From contig CAITDI010000035.1 in the NCBI GenBank assembly GCA_903891095.1, forward strand, positions 1-64,000: a DNA stretch of 64,000 nucleotides, in the 5' to 3' direction. Below, one piece after another: positions 1-64,000 of the stretch. Position 1 is the stretch's first letter. Each line of letters opens with the position of its first letter. The notes below the pieces were generated by a model. That model worked only from the letters and a program-made list of their open reading frames with translations. It was not told the origin of the DNA and ran no database searches. Position numbers and translations under genes: made by a program. Source of the stretch: an uncultured bacterium. GTDB lineage: Bacteria; Planctomycetota; Phycisphaerae; Phycisphaerales; SM1A02.

Positions 1-303
1 AGCCGGCGCGGGAGCGGCCTGCTTGGGCTTCTCAGCGGTCGCGCCCTCAAACGGCGGCTCGAAAGCCGCCTCGATCGACTTCTCGGCCGACGTCCCGAGG
101 GAAGTCTCGACGAGGTTCAGCGCATCGATCACGTTGGCCGGCACCGAGAGCTCGTGCGAGCCCTTGCCGCTGGCGGCAGCCGCCGGGTCGGTGGCGGCAG
201 CCGCCGGCTTCGCAGCTGCCTGCTGGTCGCCGGACTGCGCCGGCGCCTTCGCGTTCGGCGCGCCGAGCTGCTTGAGGATGTCATCGATGTTGAACCTGCC
301 CAT
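1..303 (-). CDS. Hypothetical protein, 5' part only (end of pil operon)
   Basis: The gene runs off the left edge; the first 101 codons are visible. The protein begins MGRFNIDDILKQLG, then turns Ala/Pro/Gln-rich and looks disordered. It has no signal peptide or membrane segment, so an ordinary secretin amino terminus (PilQ/GspD) is not supported, even though that gene often follows pilMNOP. I chose the ATG at 303 because GGAGG lies five bases upstream; an in-frame ATG at 315 has no such site. It lies 24 bp after the pilP-like gene and is probably the last visible gene of the operon. Function unknown. Confidence 0.55.
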   Translation of the reverse strand, partial: MGRFNIDDILKQLGAPNAKAPAQSGDQQAAAKPAAAATDPAAAASGKGSHELSVPANVIDALNLVETSLGTSAEKSIEAAFEPPFEGATAEKPKQAAPAPA

Positions 304-327
304 CCGGACCTCCATCTCAGTCAGTGG

Positions 328-1056
328 TCAATCGCGCTTGACGAGGATCTTGAACAGAGCCTCGCGCTGCAGTTCGTCGCTGTAGGTGCGGAGAACCACG
401 CCATCCGGCGTGACTTCCTTGACGGTGAACATCATGTTCGCGCCGTCGATCGAGAGCGTCTCGCCGACGCGGAGCACCTGGCCGTTGATGTGGGCCATGG
501 AGTTCGCGGCGATCGAGCTGACCATCGCCGACTGCACGCGGATCGTGCCCGCGGCCGCGGCGGCGGTCTGCTCCCACGAGGCCGAGCGCACGAAGGTCCG
601 CTCGTCGGTGCTGTTGCTCTTCGACTCGACCTTGGTCGCGGTCGCGGGAGCGCTGCGGAGCACCATCTCCTCGCCAGCGAGGATGAAGGGGTTCTTCACC
701 AGCTGCTCGCGGGGAATCTGGAACTTGTTGTACGTGTCGGGCTGCAGCGGATCGCACTTGGATTCGCTCTTGCCCTCGCGGTCCTTGAGCCAGGTCGTGA
801 TCAGGGCCTCGGCCTCGGACGGCGGAGTCGTGCTCGCGCTGGCCCGGCCGATCGCACGCATCGAGAACAGGCTGACCACCGCGATCGCCGCGACGCCCGT
901 GAAGAGCATCGCGCCGAACCCGAGGCGCCGGCGGGACGTGCCCGCTGCGACGGTGATCGCTTCCTTGCCGTCCTCGAACGAGAGCGGAATGCTCCGCGGC
1001 TCGTCGTCGGCCATGTTGGACGCGTCGTTCATGTGGGTGTTCTGGTTGGTCATCAC
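328..1056 (-). CDS. PilP-like inner-membrane/periplasmic pilus assembly protein
   Basis: The protein has about 242 residues: a short cytoplasmic amino terminus, one membrane segment near residues 45-70 (LGFGAMLFTGVAAIAVVS) and a periplasmic part. The last 70 residues (GQVLRVGETLSIDG followed by a beta-rich stretch) resemble the small beta domain of PilP/GspC-type proteins that link the inner-membrane complex to the secretin. The assignment rests mainly on its position directly after pilO. The start is GTG at 1056 or ATG at 1053; both overlap the pilO stop codon, so translation is probably coupled. It could instead be a lineage-specific pilus protein. Confidence 0.6.
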   Translation of the reverse strand: MMTNQNTHMNDASNMADDEPRSIPLSFEDGKEAITVAAGTSRRRLGFGAMLFTGVAAIAVVSLFSMRAIGRASASTTPPSEAEALITTWLKDREGKSESKCDPLQPDTYNKFQIPREQLVKNPFILAGEEMVLRSAPATATKVESKSNSTDERTFVRSASWEQTAAAAAGTIRVQSAMVSSIAANSMAHINGQVLRVGETLSIDGANMMFTVKEVTPDGVVLRTYSDELQREALFKILVKRD

Positions 1057-1655
1057 TTGCTCCGTGCTGCGTCGTCGCCAGTGTTGCCGGCGCCATCGTT
1101 GAAGTAGATGCTGAGCGTGAACTCTGCGCGCATCGCGCCGCCGACCGTGATCTGGTCGTTGTCGCGCGGACCCATGCCGAGCTTCAGGATCTTGAGCTGG
1201 TGGACGCGCGTGATGCGCGGCAGCGACTCAAGGTCGAGCAGGAACTGGTAGAAGCCGTCGAAGTTGCCCTCGATGACCGTCTTGAGCGGAAGCTCCATCG
1301 CCATGCCGGCGGGTGCGACCTTCTCGCCCTTGACCGAGCGGACCGCGAGGTCCGACTTCTGCGCGAGCTGGGTGACCTGCTCGAGGATGCGGTCGACGCC
1401 TTCGCGGTCGGGAAGCTTCTGGTTGAGCTTCTCGAGCTCCTCCTCGCGCTCCGCGATCTCGCGACCGAGGTCGCCGATGCGCGAAGTGAGGCGGTGCAGG
1501 TTCTCGAGGCGCGCGTTCTTGGTGGTGATCTCGCTGCGGGCGCGGAGGATCTCCTCGTTGCGCGGCGCGAAGACGAAGAAATACGACGCGATCGGAACGG
1601 CCATCAGGACGGCCACGAACGCCAGATCACGGAAGCCACGTTGCTGCGTACTCAT
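1053..1655 (-). CDS. pilO: Type IV pilus inner-membrane component PilO
   Basis: PilO-like protein of 200 residues. It has a membrane anchor at about residues 9-28, a coiled coil (about 30-80, rich in Glu, Arg and Leu) and a periplasmic ferredoxin-like domain with the typical FDGFYQFLLDLESLPRI stretch. In type IV pili and related type II secretion machines PilO pairs with PilN to link the cytoplasmic PilM to the secretin. The ATG at 1655 overlaps the pilN stop codon (ATGA), which fixes the start. It sits between pilN and the pilP-like gene, the canonical order. Confidence 0.8.
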   Translation of the reverse strand: MSTQQRGFRDLAFVAVLMAVPIASYFFVFAPRNEEILRARSEITTKNARLENLHRLTSRIGDLGREIAEREEELEKLNQKLPDREGVDRILEQVTQLAQKSDLAVRSVKGEKVAPAGMAMELPLKTVIEGNFDGFYQFLLDLESLPRITRVHQLKILKLGMGPRDNDQITVGGAMRAEFTLSIYFNDGAGNTGDDAARSK

Positions 1656-2575
1656 TCCTGCACCTCGTTTTCCTTGGTCGCGGGCGAAGTGCCTTCGGGC
1701 TTGGTCGCCTGCTCGTGTCCCTGCTCGACGCCCGGATCGCTGACCTGCTTCGACTCGCCACCCTCGGGAATCAGCGCGGGGCTGACCACGGGCGCGATCT
1801 CGGCGGCAGGCGTCTCGGTCGGGGCGGTGGTGATCTTCGCGCCCTGGAGCGCGCCGTTGACCAGCGGATCCTGCGGCGTGCGGATGTCCTTGAGGCCTTC
1901 CCAGCCGCGCACGTCCGCCTCGGGCTCGATGCGCATCGAGATCTTGAACTGACGGAGCGCGACGCCCTTGAGCTCCTTCTCCTCGCTGACCTCCAGGCGG
2001 ATGCCCGAGAGGAACGGAATGCGCGCGAGCGCACCCATCCAGCGGCTGACGTCGAGGTCGTCGGGAGCGACGCCCGTCACGGTGACGACCACGCGGCGGC
2101 GGACCGCCTCGGGCTTCGCCGGGGTCTCGGGCTGGGCGGGACCCTTGGTCATGCGACGCGCCTTGGCGTCGGCCTTGACCTGCGCGGCCTGCTTGTTGCT
2201 GCGGAGTTCCTCGCTCTTCATGTCGAACTCGAGCAGCGAGAGGTTCGCCGGCATCGTGTTGACCATGCACGCGAGAAGCACCGAGCGCGGAACCGGCTCG
2301 ATCAGGCCGCGCGCGAGCTCGGCCTTCTCGACCATCTGCGAGCGCATGCCCTCGAGGCGCTTCATCTCGGCGATCTGCTTCGCGGCGCTCTCGGTCTGCT
2401 CGTTGATCTGGTTCTGCTCGGAGCGGACGGCCGCCCACTGGCGGTTCGTCACCAGGAACGCGGAGAAGACCGCGCCCATGACGACGATGAACAGCACCAG
2501 CGCGACAAGTCCGCTGCGTCGTTCGCGCGCCTCGCGCACATAGTCCTCGGGAAGAAAGCTCTTCTTGCTTGGCAT
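1652..2575 (-). CDS. pilN: Type IV pilus inner-membrane component PilN
   Basis: PilN-like protein of 307 residues: short cytoplasmic tail (MPSKKSFLPEDYV, the kind of segment that docks into PilM), membrane segment at about 22-42, coiled coil, then a periplasmic domain. The carboxy-terminal 70 residues are Pro/Glu/Thr-rich and appear as an added low-complexity tail. A basic insert (KADAKARRMTKG) lies before the second half of the domain. It follows pilM by 15 bp and overlaps pilO by four bases, so the genes are surely co-transcribed. Confidence 0.78.
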   Translation of the reverse strand: MPSKKSFLPEDYVREARERRSGLVALVLFIVVMGAVFSAFLVTNRQWAAVRSEQNQINEQTESAAKQIAEMKRLEGMRSQMVEKAELARGLIEPVPRSVLLACMVNTMPANLSLLEFDMKSEELRSNKQAAQVKADAKARRMTKGPAQPETPAKPEAVRRRVVVTVTGVAPDDLDVSRWMGALARIPFLSGIRLEVSEEKELKGVALRQFKISMRIEPEADVRGWEGLKDIRTPQDPLVNGALQGAKITTAPTETPAAEIAPVVSPALIPEGGESKQVSDPGVEQGHEQATKPEGTSPATKENEVQE

Positions 2576-2590
2576 CGGATTCCTCGTAGA

Positions 2591-3856
2591 TCAGAGGTCG
2601 GTAGGCGAAGAGGCAAGGCCGCATGCGACGGCCCACCCCGGATGAGGGGACTGGGGATCGGGAAGGCCCATCGGAGCCTTTCCGCTGGTGAGAAAGCGCG
2701 CCATCGGATCGCCGACCTTGGCAGGCAGGCGGAGGCCCGAAGCGAGCGACTGGCAGAGACCCGTGTCACGGGCCTCGCCGCCGAGGAACACGACGCGGTC
2801 GATCCGCGTGTCGCGGAAGAGCGTGCCGTGGTAGCGGGTGCACATGCTGAGTTCGTCGGCGAGGCTCTCGACGGTCTCGCGCGCCTCGTTGGTGACGCTG
2901 CGCGTGGGATCGGCCGGAAGCGGCGAGCCGAGCGCGGGCGCGCTCGAAGTTCCGCGGCGGTCGACGGCGGTGACCATGCCGACGCCGTCGTTGCCCGAGT
3001 CGTCGCCGTTCACCTTGGTGACGGCGGCGCGCAGGATCGCCATGCCGCCGTCGGCCGAGGCCGCGGCTGCGTGGTTGTACTGGTTCGGCGCGCCGATGCG
3101 GATCGGCTTGATGCCCTCGGCGAGGCGCGCGGCGCGTGCGTCGGCGAGCGAGCAGCGGCGCGTCTCGGCGATGCGCGCATCGAGCGTGCGGCCGGCGATC
3201 GTGATCGACTTGGCGAACACGAGCTTGGAGCCGTGGCAGATCGCGACCTTGGTGCCGCCGTAGCCGAGATCGACGTACATCGTGGTGATGCTCTCGTCCT
3301 CAGCGCGGCGGTTGACGTGATCGAACGCGTGGACGAGCGCGGAGATCTCTCCGTGCACGCCGACGACGGACAGCTTGGCGCGGCGGGCGAGGTCGACGTA
3401 GCGCATCACGTCCTCGCGCGACATGGCGAAGGCGATGTGCTCGACCTTGGCGGTTCCGTCGCGGCTGGTCTCGCACACCGAGTTGGTGCGCACGACGAGC
3501 GCCGAAGGATCGCAGCCAAGCGCGATGGCGATCTGCAGGCGGATCACGCTCTCGGCGCGCTCGGCCTCGGCCGCAGGCACGCCGATGTGCTGGACAAGCA
3601 TGTGCTGCGAGAACGGCGCAAGCACCAGGCGGCTGCCGCGGAACCCGTTCTCGCGAAGCGTCTCGGGGAACTGGCGCGCAAGGTGCTCGAAGCGTTCCTC
3701 GACCGGACGGGCGCGAAGCTCGTCGCTGAACGGGATGAACGCGCAGGCGCTCACCGACGGCGTGTCGCCACCGGTTGCCTGCAGGAGCTTGACGCCGGAG
3801 CTTCCGAAGTCTGCGAGGATTGGTGATTGATTCGAGCGGAACATGCCGAAGGGCAT
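2591..3856 (-). CDS. pilM: Type IV pilus assembly ATPase-fold protein PilM
   Basis: Actin/FtsA-fold protein of 421 residues. The phosphate-1 motif DFGSSGVKLL is at residues 16-25, phosphate-2 (VDLGYGGTKVAI) near 195, and the adenosine motif FLGGEARD near 357. An Ala/Asp/Gly-rich insert of about 55 residues (roughly 266-320) breaks the fold and looks like a loop. PilM binds the amino terminus of PilN in the cytoplasm. I chose the ATG at 3856 because GGGAGG lies eight bases upstream; the open frame extends to 3928 but that segment does not resemble the family. It is the first gene of the operon; the promoter should lie in 3857-4071. Confidence 0.82.
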   Translation of the reverse strand: MPFGMFRSNQSPILADFGSSGVKLLQATGGDTPSVSACAFIPFSDELRARPVEERFEHLARQFPETLRENGFRGSRLVLAPFSQHMLVQHIGVPAAEAERAESVIRLQIAIALGCDPSALVVRTNSVCETSRDGTAKVEHIAFAMSREDVMRYVDLARRAKLSVVGVHGEISALVHAFDHVNRRAEDESITTMYVDLGYGGTKVAICHGSKLVFAKSITIAGRTLDARIAETRRCSLADARAARLAEGIKPIRIGAPNQYNHAAAASADGGMAILRAAVTKVNGDDSGNDGVGMVTAVDRRGTSSAPALGSPLPADPTRSVTNEARETVESLADELSMCTRYHGTLFRDTRIDRVVFLGGEARDTGLCQSLASGLRLPAKVGDPMARFLTSGKAPMGLPDPQSPHPGWAVACGLASSPTDL

Positions 3857-4071
3857 CGCGACGACCTCCCAAGCGAGGGACTGAATCCGGGAAACGGGTC
3901 CGGACGCTCGGTGATCGGTCAGAAACAAGGACGAAGTGAGGCGCCTGCCCGAGAAGCGCGACGAAGCCGCCGCGCTACGCGTTGCAGAGCGAAATCACCC
4001 GTGGTTCACAATGGTTGAGGGCGGCGAAGCACGCCGATAATGGGCGCGGCCAGCCTGCGCCATCCGTGCGG

Positions 4072-5403
4072 TCACGATCCGCGCGCGGCCTTGATCGCGG
4101 CCACAACCGTCGCAAGCGGCACGACCTGCTGCGTTCCCGCATCGAGGTCCTTGAGCGCGACACTGCCTTCGGCGAGCTCCGCTCCGAGAATCACCGCCAT
4201 GCGCGCGCGGTTCTTCCCCGCATCGCCGAGAAGCTTGCCGACATTGCGCGTGGCCTTGGAGCTCGAGCGCGCGTGCAGCCCCTGCCGCCGCAGCGACATC
4301 ACGAGCCGCGGGAGCTCCGCGTCGGCAAGCTCGCCGCCCGCGGAGATCACGAACACATCGGGCCGCGGCATGAGCGTCGCGCCGTCCTCAGGGAGCAGCT
4401 TGCGGTCGCGCAGGACGTTCGCGAGCACGACATCGCCCATGCCGAAGCCGCAGGCGGGCATCTTGGGGCCGCCGAACAGTTCGACGAGACCGTCGTAGCG
4501 GCCGCCCCCTGCCACCGCGCGCTCGGCGCCGGAGATCTCGTGGACCTCGAACACCGTGCCCGTGTAGTACGCGAGTCCGCGCACGATGCCGACGTCGACC
4601 GAGCACCAGTCGAGGATGCCCGCGCGGTCAGCGGCGGCGCGGACTTCGTCGAGCGCGGCGAATTCCTCGACGGAGACGCCGATCTTCGCCGCGAGCGCGG
4701 TGAGCGGATCGGACAGCCGCTGCGTGGCGCGCGCGGCGGTGTCGAAGCGCGCGACGGCGTCAGTGGAAAGTCCGAGCGCGGAGGCACGCTGTGCGAATTC
4801 TTCCGGCTTGAGCTTGTCGCGACGGTCGAGCAGCGTCATCGCGTCGGCGGATTTCTCGGCCGAAACGCCGAGCGCGCCGAGCATGCGCGCGATCGCCACG
4901 CGGTGCGAGAGCCGCACCTGCACGTCGTTCGGCGTGAGGCCGAGCCGCTCGAGCGCGAGGATCGCGCAGGAGATCACGTCGATGTCGGTCGCCGCGCCCT
5001 CGACGCCGCAGACGTCGATGTTCCACTGCACGAACTCGCGCAGGCGCCCGCGCTGCGGACGCTCGGCGCGGAACATGTTCGGGATCGCGAACCACTTGAC
5101 CGGCACCGGCAGCGAACCCGCGCGCGCCGCGACCATGCGCGCGAGCGTGGGCGTGAACTCGGGACGCAGGGCGTAGTCGTTCTCGCCGCCCGCGCGGCGG
5201 AAGCTGAAGAGCTCGTTCACGATGCCTTCGCCCGACTTCGCCGTGTAGAGCTCAAGGTGCTCGAAGGTCGGGCCCTCGACCTCGTCGAAGCCGCAGTCGA
5301 TGGACGCGCTGCGCCACGCGTTCTCGATGTGCCTGCGCACGGCGAGGTCGCCTGGATAGAAGTCGCGCGTGCCCTTCGGAGCCTGGTAGGAGTGAGAAGC
5401 CAT
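4072..5403 (-). CDS. hisS: Histidine--tRNA ligase
   Basis: Class II histidyl-tRNA synthetase of 443 residues, close to the usual length. It starts with the family hallmark PKGTRDFYP, has motif 2 at about 111-124 (FRAERPQRGRLREF, where most homologues have FRHERPQ), the histidine-binding motif GLAYYTGTVFE near 276-286, GGGRYDGL near 299 and a carboxy-terminal anticodon-binding domain. It attaches histidine to tRNA-His in the cytoplasm. There is no Shine-Dalgarno sequence; instead TACTCT lies nine bases before the ATG, suggesting a leaderless mRNA. Confidence 0.95.
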   Translation of the reverse strand: MASHSYQAPKGTRDFYPGDLAVRRHIENAWRSASIDCGFDEVEGPTFEHLELYTAKSGEGIVNELFSFRRAGGENDYALRPEFTPTLARMVAARAGSLPVPVKWFAIPNMFRAERPQRGRLREFVQWNIDVCGVEGAATDIDVISCAILALERLGLTPNDVQVRLSHRVAIARMLGALGVSAEKSADAMTLLDRRDKLKPEEFAQRASALGLSTDAVARFDTAARATQRLSDPLTALAAKIGVSVEEFAALDEVRAAADRAGILDWCSVDVGIVRGLAYYTGTVFEVHEISGAERAVAGGGRYDGLVELFGGPKMPACGFGMGDVVLANVLRDRKLLPEDGATLMPRPDVFVISAGGELADAELPRLVMSLRRQGLHARSSSKATRNVGKLLGDAGKNRARMAVILGAELAEGSVALKDLDAGTQQVVPLATVVAAIKAARGS

Positions 5404-5412
5404 CGTCAGCGG

Positions 5413-5418
5413 AGAGTA
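5413..5418 (-). promoter_or_regulatory. Putative -10 box for leaderless hisS
   Basis: TACTCT on the minus strand, followed by a nine-base GC-rich spacer and the hisS ATG. No ribosome binding site is visible between them. Confidence 0.45.
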
Positions 5419-5428
5419 CCGCCAACCG

Positions 5429-6016
5429 TCACGCCGTGGCGCGCTTCGACTTGGGCAGGATGAACGCGATCACGGCGGCGCACAGCGTCCAGCCGATCAC
5501 GGTGTCGAACCACTCCGCGAGCGCGAATCCGTTGGGCAGGTGGAAGAAGTTCCACGACACGCCCCACGTCGCCGTCGCCATGAACGCCGCGACCGTGAAG
5601 CCGAGGAACACCCTGCGCACGAAGCCCCCCGCCACCGCCGACAGGATGCACGCGAACAGCAGCGACGCGCCGAACTCGATGCCGAAGCCGCGCACGAGCT
5701 CCTTGACCTCGATCGGCGCGAGCCCGTCGCGGCGCACGAGCACGAGCGCGGTCGGTCCGTCCTTGAGGCGCTTCTCGAACGCGTCCCACTGCGCCTTGCC
5801 TTCGGGCGTCGACTGATCGCACTCGCTCGGCTTGGGCATGCGGGGAATGAAGTACGCGCCGTCCTGCGGGAACTGCGCGCGGATCGTGTCGTGCGCGGCG
5901 ACCTCGTCGGTGGTCTTCGCGAACGCAAAGCCCCAGATGTCGGCCGCGGCCCACGCCGTGAAACCCCACATGAAGACGACGACGGCACCGACGAGCGCAG
6001 CGAGCAGATGACGCAT
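5429..6016 (-). CDS. Hypothetical membrane protein
   Basis: Protein of 195 residues that I do not recognise. It has an amino-terminal membrane segment or signal anchor (LLAALVGAVVVFMWGFTAWAA), a soluble loop of about 80 residues with charged and Pro-rich stretches (GPTALVLVRRDG), and three further hydrophobic segments near residues 112-130, 135-152 and 170-190. The ATG at 6016 was chosen because GGAGG lies four bases upstream. It ends 25 bp before hisS and could be read through into it, although hisS also appears to have its own promoter. Confidence 0.65.
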   Translation of the reverse strand: MRHLLAALVGAVVVFMWGFTAWAAADIWGFAFAKTTDEVAAHDTIRAQFPQDGAYFIPRMPKPSECDQSTPEGKAQWDAFEKRLKDGPTALVLVRRDGLAPIEVKELVRGFGIEFGASLLFACILSAVAGGFVRRVFLGFTVAAFMATATWGVSWNFFHLPNGFALAEWFDTVIGWTLCAAVIAFILPKSKRATA

Positions 6017-6069
6017 GGATCCTCCGTTGTTGGACGTGCCCTGAACGCGCAAACTAGCGAAAAGAACAA

Positions 6070-6091
6070 GGCGCCCGCATGCGGGCGCCTC
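6070..6091 (-). terminator. Intrinsic terminator after the acyl-CoA mutase gene
   Basis: A perfect 22-bp palindrome with arms AGGCGCCCG/CGGGCGCCT, followed on the minus strand by TTGTTCTTTTC. It lies 64 bp after the mutase stop codon and before the membrane-protein gene, separating the two transcription units. Confidence 0.8.
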
Positions 6092-6154
6092 GTGAAGTCT
6101 CAACTTGCTGGGAAACGCCTGCAAATCAGGCGTTTTCACCATGCCGACGCCGGC

Positions 6155-7837
6155 TCACCACTCCGGTCCGCCCGAGTACCGGCCAAACACATCCGCCATC
6201 GCCTGCACCTGCTCGCCGAGCGTGCAGCGCGCGAGCGACGCATCGACCAGCGCGGGCATGACGTTCTCGCCCTTGCGCGCCGACTCGCGGATCGCGTTGA
6301 GCGCGCGCTTGACGTCGTCGTTCGAACGCGACTTGCGCATCTTCGCCATGCGCTCGCACTGCTCGGTCTCGACGGTGTGCGGGATCTCGAGGATCTCGAC
6401 CTGCTTCTCGTCGTTGCCGTCGGTGTAGGCGTTCATGCCGACCACGATGCGGTCGCCCGCCTCCATCTCCTGGCCAAAGCGGTAGCTCGCCTCGGCGATC
6501 GAGCGGCGGAAGTAGCCCTTGTGGATGCCCGCCACGACGCCGCCCATGTCGTCGATCTCCTTGATGATCGTGTTGGCGTCCTTCTCCATCTGGTCGGTGA
6601 GCGCCTCGACAAACCACGAGCCGCCGAGCGGATCGACCGTGCGGTGGACGCCAGACTCATGCGCGATGATCTGCTGCGTGCGGAGCGCGACGCGCACCGC
6701 CTGCTCGGTGGGCAGGCCGAGCGTCTCGTCCATCGAGTCCGTGTGCAGGCTCTGGCAGCCGCCGAGCACGCCCGCGAGCGCCTGCATCGCGACGCGCACG
6801 ATGTTGTTGAGCGGCTGCTGCTCGGTGAGCGAGCAACCCGCGGTCTGCACGTGCGTGCGCATGAGGAGCGAGCGCTCGCTCTTGGCGCCGTAGCGCTCCT
6901 TCATCGCCTTGGCCCAGATGCGGCGCGCGGCGCGGAGTTTGCAGATCTCCTCGAAGAACTCGTTGTGGCTGTTGAAGAAGAACGACAGGCGAGGGCCGAA
7001 GCCGTCGACGTCGAGGCCGCGCTTCATGCACTCCTCGACGTACTCCATGCCGTCGCGCAGCGTGAACGCGAGCTCCTGCGTGGCGGACGAGCCGGCCTCG
7101 CGGATGTGGTAGCCCGAGATCGACACCGAGTTCCACTTGGGCAGGTGCTGCGACGCGAATTCGATCGTGTCGACCACGAGCTTGACATGCGGCTCGGGCG
7201 GATAGATGAACTCGTTCTGCGCGTGGAACTCCTTGAGGATGTCGTTCTGCAGCGTGCCGCCGAGCGAGGTCCACGGGATGTTGCGCTCCTTGGCGTGCGC
7301 GAGATACATGCCCCAGATCACCGCGGCGGGCGCGTTGATCGTCTGCGAGACGGTCACCTCGCCGATCGGAATGTCGGCGTAGAGGCGGTGCATGTCCTCG
7401 ATCGACGCGATGGCGACGCCGCAGCGGCCGACCTCGCCCGCCGACAGCGGATCGTCGGAATCGCGGCCCATGAGCGTCGGCAGGTCGAACGCGGTCGAGA
7501 GGCCGGTGTTGGCCTTCGTGCCCTTCGCGTTCTCGAGCAGGTACTTGAAGCGGTTGTTGGTGTCGTCGGCCGAGCCGAAGCCCGCGAACTGGCGCATGGT
7601 CCAGAGGCGCGAGCGGTACATCGTCTTGTGCACGCCGCGCGTGAACGGGTACTGCCCCGCTTCGCCGATGCGCGCGTGCGGCTTGGTCGGATCGGCCGGA
7701 TCGTGCGTGAGCACGGTCTCGGGGCCGTAGCGCTCGCCGACGACGTAGCCGGAGATCGTGACGGTCTCGGGGTCGACCTTCGACGAGGTCGAGGAGGATG
7801 CGGCGCTGGCTGCTGCGTGGCTGTTCGCGGTGGTCAT
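6155..7837 (-). CDS. B12-dependent acyl-CoA mutase large subunit (isobutyryl-CoA mutase-like)
   Basis: Catalytic chain of a coenzyme-B12 acyl-CoA mutase, 560 residues, with no B12-binding domain, so it needs a separate small subunit that is not in this window. The TIM-barrel signatures are clear (YPFTRG near 63, AFDLPT near 116, SLTEQ, DPLGGSWFVE). At the two positions that set substrate choice in characterised enzymes, methylmalonyl-CoA mutase has Tyr89 and Arg207; here they are Phe84 (MRQFAGF) and Gln207 (LKEFHAQNE), the pair found in isobutyryl-CoA mutase. His244 is kept (SISGYH). Many pipelines would call this methylmalonyl-CoA mutase; I think that is likely wrong. Start ATG 7837 with AGAGGA seven bases upstream. 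Divergent from the helicase gene. Confidence 0.85.
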   Translation of the reverse strand: MTTANSHAAASAASSSTSSKVDPETVTISGYVVGERYGPETVLTHDPADPTKPHARIGEAGQYPFTRGVHKTMYRSRLWTMRQFAGFGSADDTNNRFKYLLENAKGTKANTGLSTAFDLPTLMGRDSDDPLSAGEVGRCGVAIASIEDMHRLYADIPIGEVTVSQTINAPAAVIWGMYLAHAKERNIPWTSLGGTLQNDILKEFHAQNEFIYPPEPHVKLVVDTIEFASQHLPKWNSVSISGYHIREAGSSATQELAFTLRDGMEYVEECMKRGLDVDGFGPRLSFFFNSHNEFFEEICKLRAARRIWAKAMKERYGAKSERSLLMRTHVQTAGCSLTEQQPLNNIVRVAMQALAGVLGGCQSLHTDSMDETLGLPTEQAVRVALRTQQIIAHESGVHRTVDPLGGSWFVEALTDQMEKDANTIIKEIDDMGGVVAGIHKGYFRRSIAEASYRFGQEMEAGDRIVVGMNAYTDGNDEKQVEILEIPHTVETEQCERMAKMRKSRSNDDVKRALNAIRESARKGENVMPALVDASLARCTLGEQVQAMADVFGRYSGGPEW

Positions 7838-8016
7838 GCGGGGGTCCTCTGTCGCGTCGCGGGCGGATGCCAGCGAAGTCACGGAGAATAGCACCTCAGG
7901 CGGTCGCTTCCATGCGGTGCAGGTGCGCGGCCCATGCTCGATCGGCTGCAGATAACCCCGCGCGGCGCGGGCGCTGCGTCCTGCGGAGCGCCGCGAGATC
8001 GCCATAATGCGCCCCC

Positions 8017-11000
8017 ATGCCTGAAGCAACGACAGCGGGAAACGGACAGCCGGGCGATGACGCCCGCGTGGCGCACCTGGCCTTCGAGGCCGCGACGACG
8101 ACGGCTGCATCGCTCGAGATGAACGGCGTCCCCTGCGTGCGCGGCATCACCGTGACCGCGACCGAGCGCCTCTCGTCGTGCGTGCTCCGCATCGACATCG
8201 ACGGCGTTGCCGCGACCGCGTACGAGCGCGGCGTCGAGACCATCGCCGCGGGCGCGTCGATCGCGGTCGACACCGCGGACTTCATGATCCCCGCGCAGAT
8301 CCTCCGCCAGTCGACCGAGCGCGAGGTGCTCGACCTGATCGCCTCGCTCCGCGACGCCAACGGCCGCGTGCTCGCGAGCACGCGTCATCGCCTTGTGATC
8401 GTGCCCGCATCGCACTGGTGCGGCGCGGCCGAAGCATGCGAATCGCTCGCGTCGTTCGTGACGCCGAACGCGTCCGCGCTCACGCCGCTCCTGCACGACG
8501 CGTCGAAGCGCCTCGAGGCGCGCACCAAGAACGGCGCGCTCGACGGCTATCTCTCGGGCAGCGCCGAGCGCGTGCAGCGCATCGCCGAAGCGTGCTACGA
8601 GGCGCTCACCGCGCGCGGCGTGACCTACATCACCGTGCAGCCGAGCTTCGAGCAGGCGGGCCAGAAGGTGCGCACCGCGACCGAACTCACCGCCGACGCC
8701 GCGGGCAACTGCCTCGATGTCTCGCTCACGCTCGCGGCGCTCCTCGAGATGTGCGGGCTTTCGCCCGTGATCGCGCTCGGCGACGGGCACGCGGTCGTCG
8801 GGTTCGCGACCACCGACACGACCTTCGCGGAGGTCGTGCACAACGGACCGTCGCGGCTCGTGAACCGCATCGAGCTCGGCGAATTCCGCATGATCGAGGC
8901 GACGGGCGCATGCGGCGCGCGACTCGCGTACGGCGAGGCGCTCGCGGAGGGCGAGCGGTTCCTCCGCACCGCGAGCGATCACCTGCGCGTGCTCGACGTG
9001 CGTGCGGCGCGACGCGCGGGATTCCACCCGCTGCCCGAACGCATCGCCGAATCCGGCGGCAAGCCCACGCTCGACACGCGCCGCAAGCCGCGCACGACCG
9101 AGTGGGCGCCTGTGCAGCCCGCGGGCCTTCCCCCGCTGCCCAAGGTCAAGCGCGCGCCGCACGAGCTGCGCCTCGAGCAGTGGAAGAAGCGCCTGCTCGA
9201 CCTCACGCTGCGCAACCGCCTGCTCAACGACCGCGACAAGGCGGGCATTCCGCTGATCATCGAGGGCGACGCCGCGCTCGCGCGCCTCGAGGACGTGCTC
9301 TGGGACGAGAAGCCCATGAAGCTCGTCGCCCGCGGCGGCACGCGCACCACCGACGCCGCCGCGATGACCGCCGAGATCGACCGCGGCTGGATGCGCGCGA
9401 CGCTCGAGGAAACCGAGCTGTTCAAGCGCGGGACCAAGGCGTTCCGCGACGCGAAGAGTTCGCTCGAGGAGACCGGCGCGCGCTCGCTGTACGTCGCGGT
9501 TGGATTCCTCGAGTACCGCGTCGAGCAGCGCGATACGCCGCTGCTTGCGCCGATCCTGCTCGTGCCCGTCGAGATGGAGCGCATCTCGCGCAGCGAGGGA
9601 TTCCGCGTCGTGCCGGTCGCGGAAGACACCGTGCCGAACGTCGCGCTCGTCGAGTATCTCCGCAACAGCCACGGGATCGACCTCGATCTCGCGAGCGCGC
9701 TCGAGTCCGACGACAAGGGCATCGACGTGCCAGCCCTGCTCGCGCGCGTGCGCAAGACCGTGGTCGATGTGCCCGGCGCGCGCATCGTCGCCGCCGCGAA
9801 GCTCGGCAACTACTCGTTCAAGAAGCTTCCTCTGTTCGAGGAGATGCGCGCGCGCGCCAAGCCGCTCGCCGATCATCCCGTCGTGCGCTCGCTGCTCGAC
9901 CGCACGGCGTCGGAGACGATCCGTCGCTCGCAGCTCGTCGATCCCGAGGCCGTCGACGCGGCCGCGCCGTTCGCGACCGTGCGCCTTCCGCTCGCGGCCG
10001 ACAGCTCGCAGATCGCGGCGATCTGCTCGGCGACCGCTGGCTCGACCTTCGTGCTGCAGGGTCCGCCGGGAACGGGCAAGAGCCAGACCATCACCAATCT
10101 CCTGAGCGAATGCCTCGCGCGCGGCAAGCGCGTGCTGTTCATCGCCGAGAAGGGCGCGGCGCTCGAGGTCGTGAGCGACCGTCTCCGCAAGGCGGGGCTC
10201 GGTTCGTTCGCGCTCGACCTTCATGCGGACCACGCGACCAAGCCGAGCTTTGTCGCGCAGATCAAGCGCTCGCTCGACGAGGTCGAGGCGCGCGCCGCGC
10301 CTGGATCGCGGCAGTTTGATTCGGTCGCTGCGACGCTCGACCGCTCGCGCGCGCGCCTGCGCAGCGCGTGCACCGCGCTGCATGGCGTGCGCGGCGACGG
10401 GCTTTCCGCGCACAGCGTGATCCAGCGCAGCGTGGAGACCGCGGATTCCGCGGCGAAATCGCTGGAAGGCACGCTCGAAGGCGTGCTGCCCGCCAGGATC
10501 TCCGCCGCCGACGTCTCGTCGCGGCTCGAGGCCGTGGGCAACCTCGCGGCGGCCGTCGACGAACTCCCCGCGGGACTCGCGGAAACGCTCGCGGATCTCG
10601 CGCCCGCGACCGTCCTTTCGCACGAAGACGCGCTCGCGATTGGCCGCACCGCGCGCGAATCGGCGGCGCTCATCGCGTCGATCGAAGCGGCGGCAACCGA
10701 CCTCGCGCGGCAGATCGGCGTGCAGACGCCGCGTGACGTCGCGACGCTGCGCGACCTCGTCAAGGTCGCGCGCGGGCTCGCCATCGACGCGCCCGGCATC
10801 GGCGCGCTGCTCGAGGCCGCGCTCGCGGCGGATCATCCGCAGCGCCTCGCCGCGATCAAGAAGTCGCTCGACATCTGCGCCGCCGGCGTGAAGGCCGAGA
10901 CCGATCTCCTCGCGCAGTACGACCGCGCGGTGCTCGAGCTTCCGCTCGCGCAGATCGTGGGAGACCTGCGCGCCACGCGCGAGAAGTTCATCCTCTTCCG

Positions 11001-13230
11001 CTGGCTCGCCGCGCGCAAGGTCCGCGCGATGCTCGTGCGCGTCGCGCGCAACGCATCGGCGGGCGACCACGAGTCGCTGCTCAAGGAAACCGAGCGCCTC
11101 CTCGCGCTTTCCACCGCGATCAAGGCCGCGGAGCCGGTCAAGGCCGAGCTCGCGCGCTTCGCGTCGGGCGACGGCAGCATCGACTTCGCGGCGGTCGCGC
11201 GCGCGCTTGATGCGGCGCGCACCGCGGCGAACTCCATCCGCAGCGCGTTCCCGCGCGAAGCCGCGATGATCGCGATGCAGGCGCCCAAGACCGCCGCGCT
11301 CGCCACGCTGCCCGCGGCGGCCGATGCGCTTGCGCGTCCGCTCGACGCGTTGGATGCGGCGCTCGCCGACCTCACCGCGAACCTCGGCGCCGCCCCTGCT
11401 CTTTCCACGGGAAATCTGGCCGAAATCCGCACGCGCCTCGAGCGCATCGCGGGCAAGGACCACGAGCTTCCCGCGTGGAGCACCTGCACGGTCGCGCGCG
11501 CTGCCGCCGCAAAGCTCGGCCTCGCGCCCGTCGCGAACGCGCTGATCTCGGGCAAGCTTCCGACGACCGCCGCCGAGCGCGCGGTCGAGAGCGCGATGCT
11601 CGGCTCGTGGGTGCGCGCGCGCCTGCGCGAAGAGGCCCCGCTCGCCGACTGCGCTTCCGACAAGATGGACGAGCTCCGCAAGAGCTTTCTCGCGGGCATG
11701 GCCGAGTACCGCAAGGGCGCGGCCGACGCCGTCGCGACGGTCGTGCGCGACCGCACGCGCGCCGCGCTTGCGACGGGCGAAACGGACGACGCGATGCGCC
11801 GCGCGCTGCGCACGGTGCAGGAGCTCCGCGCGCTCACCACGATCCGCCGGCCGATCCGCCGCGTGATGCTCGAGGGCGCGCCCGCGATCGCCGCGATCAA
11901 GCCGATCGTGCTCGCGAGCCCGCTGTCGGCGACCACGCTGCTTCCCGCGGAGTTCCCTGCGTTCGATCTCGTGGTGTTCGACGAGGCATCGCAGGTCCCC
12001 GTCTGGGACGCCGTGTGCGCGATCTCGCGCGGCGCGGCCAGCGTGATCGTCGGCGACTCGAAGCAGCTGCCGCCGACGAACTTCTTCGACCGCAAGGATG
12101 CCGGCGCGGACGCTGGCGATGGCAGCGGCGGCGACGCCGAGGCCGCGCTCGCCGACGCGCTCGAGCCGCTCGACAGCGTGCTTGAGGAGGCGATCGCGTC
12201 GGGCATTCCGCAGCGCAGCCTGCTCTGGCACTACCGCTCGCGCGACGAGCGGCTCATCGAGTTCTCGAATCGCCGCAGCTACGGCGGGCGTCTGCAGACC
12301 TTCCCCGCAGCGCACCGCGCGCATCCGAACCTCGGCGTCGAGTTCCGCTTCGTCGGCGGGGCGTACGACCGCGCGGGCACCTCGACCAACCGCAAGGAAG
12401 CCGAGGCGATCGTCGCCGAGCTCACGCGCCGCCTGCTCGACGACGACGCGTGCAGCGCGAACCGCTCGATCGGCGTCGTGACCTTCAGCGAGGCGCAGCA
12501 GACGCTCGTGCAGGATCTCCTCGACGAAGCCGTCGACAAGGATGCCAAGCTGCGCGAGCGCATGGCCGAGGCCGCGAAGCTCGGCGATCCCGTGTTCGTC
12601 AAGAACCTCGAGAACGTCCAGGGCGACGAGCGCGCGACGATGCTCTTCTCGATCTGCTACGGACGCGATGCGGCGGGCACGATGTATCACAACTTCGGCC
12701 CGCTCAATCTCTCGGGCGGCGAGCGGCGCCTCAACGTCGCCGTCACGCGCGCACGCGAGAAGATCGTCATCTTCACCTCGATCCGCGCGAGCGACCTCGA
12801 TCCGGCCAAGTGCCGTTCGAAGGGCGCGCAGGATCTCCGCGACTACCTCGCGTTCGCCGAGCTCGGCACCGTGCCCGCGACGCGCGATGAAGGCGCGCCT
12901 CCGCGCGAGGTCGACGCGTCGGCGATCGAGTCCGCGCTCGCGGCCGAACTCGGCGCGCGCGGCTGGATCGTCGATCCGCTCGTCGGCCGCTCGCGCGACT
13001 ACCGCGTGAGCCTCGCGCTCGCGCAGAAGTCGGAGCCCAACCACTGGGTGCTCGGCATCGAGCTCGATGGCGCGTTCTACGGCGGCGCGCCGACCGTGCT
13101 CGACCGCGAGGTCGTGCGGGACGGCGTGCTCGGCGGACTCGGATGGCGCACGGTCAAGGTCTCGTGCCTCGACTACCTGCGCGATCCGAAGAAGGTCGTC
13201 GACCGCATCGATGCGGCCGCGCGGCGCTGA
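8017..13230 (+). CDS. DUF4011 helicase with transglutaminase-like and nuclease-like domains (Hhe-like)
   Basis: Very large protein of 1,737 residues. Order of parts: beta-rich amino terminus; transglutaminase-like domain with Cys232 (GNCLD) and His258 (GDGHAVVG); DUF4011 domain at about 380-600 (KKRLLDLTLRNRLLN); superfamily 1 helicase with Walker A GPPGTGKSQT near 683, a helical insert of about 600 residues, motif II FDEAS near 1321, GDSKQLPPT, and motif VI VAVTRAREK; finally a Vsr/MTES_1575-like endonuclease fold. The DUF4011-helicase-Vsr order matches the single-gene antiphage system named Hhe, but related proteins are widespread and mostly untested. In the nuclease part Glu1682 and the following Asp (IELDGA) remain, while the expected Asp of the RIDLA motif is Ser1665 (RVSLA), so cleavage may be lost. 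No Shine-Dalgarno; CATAAT lies eight bases before the ATG. Confidence 0.85.
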   Translation: MPEATTAGNGQPGDDARVAHLAFEAATTTAASLEMNGVPCVRGITVTATERLSSCVLRIDIDGVAATAYERGVETIAAGASIAVDTADFMIPAQILRQSTEREVLDLIASLRDANGRVLASTRHRLVIVPASHWCGAAEACESLASFVTPNASALTPLLHDASKRLEARTKNGALDGYLSGSAERVQRIAEACYEALTARGVTYITVQPSFEQAGQKVRTATELTADAAGNCLDVSLTLAALLEMCGLSPVIALGDGHAVVGFATTDTTFAEVVHNGPSRLVNRIELGEFRMIEATGACGARLAYGEALAEGERFLRTASDHLRVLDVRAARRAGFHPLPERIAESGGKPTLDTRRKPRTTEWAPVQPAGLPPLPKVKRAPHELRLEQWKKRLLDLTLRNRLLNDRDKAGIPLIIEGDAALARLEDVLWDEKPMKLVARGGTRTTDAAAMTAEIDRGWMRATLEETELFKRGTKAFRDAKSSLEETGARSLYVAVGFLEYRVEQRDTPLLAPILLVPVEMERISRSEGFRVVPVAEDTVPNVALVEYLRNSHGIDLDLASALESDDKGIDVPALLARVRKTVVDVPGARIVAAAKLGNYSFKKLPLFEEMRARAKPLADHPVVRSLLDRTASETIRRSQLVDPEAVDAAAPFATVRLPLAADSSQIAAICSATAGSTFVLQGPPGTGKSQTITNLLSECLARGKRVLFIAEKGAALEVVSDRLRKAGLGSFALDLHADHATKPSFVAQIKRSLDEVEARAAPGSRQFDSVAATLDRSRARLRSACTALHGVRGDGLSAHSVIQRSVETADSAAKSLEGTLEGVLPARISAADVSSRLEAVGNLAAAVDELPAGLAETLADLAPATVLSHEDALAIGRTARESAALIASIEAAATDLARQIGVQTPRDVATLRDLVKVARGLAIDAPGIGALLEAALAADHPQRLAAIKKSLDICAAGVKAETDLLAQYDRAVLELPLAQIVGDLRATREKFILFRWLAARKVRAMLVRVARNASAGDHESLLKETERLLALSTAIKAAEPVKAELARFASGDGSIDFAAVARALDAARTAANSIRSAFPREAAMIAMQAPKTAALATLPAAADALARPLDALDAALADLTANLGAAPALSTGNLAEIRTRLERIAGKDHELPAWSTCTVARAAAAKLGLAPVANALISGKLPTTAAERAVESAMLGSWVRARLREEAPLADCASDKMDELRKSFLAGMAEYRKGAADAVATVVRDRTRAALATGETDDAMRRALRTVQELRALTTIRRPIRRVMLEGAPAIAAIKPIVLASPLSATTLLPAEFPAFDLVVFDEASQVPVWDAVCAISRGAASVIVGDSKQLPPTNFFDRKDAGADAGDGSGGDAEAALADALEPLDSVLEEAIASGIPQRSLLWHYRSRDERLIEFSNRRSYGGRLQTFPAAHRAHPNLGVEFRFVGGAYDRAGTSTNRKEAEAIVAELTRRLLDDDACSANRSIGVVTFSEAQQTLVQDLLDEAVDKDAKLRERMAEAAKLGDPVFVKNLENVQGDERATMLFSICYGRDAAGTMYHNFGPLNLSGGERRLNVAVTRAREKIVIFTSIRASDLDPAKCRSKGAQDLRDYLAFAELGTVPATRDEGAPPREVDASAIESALAAELGARGWIVDPLVGRSRDYRVSLALAQKSEPNHWVLGIELDGAFYGGAPTVLDREVVRDGVLGGLGWRTVKVSCLDYLRDPKKVVDRIDAAARR

Positions 13231-13242
13231 ATCGGTGCCGCG

Positions 13243-14103
13243 TTACGCGGGCATTTGCGGCGGAACATCGCCCGTCCACGGCGCCGGCGGCGGCGGCGCG
13301 CTCGGATCGGCGTCGTTGAACACCGCGCGGTAGTAGCCCGCCTGCAGCGCGATCCACAGCGGGAAACCAAACAGCACCAGGCCGATGCAGCAGCAGCCGA
13401 AGCCGAGCATGATCGCGACGGTCGACAGGATCATCGTGACGATGCCCGCAAGCGCGTGGCCGCGGGTCGCGCTCCACGAGAGTCGCAGCGCCTCGAACAC
13501 ACCGACGCGCGGCAGATCGGGATCGCACGCACGCAGCGGGAACACCATGAGCCGCGCCGTCAGCCACAGCGACACGCAGACCGCGAGCAACGCGCCCACG
13601 ATGACCAGCACGATCGCGATCGGTCGCGGCGAGCCGCCCGCGTTGATCACCCCGAACAGCCCGAGCGCGGCGATCACCATGCCGGGCGCCGCGGCCGCAA
13701 GTCCGAGCACCGCCATCAGCAGCATCGCGCCGACGGCCGAACCAAAGCGGCGGAATCCCTCGAAGATCGTGGCAAAGCACGAGGTGTGGCCGCGCGACGC
13801 GCGCACGGCGGTGAGCCCGACGCCGATCTGCACCGGCCACTGCAGGCACGCCGCGATCAGGATCAGCACCGGCGCAAAGATCACCCAGAGCACCACGATG
13901 CGCGCGGGCGGCGCGCCGTTCTCGAGCATCGCATGCTGGATCATTCCGACGACCTGACCGAGCACGCCGCCCGGGATGCTCGCGGCCATCAGCGCGAGTC
14001 CTGCGACGACAAGCAGTCCCCATGCGCTGGTGAACGTCTTCCACGCTAGCGAGAGCGTGCGGCCGAGGACGTCCTGTTCAACTGGCGAGTTCTGCTGGCT
14101 CAT
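13243..14103 (-). CDS. Multi-pass membrane protein of unknown function
   Basis: Protein of 286 residues with about six hydrophobic segments in Gly/Ala-rich stretches and a Pro-rich tail ending APWTGDVPPQMPA. A central GHTSCFATIFEGFRRFG loop and a second, similar RGHALAGIVTMILS loop suggest two related halves, as in DUF4013-like or YckC-like membrane proteins, but I cannot assign a family with confidence. GGAGG precedes the ATG at 14103. It ends 12 bp from the end of the helicase gene on the opposite strand (convergent). Confidence 0.7.
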   Translation of the reverse strand: MSQQNSPVEQDVLGRTLSLAWKTFTSAWGLLVVAGLALMAASIPGGVLGQVVGMIQHAMLENGAPPARIVVLWVIFAPVLILIAACLQWPVQIGVGLTAVRASRGHTSCFATIFEGFRRFGSAVGAMLLMAVLGLAAAAPGMVIAALGLFGVINAGGSPRPIAIVLVIVGALLAVCVSLWLTARLMVFPLRACDPDLPRVGVFEALRLSWSATRGHALAGIVTMILSTVAIMLGFGCCCIGLVLFGFPLWIALQAGYYRAVFNDADPSAPPPPAPWTGDVPPQMPA

Positions 14104-14156
14104 CGAGGCCTCCGTGCGGGAAGCCTAACAGCGCGCCCCAACGGACGCGCAACGGA

Positions 14157-15344
14157 TCAATGCGCCTTGCCGCACGCCGCGTCGGGCACGTGCGTCGGCT
14201 CCCAGCGCGACGCGAGCTGGCGCCCGCCGCGCGCGGATTCGGTGCCCGTCTCGACGATCCACACGGCCTTGCTCGGGAAACGCTCGGCGGCGCCCGCGGC
14301 GATCGCGCCGGAAATGCCGTCGAATGAGCCTGATTCGTGCATCGCGCGTGCCACGGTCGCGCGCGTGACGGTGCCGCCGGTCTTCGCGCGCTCGAGCGCG
14401 GCGATCGCCATGCGCGTCGCGTCGTAGCCGAGCGCGGCAAACGCCGTCGGCTCCATGCCGTCGAACTTGGCGCGGTAGCGCGCGACGAACGCGTCGATCG
14501 CAGGCTCGCCGCGGCCCGCGAGCCACGCGTGCGTGCTGTAGTAGACGGCGCCGAGGTTCCTGGCCGCGAAGATCGACGGCTCGTCGAACGAGTCAGGCCC
14601 GAGCGCCGCGCCCTTGAATCCACGCGCGCGCAGCGCCTCGATGATGCGCGACGCGTCCTGCGGCAGCGCCGCGACATAGACGACGTTCGGCGACTTCGCG
14701 ACCGCGCGCTCGACTTCCTGCGCGAAATCGCCGGAGAACGCGATCACCGTCGCGTCGCTCTCCGCGAGGCCGCGGAACGACGTGGTGAATGCAGCACCGA
14801 CCGCGCGCGCGAACTCGCTCTTTGCGTCGAACATCACCACGGCCCTGCGCGCCGCAAGCCGGTCGTGCGCGAACTCGGCCATCGCCGCGCCCTGCATCGG
14901 ATCGCTGAAGCACGCAAAGCTCAGCAGCTCGCCGCCCGCGAGCTTGGCGAGGCACGGATCGGTCGCGCCCGCGACCATGACCGGCGTTCCCGCCGCGGCA
15001 AACGCAGGCAGAACCTCGCGCAACTCGTCGGAGTCGGTGAAGCCGATCGCCGCGACCGCATCGCGCGCCGCGTCGGCCGCGCCCGCATCGCCGCAATACA
15101 CCGCGCGGAAGTCCGAGCTCCGCGCCTCCTCGATCGCCATCATCGCGCCACGCTTCGCCTCCATGCCGAGCGACGCCTGGCCCATCGAGTCGTCGAACAC
15201 GACGGCGAGCTTCATCAGCCCCGCATCGCTTGACGACGACGAGACGCCGCGGCAACCCGCGACCAGCGCAAAGCACAGCGCGAGGGAAGTTCGCAAACCA
15301 CGCGAAAAATCACGGGACATGACTCGATTCAGGGCGTGCGTCAT
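14157..15344 (-). CDS. Periplasmic substrate-binding lipoprotein (type 1 binding fold)
   Basis: Protein of about 395 residues with a lipoprotein signal peptide: Arg-rich start, LALCFALVAGC lipobox, then a Ser-rich linker. The mature part has the two-lobed receptor-family ligand-binding fold of Leu/Ile/Val-binding proteins (VVFDDSMGQASLGMEAKRG, later FDGMEPTAFAALGYDATRMAI). No ABC permease or ATPase genes adjoin it, so it may act as a sensor or work with a distant transporter. ATG codons at 15353, 15344 and 15320 are all possible; I prefer 15344 because GAGG lies nine bases upstream. It follows the dehydrogenase gene by about 11 bp and is probably its operon partner. Confidence 0.75.
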   Translation of the reverse strand: MTHALNRVMSRDFSRGLRTSLALCFALVAGCRGVSSSSSDAGLMKLAVVFDDSMGQASLGMEAKRGAMMAIEEARSSDFRAVYCGDAGAADAARDAVAAIGFTDSDELREVLPAFAAAGTPVMVAGATDPCLAKLAGGELLSFACFSDPMQGAAMAEFAHDRLAARRAVVMFDAKSEFARAVGAAFTTSFRGLAESDATVIAFSGDFAQEVERAVAKSPNVVYVAALPQDASRIIEALRARGFKGAALGPDSFDEPSIFAARNLGAVYYSTHAWLAGRGEPAIDAFVARYRAKFDGMEPTAFAALGYDATRMAIAALERAKTGGTVTRATVARAMHESGSFDGISGAIAAGAAERFPSKAVWIVETGTESARGGRQLASRWEPTHVPDAACGKAH

Positions 15345-15355
15345 CGCGTGCATCC

Positions 15356-16219
15356 TCACTTGGCCGGATACTCGTACACGCCGCGGCCGGTCTTGTCGCC
15401 AAGACGCCCCGCCTGCACCAGCTGGCGCAGCATCGGGCACGGGAAGAACTTCGGGTTCCCGAGCTCGCGGTACAGCACCATCATGATGTCGTGGCACACA
15501 TCGAGGCCGATGAAGTCCGCAAGACGCAGCGGCCCCATCGGGAAGTTGCAGCCGAGCAGCATGATCTGATCGATGTCCTCGGGCTTCGCCACGCCTTCCA
15601 TCCACGCGTAGAACGCCTCGTTGATCATCGGCATGAGCACGCGGTTCGACACGAAGCCCGCGCGGTCGTTCGCGGGCACGGGCGTCTTGCCCATCGCCTT
15701 CGACAGCTCGATCGTGCGCTGCGTGGTCTCCTCGCTCGTCGCGATGCCCTTGATGACCTCGACGAGCTTCATGATCGGCACGGGATTGAAGAAGTGCATG
15801 CCGATCACGCGCGGCGCGTCCTTGCCGACGGCGCTCGCGATGTCGGTGATCGAGATGCTCGAGGTGTTCGTCGCGAGGACGACGTCGGCGCAGAACGTCG
15901 CCTGCATCTCCTTGAAGATCTTCTTCTTGAGCTCGACGTTCTCCGTCGCCGCCTCGACGACCCAGTCGGCGCTCTTGGCGTCGGTCATCGAGGTGACGTA
16001 GCAGATGCGCTTGAGCGCGGCGTCGGCGGCGTCCTGCTGCATCTTGCCCTTCTCGACGAGGCGCGCGAGGCTCTTCGCGTGGCCGGCCTTCGCCTTGTCG
16101 AGGGCTGGCTGGCTCACGTCGATCTGGATCGCATTGAATCCCGACTGCGCGGCGGTGAGGGCGATGCCGGAACCCATGGTTCCGGCGCCAATGACGGCGA
16201 TGGTCTTGACGGTCGACAT
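15356..16219 (-). CDS. 3-hydroxyacyl-CoA (3-hydroxybutyryl-CoA) dehydrogenase
   Basis: Protein of 287 residues, the usual size for the short stand-alone form. The Rossmann motif GAGTMGSG lies at about 11-18, NTSS near 118, and the catalytic histidine in MHFFNPVPIMKLVE near 142. It oxidises 3-hydroxyacyl-CoA with NAD in beta-oxidation or butyrate-type metabolism. The gene lies between citrate synthase and a binding lipoprotein. No Shine-Dalgarno is present; TACATT stands nine bases before the ATG. Confidence 0.9.
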   Translation of the reverse strand: MSTVKTIAVIGAGTMGSGIALTAAQSGFNAIQIDVSQPALDKAKAGHAKSLARLVEKGKMQQDAADAALKRICYVTSMTDAKSADWVVEAATENVELKKKIFKEMQATFCADVVLATNTSSISITDIASAVGKDAPRVIGMHFFNPVPIMKLVEVIKGIATSEETTQRTIELSKAMGKTPVPANDRAGFVSNRVLMPMINEAFYAWMEGVAKPEDIDQIMLLGCNFPMGPLRLADFIGLDVCHDIMMVLYRELGNPKFFPCPMLRQLVQAGRLGDKTGRGVYEYPAK

Positions 16220-16228
16220 AGGGCGGGG

Positions 16229-16234
16229 AATGTA
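16229..16234 (-). promoter_or_regulatory. Putative -10 box for leaderless dehydrogenase mRNA
   Basis: TACATT on the minus strand with a nine-base spacer (CCCCGCCCT) to the ATG at 16219. The same spacer is found before the ketosynthase gene at 36335. Confidence 0.5.
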
Positions 16235-16324
16235 GCAGCAGCCAACATCACGCAAGGACGCGGAAACGAACGCGGGGCCCGGCATCGCGCCAGGCCCCGC
16301 AAGTTCGTTGCCAATCCGGATGGA

Positions 16325-17500
16325 TCAGGCCTTCCAGTGCAGTCCCATCGGACCCGTGTAGCTCGCGAGCGGGCGGATGATGCGGTTGTTCGCGTGCTGC
16401 TCCATGATGTGCGCGCACCAGCCGGTGATGCGGGCCGCCACGAAGATCGGCGTGTACTGCGGCACGGGGATGCCCATGATGAAGTACGTCATGCCGCACG
16501 GGAAGTCGACGTTCGGGTGGATGTTCTTGTCGCGCAGCATGATCGCCTGCACTTCGTCGCCCATGTCGAACCACTTCTTCGAGCTCGGGCCCTGCTTCTC
16601 GGCGAGCTTGAGGCCCCAGCGGCGCAGGATGCCCGCGCGGTGGTCGCCGTTCTTGTAGACGCGGTGACCGAAGCCCATGAGCTTGCGCTTCTCAGCGAAG
16701 GCGCGCTGCATCCACTCGTTGATCGCCTTCGGGTCGACGGTCATCTTGCCGCCCGCGCAATCGCGGTCGATGTCCTTGAGCATCTCCATCGCCATCTCGT
16801 TGGCGCCGCCGTGCAGCGGGCCCTTGAGCGCGCCGATGCCGCCGCAGACCGCGCTGTGCATGTCGGTCTCGGTCGAGGCGATCGTGCGGCACGAGAAGGT
16901 CGACGCGTTGAAGTCGTGCTCCGCGTAGAGGACGAGCGACACGTCCATGATGCGCGCGGCGAGTTCGTCGGGCTTCTTGCCGGTGATCGACCAGAGCAGG
17001 TTCGCCGCGTGGCCGAGCGACGGATCGGGGTCGACGGGCGACTGGCCGTCGAGCGTGCGCTGGCAGGCGCCGACGATGGTCGGGATCTGCGCGAGCAGGC
17101 GCTTGGACTTGCGGAGTCCCGCGGCGGGCGAGTTGTCCTCGCAGTCGGGGTCGAGGTGCGAGAGCAGCGACACGCCCGTGCGGAGGATCGACATCGGGTG
17201 CGCGTTCGGGCTCTCCTTGGCGACGCGCACGATGGCGTCGCGCACGCTGGTCGGGATCGCGCGCATCGACGCGACCTCGGCCTTGAACGCGGCGAGCTCG
17301 GCCGCGGTCGGCTTGTGGCCGACGATGAGCAGGTGCGCGACTTCCTCGAAGCTGGCGTTCTCGGCGAGGTCGGCGATCTCGTAGCCGCGGTAGATCAGCT
17401 CGGTCTGCGTGACGGCGCAGATGGAGGTGTCGCCGACGGTCTGGCCGGCCAGGCCACGGGTGTCGACAGGCTTCGCGGAAGGGGCAGGTGCGGTGCTCAT
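16325..17500 (-). CDS. Citrate synthase / 2-methylcitrate synthase
   Basis: Short-form citrate synthase of 391 residues. The three catalytic residues are visible: His230 (PLHGGANE), His279 (GFGHRVYKNGD) and Asp332 (HPNVDFPCG). It condenses acetyl-CoA, or propionyl-CoA, with oxaloacetate. The sequence alone does not separate the two activities; a 2-methylisocitrate lyase gene 5 kb away makes a methylcitrate role possible. The ATG at 17500 has GGAGA six bases upstream. The open frame continues far upstream, but that part overlaps the divergent lipoprotein gene and is not coding. Confidence 0.88.
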   Translation of the reverse strand: MSTAPAPSAKPVDTRGLAGQTVGDTSICAVTQTELIYRGYEIADLAENASFEEVAHLLIVGHKPTAAELAAFKAEVASMRAIPTSVRDAIVRVAKESPNAHPMSILRTGVSLLSHLDPDCEDNSPAAGLRKSKRLLAQIPTIVGACQRTLDGQSPVDPDPSLGHAANLLWSITGKKPDELAARIMDVSLVLYAEHDFNASTFSCRTIASTETDMHSAVCGGIGALKGPLHGGANEMAMEMLKDIDRDCAGGKMTVDPKAINEWMQRAFAEKRKLMGFGHRVYKNGDHRAGILRRWGLKLAEKQGPSSKKWFDMGDEVQAIMLRDKNIHPNVDFPCGMTYFIMGIPVPQYTPIFVAARITGWCAHIMEQHANNRIIRPLASYTGPMGLHWKA

Positions 17501-17572
17501 CTCAGGTCTCCGGCGGAAACGGGTGCATGCGGCAAAACGCCGCGGAAGAAGAGTGAGTCTACACACCTCGCC

Positions 17573-18277
17573 ATGCCGCGGGGGCGTTACCTTTCCAACA
17601 TGCAGACTCGAACGATCGCTTCGGCCGTGGTTGCGTCCGCCCTTCTTGCCAGTGGGCTTTCGGGGTGTGGAGCCGCGCCCAAATCCGCGGCGGCGGCGGC
17701 GGCGGCGACTGCTGCGCCTGTTTCGCGCGGTCCAGCGGCGGCCGAGGTCGCCGCGCTCCTCGCGGGCGCGTACACCAGCGCCGAGCAGGCGAAGGCCGAC
17801 CCGGAGTTCTTCGAGGTCGAGCTGCACATGGTGCCGATCTGGACGGATCGCGCCGACGGCAAGTGGCTGTATGTCGAGCAGGCGATGGCGACCGCGCTCG
17901 ACAAGCCGTACCGGCAGCGCATCTATCACGTGGTGGACGCGGCGGACGGCGCGGCGGAGAGCTTTGTGTTCGAGCTGCCGAACGCCGCCGAGCGCGTGGG
18001 TGCTTGGAAGACCCCCGCGGTCTTCAACGCCGACAAGGCCGAGACGCTGACCAAGCGTGACGGCTGCTCGATCAGGCTGACGCGCGCCGCCGACGGCTGG
18101 ACGGGCTCGACCACGGGACACGACTGCCCGAGCGCGCTCAAGGGCGCGAAGTACGCGACGAGCGAGGTCAAGCTGTTCGCCGACCGCATCGAGACGTGGG
18201 ACCGCGGCTTCAACGAGAAGGACCAGCAGGTCTGGGGCGCGAAGAAGGGCCCCTACCGGTTCACCCGCGTCAACTGA
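17573..18277 (+). CDS. CpcT/CpeT-family lipoprotein
   Basis: Protein of about 234 residues with a lipoprotein signal peptide (VVASALLASGLSGC) and an Ala-rich linker. The mature part carries the CpcT/CpeT pattern: YVEQAM, a YRQRIYHV segment, and a carboxy-terminal RGFNEKDQQVWGAKKGPYRF. In cyanobacteria this fold attaches bilin chromophores to phycobiliproteins; here nothing suggests phycobilisomes, so the role is unknown. The ATG at 17573 has TACACA seven bases upstream; an ATG at 17600 is the alternative start. Divergent from citrate synthase. Confidence 0.75.
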   Translation: MPRGRYLSNMQTRTIASAVVASALLASGLSGCGAAPKSAAAAAAATAAPVSRGPAAAEVAALLAGAYTSAEQAKADPEFFEVELHMVPIWTDRADGKWLYVEQAMATALDKPYRQRIYHVVDAADGAAESFVFELPNAAERVGAWKTPAVFNADKAETLTKRDGCSIRLTRAADGWTGSTTGHDCPSALKGAKYATSEVKLFADRIETWDRGFNEKDQQVWGAKKGPYRFTRVN

Positions 18278-18284
18278 GTCGCTG

Positions 18285-18446
18285 GTGCACGGCACGTGCC
18301 ACGCAGTGCCAGGCACTCGGCGGCACGTGCCGTGCACGATCGCCATCAGCGACTCCGCGCTGCCGCCATCACGTCGCGGGCCACCTGCTGCATGTGCGCG
18401 GCACGTGCCATGCAGTGCCAGGCACTGGACGGCACGTGCCGTGCAC
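18285..18446. repeat. Family A nested palindromes (two copies)
   Basis: Two copies, 18285-18337 and 18394-18446, 109 bp apart. Each has 16-bp outer arms (GTGCACGGCACGTGCC and its complement; one arm imperfect in the second copy) around an inner palindrome AGTGCC-A-GGCACT. They follow the CpcT-like gene directly. Related pairs occur at 27829-27989 and 33510-33650. Confidence 0.85.
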
Positions 18447-18460
18447 AAATCGTTGTGGGT

Positions 18461-18512
18461 AAAAACAAACCCGCGGCGCTCCCTTTTGGCGCGCCGCGGG
18501 CTCCCTTTGTTT
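18461..18512 (-). terminator. Strong intrinsic terminator, extended stem
   Basis: Perfect ten-base-pair stem CCCGCGGCGC/GCGCCGCGGG (18470-18479 with 18491-18500), followed on the minus strand by TTTGTTTTT. Outer AAACAAA/TTTGTTT segments can also pair, so it may work weakly on the plus strand too. It would end the candidate RNA. Confidence 0.7.
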
Positions 18513-18875
18513 CCCATCTCAACCGCTTCCCGGCGGCTGAGACGTTTCCCTAAAACCTCGGCGAGCGAGCTCGCTGAGATCCCTCCTGAAATCTCACGAT
18601 CGGGCGTCCCCGGTCGTGAGCTTGTGAGCGGCAGGTTCCCTTTCCGCCGTTCACTGGCAACTCGGCCTAGTACCGAATCGCCGTCCCTTTTTACCTCCGC
18701 CCGTCTTCAGGTCCCTCAACCCGAAGACTTGCGAATTCTCGAAACCCGTCCCTAACAGGCTCGAGGCCGACCTTTCGATCGGCACGTGCATTCTTCCGTC
18801 AAATCCGCGGAAGTGTTGCTGCCACTGGGAGTTTTCATGAACTTTCCTCGGCTGTCTTCAGATCCTCCTGCGAAA
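18461..18875 (-). ncRNA. Candidate structured RNA, Csr/Rsm-sponge-like
   Basis: No convincing gene is visible between 18447 and 18979. Instead there is a chain of hairpins: 18470-18500, 18517-18542, 18558-18577, 18593-18620, 18624-18652, 18657-18682, 18703-18728, 18766-18783 and 18793-18813. On the minus strand GGGA occurs about 11 times between 18480 and 18752, several times in hairpin loops, and GGA about 19 times overall. This is the pattern of CsrB/RsmZ-type RNAs that titrate CsrA. The minus-strand transcript would end at a strong intrinsic terminator at 18461-18500. A weak CATAAC at 18882-18887 could be its -10 box. Strand is not settled: wobble pairs are split between the strands. No known Rfam family was recognised by eye. 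Confidence 0.45.
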
Positions 18876-18979
18876 TCAGCGGTTATGAGGCGCAATTTCT
18901 TGTGAACGCCGCGCGCGAGCGCATCGCGTCTCGACGAAACACGGCAAGTATCCGCGCGGCCGTTGCTTAGACTGCGTCG

Positions 18980-20404
18980 ATGCGCGACATGCTGCTGTCG
19001 GGGTTCCGCTCGTTCCGAGTTCGGCTGGCTTGTCTGGTGCTGGCCAGCTGCGCCGCCGCGTGCCTCAGCAGCCCGACCCATGCGGCCACACCGAGCGACT
19101 CCAACTCCGACTTCTACGCCCGCGCCGGCCGCGAGATCAGTTCAAAGCACTACCGAATCCTGAGCGATCTCGATCCCGAGAGCACGCGCAACTACGCGAC
19201 GCATCTCGACCTGATCTACGAGGAGTACGCCAAGCGCCTCTCGGGCCTCTCGCAGAAGGCACCCGAAATCCCCTTCGTGCTGATGTTCGCGCATCAAGCC
19301 GACTACCTCGACGTCCTCAAGCGCACCTACGGCATCGATGCGAAGGGCAGCGGCGGCATGTTCTTCATCTCGCCGGGTGGCGCGGCGCTCGCGTTCTTCA
19401 CCGAGTCGCTGCCGGAGTCGCGCGTGCTGCATGTGATCCAGCACGAGGGATTCCACCAGTACGCGCACAGCCGGTTCGTGGGCACGCTTCCGCCGTGGCT
19501 CAACGAAGGACTCGCGGAGTACTTCGGCGAGGCGATCGTGATCGATGGCCGCGTGATCATCGGGCAGGCGAGCCCAGGGCCGGTCGAGACGATCAAGAAG
19601 GCGATCGACCAGGGGCAGACGATCGACTTCCTCCGCCTGCTCACGATGACGCCCGACGACTGGAACGGCAACGTGCGCAATGGCAGCGCGGCGATCCAGT
19701 ACATGCAGTCGTGGTCGATGGTGCAGTTCCTCGGATGGGCCGAAAACGGGCGCTATCAAGCGGGTTTCGAACGCTACCTCGTGCTGATCCACGACGGCAT
19801 GCCGAGCGACCGCGCGTTCGTGCAGGCGTTCGGCACCAACGACGTCAAGAGCTTCGAGACGACCTGGAAGGAATGGGCCCGCAACATGAAGCCCAGCGCG
19901 CTCGGCACGGCCGCGCTGCGCATCACGTTCCTTGCCGAAGGCCTCGCAATGCTCTCGCACGAAGGCGTCAAGGTCGAGAGCCTCGACGATCTGGTGACCA
20001 AGCTGCGCGAGCGGAACTTCGCGACCGAAGTCACCGTGCACGGACGCAGCGAGCGCATGGAGGCGAACGACACGGTGCTGCAGATCCCCAAGGACGAGCT
20101 CGCCAAGGAACAGCCGGTGTTCGACCTCATCCCGGCCAAGGTCGGCAAGTCGACGACGTCCGACCGCAAGCGCGAGGCGGATCACCCGACGCCGCCCGTC
20201 ATCACCACGCGCGGGATGCAGCCGCGCGAACTCGTGCTCAAGTGGACCCGCCTCAAGTCGGGTGACTTCGATTTCGAGCTGCTTTCGCCGAACAAAGCGC
20301 CCCCGCCGCCGAAGGCCAAGCCGGACGGCAAGTCCGACGGCAAGTCGTCGGCCGTGCCCGACAAGTCGAAGGACACGGGCGGCGAGAAGAAAGCGCCCAA
20401 GTAG
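18980..20404 (+). CDS. Secreted gluzincin-type metallopeptidase (DUF1570-like)
   Basis: Protein of 474 residues with an amino-terminal signal peptide (LACLVLASCAAACLSSPTHA). The zinc motif HEGFH (HExxH) is followed about 20 residues later by NEGLAEYF, which supplies the third zinc ligand as in peptidase_MA-like proteins. The final 60 residues are Pro/Lys/Asp-rich with repeated KPDGKSDGKS and look disordered. Likely exported; substrate unknown. No Shine-Dalgarno; TAGACT lies six bases before the ATG. The sigma factor gene follows. Confidence 0.8.
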   Translation: MRDMLLSGFRSFRVRLACLVLASCAAACLSSPTHAATPSDSNSDFYARAGREISSKHYRILSDLDPESTRNYATHLDLIYEEYAKRLSGLSQKAPEIPFVLMFAHQADYLDVLKRTYGIDAKGSGGMFFISPGGAALAFFTESLPESRVLHVIQHEGFHQYAHSRFVGTLPPWLNEGLAEYFGEAIVIDGRVIIGQASPGPVETIKKAIDQGQTIDFLRLLTMTPDDWNGNVRNGSAAIQYMQSWSMVQFLGWAENGRYQAGFERYLVLIHDGMPSDRAFVQAFGTNDVKSFETTWKEWARNMKPSALGTAALRITFLAEGLAMLSHEGVKVESLDDLVTKLRERNFATEVTVHGRSERMEANDTVLQIPKDELAKEQPVFDLIPAKVGKSTTSDRKREADHPTPPVITTRGMQPRELVLKWTRLKSGDFDFELLSPNKAPPPPKAKPDGKSDGKSSAVPDKSKDTGGEKKAPK

Positions 20405-20488
20405 CATTCCCAAGCGTCGTGCATGACGACGCTCGCCCGCCCGACCTCGCGCCTGACCTCGCGACTGACTTCGCGCCTGACCATCCCG

Positions 20489-21268
20489 ATGCATCCGGTC
20501 GACACCACCTTTCTCCGACGGCTTCGCGCGCGCGACGAGCGCGCGTGGTTCGAACTGTGGGAAGCGTTCGGTCCGGTCGTGCGCGGCACGCTCTACCGCT
20601 GGGGCAACGGCCGCCTGGGCGAGGAGACGCTGCGCGACCTCACGCAGGACACGCTCGCGGCGCTGACCGATTCGATCGAGCGCTTTGATCCGCAGCGCGG
20701 CGTGCGCTTCTCGACATGGCTGCTTGCGATCGCCAAGCATGTCCTCGGCGACGAGATGGACCGCCGCTACGCGCAGAAGCGCGGCAGCGGCAAGCGCGGC
20801 GCGAGCCTCGACGACTCGTGGATGGGCCAGTCGCGCGAGCCGCAGCCCGACGACCTCTACGAGCGTCGCGTGATGTCGGCGAAAGTGCACGCCGCGATCC
20901 GCTCCGCGCAGAAGCGCAGCGAGTTCGTGCATTTCGAGGCGTACCGCATGCGCGTGCTCGAATCGCGCGGCGGCCGCGAGATCGGCGTGCTTCTCGGCGT
21001 GAGCGAGCCGACGGTCACGCGCCACTGCCAGCGCGTGCGCGAGGCGCTGCGCGATGAACTCCGCAACGCGATCGAGCAGTGGAGCTTTACCGACGAGGAG
21101 CGCTCGGAGCCGCGCGACGCTGGCCTTGCCGCCGACGACGCCGCGTTCGACGAAGCGCTCGGCGACATCTGGCGCGCGCAGGAAGAGATCCTCAGCGCCG
21201 ATCTTGACGCCCAGCGCGAGGCCCAGCGTGAAGCACCGCGTGATGCGAATCGCCGGGGCCGCGCGTGA
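20489..21268 (+). CDS. ECF-type RNA polymerase sigma factor, kinase-linked
   Basis: Sigma-70 family protein of about 259 residues. Region 2 is clear (RDERAWFELWEAFGP, then LRDLTQDTLAALTDSIERFDPQRGVRFSTWLLAIAKH), and region 4 carries the helix-turn-helix GREIGVLLGVSEPTVTRHCQRV. It belongs with planctomycete ECF factors that are coded beside serine/threonine kinases. I prefer the ATG at 20489 (MHPVDTTFLRRL); an in-frame ATG at 20423 would add 22 residues made of a tandem TSRL repeat that looks non-coding. The stop overlaps the kinase GTG start (GTGA). Confidence 0.85.
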   Translation: MHPVDTTFLRRLRARDERAWFELWEAFGPVVRGTLYRWGNGRLGEETLRDLTQDTLAALTDSIERFDPQRGVRFSTWLLAIAKHVLGDEMDRRYAQKRGSGKRGASLDDSWMGQSREPQPDDLYERRVMSAKVHAAIRSAQKRSEFVHFEAYRMRVLESRGGREIGVLLGVSEPTVTRHCQRVREALRDELRNAIEQWSFTDEERSEPRDAGLAADDAAFDEALGDIWRAQEEILSADLDAQREAQREAPRDANRRGRA

Positions 21269-22830
21269 GCGGCAGCATCGAGTGGACGCTGGCCATCGTG
21301 GGCATGATCGCGGCGAGCGCTGCGCTGGTCGCGCTCGGGCTCGCGCTCGGGCGCCTCGGCGTGGTGGCGGGCATGTTCGGCGCGCACATCGGGCGCTGCG
21401 CGAAGCAGTTCGGCTCCGATGTCGTGCGCTTTATCGGGGGATGCGTGGTGGCGCTGCTGCTGCTGCCGGTCGCGGTCGCGCGGCTGATCGTGCTCAAGCC
21501 CGCGACCGCGCGCGACGCGCTGGCCGCGAGCTGGCGCGAGTTTCGCGAGGCGATGCGCGCGCTGTACTCGGCGGTGATCGTCCAGCCGCTGCGGCTCGTC
21601 GGACTGCGCGGCGTGCTCGGGCACGTCGAGTCGCGCCTCCCCGCCGCGCTCGGCGAGGCAGGCGACGGCGGGAGCGCGACCCCGCGCAGCGCGCGCGCGG
21701 ATTTCGCGGGCTACACCGTACACCGCGAACTGCAGCGCGGCGGCTCCGGCGCGCGGCTCTACGTGTGCGAACCCGACGCGCGCACGCGCGTGCGCATCGG
21801 CCTCGCCAGCGGCTACGTCGTGATCAAGAGCTTCGACTTCGACGACGGCACGCACCTCGCCGAGATGCTGCGCGAATCGCGCTCGCTCGACGCCGCGCGC
21901 AAGCTCGGACTCGTGCTCGACCACGAAAGCTCCGAGCGGCGCTTTCACTACGTGATGCGCTACTACGAGGGGCTCGACCTCGGCAAGTTCACGCGGCGCC
22001 TGCACGATGCGGCGGGCGACGACGGACTCGACCGCGAGCGCTTCGTCATGCTCGCCTCGCTCGTGCGCGACATCGTGGCGACGCTGCGCGACTGGCACGC
22101 GGCGGGACTCTGGCACAAGGACATCAAGCCGGAGAACGCGATCGTGCTCGACGGCCGCGCGACGCTGGTCGACCTCGGCCTCGTCACGCCGCTCGCATCG
22201 CAGATGACGCTGACCACGCACGGAACCGAGTATTTCCGCGATCCCGAGATGGTGCGCCAGGCGCTGCGCGGCGCGCGCGTGTCCGACGTCGACGCGGCGC
22301 GCTTCGACATCTACGGCGCGGGCGCGGTGCTGCACTTCGTGCTCGAGGGGACTTTCCCCGCGCACGGCGTGCTCAGCGGATTCAAGAAGCCGAGCCCCGA
22401 GTCGCTGCGCTGGATCGCGCGGCGCGCGATGGCCGACTTCGACCGCCGCTACGCGAGCGCCGACGAGATGCTGCGCGACCTCGACCGCGCGATCCTCGGC
22501 GGCGATCCCGCGGCGGTGCGCCCCGCGGACCTGCCGTCGATGCGCGGCAGCAGCGACGGCGACGCGGCGAACGCGGGCGATGCGACTGACCTCGCCGGCG
22601 ACGCCTCGCGCGCGACTCCCCCGCCGCCACCCGACGCCAATGCGCGCGCGCGTCCCGCGATCCGCGTGACCGACTGGTGGACCGGCGCGTACCGCATGGT
22701 CTCGGTGCGCCCGCTGCCCGCGGCGATCCCCGCGCAGAACAAGCCCAGCGTGACCGCACCGATCGCGGTGTTCATCGCCGCGCTCGCCGCGCTCGGCGTG
22801 GTGGTTGGACTCTGGTTCTGGCTGAACTGA
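21265..22830 (+). CDS. Membrane serine/threonine protein kinase
   Basis: Protein of 521 residues with two hydrophobic segments at the amino terminus (about 5-28 and 55-75), a kinase domain at about 150-410 and a carboxy-terminal membrane segment (IAVFIAALAALGVVVGLWFW). Catalytic features: VVIKSF with the ATP-binding lysine, HKDIKPEN as the catalytic loop, and DLG replacing DFG. A linker rich in Ala, Asp and Pro joins the kinase to the last membrane segment. The GTG start overlaps the sigma factor stop, so the two proteins are made together; a signalling pair in which the kinase controls the sigma factor is a fair inference. Confidence 0.88.
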   Translation: MSGSIEWTLAIVGMIAASAALVALGLALGRLGVVAGMFGAHIGRCAKQFGSDVVRFIGGCVVALLLLPVAVARLIVLKPATARDALAASWREFREAMRALYSAVIVQPLRLVGLRGVLGHVESRLPAALGEAGDGGSATPRSARADFAGYTVHRELQRGGSGARLYVCEPDARTRVRIGLASGYVVIKSFDFDDGTHLAEMLRESRSLDAARKLGLVLDHESSERRFHYVMRYYEGLDLGKFTRRLHDAAGDDGLDRERFVMLASLVRDIVATLRDWHAAGLWHKDIKPENAIVLDGRATLVDLGLVTPLASQMTLTTHGTEYFRDPEMVRQALRGARVSDVDAARFDIYGAGAVLHFVLEGTFPAHGVLSGFKKPSPESLRWIARRAMADFDRRYASADEMLRDLDRAILGGDPAAVRPADLPSMRGSSDGDAANAGDATDLAGDASRATPPPPPDANARARPAIRVTDWWTGAYRMVSVRPLPAAIPAQNKPSVTAPIAVFIAALAALGVVVGLWFWLN

Positions 22831-22851
22831 AACAGCCGAGCGCGAGGCGCG

Positions 22852-23721
22852 CTACCGCACGTTCCGCGGGAAATCCCACTGATCGCCCGGCTTGTACGCG
22901 AGCAGCTCGTACAGCTCCTTGCGGCTCTGCATCGTGTCGAGCGCGCCGTGGAAGCCGCCGTCGCGCTTGAGCGCAGCGAGCCCGTCCTCGACCGCCTTCA
23001 TCGCGATGCGCATGAGCGACAGCGGGTAGATCACGATCGACACGCCGAGCGCGCTGAACTCGTCGCGCGTGAGGTGCTTGGTCTTGCCGAACTCGGTCAT
23101 GTTCGCGAGGGTCTTGCCCGGCGACGCCTTCATGAAGCGCGCGAACTCGTCGGCGTCGTGCAGGCCCTCGGGGAAGATCACGTCGGCGCCCGCCTCGCGG
23201 TAGAGGTTCGCGCGCGCGACCATGTCGTCGAAGCCCGTCACATGCCGCGCGTCGGTGCGCGCGATGATCACGAAATCGCGGGAAACGCGGTGCTTCGCCA
23301 TCGCGGCGACCTTCTCGGCCATCGCCTGCGCGGACACGAGGTCCTTGCCGTCGAGATGCCCGCAGCGCTTGGGGAACTCCTGGTCCTCGAGGTGCAGCGC
23401 CGCGGCGCCCGCGCGCTCGTACTCGACGACCGTGCGCACGCAGCACTCGACCTCGCCGTAGCCGGTGTCGGCGTCGGCGATCACGGGAATGCCCGAGGCA
23501 TCGCTGATCTCGCGGATCGTGCGGCACATCTCGGTGAGCGTGATCAGGCCGATGTCGGGATAGCCCGCGACATTCGCCGTGGCGCCGCCCGAGATGTACG
23601 TCGCCTCGAAGCCCGCGCGCGCGACCGCACGCGCGACCAGCGCGTTGAACGCACCCGGAACGAACACGGTGCCACGCGCCATCGATTCACGGAGCCGGCT
23701 GCCTGCATGCGCTGTTGCCAT
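22852..23721 (-). CDS. prpB: 2-methylisocitrate lyase (PEP mutase/isocitrate lyase family)
   Basis: Protein of 289 residues, the usual length. The barrel motif DADTGYG (about 83-89) binds the metal, and the active-site loop KRCGH (about 118-122), found in PrpB and isocitrate lyases, is intact (FPKRCGHLDGK). It splits 2-methylisocitrate into pyruvate and succinate in the methylcitrate cycle. Two ATGs sit side by side at 23724 and 23721; TACATT is nine bases before the second, matching the spacing at other genes here, so I prefer 23721. Convergent with the kinase gene. Confidence 0.88.
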   Translation of the reverse strand: MATAHAGSRLRESMARGTVFVPGAFNALVARAVARAGFEATYISGGATANVAGYPDIGLITLTEMCRTIREISDASGIPVIADADTGYGEVECCVRTVVEYERAGAAALHLEDQEFPKRCGHLDGKDLVSAQAMAEKVAAMAKHRVSRDFVIIARTDARHVTGFDDMVARANLYREAGADVIFPEGLHDADEFARFMKASPGKTLANMTEFGKTKHLTRDEFSALGVSIVIYPLSLMRIAMKAVEDGLAALKRDGGFHGALDTMQSRKELYELLAYKPGDQWDFPRNVR

Positions 23722-23730
23722 CATGCGGGG

Positions 23731-23736
23731 AATGTA
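23731..23736 (-). promoter_or_regulatory. Putative -10 box for leaderless prpB
   Basis: TACATT on the minus strand, nine bases before ATG 23721 and six before ATG 23724. Confidence 0.45.
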
Positions 23737-23751
23737 GCGAACGCGCGCTGC

Positions 23752-25281
23752 TCAATACGCGCGGACGAGCGTCGCGCCCGGGTAGTAGTTGGCGAGGATC
23801 GCCGGCGCGGCCTTGCCCGCCTTCGACATCGACTCGGCGCCGTACTGGCACATGCCCACGCCGTGGCCAAAGCCAAAGCCCTTGAGCGCGATCTCGCCGC
23901 CCTTGATCGTCGGCTCGAAGTACGCGCTCTTGACCTGCTCCGCGAGCGGCTTCTTGAGCGAGGGATTCGCGGGGCTCGCGTTGAGCGCCCAGCGCATGCG
24001 CTCGGCGGGGAGCTCGCACTTCCAGCCCTTGTCGTCGACGATCCGCACGCGCACGGGGCGGCCCTGCGCGTTGCGCGCAATGACCGTGAGCTCGCGCACC
24101 AGGCCGATGCGCTGCAACGACGGGTAGCCCTCGAGGCGCGCCCACTGCGGGAGCACGCTCGACACGGCGTCGACCTGGAGCTTCATCTCCCACTTGGCGT
24201 TCTTCGAGAGCGTCATGCAGCCGCAGTTCGGCTTGCCCGCGCCCGCGCGGAGCGGCGCGATGTCGTGGCGGATCTCGCTCGAGATCGTGTCCTGCGCGCT
24301 CGCGCGCGCGCCGCCGCAGCAGCTCGAGAAGTACGCCGGCACGACGCGATTCTCGAACACGAGCATCTGCCCCGCGGTGTCATGCACGGCGTCGATGCTC
24401 TTCTGGTGCGTGGCCTTGCCGACCCATGCCTGGCTGCGCTCGTCGGCGAACACGTCGTAGTGCCGCTGCGGCCGCCAGATCGCCATCTCGCAGACGGCGT
24501 AGCTGCGCGCGGCGATCGCCTGCGCGCGGTGCGTCGACACGCCCCAGCCGTTGATGAGTTCCTTGGAGATCACGCCCGCGAGGTACGTCTCCATCGGGAC
24601 TTCGTGGATGAGATCGAAACCACCGCCGCTCGTCGGCACAAGACGCAGCGCGCCCGGCCACTCCTGCCCGTCGATGCGAACCTTGGCGGGTTCGTTGGCG
24701 AGGCTCGACACGTCGAGCGTGCCGCGCGACTGGACGTCGACCACGCGCGCGGCGCGCTTGCCCGCGAGCTCGGTCACGCGCCAGCCGCTGTCGGTCCAGC
24801 GAATCTCAACCGGGCCCATCGCGAGCACGCCCGCGCGACCCGAGCCCTTCTCGACGATCCAGACCTTGGGGCCCGCGCCTTCGACCGAGACGAACGGCTT
24901 GCTCGGCGGGACTTCCTTGGTCTTGATGCGGATCGCCGGCTCCTTGTCGGGCGGCGCGGGTCGGTCGATCGTCTGCGGCTTGGGCTGGGTATCAGGCTGC
25001 GGCTGCGGCTGCGGCTGCTCGGCGTTGCCCTTCGCGGGTGGCTCGGCGGCGGGAGCGCCGTTCATGCCAGCGGGGTTCTGCCCGGGCGCAGCGCCGCCAC
25101 CGGGAACGGAGACGTTCTTCGGCTGGCGCATCCCCTGCGGCGTGTCGCAACCAAACGACGACCACAGCACGACCGCACCTGCGGCCGCGACGGCGGAGGT
25201 CAGGAGAAAGCGACGCCTGTCCGAATCAACAACCGTGTCGACGTTCTTGTCGAAAGTCCTGTCGAAGGCCTGCGAGTCCAT
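23752..25281 (-). CDS. SpoIID/LytB-domain protein
   Basis: Protein of 509 residues with a Tat-like or lipoprotein leader (DRRRFLLTSAVAAAGAVVLWSSFGC), a Pro/Gln-rich spacer of about 80 residues, a beta domain, and then a SpoIID domain: MEVPMETYLAGVI-type start, AQAIAARSYA, and a carboxy-terminal GFGFGHGVGMCQYGA motif. SpoIID proteins are lytic transglycosylases acting on glycan strands lacking stem peptides; outside spore formers they probably remodel the cell wall. This genome is unlikely to sporulate. AAAGGG precedes the ATG at 25281. Confidence 0.88.
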   Translation of the reverse strand: MDSQAFDRTFDKNVDTVVDSDRRRFLLTSAVAAAGAVVLWSSFGCDTPQGMRQPKNVSVPGGGAAPGQNPAGMNGAPAAEPPAKGNAEQPQPQPQPDTQPKPQTIDRPAPPDKEPAIRIKTKEVPPSKPFVSVEGAGPKVWIVEKGSGRAGVLAMGPVEIRWTDSGWRVTELAGKRAARVVDVQSRGTLDVSSLANEPAKVRIDGQEWPGALRLVPTSGGGFDLIHEVPMETYLAGVISKELINGWGVSTHRAQAIAARSYAVCEMAIWRPQRHYDVFADERSQAWVGKATHQKSIDAVHDTAGQMLVFENRVVPAYFSSCCGGARASAQDTISSEIRHDIAPLRAGAGKPNCGCMTLSKNAKWEMKLQVDAVSSVLPQWARLEGYPSLQRIGLVRELTVIARNAQGRPVRVRIVDDKGWKCELPAERMRWALNASPANPSLKKPLAEQVKSAYFEPTIKGGEIALKGFGFGHGVGMCQYGAESMSKAGKAAPAILANYYPGATLVRAY

Positions 25282-25320
25282 GCAGCACCCTTTCAGTTGG
25301 AAGCCAACCCGACCTGACGT

Positions 25321-26241
25321 TTAGCGCAGCTGACGCAGCGTGAGTCCGTGCTGCTGGAGCCGCTCGCGAATCTCGTGGAGGCTCGTTGCGCCGAAGTTCT
25401 TGACGCCCATGAGCTCGGCCTCGGTGCGCGAGGCGAGTTCGCCGAGCGTGCCGATGCTGAGCAGCTGGAGCGCCTTGCGGGCGCGCACCGAGAGCTCGAG
25501 GGCAGAGATCGGCTTGTTGAGCACGGTCTCTGGAACCATCGACTTGAGCTCGTCGAGGATGTCCTTGCGGACGCCCGGACGACCGCCCGGACCCTCGAGG
25601 CCCTGGCCGAGGCGCAGGGCCTTCGACTGGAGCATCGCCTTGATCTCGACGAGCGACTGCTCGCCGAAGTTCTTGTAGCTGAGGAGCTCGGCCTCGGTGA
25701 TCTTGAGGAGGTCGCCGAGCGTGCGGATCTGCATCTTCTTGAGGCAATTGCGCGCGCGGACGCTGAGCTCGAAGTCGGTGACGGGCGTGTCGAGCACGCC
25801 GGTGGAGAGGTTGATCGCGCTTGGCTCGCTGTCGACCTGCATGTCCTTGCTGGCCTGCACGTCCTTCATGAAGAGGCGCGCGCGGATGTGGTTCGGATCG
25901 GTCTCGAGGACCTGCGCGAGCAGACGCTCGGCGCGGCCGTACTCGCAGCGGTCCTCGCAGATCACCGCGAGGTTGACCAGCGCGTTGAGGTGCGGCTTCT
26001 TGCAGCTGGTGATCTCGGTGTAGAGCGCGACGGCCTCGTTCTCCTCGCCGCAGAGGTCGAGGAGGTACGCGAGCTTGAAGGTGATGTTGGCGTCGTCGGA
26101 CAGCTCGCGCGCGGCGCGGAGCTCAACGATCGCGCCCTCGCGGTTGCGCTCCTTCTCAAGACGCGCAGCCTCTGCGAGATGCTTCTTGACCGCCTCGGGG
26201 TTTCCAGCCTTGCCACCAATCACCGTGTCGAGTCCGCTCAT
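25321..26241 (-). CDS. TPR protein with two RNA polymerase alpha C-terminal domains
   Basis: Protein of 306 residues. Residues about 10-135 form tetratricopeptide-like helices. Two copies of the RNA polymerase alpha-CTD follow, at about 152-207 and 242-298. The first keeps the residues that contact UP-element DNA in E. coli alpha (Arg265, Asn268 and Lys271 correspond to Arg162, Asn165 and Lys168 in VRARNCLK). The second keeps the arginine only (VRARKALQ). There is no alpha amino-terminal domain, so it cannot replace alpha in the core enzyme. It may bind DNA or activators as an adaptor or decoy. GGAAAG lies upstream of the ATG. Confidence 0.85.
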   Translation of the reverse strand: MSGLDTVIGGKAGNPEAVKKHLAEAARLEKERNREGAIVELRAARELSDDANITFKLAYLLDLCGEENEAVALYTEITSCKKPHLNALVNLAVICEDRCEYGRAERLLAQVLETDPNHIRARLFMKDVQASKDMQVDSEPSAINLSTGVLDTPVTDFELSVRARNCLKKMQIRTLGDLLKITEAELLSYKNFGEQSLVEIKAMLQSKALRLGQGLEGPGGRPGVRKDILDELKSMVPETVLNKPISALELSVRARKALQLLSIGTLGELASRTEAELMGVKNFGATSLHEIRERLQQHGLTLRQLR

Positions 26242-26400
26242 CGTGTTCTTTCCGCAAGAAATTCCTGTGCGGCGGGCGAGGGTTCCGACCCTGGCCGTTC
26301 GCGAAGGGGTCCGAGTGTAGCCGTTCGCGGCGCGGAAGAGGAATCGCGGGTCGCCCGCGGCGGCGGTCGCCGCCCATAACCTCCCCGCGACTCCCGCGGG

Positions 26401-27816
26401 TCACTTGGCGGTCGGCTTGTTCTCGTCGTCGAGGAGATGCAGCTGCTTCCACCCGCCGCGCTCGAACCGGATCGTGACGAACACGCCGAGGAGCACGATG
26501 TACGCGGTGGCGGCGAGCCACGGGCCCTTCGATTCCAGCGCGGGAAAGGCGGTTTTCATGGCGATTCCGCCGCCGACGATCACCGTCCACGCGAGGACGA
26601 TGGTGGCGATGCCAGGGACGAGCGTGTCGCCCGCGCCGCGCAGCGCCGCGATGTAGACCGTGCCGAGCGCGTCGAGCGTCTGGAAGACCGCGGCAAAGAC
26701 GAAGAGCCCCGCCGCGATCTCGATCGCCGGCCCCGAGCCGAGGAACACCGCCGCGAGCTGGTGGCGGAACACGAGGAACATCAGCGCGCACAGCGTCATC
26801 CAGCCCGCCGCGATGCAGACCGCGGCGTGCGCGCTGCGGCTCGCGGCGCCGAGGTTGCCTTCGCCGATGTGCTTGCCGACGACGCTGGTCGCGGCGTTCG
26901 CGACGCCGAGCGCGGGCATGAACGAGAGCATCACGTACTTCATGACCGCGGAGCCGGCCGCGTTGTGCTCTTGTCCGAACGTGCCCACGAGATAGACCAT
27001 GAAGATCGCCCACGAGCCGCTCTCGCTGATGAGGTGCAGGCCCGCGGGATAGCCGAGGCGCGCGATCTCGCCGATGGCGTGGAGGTCGGGCTTCCACGCG
27101 CGGAGGACGGCGAGTTCGGTGTCCATGCGCCGCGAGAGAAACGCGGCGAACGGAATGAGCGCTTCGATCGCCGATCCAAGCGCGGTGCCGATCGCGGCGC
27201 CCGCGACGCCGAATGCGGGAACGCCTGGAATGCCCGGCAAATGCACGCCGCCGACCGTGAGCCCCTGATCGCCGTAGATGAAGATGTAGTTGAAGACGAC
27301 GTTGCCGATGTTGCCCGCGATCGCCGCCGCGGTGATGAGCTTCGGCCGCTGCAGCCCGTAGAAGAAGTTCGCGAGCGCCTTCGCGCCGAGCGTGAAGATG
27401 CCCGCGAACAGAAGGATGCGCGCGTACGGGATCTCCATGTCGAGGATCGCCGGCGCGTGCATCTCGGTGCCGCGGAGGAACGGCCCGAGCAGGATCGCGT
27501 ACGGCACGAGCACGCACGCGAAGAACGCGAGCGCGATCCACAGCCCGGCCCAGCCGTATCGCGCGATCTCGCCCGTGCGCCGCGCGCCGACGCGCTGCGA
27601 GACAAGCGTGTTGACGAGCGCAAGCATGCCGAAGCCGAAGGACATCGGCGCCCACGCGAGGCTCCCGCCGTTGCCCTGCGCGGCGACCGCTTGATCGCCG
27701 AGCACCGAGACCATGATGCTGTCGACGAACTGCATGAGCGCGTAGCTGAGCATCGAGATCGCGGCAGGCCACGCCTGCGTCCAGACTTCGCGGATGTCGG
27801 TTCGGCTCGGAAGCAT
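26401..27816 (-). CDS. MATE-family efflux transporter
   Basis: Multi-pass protein of 471 residues with about 12 membrane segments in two related halves, as in NorM/DinF-type multidrug and toxin extrusion proteins: FVDSIMVSVLGDQAVAAQGN in the first half and AVMKYVMLSFMPALGVANAATS in the second. It exports small molecules using an ion gradient. ATG 27816 lies just after the family A repeats; the open frame runs further but into the repeats. No clear ribosome site or -10 box was seen at the start. The carboxy-terminal tail is charged (LLDDENKPTAK). Confidence 0.85.
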   Translation of the reverse strand: MLPSRTDIREVWTQAWPAAISMLSYALMQFVDSIMVSVLGDQAVAAQGNGGSLAWAPMSFGFGMLALVNTLVSQRVGARRTGEIARYGWAGLWIALAFFACVLVPYAILLGPFLRGTEMHAPAILDMEIPYARILLFAGIFTLGAKALANFFYGLQRPKLITAAAIAGNIGNVVFNYIFIYGDQGLTVGGVHLPGIPGVPAFGVAGAAIGTALGSAIEALIPFAAFLSRRMDTELAVLRAWKPDLHAIGEIARLGYPAGLHLISESGSWAIFMVYLVGTFGQEHNAAGSAVMKYVMLSFMPALGVANAATSVVGKHIGEGNLGAASRSAHAAVCIAAGWMTLCALMFLVFRHQLAAVFLGSGPAIEIAAGLFVFAAVFQTLDALGTVYIAALRGAGDTLVPGIATIVLAWTVIVGGGIAMKTAFPALESKGPWLAATAYIVLLGVFVTIRFERGGWKQLHLLDDENKPTAK

Positions 27817-27828
27817 GCGATCCAATCG

Positions 27829-27989
27829 GTGCACGGCACGTGCCGTCGAGTGCCTGGCACTGCCTGGCACGTGCCGTTCACAGTGGGCCGTGCTTCGAAA
27901 TCAGCGCCTACGTCGCCTTTGTAGGCGGGCGGCGCTCTGCCAGGCACGTGCCGTGCAGTGCCAGGCACTGCGCGGCATGTGCCGTGCAC
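27829..27989. repeat. Family A nested palindromes (two copies)
   Basis: Copies at 27829-27881 and 27941-27989, about 112 bp apart, between the nuoG stop and the MATE start. A small hairpin CGCCTAC/GTAGGCG (about 27906-27928) lies between them and may help end the nuoG transcript. Confidence 0.8.
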
Positions 27990-27991
27990 AT

Positions 27992-29650
27992 TTAGAGTTC
28001 CACCATCTGCATGTCGCTCTCGACCGTCTCCGCCTGCTCCGGCGCGTGAAGCGCGTTCGCCATGCAGTCGAGGCCTGCGACCTTCGCCATCTCGGCGCGG
28101 GTCGTGGACGCGCAGTACCCCACCGCGTGCTTGCTCGCGCGGAAGCCCGCGAGGTCGAGCGCGATCTGCGACTCGCTCTTCGCGTACTCGACGGGCGTGA
28201 TCGCCTGCTCGAAGCCCTGCAGGCGGCCGGTGGCGTTCTCGAAGGAGCCAGCCTTCTCGATCCACGCGGCGCCGGGGAGGACGACCGAAGCCATCGCCGT
28301 GACCGCGTTCGGCAGCGTGTCGATCGCGACAACCGTACCGACCGAACCAAGCGCCTTCACAAGCGCGGGCGTGACCCAGTCGCTCGGGTAGTTGCCAGTG
28401 ACGATCGCAGCGCCGTACTTGCCGCTCGCGAGCGCGCTCTCGAAACCCTGCGCGTTCGCGACGGGCTTGCCGCCCGCGAGCGCCTCGAGCACGCGACGGA
28501 CGCCGCGCGCGTTTGGCGCCTTCTCAGCGCGGATCGTGAAGCCACCCGGGAACGTCTTGTCCTCGCCGCTGAACGGCACGGGACCGACGGCGAGCATCGC
28601 GTCGGGATCGACCGACAGCGCGTAGCGCGCGAGGTTGTACGCGTCCTCGCAGGAGAGCATCGGGCTCACGAGGAGCGCGAGGTTCTTCTTGGACGAGGCG
28701 AGCGACTTCATCGCGGCATCGACGGCGGCGTACGACTCGCGCCACGCCTCCATCGGCATGAGCGGATCGAACGCAGGCTTGCCCTTGATCGACGGCATCG
28801 CGAGACGCGCGTCGGAGTGCACGAACTTCCAGCCGTAGCGGACTTCGTCGGTGATCCACCACTTGTTGACGGCCTCGTTCGCGCGCGGCTTGATGCGGTA
28901 GACCTTGCCGTCGTTGTGCTCGACGGAGATGTTGTCGCCCGAGGCGGTGATGCCGTCGATCGACGCGGTCTTCTTGAGGAACCACACGCGCTGCTGGAAG
29001 AGGAAGTCCTTGTCGAGGAGCGCGCCGACCGGGCAGAGATCGACGACGTTGCCCGAGAGCTCGTTGTTGAGCGCCATGCCGGGGAAGATGTCGATCTGCT
29101 CGGTGGAGCCGCGGCCGTCGACCATCAGCTCGTTGGTGCCCGTGACCTCGCGCGTGAAGCGCACGCAGCGCGTGCACATGATGCAGCGGTCGCTGTAGAG
29201 GAGGACGTTGGGGCCGATGTCCTTCTTCGGCTGCTTGTTCTTGGCTTCGGTGAAGCGGCTCTCGCCGCGGCCGTACTGGTAGCTGTAGTCCTGCAGGTGG
29301 CACTCGCCGGCCTGGTCGCACACGGGGCAATCGACCGGGTGGTTGATGAGCAGGAACTCCATGACCGACTTCTGGTTGGCCACGGCCTTGGGGCTGTCGG
29401 TGTAGACGACCATGCCCTCGCTCGCGGCCTGCTGGCAGGTCGGCACGAGCTTGGGGAACGCCTCGAGCTTGCCAGACTTGGGATTCGGCGCCCAGACCTC
29501 GCCAAGGCAGATGCGGCAGTTGGCGACCACCGAGAGGCCCGGGTGGTAGCAGTAGTGCGGAACCTCGACGCCCTGATCGAGGGCGGCCTGGAGGATGGTC
29601 TGACCGGGCTTGAAGGAGTGCTTCTTGCCGTTGATCGTGAGCTCTGGCAT
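27992..29650 (-). CDS. nuoG: NADH-quinone oxidoreductase subunit G
   Basis: Iron-sulfur protein of 552 residues. The amino-terminal ferredoxin domain has Cys34, Cys45, Cys48 and Cys72 for a 2Fe-2S cluster. His104, Cys108, Cys111 and Cys117 (HPVDCPVCDQAGEC) bind the His-ligated 4Fe-4S cluster, and CIMCTRC with a later CPVG bind the next. A molybdopterin-oxidoreductase-like domain follows but is shorter than in E. coli NuoG. In complex I it carries electrons from NuoEF towards NuoI. No other nuo gene is nearby. No Shine-Dalgarno; TACATT lies nine bases before the ATG. Confidence 0.9.
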   Translation of the reverse strand: MPELTINGKKHSFKPGQTILQAALDQGVEVPHYCYHPGLSVVANCRICLGEVWAPNPKSGKLEAFPKLVPTCQQAASEGMVVYTDSPKAVANQKSVMEFLLINHPVDCPVCDQAGECHLQDYSYQYGRGESRFTEAKNKQPKKDIGPNVLLYSDRCIMCTRCVRFTREVTGTNELMVDGRGSTEQIDIFPGMALNNELSGNVVDLCPVGALLDKDFLFQQRVWFLKKTASIDGITASGDNISVEHNDGKVYRIKPRANEAVNKWWITDEVRYGWKFVHSDARLAMPSIKGKPAFDPLMPMEAWRESYAAVDAAMKSLASSKKNLALLVSPMLSCEDAYNLARYALSVDPDAMLAVGPVPFSGEDKTFPGGFTIRAEKAPNARGVRRVLEALAGGKPVANAQGFESALASGKYGAAIVTGNYPSDWVTPALVKALGSVGTVVAIDTLPNAVTAMASVVLPGAAWIEKAGSFENATGRLQGFEQAITPVEYAKSESQIALDLAGFRASKHAVGYCASTTRAEMAKVAGLDCMANALHAPEQAETVESDMQMVEL

Positions 29651-29659
29651 AGGGGGCGC

Positions 29660-29665
29660 AATGTA
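29660..29665 (-). promoter_or_regulatory. Putative -10 box for leaderless nuoG
   Basis: TACATT on the minus strand with the nine-base spacer GCGCCCCCT before ATG 29650. Confidence 0.5.
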
Positions 29666-29680
29666 GCGGAGGCGCGGGGG

Positions 29681-30460
29681 TTAGTGGGACGCGCCGGACG
29701 CGTCTGCGGGGGGCGCTAAAGCGGGAGCAGGAGCGGGAGCGGGAGCAGGAGCGGGAGCAGGAGCAGGAGCCGAAGCAGAAGCCGTCCCACGCGCCGCCGC
29801 AGGCAGGGTCGCGAACAGCAGCGCCACGCGGCCGGGTTCGCAGGAGATTGCGCGGAGTTCCACGCGGCGGCCGTCGGCGAGGCGGATCTGCGCGGGTCCG
29901 GCGGCGAGCCGATCGAGGCTGTCGCGCAGCAGCGCTGCGAGCGCGGAAGCCGCTCCAGGAACCGGCAGCCGGCCCATCCGCGCGAGCCCGATGTCGAGCC
30001 GAAGGTGCCCGTCGGCGAGCTTCGGCGCTACGGGCAGCGAGAGCACCGCCGCCCCGCGACCGACGGCGCGCGCGCCGTCCTCGACGATCAGCGCGCCGTC
30101 GACCGAGGCCAGGCGGATGGTTCGCGCGGCGGCCACCGCTGCGAGCCCATCGTCATGCTCGATCCACTTCGGGAGCCGCGTGGTCAGCCACGCGTTGACG
30201 TCGGCGGGGTCGATGGCGATCGCCCATTCCTCCCCTGCCGGTCGGATCCTGGTGAGCTGGGCTGCGAGCGCTTGCTCGAAGGCTTCGCCGCGGGCGTCGG
30301 GATCGACCGGAAGCATCGCGCGCGCCGCAGGCGGCATCGCCGCGAGCACGAACGCGGCAAGCGCGGCTCCGACGAGGAGCGCGGCCGCGAACCGCCAGAA
30401 CGGTGGCTTGCTCGCGACGCCGGCTTGGGCTGCTTCGATCGGTTCGCGCGCGGCGGTCAC
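29681..30460 (-). CDS. Hypothetical membrane-anchored protein
   Basis: Protein of about 259 residues that I do not recognise. One membrane segment near residues 18-40 (FAAALLVGAALAAFVLAAM) is followed by a soluble domain with DVNAWLTTRLPKWIE and a Leu/Arg-rich second half, ending in an Ala-Pro repeat coded by a run of GCG/GGAGC units. I chose the GTG at 30460: TATTCT is eight bases upstream, and the codons before it fall in a tandem DNA repeat. An in-frame start at 30523 is possible but less likely. Confidence 0.6.
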   Translation of the reverse strand: MTAAREPIEAAQAGVASKPPFWRFAAALLVGAALAAFVLAAMPPAARAMLPVDPDARGEAFEQALAAQLTRIRPAGEEWAIAIDPADVNAWLTTRLPKWIEHDDGLAAVAAARTIRLASVDGALIVEDGARAVGRGAAVLSLPVAPKLADGHLRLDIGLARMGRLPVPGAASALAALLRDSLDRLAAGPAQIRLADGRRVELRAISCEPGRVALLFATLPAAARGTASASAPAPAPAPAPAPAPAPALAPPADASGASH

Positions 30461-30467
30461 AGGCTTT

Positions 30468-30505
30468 GAGAATAGCCGAGGGCTCGGAGAATAGCCGAGG
30501 GCTCG
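30468..30505 (-). promoter_or_regulatory. 19-bp tandem duplication carrying a -10-like box
   Basis: Two adjacent copies of a 19-bp unit (30468-30486 and 30487-30505). Each contains TATTCT on the minus strand, so the likely promoter of the downstream gene appears doubled. Confidence 0.45.
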
Positions 30506-30578
30506 GCCCGCCCCGTAAGACAAGCCGAACCCTCAGTCGAAGAGACAGAAGTAGTCACTCACATCGCACGCACCGCGA

Positions 30579-33365
30579 TCAGTGATCGTGGCCGTCGCCG
30601 TCGCCTCCACCACCGCCGTACGGCGACGCGCCCCAATGGCTCAGGATGATCGTGAGATCCTGCGGGCCGACGATGCCGTCGCCGTTGAGGTCGCCGTATC
30701 CGCCCGGAGTCGTGAAGCCCCACAGCGAGAGCACCTGCGTCAGGTCCTGCGGTCCGACCATGCCGTCGAGGTTGAGGTCGCCGTACGCGAACTCGCACCA
30801 GTCGAGCCAGCCGTCGTGGTCCTTGTCCTGCGCGCCGTTGGCGATCTCGCAGCTGTCGAGGATGCCGTTGGAATCGCAGTCGCGCGACGGGTCGAGCAGG
30901 ATGTCGTCGCCATCGTCGCGGCCGTTGTGGTCGCAGTCGTGCTGGCAGCGATCGGGGATGCCGTCGTGGTTGTCGTCCTCTTCGGTGCCCTGCGCGATGT
31001 CGCAGCTGTCGATCTTGCCGTTGGAGTTGCAGTCGGGCGCGAGGCCCTGCGTGATCTCGTAGACGTCGGGCAGCGCGTTGCCGTTGCAGTCGTCCTCGCA
31101 CTCGTCGGGTCGGCCGTTGCCGTCGATGTCGGCGCTGTGGCCCGAGCCGATGTCGCAGATGTCGGGGATGTTGTTGCCGTTGCAGTCGAGGATCGCGTTG
31201 AGGACCTCGCAGCCGTCGTCGAGGCCGTTGTTGTTGCAGTCGGTGGGCAGCGAGTCGTACGCGAGCACGATCTCGCAGAAACCCTCGGCGCACTGCGTTC
31301 CCGACACGCCCGCCGTCGCGTCGAGATGCACGGAGAGCGTGCCGTCGGCCGCGATGAGCTGGTTGAACAGCTTCGACGGGATCGCGAGCGTCGCGACGTC
31401 GGGCGTGGCCGGGCAATCGCCCGCGCCGCCGCTGAAGATCGTCGCGAACGGCACGCCGTCGAGGCGCACCGCGATGAACTCGCTCTGGTAGTTGAGGTCG
31501 GAGCGCACGCGGATGCGCAGCACAGGCGCCTCGAACGCGGGCGACAGCGCGGTGAAGGCGTACTGCCGCGGCATGTTGTTGCCGATGGCGCCGAGATTTC
31601 CCGAGGTGCGCGCGACGACCGTGTCGGAGCAAAGACGCACGAGCGTGCGTGAGCCCGATGCGGAAATCGACGTGACGCCGCTGAGTCCTGGCGGAATCTC
31701 GCACTGCCCTGCTTCATCGGCGCCCCAGCATTCGACGGTGCCGTCGACCTTGAGCGCGACCGAGTGGCGGTCGCCCGCGGCGACCGAGCTCACGCCGACG
31801 AGGCCCGCGGGCACGGCGCATTGACCAGAGTCGTTCGAGCCCCAGGCGCGGACGGTTCCGTTCGCGAGCAGCGCGAGCGTGTGCGAAGCGCCCGCGGCGA
31901 TCGACGACGCAGCGGGAAGTCCGCTCGGCACCGCGCACTGGCCCGACGAATCGTCGCCCCAGCAGGCGATGCCGCCCGACCACTTGAGCGCCACGGTGTG
32001 CGCGCGTCCGGCCGCGATGGTCGCGACGCCGACGAGCCCAGGAGGCACCGTGCACTGCCCGGCGAGGTTGTCGCCCCAGCAGCGGATCGTGCCGTCGGTC
32101 TTGAGAGCGACAGTGTGCCCGCGGCCTGCGGCGACAAACCTCACGCCACCGAGGCCTGCGGGCACATTGCATTGTCCAAGGTCGTTGAGTCCCCAGCACT
32201 GCACCGTGCCGTCGGCAAGGCGCGCGACGCTGTGCATCGAGCCGGCCGCGATCGACATGACCGTGCCGAGCCCGGCGGGCGGATTGCACTGCCCCGCGCC
32301 ATCGGAGCCCCAGCACTCGAGCGAGCCGTCGGGCAGCAGCGCCACCGTATGGCTCTGGCCAGCGGCGGTCGACATCGCAACGCCGAGGGAGGGCGAGACC
32401 GAGCACTCGCCGAAATCGTTGAGTCCCCAGCAGACGGTCGAGCCGTCGGACTTGAGCGCGATCGTGTGGAAGTACCCCGCCGCGACGCTGCCGACCGCGA
32501 CCAGCCCATCGGGCGTGCTCGACTGGCCGACTTCGTTGCTGCCCCAGGTCGCGACCGTGCCGTTGACGAGGCGCGCGACCGAGTGCGAGACGCCTGCGCC
32601 GATCGCGGTGACCGGGCCGAGATTCTTGGGAATGCTGCACTGCCCGAGGCTGTTGAGGCCCCACGCGACGACCTTGCCGTCGGACTTGAGCGCGAGCGAG
32701 TGATAGAAGCCCGCGCTGACCGCGATCACGCCGCCGAGACCCTTCGGCGGGCTGCACTGGCTGAAGGTGTTGTCGCCCCAGCAACGGATCGTGCCGTCGG
32801 TGCGGAGACCGATCGTGTGCGCGTAGCCCGCGGCGACTGCGTTGGCGAGGCCGAGTTCGGGCGGAACATCGCATTGGCCGAAGTTGTTGCGGCCCCAGCA
32901 GACGACTTCGCCCGTGGTGCGGATCGCGGCGTTGTGGCCGTTTCCTGCGGCGATCGCCAGCACGGGACCGAGTCCCGCGGGGACGCTGCATTGACCATCG
33001 CGATTGTCGCCCCAGCAGAGCACGAGGCCCGCGCCGTTCACGGCGACGGAGTGCGACGCGCCCGCCGCGACCATCGTCGCGAGCTCAAGCGAAGGCGGAA
33101 CATTGCACTGACCGAGATCGTTGAGGCCCCAGCAGGCGACCTTGCCGTTCGACTTGAGGACGACGGTGTGCGCGGCGCCAGCCGACACGGCGGCGATGCT
33201 GCCGAGGTCGTCGATGTTCGAGAATCCGGTGATGCCCCAGCCCACGATGCTCTGCGCATGTGCGGCTTCCGCCGCGCACATCGCGAGAATCAGGCAAAGG
33301 CCGCGGGCAGCAGCCTTCGTTTGCACCTCGAGCAGGCACGTAGCCATCCAGCTCGACTTGACCAT
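30579..33365 (-). CDS. Secreted RCC1-repeat protein with dockerin-like tail
   Basis: Protein of 928 residues with a signal peptide. Residues about 40-570 hold 13 RCC1-type repeats of about 40 residues, each with a CWGxNxxGQC core and HTVALK or a close variant. A beta domain follows, then Asp/Asn-rich calcium-binding units of the thrombospondin type 3 kind (DCNGNNIPDICDI), then two dockerin-like units (GDLNGDGIVGPQDLTIILSHWG) and a Gly/Asp/His tail. RCC1 repeats form a beta-propeller; 13 repeats would make almost two. Probably a surface or extracellular binding protein. GGAG lies six bases before the ATG at 33365. Confidence 0.85.
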   Translation of the reverse strand: MVKSSWMATCLLEVQTKAAARGLCLILAMCAAEAAHAQSIVGWGITGFSNIDDLGSIAAVSAGAAHTVVLKSNGKVACWGLNDLGQCNVPPSLELATMVAAGASHSVAVNGAGLVLCWGDNRDGQCSVPAGLGPVLAIAAGNGHNAAIRTTGEVVCWGRNNFGQCDVPPELGLANAVAAGYAHTIGLRTDGTIRCWGDNTFSQCSPPKGLGGVIAVSAGFYHSLALKSDGKVVAWGLNSLGQCSIPKNLGPVTAIGAGVSHSVARLVNGTVATWGSNEVGQSSTPDGLVAVGSVAAGYFHTIALKSDGSTVCWGLNDFGECSVSPSLGVAMSTAAGQSHTVALLPDGSLECWGSDGAGQCNPPAGLGTVMSIAAGSMHSVARLADGTVQCWGLNDLGQCNVPAGLGGVRFVAAGRGHTVALKTDGTIRCWGDNLAGQCTVPPGLVGVATIAAGRAHTVALKWSGGIACWGDDSSGQCAVPSGLPAASSIAAGASHTLALLANGTVRAWGSNDSGQCAVPAGLVGVSSVAAGDRHSVALKVDGTVECWGADEAGQCEIPPGLSGVTSISASGSRTLVRLCSDTVVARTSGNLGAIGNNMPRQYAFTALSPAFEAPVLRIRVRSDLNYQSEFIAVRLDGVPFATIFSGGAGDCPATPDVATLAIPSKLFNQLIAADGTLSVHLDATAGVSGTQCAEGFCEIVLAYDSLPTDCNNNGLDDGCEVLNAILDCNGNNIPDICDIGSGHSADIDGNGRPDECEDDCNGNALPDVYEITQGLAPDCNSNGKIDSCDIAQGTEEDDNHDGIPDRCQHDCDHNGRDDGDDILLDPSRDCDSNGILDSCEIANGAQDKDHDGWLDWCEFAYGDLNLDGMVGPQDLTQVLSLWGFTTPGGYGDLNGDGIVGPQDLTIILSHWGASPYGGGGGDGDGHDH

Positions 33366-33509
33366 GTTTTGCTCCACCACATGCACGCGCGCAGCGAGGG
33401 ACGACTCCCATCAATGCGGCATGCTGCCGATGCATCTTGTCACCAAAGCGGGTGAGGACAAACGAACTTGCAAAGTCACGCCCGTTCTCGGACGGCAAAT
33501 CTTTCCCAA

Positions 33510-33650
33510 CTCGGTGCACGGCACGTGCCGTGCAGTGCCTGGCACTGCATGGCACGTGCCGTGCACCGAGTCGGAGACATATTGAGACGAGACGGGTGCC
33601 TGGCACGTGCCTGGCACTCCCTGGCACTGCGCGGCACGTGCCGTGCACCG
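33510..33650. repeat. Family A nested palindromes (two copies)
   Basis: Copies at 33510-33570 (the longest arms, from CTCGGTGCAC inward) and about 33594-33650. They fill the gap between the fabF stop codon and the RCC1-protein promoter. Apart from these repeats I see nothing in 33366-33660. Confidence 0.8.
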
Positions 33651-33660
33651 GTTGGATTGG

Positions 33661-35010
33661 TCAGGCGAAGCGCTTGACGACCAGCGTGTCGTTCTGTCCG
33701 CCGAAGCCGAACGAGTTCGAGAGGCATATGTCGACCTTCGCCGCGCGCGCCTTGTTGGGCACGTAGTCGAGGTCGAGCGCGGGATCGGGCGTGCCGTAGT
33801 TGATCGTCGGCGGAAGCATGCCGTCCCGTATCGCCAGCACGCACGTGATGAACTCGACCGCGCCAGCCGCCGCGATGAGGTGGCCCATCATGCTCTTGAT
33901 GGAGCTCATCGGGATGTCCTTGGCGTTGTCGCCGAAGACGCGCTTCACGCCGCGGGTCTCGATGGAGTCGTTCTCCTTCGTGCCCGTGCCGTGCGCGCTG
34001 ATGTAGTCGATCGCGGCGCGACCGTCGGCGCGGCGCGCCGCAGGATCAATGCCCGCCTGCGCGAGCGCGACGCCCATCGAGGCCGCGCCACCGCGGCCCT
34101 CGGGGTGGATGTCGGTGATGCGGAACGCATCGGCGCTCGAGCCGTAGCCCGCGACCTCGGCGAGCGGCGTGGCGCCGCGCGCGAGCGCGTGCTCGAGGCT
34201 CTCGATCACGATCATGCCCGAGCCTTCGCCCATGACGAAGCCGTCGCGCGTCGCATCGAACGGACGCGACGCCTTGGTCGGATCGCCCTTCGATGTCGAG
34301 AGCGCGGTGAGCCGGTTGAAGCCGGTCACGCCGAGCACATGGATCATGGTGTGCGTGCCGCCCGAGATCATCACGTCGGCGTCGCCGCGCTGGATCAGGC
34401 TGAATGCCTCGCCAATCGCCTGCGTGCTGGCGGCGCACGCAGTGAGGCAGTTGAGCGCGGGGCCGCGGATGCCGAACTCGCGCGCGAGATGCGCGAGCGG
34501 CATGTTGGGCTCCTGCTCGACCTCGCACATCTTCTCGAGGACCTTGTGCGCGGTGTCGGCCCACGCGACGCCGTCGACCTTCTTCTGCTCGGCGTTCCAG
34601 CCGGCGAGGTTCGACGCGGCGTACTGATCGAAATCGAGCACGCCTTCGCCTGCGCCGAGGTAGAGGCCGACGCGCTTCTTGTTGAGGCCGGCGAAATCGC
34701 TGAGGCCCGACTGCTTCCACGCCTGGCACGCGGCGCCGAGCGCGAACTGCGAGTTGAGTCCCGCGCTGGCGTGGACCTTGGCGTCCTTCACGAAGCGCGC
34801 GATGGTGTAGTCGCGGACTTCAGCAGAGAAATTCGTGGGGAACGTGCGCGCGTCGAAGCGCGTGGTCGGGCCCATGCCGCTCTCGCTGTTGAGGAGTCGG
34901 CGCCAGACGCTGTCGATGTCGTGGCCGAGCGGAGTGATCCAGCCCATGCCGGTGACGACGACGCGCTTCTGGCCGTGCTTGTTGGTGGTCGAGGTCGTCG
35001 AGTTCGTCAT
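33661..35010 (-). CDS. Beta-ketoacyl-ACP synthase (catalytically intact partner)
   Basis: FabF-type condensing enzyme of 449 residues with all catalytic residues: Cys192 (TACAAS), His340 (AHGTGT), Lys372 and His377 (IKSMMGHL), plus the FGFGGQN end motif. It joins malonyl-ACP to a growing acyl chain. The ATG at 35010 overlaps the stop of the upstream ketosynthase-like gene (ATGA), so the two are made together, like the alpha and beta chains of a heterodimeric ketosynthase. It may serve a special lipid or polyketide rather than primary fatty acid synthesis. Confidence 0.88.
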   Translation of the reverse strand: MTNSTTSTTNKHGQKRVVVTGMGWITPLGHDIDSVWRRLLNSESGMGPTTRFDARTFPTNFSAEVRDYTIARFVKDAKVHASAGLNSQFALGAACQAWKQSGLSDFAGLNKKRVGLYLGAGEGVLDFDQYAASNLAGWNAEQKKVDGVAWADTAHKVLEKMCEVEQEPNMPLAHLAREFGIRGPALNCLTACAASTQAIGEAFSLIQRGDADVMISGGTHTMIHVLGVTGFNRLTALSTSKGDPTKASRPFDATRDGFVMGEGSGMIVIESLEHALARGATPLAEVAGYGSSADAFRITDIHPEGRGGAASMGVALAQAGIDPAARRADGRAAIDYISAHGTGTKENDSIETRGVKRVFGDNAKDIPMSSIKSMMGHLIAAAGAVEFITCVLAIRDGMLPPTINYGTPDPALDLDYVPNKARAAKVDICLSNSFGFGGQNDTLVVKRFA

Positions 35011-36335
35011 GAGTTGGCCCGGGAGATCACTGCGGCGCTGTTCTGACCACCGAGGCTCGGCGTGCAGACGAGGATGTTGCGGAGTGCGCGCGACTCGCTC
35101 GGCGCGGCGGCGGCGGCGAGGCTGCCCGTGCCCGCGCTGTTGAGGCGCGCGGGAAGGCGCTGTTCGGTGAGGCACTTGGTCGCGACGGCGACGGCGATCG
35201 TGCCGAAGCCCGCGACGGTCGCGCCGATCGACGGCGCGAGGGTGATGATCGGCTTCGCGCCGATCGAGGCGCCGAACACGCGCTCGAGCGCCTTGGCTTC
35301 GAGCGAATCAAGCGCGGGAACGCCGCAGCCGTACGGGATGATCGCGTCGATGTCGGCGGGCTTGAAGTTCGCGTCGCGGAGCGCGGCTTCGATCGCGTCG
35401 GCGAGCGATTCGCCGGTCGCATCGGGCACGAGGCCGACGGTGTCGTCGCACCAGCTCTGCGAGGCGCCGGTGCCGGCGAGCACGGCGTGGATGCGGGCGC
35501 CGCGGGCCTTCGCGGTGTCTTCGGCCTCGAGGACGAGGATTCCGCCGCCTTCACCGACGAGCGCGCCGGGCGAGGTCGGGTCGAAGGGCTTGACCTTGCG
35601 GGTCGCGTCTTCGTCGACGGTGCACTTGGCGAGGCGGCCGGCGAGTTCCTGGCGGAGGTACGCCATCGGATTGAGCTTGCTGTCGGCGCCGCCCGAGAGG
35701 CAGGCGTCGGCCGCGCCGCGCTCGATCACGCGCTGGCTTTCGGCGAGCGAGAGGCCGCTCGAGGCCTCGTTGCAGGTGATCGTGTTCGACGGGCCCTGGC
35801 AGTCGTGGATGATCGTGACGTGGCACGCCAGCATGTTGGGCAGGTACTTGAGGAGCCACAGCGGCGTGAGCTCCTGCATGCCCTGCTGTCCCCAATGCGC
35901 GGGATCGAACTTGCCCGCGGCGTCGCGCGAGGTGGCGAGGGCGGCGGTGAGTTCGTCGAGGTCGGCGGCGATGAGGCCGGCGCCGATGTGGCAGCCGAAG
36001 CGGTCGGGCGCGATCGTCGGCGGGTTGTCGGGATCGGTGCCGCGGGTGCGAAGGCCAGCGTCGGCGACCGCGGTGACGGCGCCGCCGACGGCGATCTCGA
36101 TGTCGCGGGCCATGACCTTGGTCGCCTTGCGGTAGCTCTTGGGGACGAGGTCCTTGACGTCGTAGCTGTCGGGGAGCTCGCCGCCCGATGCGGAAGCGAA
36201 GCCACGGGCGTCGAACGCGCGGATGGGCGCGAGCGCGGAGCGTCCCTCGCAGAGGGCGGTCCAGAGGGGTTCGATCCCGAGGCCATGGGCGGAGACGGGC
36301 CCGAGGCCGGTGATGACGACGCGACGACGTGACAT
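35007..36335 (-). CDS. Ketosynthase-like protein lacking catalytic histidines (chain-length-factor-like)
   Basis: Thiolase-fold protein of 442 residues, clearly related to FabF (GLGPVSAHGLG start, FDPTSPGALVGEGGGILVLE, LGGQNSAAV end). A cysteine remains at position 188 (ITCNEASSG), but the first catalytic histidine is Tyr335 (PYGCGV instead of AHGTGT), and the Lys and second His are both Ala (367 and 372 in LAPSIGATVAG). This resembles the beta chain (chain length factor) of type II polyketide ketosynthases, except that those usually lose the Cys. It lies directly upstream of an intact partner. No Shine-Dalgarno; TATACT nine bases before the ATG. Confidence 0.82.
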   Translation of the reverse strand: MSRRRVVITGLGPVSAHGLGIEPLWTALCEGRSALAPIRAFDARGFASASGGELPDSYDVKDLVPKSYRKATKVMARDIEIAVGGAVTAVADAGLRTRGTDPDNPPTIAPDRFGCHIGAGLIAADLDELTAALATSRDAAGKFDPAHWGQQGMQELTPLWLLKYLPNMLACHVTIIHDCQGPSNTITCNEASSGLSLAESQRVIERGAADACLSGGADSKLNPMAYLRQELAGRLAKCTVDEDATRKVKPFDPTSPGALVGEGGGILVLEAEDTAKARGARIHAVLAGTGASQSWCDDTVGLVPDATGESLADAIEAALRDANFKPADIDAIIPYGCGVPALDSLEAKALERVFGASIGAKPIITLAPSIGATVAGFGTIAVAVATKCLTEQRLPARLNSAGTGSLAAAAAPSESRALRNILVCTPSLGGQNSAAVISRANS

Positions 36336-36344
36336 AGGGCGGGG

Positions 36345-36350
36345 AGTATA
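36345..36350 (-). promoter_or_regulatory. Putative -10 box for the ketosynthase pair
   Basis: TATACT on the minus strand, the closest match to TATAAT in this set, with the spacer CCCCGCCCT before ATG 36335. The -35 region would fall inside the adjoining repeat. Confidence 0.55.
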
Positions 36351-36566
36351 TCGGTGCCTGGCACCAACCTGGCACCGACCACAGACCAACCACGCACCAA
36401 CCTGGAGTTCACGGCACTTGCCTGTCACCGAGCCGCAGCCGCGGGCGCGGCGAAATGACGCCGAAAGCGCGCGGACTTGCTCGGTGCCAGGCAGGTGCCG
36501 CGCGGGCCGAGCACGTGCATGGTTGGTGCCAGGATGGTGCCAGGTTGGTGCCAGGCACGGTCGGGG
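36351..36566. repeat. GGTGCCAGG-rich repeat cluster related to family A
   Basis: The gap between the ketosynthase start and the DAHP synthase stop holds many copies of GGTGCCAGG or its complement, some paired as GGTGCCTGGCACC, and one degenerate family A half (about 36409-36430). No gene is seen here. Confidence 0.6.
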
Positions 36567-36567
36567 G

Positions 36568-37941
36568 TCAGCGCGGGGCGGCGCGGCGGGCGATCAGCAT
36601 CGCCAGCTCCAGCGCCTGCTCGTAGTTCAGCCGCGGATCGACCTGCGAGCGGTACGCCCGCGACAGGTCGTCCTCGGAGATCCCGCGCGCGCCGCCGATG
36701 CACTCGGTCACGTTCTCGCCGGTGAGCTCGATGTGCACGCCCGCCAGCACCGTGCCCTCGGCGCGATGGATCTCGAACGCCTGCTCGCACTCGGCCAGGA
36801 TGTGCCCGAACTTGCGCGTCTTGACGCTCTTGCCCGCCCACTCGCCCGCGGTCGGGACGACGGTCTCGGTGTTTCCGTGCATCGGATCGCAGACCCACAC
36901 CACGTGGAGCCCCGCGTCACGCACCGCACGCAGCAGCGGCGGAAACGCGCGACCGATCTGATGCGCGCCAAAGCGCGAGATGAGCACCACACGGCCGGCC
37001 TCGTTGTCGGGCGAGAGCGTGCGCACGGTGTCGAGCAGCGTGTCGACGGTGGTGTCGGGCCCGACCTTCACGCCGACGGGATTGCGGATTCCACGGCAGA
37101 ACTCGACATGCGCGCCACCCGAAGCGTTCGTGCGCATGCCGATCCACGGCAGGTGCGTCGAGAGGTTGAACCAGCCCTCGCGACGCGGAACCTGGCGCGT
37201 CAGCGCGCTTTCGTACGCAAGCACGAGCAACTCATGGCTCGTGAAGAAGTCGACGCGCTGCATCTGCGCGAGCGTGCCGCCGGCGAGCGACTCCATGAAA
37301 CGCAGCGATTCACCGATGGAATCGACCATCTTCTGGTACTCGGCGGCGAGCGGCGAGTGCTTGACGAAGTCGAGGTCCCAGTTCTCCGGGTGATGCAGGT
37401 CGGCAAATCCGCCGTCGACGAGCGAGCGCACGAAGTTGAGCGTGAGCGCACTGCGCTCGTAGCCGCGCAGCAGCAACTGCGGGTCGGGCGTGCGCGACGC
37501 ATGCGTGAATTCAGGGCGGTTCACGTTGTCGCCGCGGAAACTCGGGAGCTCGACGCCGTCGCGCACCTCGGTCATCGCGCTGCGCGGCTTGGCGTATTGA
37601 CCCGCGAAACGCCCGATGCGCGTGATCCGCTTGCGCGTTCCCTGCACAAGCACGAGGCTCATCTGCAGGAGGATCTTGAGCTTCGACGCGATGGCCGCGG
37701 AGCTGCAATCGGCGAAACTCTCCGCGCAATCGCCGCCCCAGAGGATGAAGCGCTCGCCGCGCGCGGCTTCGGCCAACTGCGCCTTGAGCGCCTCGATCTC
37801 GTAGCTCGTCACCAGCGGCGGCAGCGCGCCGATCTCAGCGAGCATGCGATCGAGCGCCGCGGCATCCGGATAGACCGGCTGCTGCGTCGTCGGAAACGAC
37901 TTCCACGATTGCGGTGACCACGATGTCGCAGGCGAAGGCAT
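36568..37941 (-). CDS. Class II 3-deoxy-7-phosphoheptulonate (DAHP) synthase
   Basis: Protein of 457 residues of the class II (plant/Mycobacterium type) DAHP synthase family. Hallmarks: SWKSFPTTQQPVYPD near the start, LWGGDCAESFADC, GRFAGQYAKPRS, RGDNVN, THLPWIGMRT, RNPVGVKVGP and CDPMHGNTE, which carry the metal and phosphoenolpyruvate ligands. It catalyses the first step of the shikimate pathway from phosphoenolpyruvate and erythrose 4-phosphate. No other aro gene is nearby. No strong ribosome site; TACGCT is eight bases before the ATG. Confidence 0.93.
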   Translation of the reverse strand: MPSPATSWSPQSWKSFPTTQQPVYPDAAALDRMLAEIGALPPLVTSYEIEALKAQLAEAARGERFILWGGDCAESFADCSSAAIASKLKILLQMSLVLVQGTRKRITRIGRFAGQYAKPRSAMTEVRDGVELPSFRGDNVNRPEFTHASRTPDPQLLLRGYERSALTLNFVRSLVDGGFADLHHPENWDLDFVKHSPLAAEYQKMVDSIGESLRFMESLAGGTLAQMQRVDFFTSHELLVLAYESALTRQVPRREGWFNLSTHLPWIGMRTNASGGAHVEFCRGIRNPVGVKVGPDTTVDTLLDTVRTLSPDNEAGRVVLISRFGAHQIGRAFPPLLRAVRDAGLHVVWVCDPMHGNTETVVPTAGEWAGKSVKTRKFGHILAECEQAFEIHRAEGTVLAGVHIELTGENVTECIGGARGISEDDLSRAYRSQVDPRLNYEQALELAMLIARRAAPR

Positions 37942-38002
37942 GGACGGGAAGCGTAGTGCCTCACGCGCAACACGGGGCTGCGGCGGTCCGCACCAGCCCG
38001 TG

Positions 38003-38138
38003 CAACCACCCCCACCGCCATCCCCGCCAGAGGGAGCAGCCGCAGCTGCGACCGCTCAAGACTCCGAAGCAGCCGCCGCTACAACCACCCCCACCGCCAT
38101 CCCCACCAAAGGAAGCAGCCGCAGCTGCGACCGCTCAA
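38003..38138. repeat. Direct repeat, two 57-bp copies
   Basis: Copies at 38003-38059 and 38082-38138 (period 79 bp), nearly identical, beginning CAACCACCCCCACCGCCAT and ending CCGCTCAA. They lie just past the 3' end of the tRNA-Leu gene. No gene is seen in 37942-38146. Confidence 0.8.
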
Positions 38139-38146
38139 ATCACGTA

Positions 38147-38230
38147 TGCGGGCGACAGGACTTGAACCTGCACGGGTTTTACCCCACGGGAACCTAAATC
38201 CCGTGCGTCTGCCAATTCCGCCACGCCCGC
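38147..38230 (-). tRNA. tRNA-Leu (anticodon UAG)
   Basis: An 84-base gene with a perfect seven-pair acceptor stem (GCGGGCG/CGCCCGC), the D-loop typical of leucine tRNAs, anticodon loop TTTAGGT with anticodon TAG, a long class II variable arm, and the T-arm motif GTTCAAGTCC. The 3' CCA is not encoded. Confidence 0.95.
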
Positions 38231-38326
38231 GGAGGGCGAGATTGTACGGATTCCCGCCCTTGAGCCGATCCAACCCGACCGCAGTGTCCGGCTCCCCCTT
38301 CCGAACCCGCGGATCAGGCTCGCCCG

Positions 38327-38941
38327 ATGAAGAAATTCACCCACTTCGCCTCGAACGCCGTGCCTCTCCTCGCGAGGATCCTGCTGTTTCTGGCGTTCCT
38401 GCCGACGGGCTGGCATCACGCGATGGATTCGCAGGTGTTTGCAGGGGCGCAGGCCGTTCGCCTCCGCGAACTCGGCGTGTCGTCGACGCTCACCGACGGC
38501 TCCGGCCGCACGCTCGTGCACCTCGAACCCGCGCAGGCGACCAACGCCGGCGGCGATTTCCAAGCGCGATCGCTCCATCAGCTCACGCTCGCCTTCGACG
38601 CCAAGGGCATGCCCAAGCCGTACATCGCGGCCTGGATCGTGGCCGTGTTCGAACTGATCGGCGCGGGACTGCTTCTCATCGGGCTCTTTAGCCGCGTGTG
38701 GGCGAGCGGAATCGCGTTCTGGGCGATCGGACTGTTCGGCATGGAGGTCTTCCGCACCGCCGACTGGGGTGCGCTTTGGACGACGAACATCCCCGATCGC
38801 GCGGCGATGATCAGCCTCATCACGATGGCCACGCTTGCGCTTTGGATCGCCTTCGCCGGCGCAGGGGAATTCAGCCTGGATGCGCTGATTTTCCGCCGTG
38901 GCGGCGGTGGTGGCGGCGGCGGCGGCGACGACGGCGAATGA
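38327..38941 (+). CDS. DoxX-like membrane protein
   Basis: Protein of 204 residues with four hydrophobic segments (about 9-27, 105-125, 128-146, 163-183) and an extramembrane loop of about 70 residues between the first two. The layout (LLARILLFLAFLPTGWHHA, then VFELIGAGLLLIGLFSRVWA) fits the DoxX/DoxD-like family of small redox-associated membrane proteins. It ends in a Gly-rich, acidic tail. No ribosome site is obvious at the ATG. Role unknown. Confidence 0.7.
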   Translation: MKKFTHFASNAVPLLARILLFLAFLPTGWHHAMDSQVFAGAQAVRLRELGVSSTLTDGSGRTLVHLEPAQATNAGGDFQARSLHQLTLAFDAKGMPKPYIAAWIVAVFELIGAGLLLIGLFSRVWASGIAFWAIGLFGMEVFRTADWGALWTTNIPDRAAMISLITMATLALWIAFAGAGEFSLDALIFRRGGGGGGGGGDDGE

Positions 38942-38974
38942 TCGGCTGACCCGACGAGCCGCGAGCACGCGCCG

Positions 38975-39826
38975 ATGCCTCCCGAAACCCGCGCCAACGG
39001 ACACACCACGAACGACGACCGCGAGCGGATCGACCGCTTCGAGGGCGCCTACAACCGCATCGACCGCGAGATGGGGCGGATCCTCGACGACACGCGCGAC
39101 GGTCGCCGGCGCGGCTTCGCGAGCTCGGTGCGGCAGATCGCCGCGCAACGCAGGCATTTCGCGCGGCACCTCGACTTCCTGCTCGAGGCGGGCGAGCTGC
39201 GGAACGCGCTGGTCCACAACCGCTTTGGCGCGGTCGAGTACATCGCGGTGCCGACGATGGCGACGGTCGAGCAGCTCGAGGCGATCGACGAAGAACTCCG
39301 CAAGCCCACGCCGCTGCGCGCGCTCGCCGCGCGCGAGGTCGTGACGGTCGACGCGCGCGACCGCGTGGGCCGCGTGCTCGCGCTGGTGCAGGAGAAGGGC
39401 TACGTGCGCTTTCCCGTGCGGCTCGACGGGCGCATCGTCGCGCTGCTCACGGCGTCGGGCGTGCTGCGATGGATCGCCTCGCACGACATCGATGCGTGCG
39501 CGCTGCCACCCGTTGCGCGCGGTTCGCGGGCGGTTCCCAGCAAGCCTCAAGGCAAGCTCGACGAGACGCTGCCCGTCGGCGAGGGCGAGCGCATCATCTG
39601 CACGATCGCCTCGGTGAGCGTGGCCGAAGTCCTCGCGCGCGACCACCGCAAGGACGAGTTCGCGATCCTTCCGCGCGACGCGACCGCCGACGACGCGCTC
39701 GGGCTGTGGACGAAGAACCCGCGACTCGAGGCCGTGATCATCACCGAGCGCGGCAAGGCCGACGAGGCGCCGCTCGGGATCGCGACGGCGACGGATCTGA
39801 TCAAGCTGCTTGAGCAGCGCGGCTGA
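38975..39826 (+). CDS. CBS-domain-like protein
   Basis: Protein of 283 residues. The first 100 are helical and include ELRNALVHNR, a motif seen in HEPN-like and DUF4145-like helical domains. Two CBS-like units follow, at about 115-170 (REVVTVDARDRVGRVLALVQEKGYVRFPV) and 215-280 (FAILPRDATADDALGLW, LGIATATDLIKLL). CBS pairs bind adenine nucleotides and act as energy or second-messenger sensors. There is no attached enzyme domain. It follows the DoxX-like gene by 33 bp and may be co-transcribed. Confidence 0.7.
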   Translation: MPPETRANGHTTNDDRERIDRFEGAYNRIDREMGRILDDTRDGRRRGFASSVRQIAAQRRHFARHLDFLLEAGELRNALVHNRFGAVEYIAVPTMATVEQLEAIDEELRKPTPLRALAAREVVTVDARDRVGRVLALVQEKGYVRFPVRLDGRIVALLTASGVLRWIASHDIDACALPPVARGSRAVPSKPQGKLDETLPVGEGERIICTIASVSVAEVLARDHRKDEFAILPRDATADDALGLWTKNPRLEAVIITERGKADEAPLGIATATDLIKLLEQRG

Positions 39827-39907
39827 TTGCGCGGCGGGGAACGCTCGCAGCGGACCGCGAGCCAAGAAAAGGATGATGAAATATATCTGTGATTTTCCAG
39901 ATTTTCG

Positions 39908-39935
39908 TTGACACTGTTTCGCTGGCTTCTACCCT
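39908..39935 (+). promoter_or_regulatory. Sigma-70-type promoter for a leaderless mRNA
   Basis: A perfect -35 box TTGACA (39908-39913), a 16-base spacer and TACCCT (39930-39935). The ATG follows after only six bases, so transcription should start at or next to the start codon. Confidence 0.7.
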
Positions 39936-39941
39936 CCGAGA

Positions 39942-40391
39942 ATGCTCGGACAGATACGCCATCACCTCGTCTGCCTCCCGATCATCCTGATGACCTGGGG
40001 TTTCAATGCAACTGCACATTCACAGGTAGCCACCGAGTGCTTCACATGCGACAGCTTGGAAACACGAGTTGCCTGCGGCGCAGGAGGGAGCGACGACTGC
40101 AGCAGCGCGACAATGACCGTCGCTGGCTACTGCGTGACGATGTGCTCAGACAACTGCCTACCCGTTAAGGTCCGACGCTGCATTTCTCCGCACTCCCCGG
40201 GCGACTTGCGAATCCGCAACACTTGTGCTGACTTTGCGTCAATGCAAATGTTCGCACTCTGCCGACGCGAATCGTTGGCTTTCCCCTGCTACTGCGACAT
40301 GTTCGATCCCAACACCGATTTTGTCATCTATCCCTGCTCGCTCGAAATCCCATACCCCTCTGCGCGACCTTGCACAGTGAGCGCAGATTGA
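39942..40391 (+). CDS. Secreted cysteine-rich protein of unknown function
   Basis: Protein of 149 residues with a signal peptide (LVCLPIILMTWGFNATAHS). The mature part has 14 cysteines in about 120 residues, including CFTC and CYC, enough for seven disulfide bonds. I recognise no family. Base composition is clearly less GC-rich than the neighbours and codons ending in A or T are common, so this gene and the next look acquired from elsewhere. It has its own strong promoter and probably a leaderless mRNA. Confidence 0.65.
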   Translation: MLGQIRHHLVCLPIILMTWGFNATAHSQVATECFTCDSLETRVACGAGGSDDCSSATMTVAGYCVTMCSDNCLPVKVRRCISPHSPGDLRIRNTCADFASMQMFALCRRESLAFPCYCDMFDPNTDFVIYPCSLEIPYPSARPCTVSAD

Positions 40392-40470
40392 GCGCCAGAC
40401 AGCCTCAAACTGCGTTCGGCGGGATTCAGAAGCCGAATGTGCAAAATGATCGAAGGAAGATCTCATACAT

Positions 40471-41388
40471 ATGCAATTTTCAGCGTTGAACTATTGTGCG
40501 GCAAGTATGGTCCGCGCGTCCTCGTATTCAGGCATCATCGCTCCTGCCGCTTGGGCTAGTACCTGCATGGCGGCGACGACGGCGGCCTCTGTGCCTTACT
40601 CAAAGGAAGAGGTGGTTCAGGCAGTCATGAACGCGCACGCTCGCACGCCTGGCTTTTTCGCTGAAGCTAGGGTCACAACATCAGATCGACAAGGCACGCT
40701 CCTGCAATCCCGCACAGAAGTCCTTCGATGTGCCCCGGGGACCTGTCTGTCGATCGAGCGCGAAGTCGAGGGAACTAGACAGGGTATTGCGAGCGACGGA
40801 CGATTTGCCTGGAGCTACGCGATCTTTCCGGCTCGCCGTAACGAACAGGCCATCGTCCAGGGTTTCGCTGAGACGCCGGCGTCTATTCGTCTGGAATCAC
40901 AACGAACCAACTTGGACATGTGCATGGCGTGGCCGCTCAGCGGAGAGATCGCGGCGAAGGAAAAAGGTCAGGTCTGCACGCACGGACTGATCGCCTGGCT
41001 TTCCCAACCGGATGTGCGGCTCGATCCCGACTGGTGTGCAGTGCAAGGCACGCCGTGCCTTCGACTCGTCCGGAGTGATCCGACCCAACCGGGGCGAGTG
41101 GCTCGCTACTACATCGACCCAGCATCCAACTGGATGCCGCGTCGGTTCGAGTCAGTCGCCGGCGAACAGATACTCCTAGAACGAGAAGCGATCCACTTTG
41201 AGTGGATCGCTTCTGGGCTCTGCCTGCCCGTGCGCGCGATAGAGCGTGCACCGGTGACGGGCCTGACAGTCGAACTCGAAATTCCGCGTGACGCCGACGG
41301 TCGTTTCGCGGCTGGCGTTCTCTCTGAGGGGACTGAGGTTCTTTCCCTTCCGCCGGGCGTTGAACTTCAGCCCGCGCCGCTGCCGTGA
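40471..41388 (+). CDS. Hypothetical secreted protein, possibly LolA-like
   Basis: Protein of 305 residues with a weak signal sequence (the first 40 residues, Ala-rich) and a mature part beginning YSKEEVVQAVMNAHA, followed by beta strands and WMPRRFESVAGEQIL. The layout recalls lipoprotein-carrier LolA/LolB-like or outer-membrane lipoprotein-sorting folds, but similarity is faint. GGAAGA lies about ten bases before the ATG. It follows the cysteine-rich gene by 79 bp and shares its lower GC content. Confidence 0.6.
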   Translation: MQFSALNYCAASMVRASSYSGIIAPAAWASTCMAATTAASVPYSKEEVVQAVMNAHARTPGFFAEARVTTSDRQGTLLQSRTEVLRCAPGTCLSIEREVEGTRQGIASDGRFAWSYAIFPARRNEQAIVQGFAETPASIRLESQRTNLDMCMAWPLSGEIAAKEKGQVCTHGLIAWLSQPDVRLDPDWCAVQGTPCLRLVRSDPTQPGRVARYYIDPASNWMPRRFESVAGEQILLEREAIHFEWIASGLCLPVRAIERAPVTGLTVELEIPRDADGRFAAGVLSEGTEVLSLPPGVELQPAPLP

Positions 41389-41571
41389 TGCGGAAGCGGT
41401 GCATTTACCATCGGTAGCGTAACAGCGCTCCGATCAGATTCGAATCCAGGAACGCAGGTCGCCGAGTTTCGATACGGGCACACTTGCCGGCATACGGGGC
41501 CAGCATTCATCCCACACTCCGCGCTTGTCGGCTCGCGACCAAACCACCCAGCACACCGCGACACCGTGCCG

Positions 41572-42708
41572 TCAGCCGCCGAAACGCGTGCGGATCCGGT
41601 CGCGCAAATCGTCGAGCTTCGCGAGCCGCTCGCGCTTTCCGCCGTCGTCGAAGAGCGGCAGCTGCCCTGCCGTCTCCGTCACGCGGCTCGCGGCGAAACC
41701 GCACAGCCGCACCGCGCGCCAGCGCTTGGCGGAGAAGCTCGCGAGCAGCGCGCGCGCCGCGTCGCGCAGCTCGTGCGTGTGGTCGGTCGGCGACGGGAGC
41801 GTCTTCGCGTGCGTGTGCGTCTCGAAGTCGCTGAAGCGAATCTTGATCGCCACGGTCTGCGCGTAGAGCGACTTCGCGCGGAGGCGGCGCCCGACCTCAT
41901 CGGCCTGCGCGAGGAGCTTCGCCTCGATCGCCTGCACCGACACGATGTCCTCGATGAAGGTCTCCTCCTCGCCGACGGACTTCGCGGCGCGGTCGGTCTC
42001 CACCTCGCGCGAGTCGATGCCGTGGCTCAGCTGGAACCACCCGCGACCCGCGTCGCCGAAATCGAGCTCGAGCTGCTTGATGCCCGCGCGCTGCAGGTCG
42101 CCGAACGTCGCGTATCCGCGCGAACGCAGCTCCGCCGCCGCAACGGGCCCGACGCCCCACATGCGCTCGATCGAGAGCGGCGCGAGGCGATCGGCGAGGC
42201 CTTCCGCCTCGAGCACGACGAGCGCGTCGGGCTTCTCGAGATCGCTCGCGATCTTGGCGGCGAACTTGTTGGGCGCGACGCCGACCGAGCACGACAGCGC
42301 GAGCTCGCTGCGCACGGCGGCGCGGATCTCCTCGCCGATCCGGCGGCCCGTGCCGAAGATCGCGAGCGAGTCGGTCACGTCGATGAACGCCTCGTCGAGC
42401 GAGAGCGGCTCGATCTCCGGCGAATAGCGCCCGAAGATCGCGTGCATCGCGCGCGACGCGGCGGTGTACGCGTCGAAGCGCGGCTTGACCACGATCGCCT
42501 GCGGACAGAGACGCATCGCCTGCGACATCGGCATCGCGCTGCGGCAGCCGAATTTCCGCGATTCGTAGCTCGCGGCGCACACGACGCCGCGGCCTTCGCG
42601 GCCGCCGACGAGGACGGGCTTCCCGCGCAGCGACGGATCGTCGCGCTGCTCGACCGACGCGTAGAACGCGTCCATGTCGACGTGGAGGATGACGCGCGCG
42701 CGCTGCAC
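41572..42708 (-). CDS. dinB: DNA polymerase IV (Y family)
   Basis: Protein of 378 residues. Catalytic acidic residues are Asp11 and Asp13 (HVDMDAFYASVE) and Asp105-Glu106 (SLDEAFIDV). The helix-hairpin-helix MWGVGPVAAAELRSRG follows, then the little-finger domain, and near the end the sliding-clamp-binding motif QLPLF (about 349-353). It copies damaged DNA with low fidelity. The start is GTG at 42708, 16 bp after the stop of the binding-protein gene, so it may be read from that promoter. No LexA-type operator was recognised. Confidence 0.93.
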   Translation of the reverse strand: MQRARVILHVDMDAFYASVEQRDDPSLRGKPVLVGGREGRGVVCAASYESRKFGCRSAMPMSQAMRLCPQAIVVKPRFDAYTAASRAMHAIFGRYSPEIEPLSLDEAFIDVTDSLAIFGTGRRIGEEIRAAVRSELALSCSVGVAPNKFAAKIASDLEKPDALVVLEAEGLADRLAPLSIERMWGVGPVAAAELRSRGYATFGDLQRAGIKQLELDFGDAGRGWFQLSHGIDSREVETDRAAKSVGEEETFIEDIVSVQAIEAKLLAQADEVGRRLRAKSLYAQTVAIKIRFSDFETHTHAKTLPSPTDHTHELRDAARALLASFSAKRWRAVRLCGFAASRVTETAGQLPLFDDGGKRERLAKLDDLRDRIRTRFGG

Positions 42709-42724
42709 GAGGAAACACCTGCGC

Positions 42725-43774
42725 TCAGCGCGCCGTGCCCGCCTCGGTGTCCCACACGAAGAGCGACTGCACGTCGGGCATCTGCTTCGCGGTGCCGAGC
42801 TCGACGAGCTGCTTGCACATCTCCTCCCAGCGCGCGAAGCGCATGCCGCCGAGGCCGACGCGCTTGGTCTCGTCGTTCGCGATGAGCTTCGCCTGCTTGT
42901 CGGCGGCGAGGTTCATCGCCGCGAGATTCATGCCGGGATTGAGCCGCGTCATCGTCTCGTTGTACGGCTTGGGATTGTCGAGGTACGCGCGCCAGCCGGC
43001 GGCCATGGCCTTGACGAGCTTCTTGCAGAGGTCGCGATGCGCCTCGTAGTAGGCGCGCGTCGTCACGACCACGCCGTTGTACGGATCAAAGCCCGAATCG
43101 CCGAGCATGAACACGCGCGTCTTGACGCCCTGCAGTTCAAGCTGCACAGGCTCGGATGTGATGAAGCACTGCGACGCGAGCTTGGGATCGGCCGCGAAAC
43201 CAGCGAGATTTCCGCTGTACGGCACGACCTTGATCTTGCTGTCGGGGTACTGCTTGCTGATCCACCTGTAGTCGGCGTGCCCCTGCTCGATCGAGATCGT
43301 CGCGTCGGACTGCCAGAGCTCGTTGAGCGTGTTGTACGGCGACGACTCGTGCACCATCACGCCCATCGGCGTGCCCTGGTAGACGGCGAAGAGCGCGACC
43401 AGGTCGCCGCCCTGCTCGGCGAGCTCGACCACCTGCGGCGCAGCGACGACGGCGAACTCGACCTTGCCGCTCGCCGCAAGCTGCGGCGCGGGCACGCCGG
43501 GACCGCCCTGCACGATCTCGACCTCGATGCCTTCGTTCTGGAAGAGCGCCTTGTCCTGCGCCGCGTAGAAGCCGCCGAATTCAGGCTCGGCGACCCAGTT
43601 GAGCTGGAGCTTGACCTTCTCGAGCTTGGGCGTGGTCGAGCCGCCTTGCGCGACTTCGTTCGGCACCGGCGACTTGGCGCCATCGTCGCAGCCGACGAGC
43701 GCGGAGCAGACCGCGGCAACCGAGAGGAGTCCGAAGAGGGAGGATGCACCGTTGCGGAGAGCGTTCAAGAGCAT
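42725..43774 (-). CDS. ABC transporter substrate-binding lipoprotein (NMT1/THI5-like)
   Basis: Protein of 349 residues with a lipoprotein signal (LLSVAAVCSALVGC) and an NMT1/THI5-type binding domain: LQLNWVAEPEFGGFYAAQDKALF at the start of the fold, GVPAPQLAASG, then a PYSGNLAGFAADPK stretch. Relatives bind thiamine pyrimidines, riboflavin, sulfonates or nitrate; the opening stretch is most like the pyrimidine and riboflavin binders, but the ligand cannot be fixed. The ATPase and permease genes of the same system lie divergently at 43818-45439. TACACT stands six bases before the ATG. Confidence 0.85.
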   Translation of the reverse strand: MLLNALRNGASSLFGLLSVAAVCSALVGCDDGAKSPVPNEVAQGGSTTPKLEKVKLQLNWVAEPEFGGFYAAQDKALFQNEGIEVEIVQGGPGVPAPQLAASGKVEFAVVAAPQVVELAEQGGDLVALFAVYQGTPMGVMVHESSPYNTLNELWQSDATISIEQGHADYRWISKQYPDSKIKVVPYSGNLAGFAADPKLASQCFITSEPVQLELQGVKTRVFMLGDSGFDPYNGVVVTTRAYYEAHRDLCKKLVKAMAAGWRAYLDNPKPYNETMTRLNPGMNLAAMNLAADKQAKLIANDETKRVGLGGMRFARWEEMCKQLVELGTAKQMPDVQSLFVWDTEAGTAR

Positions 43775-43780
43775 CCGCGG

Positions 43781-43786
43781 AGTGTA
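43781..43786 (-). promoter_or_regulatory. Putative -10 box for the binding-protein gene
   Basis: TACACT on the minus strand, six bases before ATG 43774, with TTTCGC 17 bases further upstream as a possible -35 box. Confidence 0.45.
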
Positions 43787-43817
43787 AGGTGCTCGGGAAT
43801 CCCGCGAAACCCGCACG

Positions 43818-44588
43818 ATGCAGCCGCAGCACCCGACATCCCCGCAACGGCCCGTGCACATCCGCCTCGCGGGCGCATCGCGCTCGTTCGGAGCGGTCGC
43901 GGCGGTCGACGGCGTGTCGCTCTCGATCACGGCGCAGTCGTTCACCGCGCTCGTCGGCCCGTCGGGCTGCGGCAAGACCACGCTCATGCGCATGATGGGC
44001 GGGCTCGAGCAGGCAGACGCCGGCACGGTCGAGCGCGCGGGTGGGACGACGAGCTTCTGCTTTCAGGAGCCGCGCCTGCTCGCGTGGCGCACGATCGCGG
44101 AAAATGTCGCGCTGCCGCTGGAATTCGCGGGAGTCGAGCGGGACGAGCGCCGAGCACGCGCGCTCACGGCGCTCGAACTCGTGCGGCTCGCCGACGCGGA
44201 GGGGCTCTTTCCGCACCAGCTTTCGGGCGGCATGAAGATGCGCGCCTCGATCGCGCGCGCGCTCGTCTCGCGGCCGCAGCTGCTGCTGCTCGACGAGCCG
44301 TTCGGCGCGCTCGATGAAGTCACGCGCCACGAGCTCGACGCGGAGCTGCGCGCGCTGTGGGAACGCGAGCGCTTCACCGCGGTGCTGGTCACGCACTCGA
44401 TGCCTGAGGCCGCGTATCTCGCGGAACGCGTGGTCGTGTTCTCCCCGCGGCCCGCGCGCATCGTGGCGGACATCGCGACGCCGACCGTCGCGCGCGATGC
44501 GCGCGCATGGACGAGCGATGAGATCGGCGCATGCGTGCGCCAGGCGAGCACGGCGCTCCTGCATGCGATCGAGGAGGCGAGGCGATGA
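43818..44588 (+). CDS. ABC transporter ATP-binding protein (SsuB/TauB/ThiZ type)
   Basis: Protein of 256 residues with Walker A GPSGCGKTT (about 53-61), Q-loop CFQEPRLLAWRTI, signature LSGGMKMRASIARAL, Walker B LLLLDEPFGALDE and the H-loop VTHSMPEAAYLAERVVV. The FQEPRLLPW-like Q-loop is typical of nitrate, sulfonate and thiamine-pyrimidine importers. It powers uptake with the permease that follows, whose start overlaps this stop by four bases. Confidence 0.92.
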   Translation: MQPQHPTSPQRPVHIRLAGASRSFGAVAAVDGVSLSITAQSFTALVGPSGCGKTTLMRMMGGLEQADAGTVERAGGTTSFCFQEPRLLAWRTIAENVALPLEFAGVERDERRARALTALELVRLADAEGLFPHQLSGGMKMRASIARALVSRPQLLLLDEPFGALDEVTRHELDAELRALWERERFTAVLVTHSMPEAAYLAERVVVFSPRPARIVADIATPTVARDARAWTSDEIGACVRQASTALLHAIEEARR

Positions 44589-45439
44589 GCGGCGCGCAGC
44601 ACCGGCACGCGCAAGGCCACGCGCAAGGCCACTCGCAAGGCCACTCGCAAGGCCACGCGCAAACGAACCTGCGCACGCGCGCGATGCGCGCGCTCGCCCC
44701 ACTCGCGGCCGTCGTCGCCGCGATCGCCGCATGGGCGCTGTTCAAGCAGATGTTCGGCGTCAAGGACTTCGTGCTGCCGTCGCCGCTCGGCGTGCTGCAC
44801 GCGTTTACCGAGGATCCCGCGCCGTTCCTGCGCGGGACGCTGGAAACCGCGACCAGCGCGGGCATCGGCTTCGCGATCGCCGCGATCGGCGGCGTGCTCG
44901 TCGGCAGCGCGCTCTCGCTCTCGCGCGCGATCGAACGCAGCGTGTATCCGCTCACGCTGCTCTTTCAGATGGTTCCGCTGATCGCGATCGCGCCGCTGCT
45001 CGTGATCTGGTGCGGCTACGGCCGGCCCGCGATCGTGGCGAGCACCGCGATCGTCGCGATCTTTCCCGTGATCGCCAACACGCTCGCGGGACTTCGCGCG
45101 CGCGACGCGGGGCTCGACGAACTGTTCGCGATCCTCGGCGCGGGACGGCTGGCGACGTGGTGGAAGCTCGCGCTTCCGTCCGCGGTCCCGTCGATCGTCA
45201 CAGGCCTGCGCATCGCGGCCGGCCTCGCGACGATCGGCACGATCTCAGGCGAGTTCATCGCGGCCGAGGGCGGCGAACGCGCGCCGCTCGGCATGCTGAT
45301 CATGACCTCGCTGCGTCAGTTCAAGACCGACCGCGTGTTCGTGAGCGTCGTGCTCGCGGCGTGCGTGGGATTCGCGATGTTCGGCCTCGTGAGCCTCGCG
45401 AGCCGGGTGCTGCTCGCGCGCTGGATGCGCGGACGCTGA
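44585..45439 (+). CDS. ABC transporter permease (SsuC/TauC type) with His-rich amino terminus
   Basis: Protein of 284 residues with six membrane segments and the permease EAA loop (AGLRARDAGLDELFAILGAG). The first 22 residues are unusual: repeated QGH units (four from tandem 12-bp DNA repeats) give seven histidines before the first membrane segment at about 32-50. Such a cytoplasmic His-rich tail could bind metal or may be a chance product of repeat expansion. The ATG overlaps the ATPase stop (ATGA). Confidence 0.88.
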   Translation: MSGAQHRHAQGHAQGHSQGHSQGHAQTNLRTRAMRALAPLAAVVAAIAAWALFKQMFGVKDFVLPSPLGVLHAFTEDPAPFLRGTLETATSAGIGFAIAAIGGVLVGSALSLSRAIERSVYPLTLLFQMVPLIAIAPLLVIWCGYGRPAIVASTAIVAIFPVIANTLAGLRARDAGLDELFAILGAGRLATWWKLALPSAVPSIVTGLRIAAGLATIGTISGEFIAAEGGERAPLGMLIMTSLRQFKTDRVFVSVVLAACVGFAMFGLVSLASRVLLARWMRGR

Positions 45440-45463
45440 TGCGGTTCCCGACGCGCGGCGCGC

Positions 45464-47392
45464 TCACGCCGCCGTCCTGAACTGCGCGAGCGTTCCCTTG
45501 ATCGAACCGACCTGATCGCTGGTCTCGCTCGCGGCGGCCGCGAGTTCCTCGCTTGCCGCGGCGTTGGCCTGCGTGGTCTGGTCGATCTCCTGCATGCTGC
45601 CCGCGACGCCCTTGAGCGCGTCGGCCTGCTCGCGGCTCGCCGTCGAGATCGACGTGAGCAGCTGCGCGACCTCGCGCGAACCGCCGACGATGCGGCCGAA
45701 GACATCCTCGACATCGCCGACAAGCTTGACGCCGGTCTCGGCGCGCGTGCCCGATTCCTCGATCAACGCGGCGGTATCGCGCGCGGCCTCGGCCGAACGC
45801 ATCGCCAGGCTGCGGACTTCCTGCGCGACGACGGCGAATCCGCGGCCAGCGTCGCCCGCGCGCGCGGCCTCGACCGCGGCGTTGAGCGCGAGCAGGTTGG
45901 TCTGGAACGCGATCTCGTCGATCACGCGGATGATGCTCGCGATCTTCTCGCTCGACGTGCGGATGCCGTCCATCGCGGTCACGAGATCCTTCATGCGCGC
46001 GGCGCCGCCGTCGGCGTCGGTGCGCGCGCGCTCGGCGATTCCCGAGGCATTGACCGAGCTCTGCGCGGACTTCGCGACCATTGCGCTGAGTTCCTCGATG
46101 CTCGCGGTCACCTGCTCGAGCGTCGCGGCCTGCTCGCTCGCGTCGTTGGCGATCGTGCGGCTGGTCTCGTTGATCTTCTCTGCGCCGCCCGCAAGGTCGT
46201 GGGTCTGCGTGCGCACGGCGTCGATGCTCTTGGCGATCTTCGCGGCAAACGCGTTGAAGCCACGCGCGACCGAGCCGAACTCGTCGGTGCGCGAATCGTC
46301 GAGCCGGCGCGTGAGGTCGCCCTCGCCCGACGCGATGTCCTCGAGTGCGGAACCGACCGTGCGCAACGGACGCACGATGCCGCGCACGAGCACGAACGCG
46401 AGGCCGATCGCAGCGAGCGATGCGACTCCCGCGGCTCCGGCGATCACGGACAGCGACTTCCCTGCCTGCGCCTCGGCCTCGGCGCTGCGCGCCGACATGC
46501 CCTGCGACGCAACGCCCGCGACCTCGATCGAGAGGTTGATCATCTTCTCGGCCGAGAGTTCGTACGCGGTCTCTGCCGCGGTGAGCGCGACGGTCTCATC
46601 GAAGTACGCGCGGATGTCCTTGCCGAACGTCGCGGTGCACGCGCGTGCCTTGCTCGAGAGCGTTCCGTCGCCGGCCGCGCTCGGCACGTCGAACGCACCC
46701 GTCGCGAGCATGCGCGCGGTCGCCTCTTCCTGCGACTTGAGGCTCTCCTCCATCTGCTTGCGGCAGTCGTCCGCGGGCGCGCCGTTGCGCATGCGCTCGA
46801 GGTGGAAGAGCGCGCCGAGCATGCCGATGCTCGACTCCATGCAGCCGTCGGCGGCCTCCCACTTCTTGTTCAGGCCGCTGTTCCAGGCGATGTTGGCGTC
46901 GGGGTTCTTCTCGAGGTCCTCGACCTGGCCGTCGCCGATCGTCTCGAGCTCGGGGCCGAACGCGACGAGCGCCGCGCTCGACGCGGTGAACGCATCGTGA
47001 AGGCGCGTCCACGACGCATGGCGATCGAGCAGCGCCGCAAGCTTGTGCGAGTAGTCGTCGCGCACCGCGCGGAACTTCGCGAGCTGCTCCGCCGGAAGCC
47101 GTTCCGCCGCCATGGCCTTGTCGAAGTCCGCGCGCGCAAGCTCGCCGTGCTCGGTCACGTCGGCGAGATCCTTCTGGTCGTTCGTGCGAAGGAGGCTCGC
47201 CACATGGCGCATCTGCTCGCCGGTGTTGCACGCGCCCTCGAGGCTCTTGCCCGCGGTGGTCCACGTCGGGCCCGAGACCTCGCCAAGATCCGTGCGCAGC
47301 TTGGACACGCCCCACCAGCCGATCGCGCCGCAGGCGACGACGAGCGAGATGGATGCGATCGAGACGAAGGAGATCTTGGTTGCGATTTTCAT
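45464..47392 (-). CDS. Methyl-accepting chemotaxis protein
   Basis: Protein of 642 residues: membrane segment at about 8-28, periplasmic sensor of about 280 residues (four-helix type with a CxxxM-rich helix), second membrane segment, HAMP domain ([26 protein letters not shown]), then the signalling coiled coil with the conserved hairpin tip [37 protein letters not shown]. It passes ligand signals to CheA/CheW. The carboxy end lacks a CheR-tethering pentapeptide. No che genes are nearby. It follows the porin gene's start region divided by the porin ORF itself, so it is likely transcribed separately or with it. Confidence 0.93.
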
Positions 47393-47429
47393 GTTGTTTC
47401 CATTGCTTTCCGCAGGCGAGCCGGGTGGT

Positions 47430-48905
47430 TCAGAAGGTGAAGGTGCAGCGGATCGTGCCGACGAGCGAGTCGTCGGTCTGTCCGCCGGAGGGATTGCCGA
47501 ACCACTGCAGGTCGGGCTTGATGTGCACGCAGGGCGTGAGGACAAAGTCGTAGTAGAGCTCGAGCGCGCATTCGTTCGTGCCAAAGCCCGCGGAGGGGCT
47601 GTTGCTGAAGTCGACGATCGACAGGTACACGCCAGCGGAGTCGTCGTCGCGGCCGTCGAAGGTTCCGACGATCGACGAGCCGATCGCGTACTGGCCAGCG
47701 ACGGCGCTCACATCCGCATTCGCGAAGCCGAGCTGGCCGAACATCCAAAGACCGCGGCGATCGCACGCGTTGTCGCACTTCACGCCGTCGGGCTTCCAGA
47801 GCCGCGCTTCGGCGAGCGCGTAGAAGCCACCGGTTCCGTCGGCGGTTCCCCCGTCGAACGTGCCGAACTGACCCGTGTGCCACCACGCGCCGACCGCGGC
47901 GCGCACGGCGGTCAGCGGACCAGCCTCGGCGAACGTGACGCCCGCCTCGCCGATCATGAACCAGTCGTCGGACTGGTCGTCGCTGAAGAAGGTCGCCGGT
48001 CCGCGCGAACCCGTCGGAATGCCGTCGGCCGCGCTCGCGCCGTCGTAGATGCCCGCGCCGATGTACACGTTTTCCGTGGGATACACGAAGAGATTCGCGC
48101 TGGTCGAGGGATTGGGATACGTCGGCAGCGCGAAGATCGCCGGCGAGAAGCCCGCGCTCGCGTTGATGAACCCGCCGGCCGCGCCGATGTAGGCGAACTC
48201 GCTGTTCGCGTCGACCTTGCCGACCTTCAGGCGCAGCGCGCGGCTTGCGAACCACTGCTCGTACCAGAGCTGCGAAAGCTGCGTGATGCTGCCGTTGATC
48301 GCGATGTTCGAATACGTCTGGTATCCGCCATTGGTGATTCCACCGCCGCTGCTGTTCGCGGTCTGGAAGTCGGCGAAGACGGTGCCGCCGGCGAGGCCGG
48401 CGAGTTTCTCGAGGTCGAGCGCGAGATTGAGGTCCACGAGAAAGCGGAACGCGCTCGTCTCTGCCGTGCCGCCGCGGAAGACCTTCGACCACTCGGTCAC
48501 CGCCGATCCGCTGAACTTGACGCCTGCATCCTCGAGCGAGGTCCGCGTGCCCGCCCAGTCGCCGGTCGCGCGGGACCATTGGGGCCACGGCTTGTGGCCG
48601 AACCACTCGCGCGCGGACTCGCCTGACGTCGCGGCTGCTGCGGCGGCGCGATCGCGCGCGCCAGGCTCCTGCCCCGAAAGGACGGGCGGCAAGCCCGCAG
48701 CAGCGGCAGGCACGAGTTCCGCAGCGTCGGTGACATCGGTGACGCCCGTCACCTTGACGCCGTCGTCGTCGTCGTCATCAACGTGCCGATCGACGGATCC
48801 TGCGTTCGGAGCGCTCTCGGCGATGGCCCGAGGCGAAACAGCGGACGCGATCGCGGTAGCGATGCAAGACGACGCGAAAAAGGCATGGATGGATCGGTGT
48901 TGCAT
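47430..48905 (-). CDS. OprB-family carbohydrate-selective porin
   Basis: Protein of 491 residues with a signal peptide, an Asp-rich linker (VDDDDDDG), then the OprB pattern: [23 protein letters not shown] at the start of the barrel, later QLWYEQWF, and a terminal TIRCTFTF that ends in Phe, as outer-membrane barrels usually do. It would let sugars across an outer membrane, which supports a Gram-negative-type envelope. Located directly upstream of the chemoreceptor gene on the same strand (37-bp gap), so an operon linking sugar uptake and sensing is plausible. Confidence 0.88.
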
Positions 48906-49063
48906 AGTGGCCCCTGGAACTCTTGCGGCAAATGCCGCGGCGCACGGATCGGCACAGGAAACCCTCCGCTTCACGAGTTGGACCTGAACGGGGTACTTGC
49001 CCGCCCTACACTGCGCGGCTCGTCCCGGCTTCCGTCAAACCGCAGTCCATTCGGCCCTCCACC

Positions 49064-50152
49064 GTGCTCCTCGCCACCGCCGTCTTCTCCCCGCTCGCCT
49101 ACTGGCCGATCCTCGCGACCTTCCTGGGAGGCGTCGCGCTGCTGCTGGCGCTGGACCTGTTCGTGATCGAGCGACTGACCCACACGGCGGCGCCGACCGC
49201 GGACGACCAGCGCAAGCGCTTTCGGATCTCGGTGGCGTGGACGCTGATCTGCGTCGCAGCCGCGCTTGTCACCGCGGGCCTGCTCCGCTGGTTCGCGCTG
49301 CATGAGCTGACCGCGCACCCTGAGCTCCTCGCAGGAACGAACTACGCCAAGCTCACGCCCGAAACCGCGTCGGGCGCGTTCTTCCTCGAGTTCGTCACCG
49401 CGTACCTGGTCGAGATCTCGCTCTCGGTCGACAACCTGTTCGTCTTCCTCGTGATCTTCCGCTACTTCGCGCTCGATCACGACAAGCAGCACCGCGTGCT
49501 GTTCTGGGGCATCGTGGGCGCGGTGCTGTTCCGCGCGATCTTCATCGGCGTCGGCGCCGCGCTCGTCGGCTACGCGTGGGTGCTGTTTGCGATGGGCGTG
49601 TTCCTCGTGATCACGGGCGTGCGCCTGGTCGCGAGCGAGGAGAAGCAGCTCGAGCCCGAGAAGAACCCCTTCATCAAGCTGCTCGCGGGAATCATGCCCG
49701 TCGCGCCGAGGTTCGATGGGACGCGGTTCTTCACCATGCTCGACGGCAAGCGCGCGGCGACGCCGCTCCTGGTCGCGCTCGTCGTGATCGAGACCACCGA
49801 CATCGCCTTCGCGGTCGACTCGGTGCCCGCGGTGCTCTCGATCTCGCAGGAGCCGTTCATCGCGTTCGGCTCGAACATCTGCGCGATCCTCGGCCTGCGC
49901 GCGATGTTCTTCGTGGTCGCCGAGGCGATGCAGAAGTTCCACCTGCTCAAGTACGGCCTCGGCCTCGTGCTCGTGTGGGTCGGACTCAAGATGACCGCGC
50001 TGCCGTATCTCCTCGACGACGCGCACCTGCCCGCGTGGATCTCGCTCTGCGTGATCGCCGCGCTCATCGGCGGCACGATGCTGCTCTCGATGATCATCCC
50101 GCAGCGCGAGGCAGAGAGCGGACCGGATCAGAAGGAACCGACGCATGACTGA
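49064..50152 (+). CDS. TerC-family integral membrane protein
   Basis: Protein of about 362 residues with eight or nine membrane segments. Two repeats of the family motif are visible: EISLSVDNLFVFLVIF and ETTDIAFAVDSVPAVLSI, with the paired acidic residues in the membrane. TerC/Alx/MeeF proteins export manganese or help metalate secreted enzymes. The start is uncertain: GTG at 49064 is used here. A TACACT box lies at 49007-49012, but the in-frame codon nine bases later is GTC, not a normal start. No yybP-ykoY riboswitch fits in the short leader. First gene of a six-gene run. Confidence 0.85.
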   Translation: MLLATAVFSPLAYWPILATFLGGVALLLALDLFVIERLTHTAAPTADDQRKRFRISVAWTLICVAAALVTAGLLRWFALHELTAHPELLAGTNYAKLTPETASGAFFLEFVTAYLVEISLSVDNLFVFLVIFRYFALDHDKQHRVLFWGIVGAVLFRAIFIGVGAALVGYAWVLFAMGVFLVITGVRLVASEEKQLEPEKNPFIKLLAGIMPVAPRFDGTRFFTMLDGKRAATPLLVALVVIETTDIAFAVDSVPAVLSISQEPFIAFGSNICAILGLRAMFFVVAEAMQKFHLLKYGLGLVLVWVGLKMTALPYLLDDAHLPAWISLCVIAALIGGTMLLSMIIPQREAESGPDQKEPTHD

Positions 50153-50894
50153 CCTCCTCCACCAGTTCGTCCGCTGCTTCACCGAGACCAAGGACGTGCT
50201 CGCCGAGATCTTCGGCGCGCTCGGGCCGTGGACCTACGTGGTGCTCTTCGGCATCGTGTTCGCGGAGACGGGCCTCGTCGTCATGCCGCTGCTGCCCGGC
50301 GATTCGCTGCTGTTCGCGACGGGCGCGCTCGCGGGCATGGGCCACCTCGATCCGTGGGTCGCGGCGGCGACGATCTTCTGCGCCGCGCTGATCGGCGACA
50401 ACGTCAACTACCGCATCGGCCGCGCGGTCGGGCCGCGCGCGTTCACCGGGCGCTACAAGTGGCTCAAGCGCGAGCACCTCGAGAAGACCCACGCGTTCTT
50501 CGAGAAGCACGGGCAGAAGGCCGTGATCGTCGCGCGCTTCGCGCCGATCGTGCGCACGTTCTCGCCGTTCGTCGCGGGCGTGGGCGCGATGCCGTACGGG
50601 CGGTTCCTGCTTTCGAGCGTGATCGGCGCGGCCATCTGGGTCGGCGCGTTCGTCGGCGCGGGCTACTTCTTCGGCAACCTTCCGTTCGTCGAGAAGCACT
50701 TCACCAAGATCGTGCTCGCGATCGTGTTCGTCAGCCTGATCCCCGTGATCTACGGCTGGTGGAGCGCGCGCAAGGCGATCGCGACGCCCGGCAGCGGCGG
50801 CAAGCAGACGGCCAACATGGCATCGGAAAACAAGGCGTCGGAAAGCAAGGCATCGGGAAACAAGTCATCGGGCAAGAAGGAAACGGCCAACTGA
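50145..50894 (+). CDS. DedA-family membrane protein
   Basis: Protein of 249 residues with the DedA/VTT layout: FAETGLVVMPLLPGDSLLFATGALAG, the conserved GDNVNYRIGRAVG and a re-entrant FIRTFSPFVAGVGAMPY-like loop (here VRTFSPFVAG). Members move undecaprenyl phosphate or other lipids across the membrane. The tail has repeated Lys/Ser/Glu units (SENKASESKASGNKSSG). It overlaps terC by eight bases and the next permease gene by one (TGATG). Confidence 0.9.
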   Translation: MTDLLHQFVRCFTETKDVLAEIFGALGPWTYVVLFGIVFAETGLVVMPLLPGDSLLFATGALAGMGHLDPWVAAATIFCAALIGDNVNYRIGRAVGPRAFTGRYKWLKREHLEKTHAFFEKHGQKAVIVARFAPIVRTFSPFVAGVGAMPYGRFLLSSVIGAAIWVGAFVGAGYFFGNLPFVEKHFTKIVLAIVFVSLIPVIYGWWSARKAIATPGSGGKQTANMASENKASESKASGNKSSGKKETAN

Positions 50895-52096
50895 TGTTCC
50901 GCTACGCGATCAAGATGCTCTTCGGCGACAGCGCCAAGTTCTACGGAATCCTGCTCGGGCTCGGCTTCGCGTCGCTGCTCATCGCGCAGCAGGCGTCGAT
51001 CTTCGTCGGACTGATGAGCCGCACGTTCGCGTTCATCGGCGAGGTCGGCCATGTCGACATCTGGGTGTTCGACCCGACGCAGTCGTACGTCGACGAGCCC
51101 AAGCCGCTGCGCGAGACGGCGATCGACCGCGTGCGCGGCGTGACCGGCGTCGCGTGGGCCGCGCCGCTCTACAAGGGCCTGCTCGTGGCGACGCTGCCCG
51201 ACGGCAAGCGCCAGATCTGCAACGTGATCGGCATCGACGACGACACGCTCGCCGCGGGTCCCGCAGAGATCGTCGCGGGTTCGCTCGCCGATCTCCGCCA
51301 GCCCGACGCCGTGATGGTGCAGGTCGCGTCGAGCCAGCAGAACATGATGTTCCCCGCCGAGCTCGCGCCTGGCGCGATGCCCGCGCCGGGACAGCGCATC
51401 GATCCGAAGGGCCCCAAGCGCCCCGTGCAGATCGGCGACATCATCGAGCTCAACGAGCACCGCGCGCATGTCGTCGGCCTCGTCAAGTGCGCGGAGACGT
51501 TCACGCCCGGACCGACGGTCTACACCGTCTACTCGCGCGCGCTGACCTACGCGCCGCCCGCGCGCCGCGTGATGAGCGAGATCCTGGTCAAGGCGACCGA
51601 CGGCACCGATCCCGTCGAGCTCTGCGCGCGCATCCGCGAGCAGACCGGCTACGAGGCGCTCGTCCCGTGGGACTACTCGACGCGCACGCTCGGCTACTGG
51701 ATGCGCGAGACGGGCATCCCGATCAACTTCGGCATCGCCATCGCGCTCGGCTTCTTCGTCGGCGTCGCGATCGCGGGGCAGATGTTCTACAACTTCACGC
51801 TCGACAACCTGCGCTACTTCGGCGCGTTCAAGGCCATGGGCGCGTCGACGGGAACGCTGCTCGGAATGGTCGCCCTGCAGGCGCTCGTCGCAGGGGTACT
51901 CGGACTCGGCCTCGGGCTCGGCGCCGTCAGCGCATTCGGCCTGAACGCTTCAGGCGGCAAGCTGGCGTTCAAGATGCTGTGGCAAATCCCGCTGATCGCG
52001 GCCGGTGCGGTGCTGATCATCTGCATCCTCGCCAGCGTCGTGTCGATGTGGAAGGTCGTGCGACTCGATCCGGCGGACGTCTTCAAGGGAGCATGA
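50894..52096 (+). CDS. ABC transporter permease (FtsX/MacB/DevC type)
   Basis: Protein of 400 residues: an amino-terminal membrane segment (about 16-40), a large periplasmic domain of some 220 residues, and three membrane segments at the carboxy end (about 277-300, 315-345, 360-385), the four-helix FtsX-type layout. The closest architecture is DevC, the permease of the DevBCA exporter. With the next two genes it forms a tripartite exporter lacking only an outer-membrane channel. Confidence 0.85.
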   Translation: MFRYAIKMLFGDSAKFYGILLGLGFASLLIAQQASIFVGLMSRTFAFIGEVGHVDIWVFDPTQSYVDEPKPLRETAIDRVRGVTGVAWAAPLYKGLLVATLPDGKRQICNVIGIDDDTLAAGPAEIVAGSLADLRQPDAVMVQVASSQQNMMFPAELAPGAMPAPGQRIDPKGPKRPVQIGDIIELNEHRAHVVGLVKCAETFTPGPTVYTVYSRALTYAPPARRVMSEILVKATDGTDPVELCARIREQTGYEALVPWDYSTRTLGYWMRETGIPINFGIAIALGFFVGVAIAGQMFYNFTLDNLRYFGAFKAMGASTGTLLGMVALQALVAGVLGLGLGLGAVSAFGLNASGGKLAFKMLWQIPLIAAGAVLIICILASVVSMWKVVRLDPADVFKGA

Positions 52097-52105
52097 GGTC
52101 GAACG

Positions 52106-52900
52106 ATGAATGCTCCCACCACCATGACTTCCCTCAGCTCGGCCTCCCCCGCCAACACCGCCATCCGCCTCCGCGCGGTCGAGAAGACCTTCGGCAAGGG
52201 CGAGAGCGCCGTGCGCGCGCTGCGCGGCGTCGACTTCGACGTGCCCGCGGGTGAACTCACGATGCTCGTCGGTCCGTCGGGCTGCGGCAAGACGACGCTG
52301 ATCTCGATCCTCGCCGGCCTGCTCTCGCGCGACACGGGCGAGTGCATCGTGCTCGGCCACGATCTCTCGGCGATGCGCCGCGACCAGCTCTCCGCGTGGC
52401 GCCGCGACAACGTCGGGTTCATCTTCCAGCAGTTCAACCTCGTGCCGCAGCTCACCGTCGCCGAGAACGTCTCGGTGCCGCTCGTGCTCAAGGGCGAGAG
52501 CGTGGCCGCGTCGGTCAAGCGCGCCAACGAACTGCTCGAGACGCTCGGCCTCGAAGGCCGCGGCAAGAGCTCGCCGCTCAAGCTGTCGGGCGGACAGCAG
52601 CAGCGCGTGGCGATCGCGCGCGCGCTGATCCACGAGCCGCGCCTGCTCGTGTGCGACGAGCCGACCAGCGCGCTCGACGCAGAGCTCGGCCGCCGCGTGA
52701 TGAAGCTCATCCGCGACCGCTCGCACCAGCTCGACCGCGCCGTGGTCGTCGTCACGCACGACGACCGCATCTTCAGCCTCGCCGACACGATCGCGCACAT
52801 GGACGACGGGCTCATCCGCCGCGTCGACCGCGTGCAGGCTGCGGCGGTTTCCGCCGGCGGACACGGTCCGCTCCACAATCCAGACTCGAACCAGACCTAA
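52106..52900 (+). CDS. ABC transporter ATP-binding protein (LolD/MacB/DevA type)
   Basis: Protein of 264 residues with Walker A GPSGCGKTT near 56, Q-loop FIFQQFNLVPQLT, signature LSGGQQQRVAIARAL, Walker B LLVCDEPTSALD and H-loop VVVTHDDRIFSLADT. The QQFNL and EPTSALD wording is typical of the MacB/LolD branch that drives export or lipoprotein transfer. It partners the preceding permease. The gap between the two genes is nine bases. Confidence 0.92.
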   Translation: MNAPTTMTSLSSASPANTAIRLRAVEKTFGKGESAVRALRGVDFDVPAGELTMLVGPSGCGKTTLISILAGLLSRDTGECIVLGHDLSAMRRDQLSAWRRDNVGFIFQQFNLVPQLTVAENVSVPLVLKGESVAASVKRANELLETLGLEGRGKSSPLKLSGGQQQRVAIARALIHEPRLLVCDEPTSALDAELGRRVMKLIRDRSHQLDRAVVVVTHDDRIFSLADTIAHMDDGLIRRVDRVQAAAVSAGGHGPLHNPDSNQT

Positions 52901-52918
52901 CTCCTAGATCCGCATCCC

Positions 52919-54040
52919 ATGAAACTCCGCGCTGTCATCCTTCCTCTTCTCGCCATCGGCGGCTTCGCGCTGACCGGGCTCGCCGTCGCCAAGTTCAACG
53001 CTCCGCAGAAGACCGGCCCGATGCCGGCCGCGCCCGCTTCGATCCCGTTCCCCGACCGCGTCGCGGGCACGGGCGTGATCGAGCCCGCGAGCGAGACGAT
53101 CCTGCTCGGCACGCAGGTCGGCGGCGTCGTCGCCAAGGTCTACGCCAAGGAAGGCGACCGCGTGACCGCGGGCCAGCCGCTCGTCGAGATCGACGCCCGC
53201 GACGCCGACGCACGGCTGATCGCGGCGCGCGCGCAGGTCGAGACCGCGAAGGCCCGCGTCGCCGCAGCCGAAGCGCGCGTCGCGCAGCTCGTCGCGCGCC
53301 CGCGCATCGAGGACCTCGATGAAGCCAAGGCGCTCGTCGCCGCGCGCACCGCCGCGCTCGACGACGCCAAGGGCCGCCTCGATCGCCTGCTCAAGGTGAC
53401 CGACCGCGGCACGACCGCCAACGAGCAGCCCACGCTTGAGTTCAACGTCGCGCTCGCGACCGCGCAGTTCGCCGACGCCAAGGCCAAGCTCGCCCGCGTG
53501 CAGGTCGGAACCTATCCCGAGGATCTCGCCGTCGCCAAGAGCGACGTGCACACCGCGCAGAGCGAACTCGACACCGTGCAGGCGCAGCTCAAGCAGGCGG
53601 AAGTCGCGCGCGATCTCCTGATCGTGCGCGCGCCGATCGACGCGACCGTGCTCCGCCTCGACGCGCGCCCCGGCGAGTACAAGGCCGCGGGCCCGAACGC
53701 GTCGACGCTCATCCGCCTCGGCGACATCACCAAGCTCCATGTCCGCACCGACATCGACGAGCTCGACAGCTGGCGCCTCGACGTCACGGGCCAGGCCGTC
53801 GCGTCGATCCGCGGCGGCAGCAAGCTGCAGGTCCCGCTGCGCTTCGTGCGCATCGTGCCCGACGTCGCGCCCAAGCGCACGCTCACCGGCGACAACGCCG
53901 AGCGCATCGACACGCGCGTGGTGCAGGTGATCTTTGAACTTGAGAATCCGCCGGCGTTCATCCAGCCGGGCATGCTCGTCGACGTCGCGGTTGCGGCGAA
54001 GACGAACGCGCCGGCTCCAGCTGGAACGCCGGCCAAGTAA
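52919..54040 (+). CDS. HlyD-family membrane fusion protein (DevB-like)
   Basis: Periplasmic adaptor of 373 residues: membrane anchor at about 6-25, a split lipoyl-like domain (GTQVGGVVAKVYAKEGDRVTAGQPLVEID), a long Ala/Arg/Glu-rich coiled coil at about 95-225, the second lipoyl half (LLIVRAPIDATVLRL) and a beta-barrel domain. It bridges the inner-membrane ABC transporter to an outer-membrane channel. It follows the ATPase gene by 18 bp and completes a DevBCA-like export set in the order permease, ATPase, adaptor. Confidence 0.9.
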   Translation: MKLRAVILPLLAIGGFALTGLAVAKFNAPQKTGPMPAAPASIPFPDRVAGTGVIEPASETILLGTQVGGVVAKVYAKEGDRVTAGQPLVEIDARDADARLIAARAQVETAKARVAAAEARVAQLVARPRIEDLDEAKALVAARTAALDDAKGRLDRLLKVTDRGTTANEQPTLEFNVALATAQFADAKAKLARVQVGTYPEDLAVAKSDVHTAQSELDTVQAQLKQAEVARDLLIVRAPIDATVLRLDARPGEYKAAGPNASTLIRLGDITKLHVRTDIDELDSWRLDVTGQAVASIRGGSKLQVPLRFVRIVPDVAPKRTLTGDNAERIDTRVVQVIFELENPPAFIQPGMLVDVAVAAKTNAPAPAGTPAK

Positions 54041-54061
54041 GCAACTCGCGAGGGAAACGAC

Positions 54062-55255
54062 ATGCACGCAGCACTCCGACTCGGCCTCTCCGCGCTCATC
54101 CTCACCACCTTCGTCACCACGGCGTTCGTGCGCTGCGGGCCACAGGAGGCGAGCGCGCAGGACACGAACGCGACCAAGCCGTCGGAACAGCCCGTCGCGA
54201 CCATGCGGCACGGCAATCGCCCGCGCGCGCCAAAGCCCGTCGAGGCCGCGCCGCCCGAGCAGCCCACTGCCGCTCCCACGCCGCCGCCTGCTGCGGAGCC
54301 CGTGAAGCCTGCAGCGTCGCCCGCCAAGTCGCCTGACGAACTCCCGCCCAAGTTCCCCTTCTCCGTCGGCACCGCCGGCGAGGACATCGCGGGCGTGGTC
54401 GCACGCGGCACGCCGATCTACAAGTGGGCCGACGAACACGGCTTTACCGAAGGCCCCGCCTGCGCGCCCGATGGCTCGATGTACTTCACCGACGTCGCGG
54501 GCAGCCAGGTACTGCAAGTCGACGCGATGGGCGCCAAGGTCGCGCTCAAGGACTCGAAGGGCATGAACGGCCTGTTCTTCTCGAAGGACGGCGTGCTCTA
54601 CGGATGCCAGAGCGGCGAGCAGCGGATCGTGGCGATCGATGTGTCGCCTGAAACGGCGGCGAAGAAGGAACGCGTGCGCGTGATCTGCGACAAGGGCCCC
54701 GGCGGCGCGCCGCTCGGCAAGGTCAACGATCTCGTGCTCGACCGCAGCGGCGGCATCTGGTTCAGCGCGCCCGTGATCGGACGCAAGCGCGAGGGCAACG
54801 CGCCCGACGCGGTGTACTACGTGCCCGTCACGGGCGGCGAAGCCGTGCAGGTCGTGCGCGATGACAAGGTCGTCGCGCCGAACGGCGTGCACCTCTCGCC
54901 CGACGGCAAGACGCTCTACGTGCTGCCGTATCTCTCGCTCAACATGATGGCGTATCCCGTGCTGGGGCCGGGAAAGCTCGGGCCGGGCACGGTCTTCTAC
55001 GCGATCCCCAGCGGCACGCGCGAGACGATCGGCGGCGACGGACTCACGGTCGACATCAAGGGCAACGTGTACATCACGGTGCCCGCGCGTTCGTCGGTGT
55101 TCGTGCTGTCGCCCGAAGGCAAGCCGCTCGGCATGATCCGCTTTCCCGAGCGCCCGTCGAACTGCGCGCTCGGCGGCACCGAAGGCAAGACGCTCTTCGT
55201 GACCGCGCAGAAGAGCGTGTACGCGATCGAAGTCGAGGGCTCGCGGTCGCGGTGA
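54062..55255 (+). CDS. Secreted SMP-30/gluconolactonase-like beta-propeller
   Basis: Protein of 397 residues with a signal anchor, a Pro/Ala-rich linker to about residue 100, and a six-bladed propeller. Family motifs: FTEGPACAPDGSMYFTD (metal-binding Glu), GKVNDLVLDRSGGIWFS (Asn), APNGVHLSPDGKTLYV (Asn) and GGDGLTVDIKGNVYITV (Asp), so the metal site appears complete. Relatives hydrolyse lactones. It is the last gene of the terC-to-HlyD run, 21 bp after the adaptor gene. Confidence 0.87.
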   Translation: MHAALRLGLSALILTTFVTTAFVRCGPQEASAQDTNATKPSEQPVATMRHGNRPRAPKPVEAAPPEQPTAAPTPPPAAEPVKPAASPAKSPDELPPKFPFSVGTAGEDIAGVVARGTPIYKWADEHGFTEGPACAPDGSMYFTDVAGSQVLQVDAMGAKVALKDSKGMNGLFFSKDGVLYGCQSGEQRIVAIDVSPETAAKKERVRVICDKGPGGAPLGKVNDLVLDRSGGIWFSAPVIGRKREGNAPDAVYYVPVTGGEAVQVVRDDKVVAPNGVHLSPDGKTLYVLPYLSLNMMAYPVLGPGKLGPGTVFYAIPSGTRETIGGDGLTVDIKGNVYITVPARSSVFVLSPEGKPLGMIRFPERPSNCALGGTEGKTLFVTAQKSVYAIEVEGSRSR

Positions 55256-55260
55256 CCGGA

Positions 55261-55540
55261 TGGGTTGACTCCCATGTCCAACGAGCCGCGGGCTTCCGCC
55301 CACGGGCATTCATGCAACTGGTGGTTGGGAGCTGGCCGCCGTGAGCCTTCGAAGCCGTGAGACTTCGACAAGCTTGAATGCCCGTCAGGCGTGAGCCCGG
55401 GTGCCCGTCAGGCGAAGCCTGCGGCACGGGTTGCGTGAGCCTTCGATGATTCGACCCCCACGTCCAGCGTTCCGCGGGCTTCCGCCCACGGGCATTCATG
55501 CAAGCGTGAGCCTTCGATCACCCCCCACGTCCGACATGCC
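55261..55540. repeat. Family B and C repeats, reverse orientation
   Basis: Family B cores at about 55289-55314 and 55468-55500 (complement of CCGTGGGCGGAAGCCCGCGG and variants) and family C units (GCCCGTCAGGCG) between them. They fill the space between two convergent genes. No gene is supported here. Confidence 0.75.
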
Positions 55541-55545
55541 GCGCG

Positions 55546-57075
55546 CTACGCCAGCAATCCCGGCACGACCTTCGCGTCGCCCTGCACGCCTGTAAGCCGG
55601 TGCGGCAATCCCGCCTGCGTGTACGTCAGCCGCAGGTGATCAAGCCCGAGCAGATGCAGAACCGTCGCCTGGAAGTCCTTCACGCGCACGGGGTCGCGCG
55701 CGATGCGGTAGCCGAGCTCATCGGTCGCGCCGTAGGCGGTGCCGCCCTTCACGCCGCCGCCCGCCATCCACATCGTGAACGCGTGCGGATGGTGATCGCG
55801 CCCAAGAAACGCCTTGTTTCCGCCGCGAAACTCCGCCACCGGCGTGCGGCCAAACTCGCCGCCCCAGATCACGAGCGTCTCGTCGAGCAACCCGCGGCGG
55901 CGCAGGTCGCGCACGAGCGCAGCGACGGGCTGGTCCATCTCGCGGCACTTCTTCGGGAGCTGCGTGATCAAGTCGTCCGATGGCCCCGTGCCGTGGCCGT
56001 CCCATCCCCAGTCGTAGAGCTGCACGAAACGCACGCCGCGCTCGACAAGTCGCCGCGCCAGCAAGCACGAATTCGCAAGGCTCGCCGCGCCGGGCTTGGC
56101 GCCGTACTCCTCGAGCGTCGCCGCGCTCTCGCGCGTGATGTCCATCGCGTCGGGCACCGCGGTCTGCATGCGGTACGCGAGCTCGTACTGCGAGATGCGC
56201 GCCTCGGTCTCGCGATCGTGATGGCGTTCGAAGCCCGCGCGGCCGAGCGCGGCGATCGCCTCGATGGTCGCACGGCGCGTCTCGCGCATCATGCCTTCGG
56301 GGTCCTTCACGTAGAGCACGGGGTCGCCGCTCGCGCGGCACTGCACGCCTTGATAGACGCTCGGCAGGAATCCGCTGCCCCACACGCTCTTTCCCGCGTC
56401 GGGCGTCTTGTCGCCCGACACGAGCACGACGAACGACGGCAGATCGCGCGTCTCGCTGCCGAGTCCGTAGCCGACCCACGAGCCGAAGCTCGCCGCGCCA
56501 AAGCGCGACTCGCCCGTGTGCAGCAGCAGCTGCGCGGGCGCGTGGTTGAACTGGTCGGTGGTCATCGTGTTGATGACGCAGACCTCGTCCTCGATCGTGC
56601 GGAAATGCGGCAGCAGCTCGCTCGTCCAGAGCCCCGCCTTGCCCGCTTGCGCGAACTGGTGCACGGGACCGAGCAGCGTCGGATGACCTTGGATGAACGC
56701 GAACTTCTCGCCCTTGAGGTACTCGTCTGGGCACGGCACGCCGTTGAACTTGGTCAGCGCGGGCTTGTAGTCGAAGAGCTCGAGCTGGCTCGGCGAGCCC
56801 GCGAGATGGATGTAGATGACGTTCTTCGCACGCGCGGGGAAATGCGGCGCGCGCGGCGCGAGCGGATCGGCCGGCGCGGCGGCGTCAGGCTGCTCGCCCG
56901 ATGCGCGTGACTCGCGCGCGAGCAGTTCCGACAGCGCGATTCCGCCGAGCGAGAACGCCGCCGCGCCGCCCGCGAGCGAACCGAGGAACGTGCGCCGCGT
57001 CGCATGCGCGATCTGCGCCATGCGCGCGGCGGCGGGGTCGTTCGTCTCGACGATGGTGCGTGGATCGCGCGTCAT
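55546..57075 (-). CDS. DUF1501 domain protein (Tat-exported, sulfatase-like)
   Basis: Protein of 509 residues with a twin-arginine leader (RRTFLGSLAGGAAAFSLGGIAL). The DUF1501 pattern is plain: AKNVIYIHLAGSPSQLELFDYKP, PCPDEYLKGEKFAFI, HTGESRFGAASFGSWVGYGLG, YDWGWDGHGTG, WGGEFGRTP, GRDHHPHAFTMWMAGGG and KDFQATVLHLLGLD. These are alkaline-phosphatase-fold proteins abundant in planctomycetes, with unknown substrate. The ATG overlaps the stop of the DUF1553 gene (ATGA); the two families are almost always paired. Confidence 0.94.
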   Translation of the reverse strand: MTRDPRTIVETNDPAAARMAQIAHATRRTFLGSLAGGAAAFSLGGIALSELLARESRASGEQPDAAAPADPLAPRAPHFPARAKNVIYIHLAGSPSQLELFDYKPALTKFNGVPCPDEYLKGEKFAFIQGHPTLLGPVHQFAQAGKAGLWTSELLPHFRTIEDEVCVINTMTTDQFNHAPAQLLLHTGESRFGAASFGSWVGYGLGSETRDLPSFVVLVSGDKTPDAGKSVWGSGFLPSVYQGVQCRASGDPVLYVKDPEGMMRETRRATIEAIAALGRAGFERHHDRETEARISQYELAYRMQTAVPDAMDITRESAATLEEYGAKPGAASLANSCLLARRLVERGVRFVQLYDWGWDGHGTGPSDDLITQLPKKCREMDQPVAALVRDLRRRGLLDETLVIWGGEFGRTPVAEFRGGNKAFLGRDHHPHAFTMWMAGGGVKGGTAYGATDELGYRIARDPVRVKDFQATVLHLLGLDHLRLTYTQAGLPHRLTGVQGDAKVVPGLLA

Positions 57076-59330
57076 GATTTGGTCAGGAAGTCGTCGAGGT
57101 TGAGGATCGCGTTGGCGGCGATGACGAGCGCGGCGTCGCGAGCGAGGTCGGCGGCAGGCGCGGCGGTCGATGCAGCTGCGGACGCGCCGACGAGCTTCGC
57201 CGCAAGATCCGCGTGCTCCGCGTAGCGCGCGCGTTCCTGCGTCACGAGCTCGGTGATGCGCGCGACTTCATCGGTGCGCGCCGCGCGGCCGAGCGCGCGC
57301 TCGAGCATCGCGCGCACCGCGGCGGAGTCGTCGCTGTCGGCGCGTGCGGACTGCGCGAGCTTCTGCGCGCACTCGAGGTAGACGGGGTCGTTGAGCGTGA
57401 CGAGCGCGGCGAGCGGCGTGTTGGTTCGGATGCGCCGCACCGTGCAGGTCTCGCGGCTCGTCGAGTCGAACGCGATGAACGACGGATACGGACTCGTGCG
57501 CCTGAGATAGGTGTAGATGCCGCGGCGATAGCGGTCCTCGCCCACGGGCGTGTTCCACGCGGAGCCCGAATACACGACCTGCCACACGCCGTCAGGCTGC
57601 GGCGGAAACACCGACGGCCCGCCGATCTTGTGCGAGAGAAGCCCGCTCACCGCGAGCGCGGAGTCGCGGATCTGCTCCGCCTCGAGCCGCCCACGCGGAA
57701 AGCGCGCAAGCAGCCGGTTGTCAGGATCGCGCGCGAGCGCCGCGTCGGACGCGACCGACGACTGCCGATATGTCGCGCTGGTGACGATCTCCCTGAGCAG
57801 CGCCTTCATCGAGAATCCGCGCGCGACGAGCACGCCCGCGAGATGATCGAGCAGCGCCTGGTCGCTCGCGCCCGAGCCCATCACGCCAAAGTCCTCGCTG
57901 GTCTCGACGATGCCGCGGCCGAAGAGCGTCTCCCACGCGCGGTTCGCGGCCACGCGCGCAAACAGCGGGTTGTCCTTCGACGCGATCCAGCGCGCGGCGG
58001 CAAGGCGGTCGCGCACGGGTTCATGGGTGCGGTCACCCACCATGCCAAACGCCGCAGGCACGCCGGGCTCGACCACATCGCCCGGACTCTTGAGCGAACC
58101 GCGCACCAGCAGATGCGTCTCGCGCCGCGCGGCGTCCGCGCGTTCGCGCATCACGGGCACGCTGGTCTTGACGCCCGCGCGCTCGACTTCCATGCGCGGC
58201 GCGTCGTCGTCTGCATCGGCGTCCTCGGTCTGGTTGAGCGTCGCGAGGAACGCGTAGTACTCGCGCTGCGTGATCGGGTCGTACGGATGTCCGTGGCACT
58301 GCACGCACTGGAAGGTCACGCCCATGAACGACTGCCAAGTGGTCGACACGCGGTCGAACACGGCGGCCATGCGGAACTCCTCGTTGTCGGTGCCGCCCTC
58401 GGTGTTGGTGAGCGTGTTGCGGTGGAACGCGGTCGCGACGCGATCCGCGTCGGTCGCGCCCGGCAGCATGTCGCCCGCAAGCATGCGCACCGCGAACTGG
58501 TCGTACGGCATGTCGGCGTTGAGCGCGTCGATCAGCCAGTCGCGCCACGCCCAGATGTCGCGGTGGTTGTCCTTCTCGTAGCCCTGCGTGTCGGCGTAGC
58601 GGCCGAGGTCGAGCCAGATGCGCGCGAAGCGCTCGCCGTACGCGGGGCTCGCGAGAAGCCCGTCGACAAAGCGCTCGTACGCGCCAGGCGTCTGGTCGGC
58701 GACGAACGCCGCGCGCAGCGCGTCGTCCGCGGGCATGCCGATCAGGTCGATCGCGACGCGGCGCGCGAGGGTCTCGCGGTCGGCTTCGGGCGCGAGCGCG
58801 AGGCCCGCGCGCGCGAGCCGCACGGAGGTGAAGCGATCGATGTCGTTCGAAGCCAGCGTTGCAGGCGAGGCACCCAGCGCACCCGCGGGAAGCGCGGGAA
58901 GACTCGGATCCACCCGCGGCGCGAACGACCAATGCGTCCCCCACTGCCCGCCCTGCGCGATCCAGCGCGAGATCGTGCGCACTTCGTCCGCCGAAAGCGG
59001 CGAGCCATCGGGCGGCATGCGCTCGTTGGCGTCGCTCGACGAGACCCGCGCGAAGAGCTCGCTCCGCACCGGCGAACCTGGCACGACCGCGATGTGGCCC
59101 GACTTGAGCACGCTGGTCACGCGCGCGTGATCGGAGAGATTCAGCCCCGCCATCTCGCGCACGCCGCCGTGACAGCGGAAGCAGCGCGCGGCGAGCGTCG
59201 GCAGCACCTCGCGCGCAAACTCCACCGGCGCATCGTCCCGCGCCGCCTCGCGCTCGCCATGCAGCAGCGCGCCACCCGCCGCGAGCACCGCGGCGGCCGA
59301 AGCGGCGAAGATCATGCTCGCGGCGCGCAT
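57072..59330 (-). CDS. Planctomycete cytochrome with DUF1549 and DUF1553 domains
   Basis: Protein of 752 residues with a signal peptide, a cytochrome-c-like domain with CFRCH heme site near residue 55 and PSCyt1 features (GLNLSDHARVTSVLKSG), then DUF1549 (ARVAIDLIGMPADD, QGYEKDNHRDIWAWRDWLIDALN, LTNTEGGTDNEEFR) and DUF1553 (VRDRLAAARWIASKDNPLFARVAANR, DFGVMGSGASDQALLDHLA, SATYRQSS). Such proteins are exported and thought to serve breakdown of complex polymers with DUF1501 partners. I chose ATG 59330: TATGCT is six bases upstream and the signal peptide then starts properly. Confidence 0.92.
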   Translation of the reverse strand: MRAASMIFAASAAAVLAAGGALLHGEREAARDDAPVEFAREVLPTLAARCFRCHGGVREMAGLNLSDHARVTSVLKSGHIAVVPGSPVRSELFARVSSSDANERMPPDGSPLSADEVRTISRWIAQGGQWGTHWSFAPRVDPSLPALPAGALGASPATLASNDIDRFTSVRLARAGLALAPEADRETLARRVAIDLIGMPADDALRAAFVADQTPGAYERFVDGLLASPAYGERFARIWLDLGRYADTQGYEKDNHRDIWAWRDWLIDALNADMPYDQFAVRMLAGDMLPGATDADRVATAFHRNTLTNTEGGTDNEEFRMAAVFDRVSTTWQSFMGVTFQCVQCHGHPYDPITQREYYAFLATLNQTEDADADDDAPRMEVERAGVKTSVPVMRERADAARRETHLLVRGSLKSPGDVVEPGVPAAFGMVGDRTHEPVRDRLAAARWIASKDNPLFARVAANRAWETLFGRGIVETSEDFGVMGSGASDQALLDHLAGVLVARGFSMKALLREIVTSATYRQSSVASDAALARDPDNRLLARFPRGRLEAEQIRDSALAVSGLLSHKIGGPSVFPPQPDGVWQVVYSGSAWNTPVGEDRYRRGIYTYLRRTSPYPSFIAFDSTSRETCTVRRIRTNTPLAALVTLNDPVYLECAQKLAQSARADSDDSAAVRAMLERALGRAARTDEVARITELVTQERARYAEHADLAAKLVGASAAASTAAPAADLARDAALVIAANAILNLDDFLTKS

Positions 59331-59420
59331 CGTCGAAGCATACCGCCGAGCCAAACCAAACCTTCATCGAAAGATCGGCGATCACCTGCACTCGGGCGCT
59401 TGAGGCGGTCGCGCCTCCGC

Positions 59421-59426
59421 TACTCT
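59421..59426 (+). promoter_or_regulatory. Putative -10 box for a leaderless leader peptide
   Basis: TACTCT, then nine bases, then the ATG at 59436 of a 17-codon frame. TTGAGG lies 15 bases further upstream as a possible -35 box. Confidence 0.45.
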
Positions 59427-59435
59427 CGCCGCCCC

Positions 59436-59489
59436 ATGACGCGCTCGCGCACCGACACCAGCTCCGATTCAGGCGCGGTCCGACGATGA
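59436..59489 (+). CDS. Possible 17-residue leader peptide
   Basis: A short open frame (MTRSRTDTSSDSGAVRR) begins nine bases after a -10-like box and ends in an ATGA overlap with the start of the Na/Pi transporter gene. Coupled translation would let ribosomes that start on a leaderless mRNA reach the transporter. The composition (Ser, Arg, Asp) is not a known attenuator type. It could also be chance. Confidence 0.35.
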   Translation: MTRSRTDTSSDSGAVRR

Positions 59490-61066
59490 CCGCCGCCGAA
59501 TCGCTGCCCGCATTCCTCGCGGGGCTGGTGTTCTTCCTGATCGGGCTCGACGGCGTCAAGTCGAGCCTCAAGGCGCTGACCTCGCGTTCCATGCGTCGGC
59601 GCATGCAAAACGCCACTGCCTCGCCGGTCCGCGCGGCGGCTCTCGGCGTCGGCGTCGGCGCGATCGGCCAGAGCACCACGGCGATCTCCTTCATCCTGGC
59701 TGGCTTTGTTTCGGCGCGGCTGCTGACCCTGCCGCGCGCGCTGGTCGTCGTCGCCTGGGCGCATCCGGGCATCGCGGTGCTGCCGTTCGTCGCCGCGGTC
59801 AACCTCAACATCGCCACGCTCTGGATCATCGGCCTCGCGGGCCTCGGGTTGCGGCAGCGTAGATTCACCAAGGCGTCGGCTGGGCTCGGCACGCTGCTCG
59901 GCATCGGGTTCCTGCTGTACGGGCTCTTTCAGCTCAAGGGCGTGGCGGCGCCGATCCAGACTGCGTCGTGGTTCGCGTCTGTCAGCGTCGCGCTCAACAG
60001 CTCGCTGCTGGTCGGGTTCCTGATCGGCATCGCGCTGCGCATCGTGATCCAGAGTTCGAGCGGCATCGCGGTGATCCTGATCACGCTTTGCGCGAAGGGC
60101 CTGCTCGAGCCGACGCACGCGCTCATGGTCATCCACGGCACGGGCGTGGGCATCGGCATCTCGGTGATGATCCTCGGCCAGTCCCTGCGCGACGATCCGC
60201 GGCGGCTCGCGCTGTGGCAGGCGGCGTCGAATGTCTGCGCCGGCGTGCTCATGGGCCTTTGGCTGCTGATCGCGTCGACGGGCGCGCTGCCCTCGATCAT
60301 CGACTTGCTCGCGCGGTTCTCGATGCGGACGGAGACGGATCTCGCCGTTGGTTTCCTGGCGCAGATGATGGTGGTTCCGCTGCTCGCCGCGGCGCTCTCG
60401 CCGTGGACCCCGAGGATCCTCGCGCGGCTCGTGCCCGACGTCGCCGAGGAGCAGCTCGCGAAGCCGATGTTCATCTCGGACAGCACGACGAGCGCTCCGG
60501 AGCTGGCCGTCGACCTGGCCCTGCGCGAACAGCTGCGGCTCCTGCGCGCGGCGCCCGCGCTCCTCGACCGAGCGCGCCTCGACACGGCGCCTGCCGCCAA
60601 CGGGCTCAATGCGGCCACGCTGCGGGCGTCGCTCGACGCACTGCACCGCGAGATCGCGGAGTTCCTCGGCGACAGCGCCGAGCACGCCAAGGACCACGAG
60701 ACGAGCCAGCTTGTCCTCGCCGCGATCGGCCGAGAGCGCCTGATCGCCGAGCTGATCGAGGCGCTCGACGCGCTCACGCGAGAGACGCTGACGCTCGCGG
60801 CGGGTTCGCCCGCGCGCGCGCTGTGCGGCCGCATGGTCGAGGCGAGCGATGCCATGCTGTTCACGCTGGCGGACGCGCTCGAGACCGGCGACGAGATGGA
60901 CCGCGAGATCCTCAACGCGATGACCAGCGACCGCAGCGAGCAGATGGACGCCATCCGCAGCAGCGCCGCCGCCGCCAGCCTCGGCGCCGCGCGCGAGCAG
61001 GCGAGCCTGCTGTACGCGACGAGCCTGTTCGAGCGCCTGCACTACATCGCGCGCCGCGTGGTGTGA
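59486..61066 (+). CDS. Na/Pi cotransporter family protein with PhoU-like tail
   Basis: Protein of 526 residues. The membrane part (about 1-320) has two inverted repeats with the family QSS-type motifs: GQSTTAISFI near 60 and IQSSSGIAVIL near 190. The carboxy part (about 345-526) is a helical PhoU-like domain (two helical repeats with LREQLRLLRAAP and MVEASDAMLFTLADALE). It probably takes up or exports phosphate with sodium. A PhoX phosphatase gene lies convergent 300 bp away, fitting phosphate use. The ATG overlaps the stop of a 17-codon leader frame. Confidence 0.88.
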   Translation: MTAAESLPAFLAGLVFFLIGLDGVKSSLKALTSRSMRRRMQNATASPVRAAALGVGVGAIGQSTTAISFILAGFVSARLLTLPRALVVVAWAHPGIAVLPFVAAVNLNIATLWIIGLAGLGLRQRRFTKASAGLGTLLGIGFLLYGLFQLKGVAAPIQTASWFASVSVALNSSLLVGFLIGIALRIVIQSSSGIAVILITLCAKGLLEPTHALMVIHGTGVGIGISVMILGQSLRDDPRRLALWQAASNVCAGVLMGLWLLIASTGALPSIIDLLARFSMRTETDLAVGFLAQMMVVPLLAAALSPWTPRILARLVPDVAEEQLAKPMFISDSTTSAPELAVDLALREQLRLLRAAPALLDRARLDTAPAANGLNAATLRASLDALHREIAEFLGDSAEHAKDHETSQLVLAAIGRERLIAELIEALDALTRETLTLAAGSPARALCGRMVEASDAMLFTLADALETGDEMDREILNAMTSDRSEQMDAIRSSAAAASLGAAREQASLLYATSLFERLHYIARRVV

Positions 61067-61072
61067 GCGTTT

Positions 61073-61265
61073 GAAGGCTCACGCAACCCGCGCCGCAGGC
61101 TCACGCCCGTGAGCATGTCGTTTGCATGAATGCCCGCGGGCGGAAGCCCGCGGAACACAGGACGTCGGAGTCCAAGTCGAATCGAACGCCCACGCCCGCG
61201 AGCATGTCACCTGCATGAATGCCCGTGGGCGGAAACCCGCGGAACACAGGACGTCGGAGTCCAAC
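61073..61265. repeat. Family B repeats, forward orientation (two copies)
   Basis: Two copies about 90 bp apart, with cores at 61137-61157 and 61227-61247, each preceded by GAGCATGTC and TGCATGAATGCCCG and followed by GGAACACAGGACGTCGGAGTCCAA. They lie between the convergent Na/Pi and phoX genes. Confidence 0.8.
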
Positions 61266-61292
61266 CCCGCTCCCACACCCCCCAACCAACGA

Positions 61293-61337
61293 CCAAAAAA
61301 GAGCAGGCCCTCGGACTCCTGTTCGTCCGAGGGCCTG
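61293..61337 (-). terminator. Intrinsic terminator after phoX
   Basis: Minus-strand stem CAGGCCCTCGGAC/GTCCGAGGGCCTG (61304-61337) followed by CTCTTTTTTGG. It lies 34 bp beyond the phoX stop codon. Confidence 0.9.
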
Positions 61338-61370
61338 TCACAAACTCACCAGTGGTTCACAGCGGGAGAG

Positions 61371-63041
61371 TCACTGTCCGCACGAGCCCCACGAGTTGAG
61401 AAGGATGCTGAGATCAGCGCCATCGGTGATGCCGTCGCGATTGATGTCGCTGCGGCCCGCGCCACCCCAGTTGCTGAGGAGGATCGCGAGGTCATCGCCG
61501 CTGACCTGACCATCGAGCGGGCTGGAGAGGTCGCTCATGCACGAACCAACGGCCGACGGCAGGTAGAACGCGTAGAGCTGTCCGCCTTCAACCAGTTCGC
61601 CTGGCTGCGAGTAATGAGCTTGCATGTTGCCGATGAACCAACCGAGCCCGAGAGTATCGCGCGCGTCGATGACGCCTGAGTTCTCCTCGTCGACATTGAA
61701 CGGAGCGGTCGCCGCGAGGCTGAGGTCGCCGAAGCGCGCCTTGTCGCTCTCGAGGATCTTCACCATCGAGTCGTTGCCCACGGTGTAGAGCCAGGTCTTG
61801 GCGTTGTGCACGGCGTTGCCCGGATCCTCCTGGCAGAGCACGCGCGTGCCGCCCGCGAGGTCGTTGAACACGGTGATGTTGTCCATCATGTTCTGACCTT
61901 CGGTGCCGTTGAGCACAGCCTCGATGTCGCCGCCAGCGAGCGGGTTGCTGATGTCGTCAAAGCGCATGCGGAAGAGGCGGCTGCGGCCGACCTGGGTCTG
62001 CCCGATCTCGATCGTGTCGATACGGTCGGTGGTCGCGAAGTAGAAGTCGCGGGGATTCGCCGGATCCCACGCGCCGTCTTCGGGACGGAGGAAGGTCGTG
62101 CCCGCAGCGGTGTTCGCCGCGCCAAAGGTGAAGCGCGCGGTGTAGCGAGCGGAGCCCGAGGCGTTGAAGCAGAAGTCGCGGTTCTCAGCGGTGACGTTCA
62201 CGCCCTTGACCTGCACCTGGATGCCGTAGACCGAGCCGTTCATCAGGCCGGCGCGCTCGACGAGGTTGCCGGTGTCCTGCTTCGTGCCCACGTACATGAA
62301 CACGCGGTTTGCACCGCCGTCCGAGGTGGCGATCACGACCGTCGTGTCGCTCGCGTGCGGGCGCGCGGACGCGGTCTCCCACGCACCGAGGGCGGCGTTG
62401 AACGCCGGGATCTCGTAGCCCTTGCGCTCGACGGCGCCGATGGCCATCACGCGGCCGTTCGTGCCCGACTCCTCGCCGGTCATGAAGATGCGCTCGTTGG
62501 TGCCCTTGCCGGTGGCGGCGTTGAAGAACGCTTCCGGCGCAGCGAGATCCGCCGAGCAGAAGCGGTTGAACGTGTAGAGACCGCCGCCTGCACCGTTGGT
62601 GGTCGTCGCGACCGAGGTCATCAGGTCCTGGCCATTGGTCACGCGGAGGAAGTCGGCGCCGGGCGTGGTGTTCACGATCCAACGGCTCACGAACGAACCG
62701 CCGGTCACGCCGGACGGCTGGTGCGCGCGCTGGAAGCCCGCGGCCGCAGTGTTGGTGTGCTCGTGGTTCACGAACAGCGTCATGGTGCCGTCGCCGTTGT
62801 CGTAGGCGCCCATGCCGTCGGGGATGCCGGCGAGCTTGTACGGGGTCACGCCATCAGCGCGGAAATTGACCGAATCGCCGATGGTGAGGAACGACATGAT
62901 GTCGACGGCAGGGCCGCCCGCAACCGCGCGGACGTACGGCGTGGCCGACGACGAAGGACCCGTGAGGATGGACTGCGCCGACGCGGCGCACGAAACGGCG
63001 AGCGCGAGGGAAACGCCGAGAGACATGGTCTTGCTGTTCAT
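61371..63041 (-). CDS. phoX: PhoX-family alkaline phosphatase with dockerin-like tail
   Basis: Secreted protein of 556 residues. After a signal peptide (VSLALAVSCAASAQS) comes a PhoX/DUF839 fold: NHEHTN, a glutamate-rich EESGTNGR stretch, PEDGAWDP, and CQEDPGNA, which supply calcium and iron ligands in known PhoX enzymes. The last 55 residues are two dockerin-like units (SGDDLAILLSNWGGAGRSD, DGADLSILLNSWG), as on the RCC1 protein. PhoX releases phosphate from organic esters outside the cell. GGAG lies about nine bases before the ATG. No Pho box was recognised. Confidence 0.85.
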   Translation of the reverse strand: MNSKTMSLGVSLALAVSCAASAQSILTGPSSSATPYVRAVAGGPAVDIMSFLTIGDSVNFRADGVTPYKLAGIPDGMGAYDNGDGTMTLFVNHEHTNTAAAGFQRAHQPSGVTGGSFVSRWIVNTTPGADFLRVTNGQDLMTSVATTTNGAGGGLYTFNRFCSADLAAPEAFFNAATGKGTNERIFMTGEESGTNGRVMAIGAVERKGYEIPAFNAALGAWETASARPHASDTTVVIATSDGGANRVFMYVGTKQDTGNLVERAGLMNGSVYGIQVQVKGVNVTAENRDFCFNASGSARYTARFTFGAANTAAGTTFLRPEDGAWDPANPRDFYFATTDRIDTIEIGQTQVGRSRLFRMRFDDISNPLAGGDIEAVLNGTEGQNMMDNITVFNDLAGGTRVLCQEDPGNAVHNAKTWLYTVGNDSMVKILESDKARFGDLSLAATAPFNVDEENSGVIDARDTLGLGWFIGNMQAHYSQPGELVEGGQLYAFYLPSAVGSCMSDLSSPLDGQVSGDDLAILLSNWGGAGRSDINRDGITDGADLSILLNSWGSCGQ

Positions 63042-63294
63042 TGCTGCTTGCTCCAAGACTGCTGGAAGGAAACTTGCACCTCGATGCATCCGACGCGGAT
63101 GAATCAAGGTGCGGAGCATGCAGCGGTCGTGTGAAGCGGCGTTTCACGCGCGACAAGCGAACGACGAAAGTGCGATGAGCGTGCTGCAGCGAAATGGTTC
63201 GTGAGCCGTTTAGTCGCGGGCGCGAAAAACACGGCGAACACATAAACGAGACAGCTGAAGTTCACGTCGTGTCAGCGCCGTGTTCAGCGCGGCA

Positions 63295-63655
63295 TGGATG
63301 TGGGAGTCGGATCGAAGGCTCACGCCTGACGGGCATGCACGTCTATCGAACGCTCACGCCCGCGAGCATGTCACCTACGTGAATGCCCGTGGGCGGAAGC
63401 CCGCGGAACGTTGGACGTGGGGGTCGAAGTCGAAGTCGGATCGAACGCTCACGCCCGTGAACATGTCACCTGCATGAATGCCCGTGGGCGGAAGCCCGCG
63501 GAACGTTGGACGTGGGGGTCGATCGAAGGCTCACGCAACCCGTGCCGCAGGCTTCGCCTGACGGGCACCCAGGCTTCGCCTGACGGGCACCCGGGCTTCG
63601 CCTGACGGGCACCCGGGCTCACGCCTGACGGGCATTCACGTCTATCGAACGCGCA
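63295..63655. repeat. Family B copies and tandem family C units
   Basis: Family B cores at about 63389-63409 and 63480-63500 with their flanks (AACGCTCACGCCCG, TTGGACGTGGGGGTCGA), then four or more family C units (GCTTCGCCTGACGGGCACCC) in tandem at about 63550-63630. The stretch 63042-63294 before them holds the phoX upstream region and nothing else I can identify. Confidence 0.8.
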
Positions 63656-63664
63656 CCACCCGCG

Positions 63665-63698
63665 AAAAACACAGCCGCCCCGCTTGCGCGGGGCGGCT
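63665..63698 (-). terminator. Intrinsic terminator of the right-edge gene
   Basis: Perfect 11-bp stem AGCCGCCCCGC/GCGGGGCGGCT (63673-63698) with loop TTGC, followed on the minus strand by GTGTTTTTCGC. It lies 22 bp after the stop codon of the gene at 63721. Confidence 0.9.
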
Positions 63699-63720
63699 GA
63701 AACCTACTTGAGACTCACAC

Positions 63721-64000
63721 TCAATCCATCACGACGACGGCCTTGAGCGCGGCATCCGTGCGGGCCTTGAGGTCCGCCAGATGCGCGAGCGAGTAGCCGT
63801 CGATGTTGCTGCCGCTCGCCTTGGCGAGCGTCGCGTCGACGCGCACCTGCAGTTCGCGCAGCTGCTGCGCGGAGAGCTGGCGCGCCACGCGCGGCATGCC
63901 GGCCTTGCCCGTCGCGACCGCGATGAGGCGGTCGGTGTAGTCGGCCTGCAGGTTGCGGCGGAACGCGGAGATCATCGGCTCGCGCGCGTTCGACGAACCG
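63721..64000 (-). CDS. C-terminal part of a probable zinc metallopeptidase (DUF5117/DUF4953-like)
   Basis: Only the last 92 codons or so are inside the window; the gene continues past the right edge. The visible part is helical (REPMISAFRRNLQADYTDRLIAVATG, then ALKAVVVMD at the end). It resembles the carboxy-terminal helical part of large secreted metallopeptidases with DUF5117 and DUF4953 domains, common in planctomycetes and Bacteroidetes, but no catalytic motif is visible, so this is a weak call. Confidence 0.45.
   Translation of the reverse strand, partial: GSSNAREPMISAFRRNLQADYTDRLIAVATGKAGMPRVARQLSAQQLRELQVRVDATLAKASGSNIDGYSLAHLADLKARTDAALKAVVVMD

Follow-up and report, generated by a model that had tools for sequence, protein, structure and literature searches.

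A probable conserved AGGGA-repeat small RNA of planctomycetes with candidate pairing sites in the leaders of PEP-CTERM genes

The RNAs CsrB, CsrC and RsmXYZ carry many GGA motifs in hairpin loops, end in a strong terminator and occur in genomes that encode csrA, and the CsrA motif is ANGGA. The seed of the small RNA GcvB is G/U-rich, and to our knowledge GcvB has no repeated identical seeds. It is described as a multi-target RNA that acts on amino acid uptake or metabolism and pairs immediately upstream of the Shine-Dalgarno (SD) sequence in yifK (PMC3879156). The LhrC RNAs of Listeria are described as carrying the seed UCCC redundantly at three places, in loops and in a single-stranded segment; they target the mRNA of a cell-wall protein and impede its translation, in an interaction that does not need Hfq (PMC4132741). 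ChvR of Caulobacter, also reported as Hfq-independent, binds a single leader at two sites through two stem-loops, and one of these sites is at -20 to -10 (PMC6237742), and Escherichia coli McaS (printed McsA in the source) is given as an RNA that both titrates CsrA and base-pairs (PMC4132741). Among the matches listed in a search of titles and abstract starts of the open-licence literature, there was no planctomycete Csr sponge or base-pairing small RNA, and no small RNA controlling PEP-CTERM proteins.

A probable structured small RNA gene on the minus strand

The locus described here lies in a 64,000-nt stretch of DNA from an uncultured planctomycete, the whole of which is called the window below. 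A gene of the CpeT/CpcT family on the plus strand ends at 18277, and the next gene, encoding a DUF1570 protein, starts at 18980 on the same strand. Because both flanking genes are on the plus strand, a minus-strand RNA would be a separate gene between them. Direct counting on the minus strand of 18461-18875 gives AGGGA 8 times, GGGA 11 times and GGA 19 times, the last two as in an earlier sequence-only reading that had proposed a Csr/Rsm-type sponge RNA here. That reading took one or two GGGA as the chance expectation, which was too low: dinucleotide shuffles of the interval give a mean of 5.2, and 1 of 2000 reaches 11. The striking word is the longer AGGGA, for which the shuffle mean is 1.3 and the maximum 6 (0 of 2000 reach 8). 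Every other stretch of about 275 nt in the window, both strands scanned, holds at most one AGGGA.

Folded, the minus strand gives about nine consecutive hairpins (z -10.2; plus strand, z -7.2), where at least nine had been proposed. GGGA is found in or at the four hairpin loops previously named (18470-18500, 18516-18543, 18624-18654 and 18703-18728) and in or at a fifth (18738-18765). Four of the eight AGGGA and one further GGGA are placed in this way, and the other copies stand in linkers. The strong terminator suggested at 18470-18500 also held up on direct reading of the minus strand, with 10 uninterrupted pairs (CCCGCGGCGC/GCGCCGCGGG) around 11 bases, followed by TTTGTTTTT. It is absent from the output of a simple scanner limited to loops of 3-8 bases, probably because its 11-base loop exceeds that limit; no sigma-70 promoter was returned at the locus by a simple scanner. 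The parts of the gene, in the direction of transcription, are:

18813-18819, minus strand: possible -35-side element GCAACAC; identical heptamer in 7 of 16 genomes of the genus
18789-18796, minus strand: possible -10-side element GAAGAATG; an A-N-AAT box at a similar place shortly before hairpin 1 in 16 of 16, by eye
18461-18787, minus strand: small RNA gene; inferred start, end at the T-rich tail
18766-18783, minus strand: hairpin 1, from the fold
18738-18765, minus strand: hairpin 2; AGGGA 18749-18753 at the loop, covarying stem
18696-18735, minus strand: hairpin 3; AGGGA 18712-18716 at the loop (UUGAGGGA)
18681-18698, minus strand: linker GGAGGTAAAAAGGGACGG; AGGGA 18684-18688, almost every letter invariant
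18656-18682, minus strand: hairpin 4; covarying stem, without AGGGA
18624-18654, minus strand: hairpin 5; nearly invariant, AGGGA 18637-18641 inside the loop
18593-18620, minus strand: hairpin 6; several relatives have a terminator at this position
18580-18584, minus strand: AGGGA between hairpins 6 and 7
18557-18578, minus strand: hairpin 7
18547-18551, minus strand: AGGGA between hairpins 7 and 8
18516-18543, minus strand: hairpin 8; GGGA inside the loop
18502-18506, minus strand: AGGGA immediately before the terminator
18461-18500, minus strand: intrinsic terminator; AGGGA 18480-18484 at the loop, then TTTGTTTTT; a module common to other genera (model R2, below)

A DNA search of 61 genomes found a homologue of the RNA in all 16 genomes of the genus (g1), its own included. 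Matches of 28 nt in two of the 45 other genomes (L019, L020) were judged to be chance, and no plasmid copies of the RNA were found. In the named GTDB collection, 16 stretches contain an exact 19-base word from the linker. Nine of them bear the title Planctomycetota, Planctomycetaceae or Phycisphaera, three uncultured bacterium, two Candidatus Kuenenia, one Deltaproteobacteria and one Limnohabitans; the last two are taken as misnamed bins. Conservation of the GGA sites in relatives, on which the sequence-only reading had made its proposal depend, is seen in the genus alignment, where four AGGGA are invariant in 16 of 16 rows while the stems covary. In hairpins 2-5, both sides change in 16 of 42 pairs and 92.8% of cells pair across the 16 rows; when the pairing is slid, at most 45% of cells pair, and 0 of 500 shuffles reach any of five measures. 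Wobble pairs had been described as split between the strands, but across relatives the minus strand has 74 G-U cells and the plus strand 10, and the RNA is placed on the minus strand because of these counts. A plus-strand RNA was rejected on the same counts together with its weaker fold.

The repeated word is nearly strict. Among ANGGA words in the 16 RNAs, AGGGA occurs 86 times, AAGGA 4 times, and ACGGA and ATGGA not at all, in a tally that ended at an early T-run in the window RNA and took 5 of its 8 AGGGA. In a fixed 360-nt stretch at the 16 g1 loci, the base after AGGGA is C or A in 86 of 91 cases. The 3' part of the RNA is modular, ending after hairpin 6 in some species and carrying extra hairpins in others. 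These data support the conclusion that the minus strand of 18461-18787 is a conserved, structured small RNA with an intrinsic terminator.

The surroundings of the gene vary. At locus L016 (1582-2925) a citrate synthase gene, identified by Pfam match, is directly downstream of the RNA gene, and locus L013 resembles this neighbourhood by eye. Since the window RNA adjoins a CpeT-family gene and the L016 RNA adjoins citrate synthase, the neighbourhood is not kept throughout the genus. Just beyond the 3' end of the RNA gene in the window are two palindromic 53-nt repeats (18285-18337 and 18394-18446; 92% identical), and other hairpin or tandem repeats occupy the same place, by eye, in several relatives (L006, L010, L012, L014, L018).

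Related RNAs and csrA genes in the family

Rfam gave no match to the RNA at gathering. Relaxing the limit to E 10 brings 15 weak matches: 12 come from microRNA models and fall on the palindromic repeats (18278-18454), and a single one, Clostridiales-2 (E 9.8), overlaps the RNA. A known RNA family was rejected on these grounds. The Rfam search by which the Csr/Rsm identity was to be checked gave no Csr or Rsm family, either at gathering or, going by family names, among the 15 matches to E 10.

Related AGGGA-array RNAs are spread over some ten genera, all in a single planctomycete family. A core model (R1), run on 151 family genomes, finds diverged copies in genus g57 at E 2e-5 to 0.03. A three-AGGGA pattern matched 121 of the 151, many of the matches listed being simple repeats. 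It also brought out, in eight g60 genomes, an RNA that ends in a terminator and holds 6-9 AGGGA; in g60, N of ANGGA is G in 56 of 71 words. A terminal-module model (R2) matches 41 of 301 genomes of the order, 39 of them in the same family (10 genera); of 10 g1 genomes listed it missed 7, with short as well as long forms of the RNA. In about 340 nt upstream of R2 matches, AGGGA occurs 4-6 times in g43 (3 read), 7 times in g46 (3 read), 7-8 times in g44 (2 read), 4 times in g61, 3 times in g2, 4 times in g14 and only twice in g3. Arrays were read in g57, g60, g43, g46, g44, g61, g2 and g14. R2 matches in two f6 genomes, outside the family, are without AGGGA and were judged to be chance, as were weak R1 matches in G108, G036 and G162, which showed no array on reading; the G108 RNA is at another place (L439). 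The loci L034, L036, L037, L447 and L448 are weak covariance-model matches without an AGGGA array on reading.

The genome of the window has two csrA genes, in line with the sponge proposal, and csrA is found in 148 of 151 family genomes, including 98 of the 98 good ones. One csrA lies between FliW-like and flagellin-like genes, as read from their translations; L127 3657-3890 (minus strand) and L126 3896-4207 (plus strand) are the paralogue loci. The second paralogue (type B) has 77 amino acids and a lower score, and the VHR motif is kept in both. The diverged paralogue has an insertion after the GD motif and is present also where the first paralogue is missing. The nine g60 genomes have one csrA each, type B by score; seven of the nine were translated, and all are type B. 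A GacA-type box, an element of the gammaproteobacterial sponge RNAs, was not found at the locus; the one match in the window within 3 mismatches is at 45161.

The complementary word in PEP-CTERM leaders

PEP-CTERM genes of g1 were picked by family TIGR02595, which is present in 16 of 16 genomes, and not by motif. Eighty were fetched, leaders were 120 nt, and start codons were chosen by signal peptide. The TIGR02595 search is not fully specific, with matches in 7 of 14 control genomes, two of them over the cut-off. The g1 and g17 proteins whose leaders carry AGGGA do not reach the family cut-off, and one PEP-CTERM match with an AGGGA leader (G006:C128) was left out of the 80. The top 5-mer in the 80 leaders is TCCCT, the exact complement of AGGGA, with 59 occurrences versus 22.8 under an order-2 model and 17.2 +/- 3.8 in shuffles (79 leaders), although it is carried by only 27 of the 80. 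Leaders of 78 non-PEP genes hold 6 TCCCT; these include loci picked for the AGGGA pattern, which biases their AGGGA count, while TCCCT was not selected for. When similar proteins were removed, in three random orders, 37, 34 and 38 TCCCT remained in 61, 60 and 61 leaders versus about 11 expected, and 0 of 500 shuffles reached these counts in each case. This filter was used in place of a harsher one that grouped proteins by their common tail and gave 9 versus 4.3 +/- 2.0 in g1 (31 leaders) and 7 versus 1.8 in g60 (12 leaders).

The g1 finding is exploratory, and g60, g57 and the control genera were examined afterwards as a prediction. In g60, TCCCT, predicted beforehand, is the first of all 5-mers (25 versus 5.7-8.3 expected; 36 leaders), and with similar proteins removed it occurs 13-15 times in 22 leaders versus about 3.6. 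The small g57 set of 10 leaders has 5 versus 1.6, which makes TCCCT the fourth word. Control genera g54, g40, g19 and g22 show no TCCCT excess in 49 leaders (4 versus 4.1-4.5, 455th word). These genera served as controls because eight of their nine genomes were without the AGGGA triple; G033 had two, G036 had one 26-nt R1 match, and the other seven had neither. Among 610 kb of g44, g46 and g43 there are three PEP-CTERM-like genes, all in g44; TCCCT stands in the leader of one of them and AGGGA in the leaders of two.

Measured from the start codon, 23 of 59 TCCCT in g1 are at -40 to -20 and 13 of 25 in g60 are at -30 to -20. A G or T precedes the word in 50 of the 59 g1 cases and in 22 of the 25 g60 cases, which agrees with the C or A that follows AGGGA in the RNA. 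In both genera, then, one coherent class of mRNAs, that of the PEP-CTERM proteins, is enriched for words complementary to the RNA close to its ribosome-binding sites. Computed duplex energies are weakly specific, with a slight separation in g1, where the real seed gives the best mean (-14.1 versus -13.4 to -13.8 for nine permuted seeds) and 38 strong duplexes (-14 or below) versus 24-40, and a moderate one in g60 (-12.7 versus -11.2 to -11.9). Against g1 seeds, g60 leaders have a better mean with AAGGG than with the real seed.

AGGGA itself was followed from single cases as a shared word of PEP-CTERM leaders and dropped for lack of clear enrichment (g1, 9 versus 6.7 in shuffles; g60, 10 versus 5.1 +/- 2.2). 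A search for AGGGA pairs before ATG led to PEP-CTERM-like genes of g1 with AGGGA at the SD, and similar leaders occur in g17 and g3. In five PEP-CTERM-like genes (L122, L123, L124, L153, L463) AGGGA is repeated in the leader, its last copy falls at the SD position and some copies flank a hairpin; these genes are candidates for CsrA regulation. Leaders that resemble CsrA targets, having AGGGA at the SD, thus coexist with UCCCU leaders. Genus-wide pattern counts before ATG were set aside as evidence because they do not discriminate the two words: in the 16 genomes, two TCCCT give 430 versus 130 in the reversed control and two AGGGA give 196 versus 73.

Interpretation and comparison with known systems

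Fixed AGGGA(C/A) loops, together with an excess of the complement just upstream of the ribosome-binding site, make many-seed base-pairing the simplest account of the locus. We give a probability of about 0.52 to the reading that the RNA of 18461-18787 (minus strand) is a trans-acting, multi-seed base-pairing small RNA on the mRNAs of PEP-CTERM surface proteins. One RNA carries several redundant identical seeds in unpaired regions; AGGGA, mostly followed by C or A, would be offered from loops and linkers alike. Each seed could pair with UCCCU (GUCCCU or UUCCCU) in the leaders of PEP-CTERM-type mRNAs. These words are most frequent at 20-40 nt from the start codon, on the upstream side of the SD. 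The simplest effect of pairing there would be to keep ribosomes from loading and so repress PEP-CTERM proteins together, and several sites per leader with up to eight seeds per RNA would allow multivalent binding. We infer expression of the RNA, its actual pairing, repression instead of activation, and any helper protein. On the evidence of the two complementary words, the RNA probably regulates the cell surface through base-pairing to surface-protein messages. If this is right, a conserved small RNA family of about ten planctomycete genera is at hand, a short code ties it to a surface-protein regulon, and its seeds are inverted relative to UCCC-type RNAs, with purine in the RNA and pyrimidine in the message. 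Post-transcriptional control of exosortase-type surface proteins would then become directly testable by five-letter swaps.

A Csr/Rsm-type sponge, as the sequence-only reading had it, would use its AGGGA loops to bind the CsrA dimer, most likely type B, and titrate it from mRNAs with AGGGA at the ribosome-binding site. What stands of that proposal is the AGGGA loops, which fit ANGGA, the terminator, and the csrA genes found in nearly all genomes of the family with VHR in both paralogues; g60 has both the RNA and a single type B gene, and g17, g3, g1 and g44 have PEP-CTERM-like leaders in which AGGGA is repeated and its last copy is at the SD. Membership among the Csr/Rsm sponges is not supported: the Rfam matches include no Csr or Rsm family, and the locus has no GacA-type box. 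In 86 of 90 ANGGA words the variable base is G, which is stricter than CsrA needs. AGGGA lacks clear enrichment in PEP-CTERM leaders, and a sponge leaves UCCCU unexplained; TCCCT as the top word of these leaders favours base-pairing. The sponge is possible, but it is not the best-supported reading and we consider it unlikely.

An RNA that both titrates CsrA and base-pairs, as McaS does, would account for AGGGA-at-SD and upstream-UCCCU leaders among the PEP-CTERM genes of one genus, but leaders with AGGGA are scarce and show no clear enrichment, and we rate this somewhat below the sponge. A stronger form, in which CsrA removal turns on PEP-CTERM mRNAs with AGGGA at the ribosome-binding site while UCCCU pairing turns off others, would make one five-letter code, in both senses, a switch between two sets of exported proteins; we hold it to be improbable. 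About equally improbable is that AGGGA is the site of another RNA-binding protein and the leader TCCCT an unrelated element. A protein might recognise UCCCU, or the word might serve a transcription factor, for example as a DNA site of the PEP-CTERM regulon, or enhance translation as a pyrimidine element: simple GTCC-rich tracts make up some of the leaders, and the strand specificity of TCCCT would equally be expected of a direct-repeat DNA site. Against this, the top word is exactly complementary, including the preferred flank, and word and RNA co-occur by genus. The genera are related, so a single event may lie behind both the RNA and the TCCCT words, which speaks against the base-pairing reading.

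Compared with described systems, the RNA resembles CsrB, CsrC and RsmXYZ in its GGA-rich loops, its terminator and the presence of csrA in the same genome, and differs from them in the lack of an Rfam match, the near-strict AGGGA and the complementary word in mRNA leaders. With GcvB, as far as described, it would share a functional class of mRNAs as targets and sites just upstream of the SD, whereas seed composition and targets differ. ChvR, in the account available to us, has two different seeds, three predicted hairpins and one target (PMC6237742). No sequence relation to LhrC, which is from another phylum, was seen; the repeated word is AGGGA where LhrC has UCCC, and LhrC was not among the Rfam matches, which is uninformative if Rfam is without LhrC. 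Like LhrC as described, the RNA has redundant seeds in loops and single-stranded parts of one molecule and, presumably, surface-protein targets. The LhrC UCCC seeds are discussed in connection with SD binding, (PMC4132741), whereas the planctomycete RNA has AGGGA as its seed and its presumed UCCCU sites are upstream of the SD. We favour the view that the RNA would work as a mirror image of LhrC, with seed and site exchanged.
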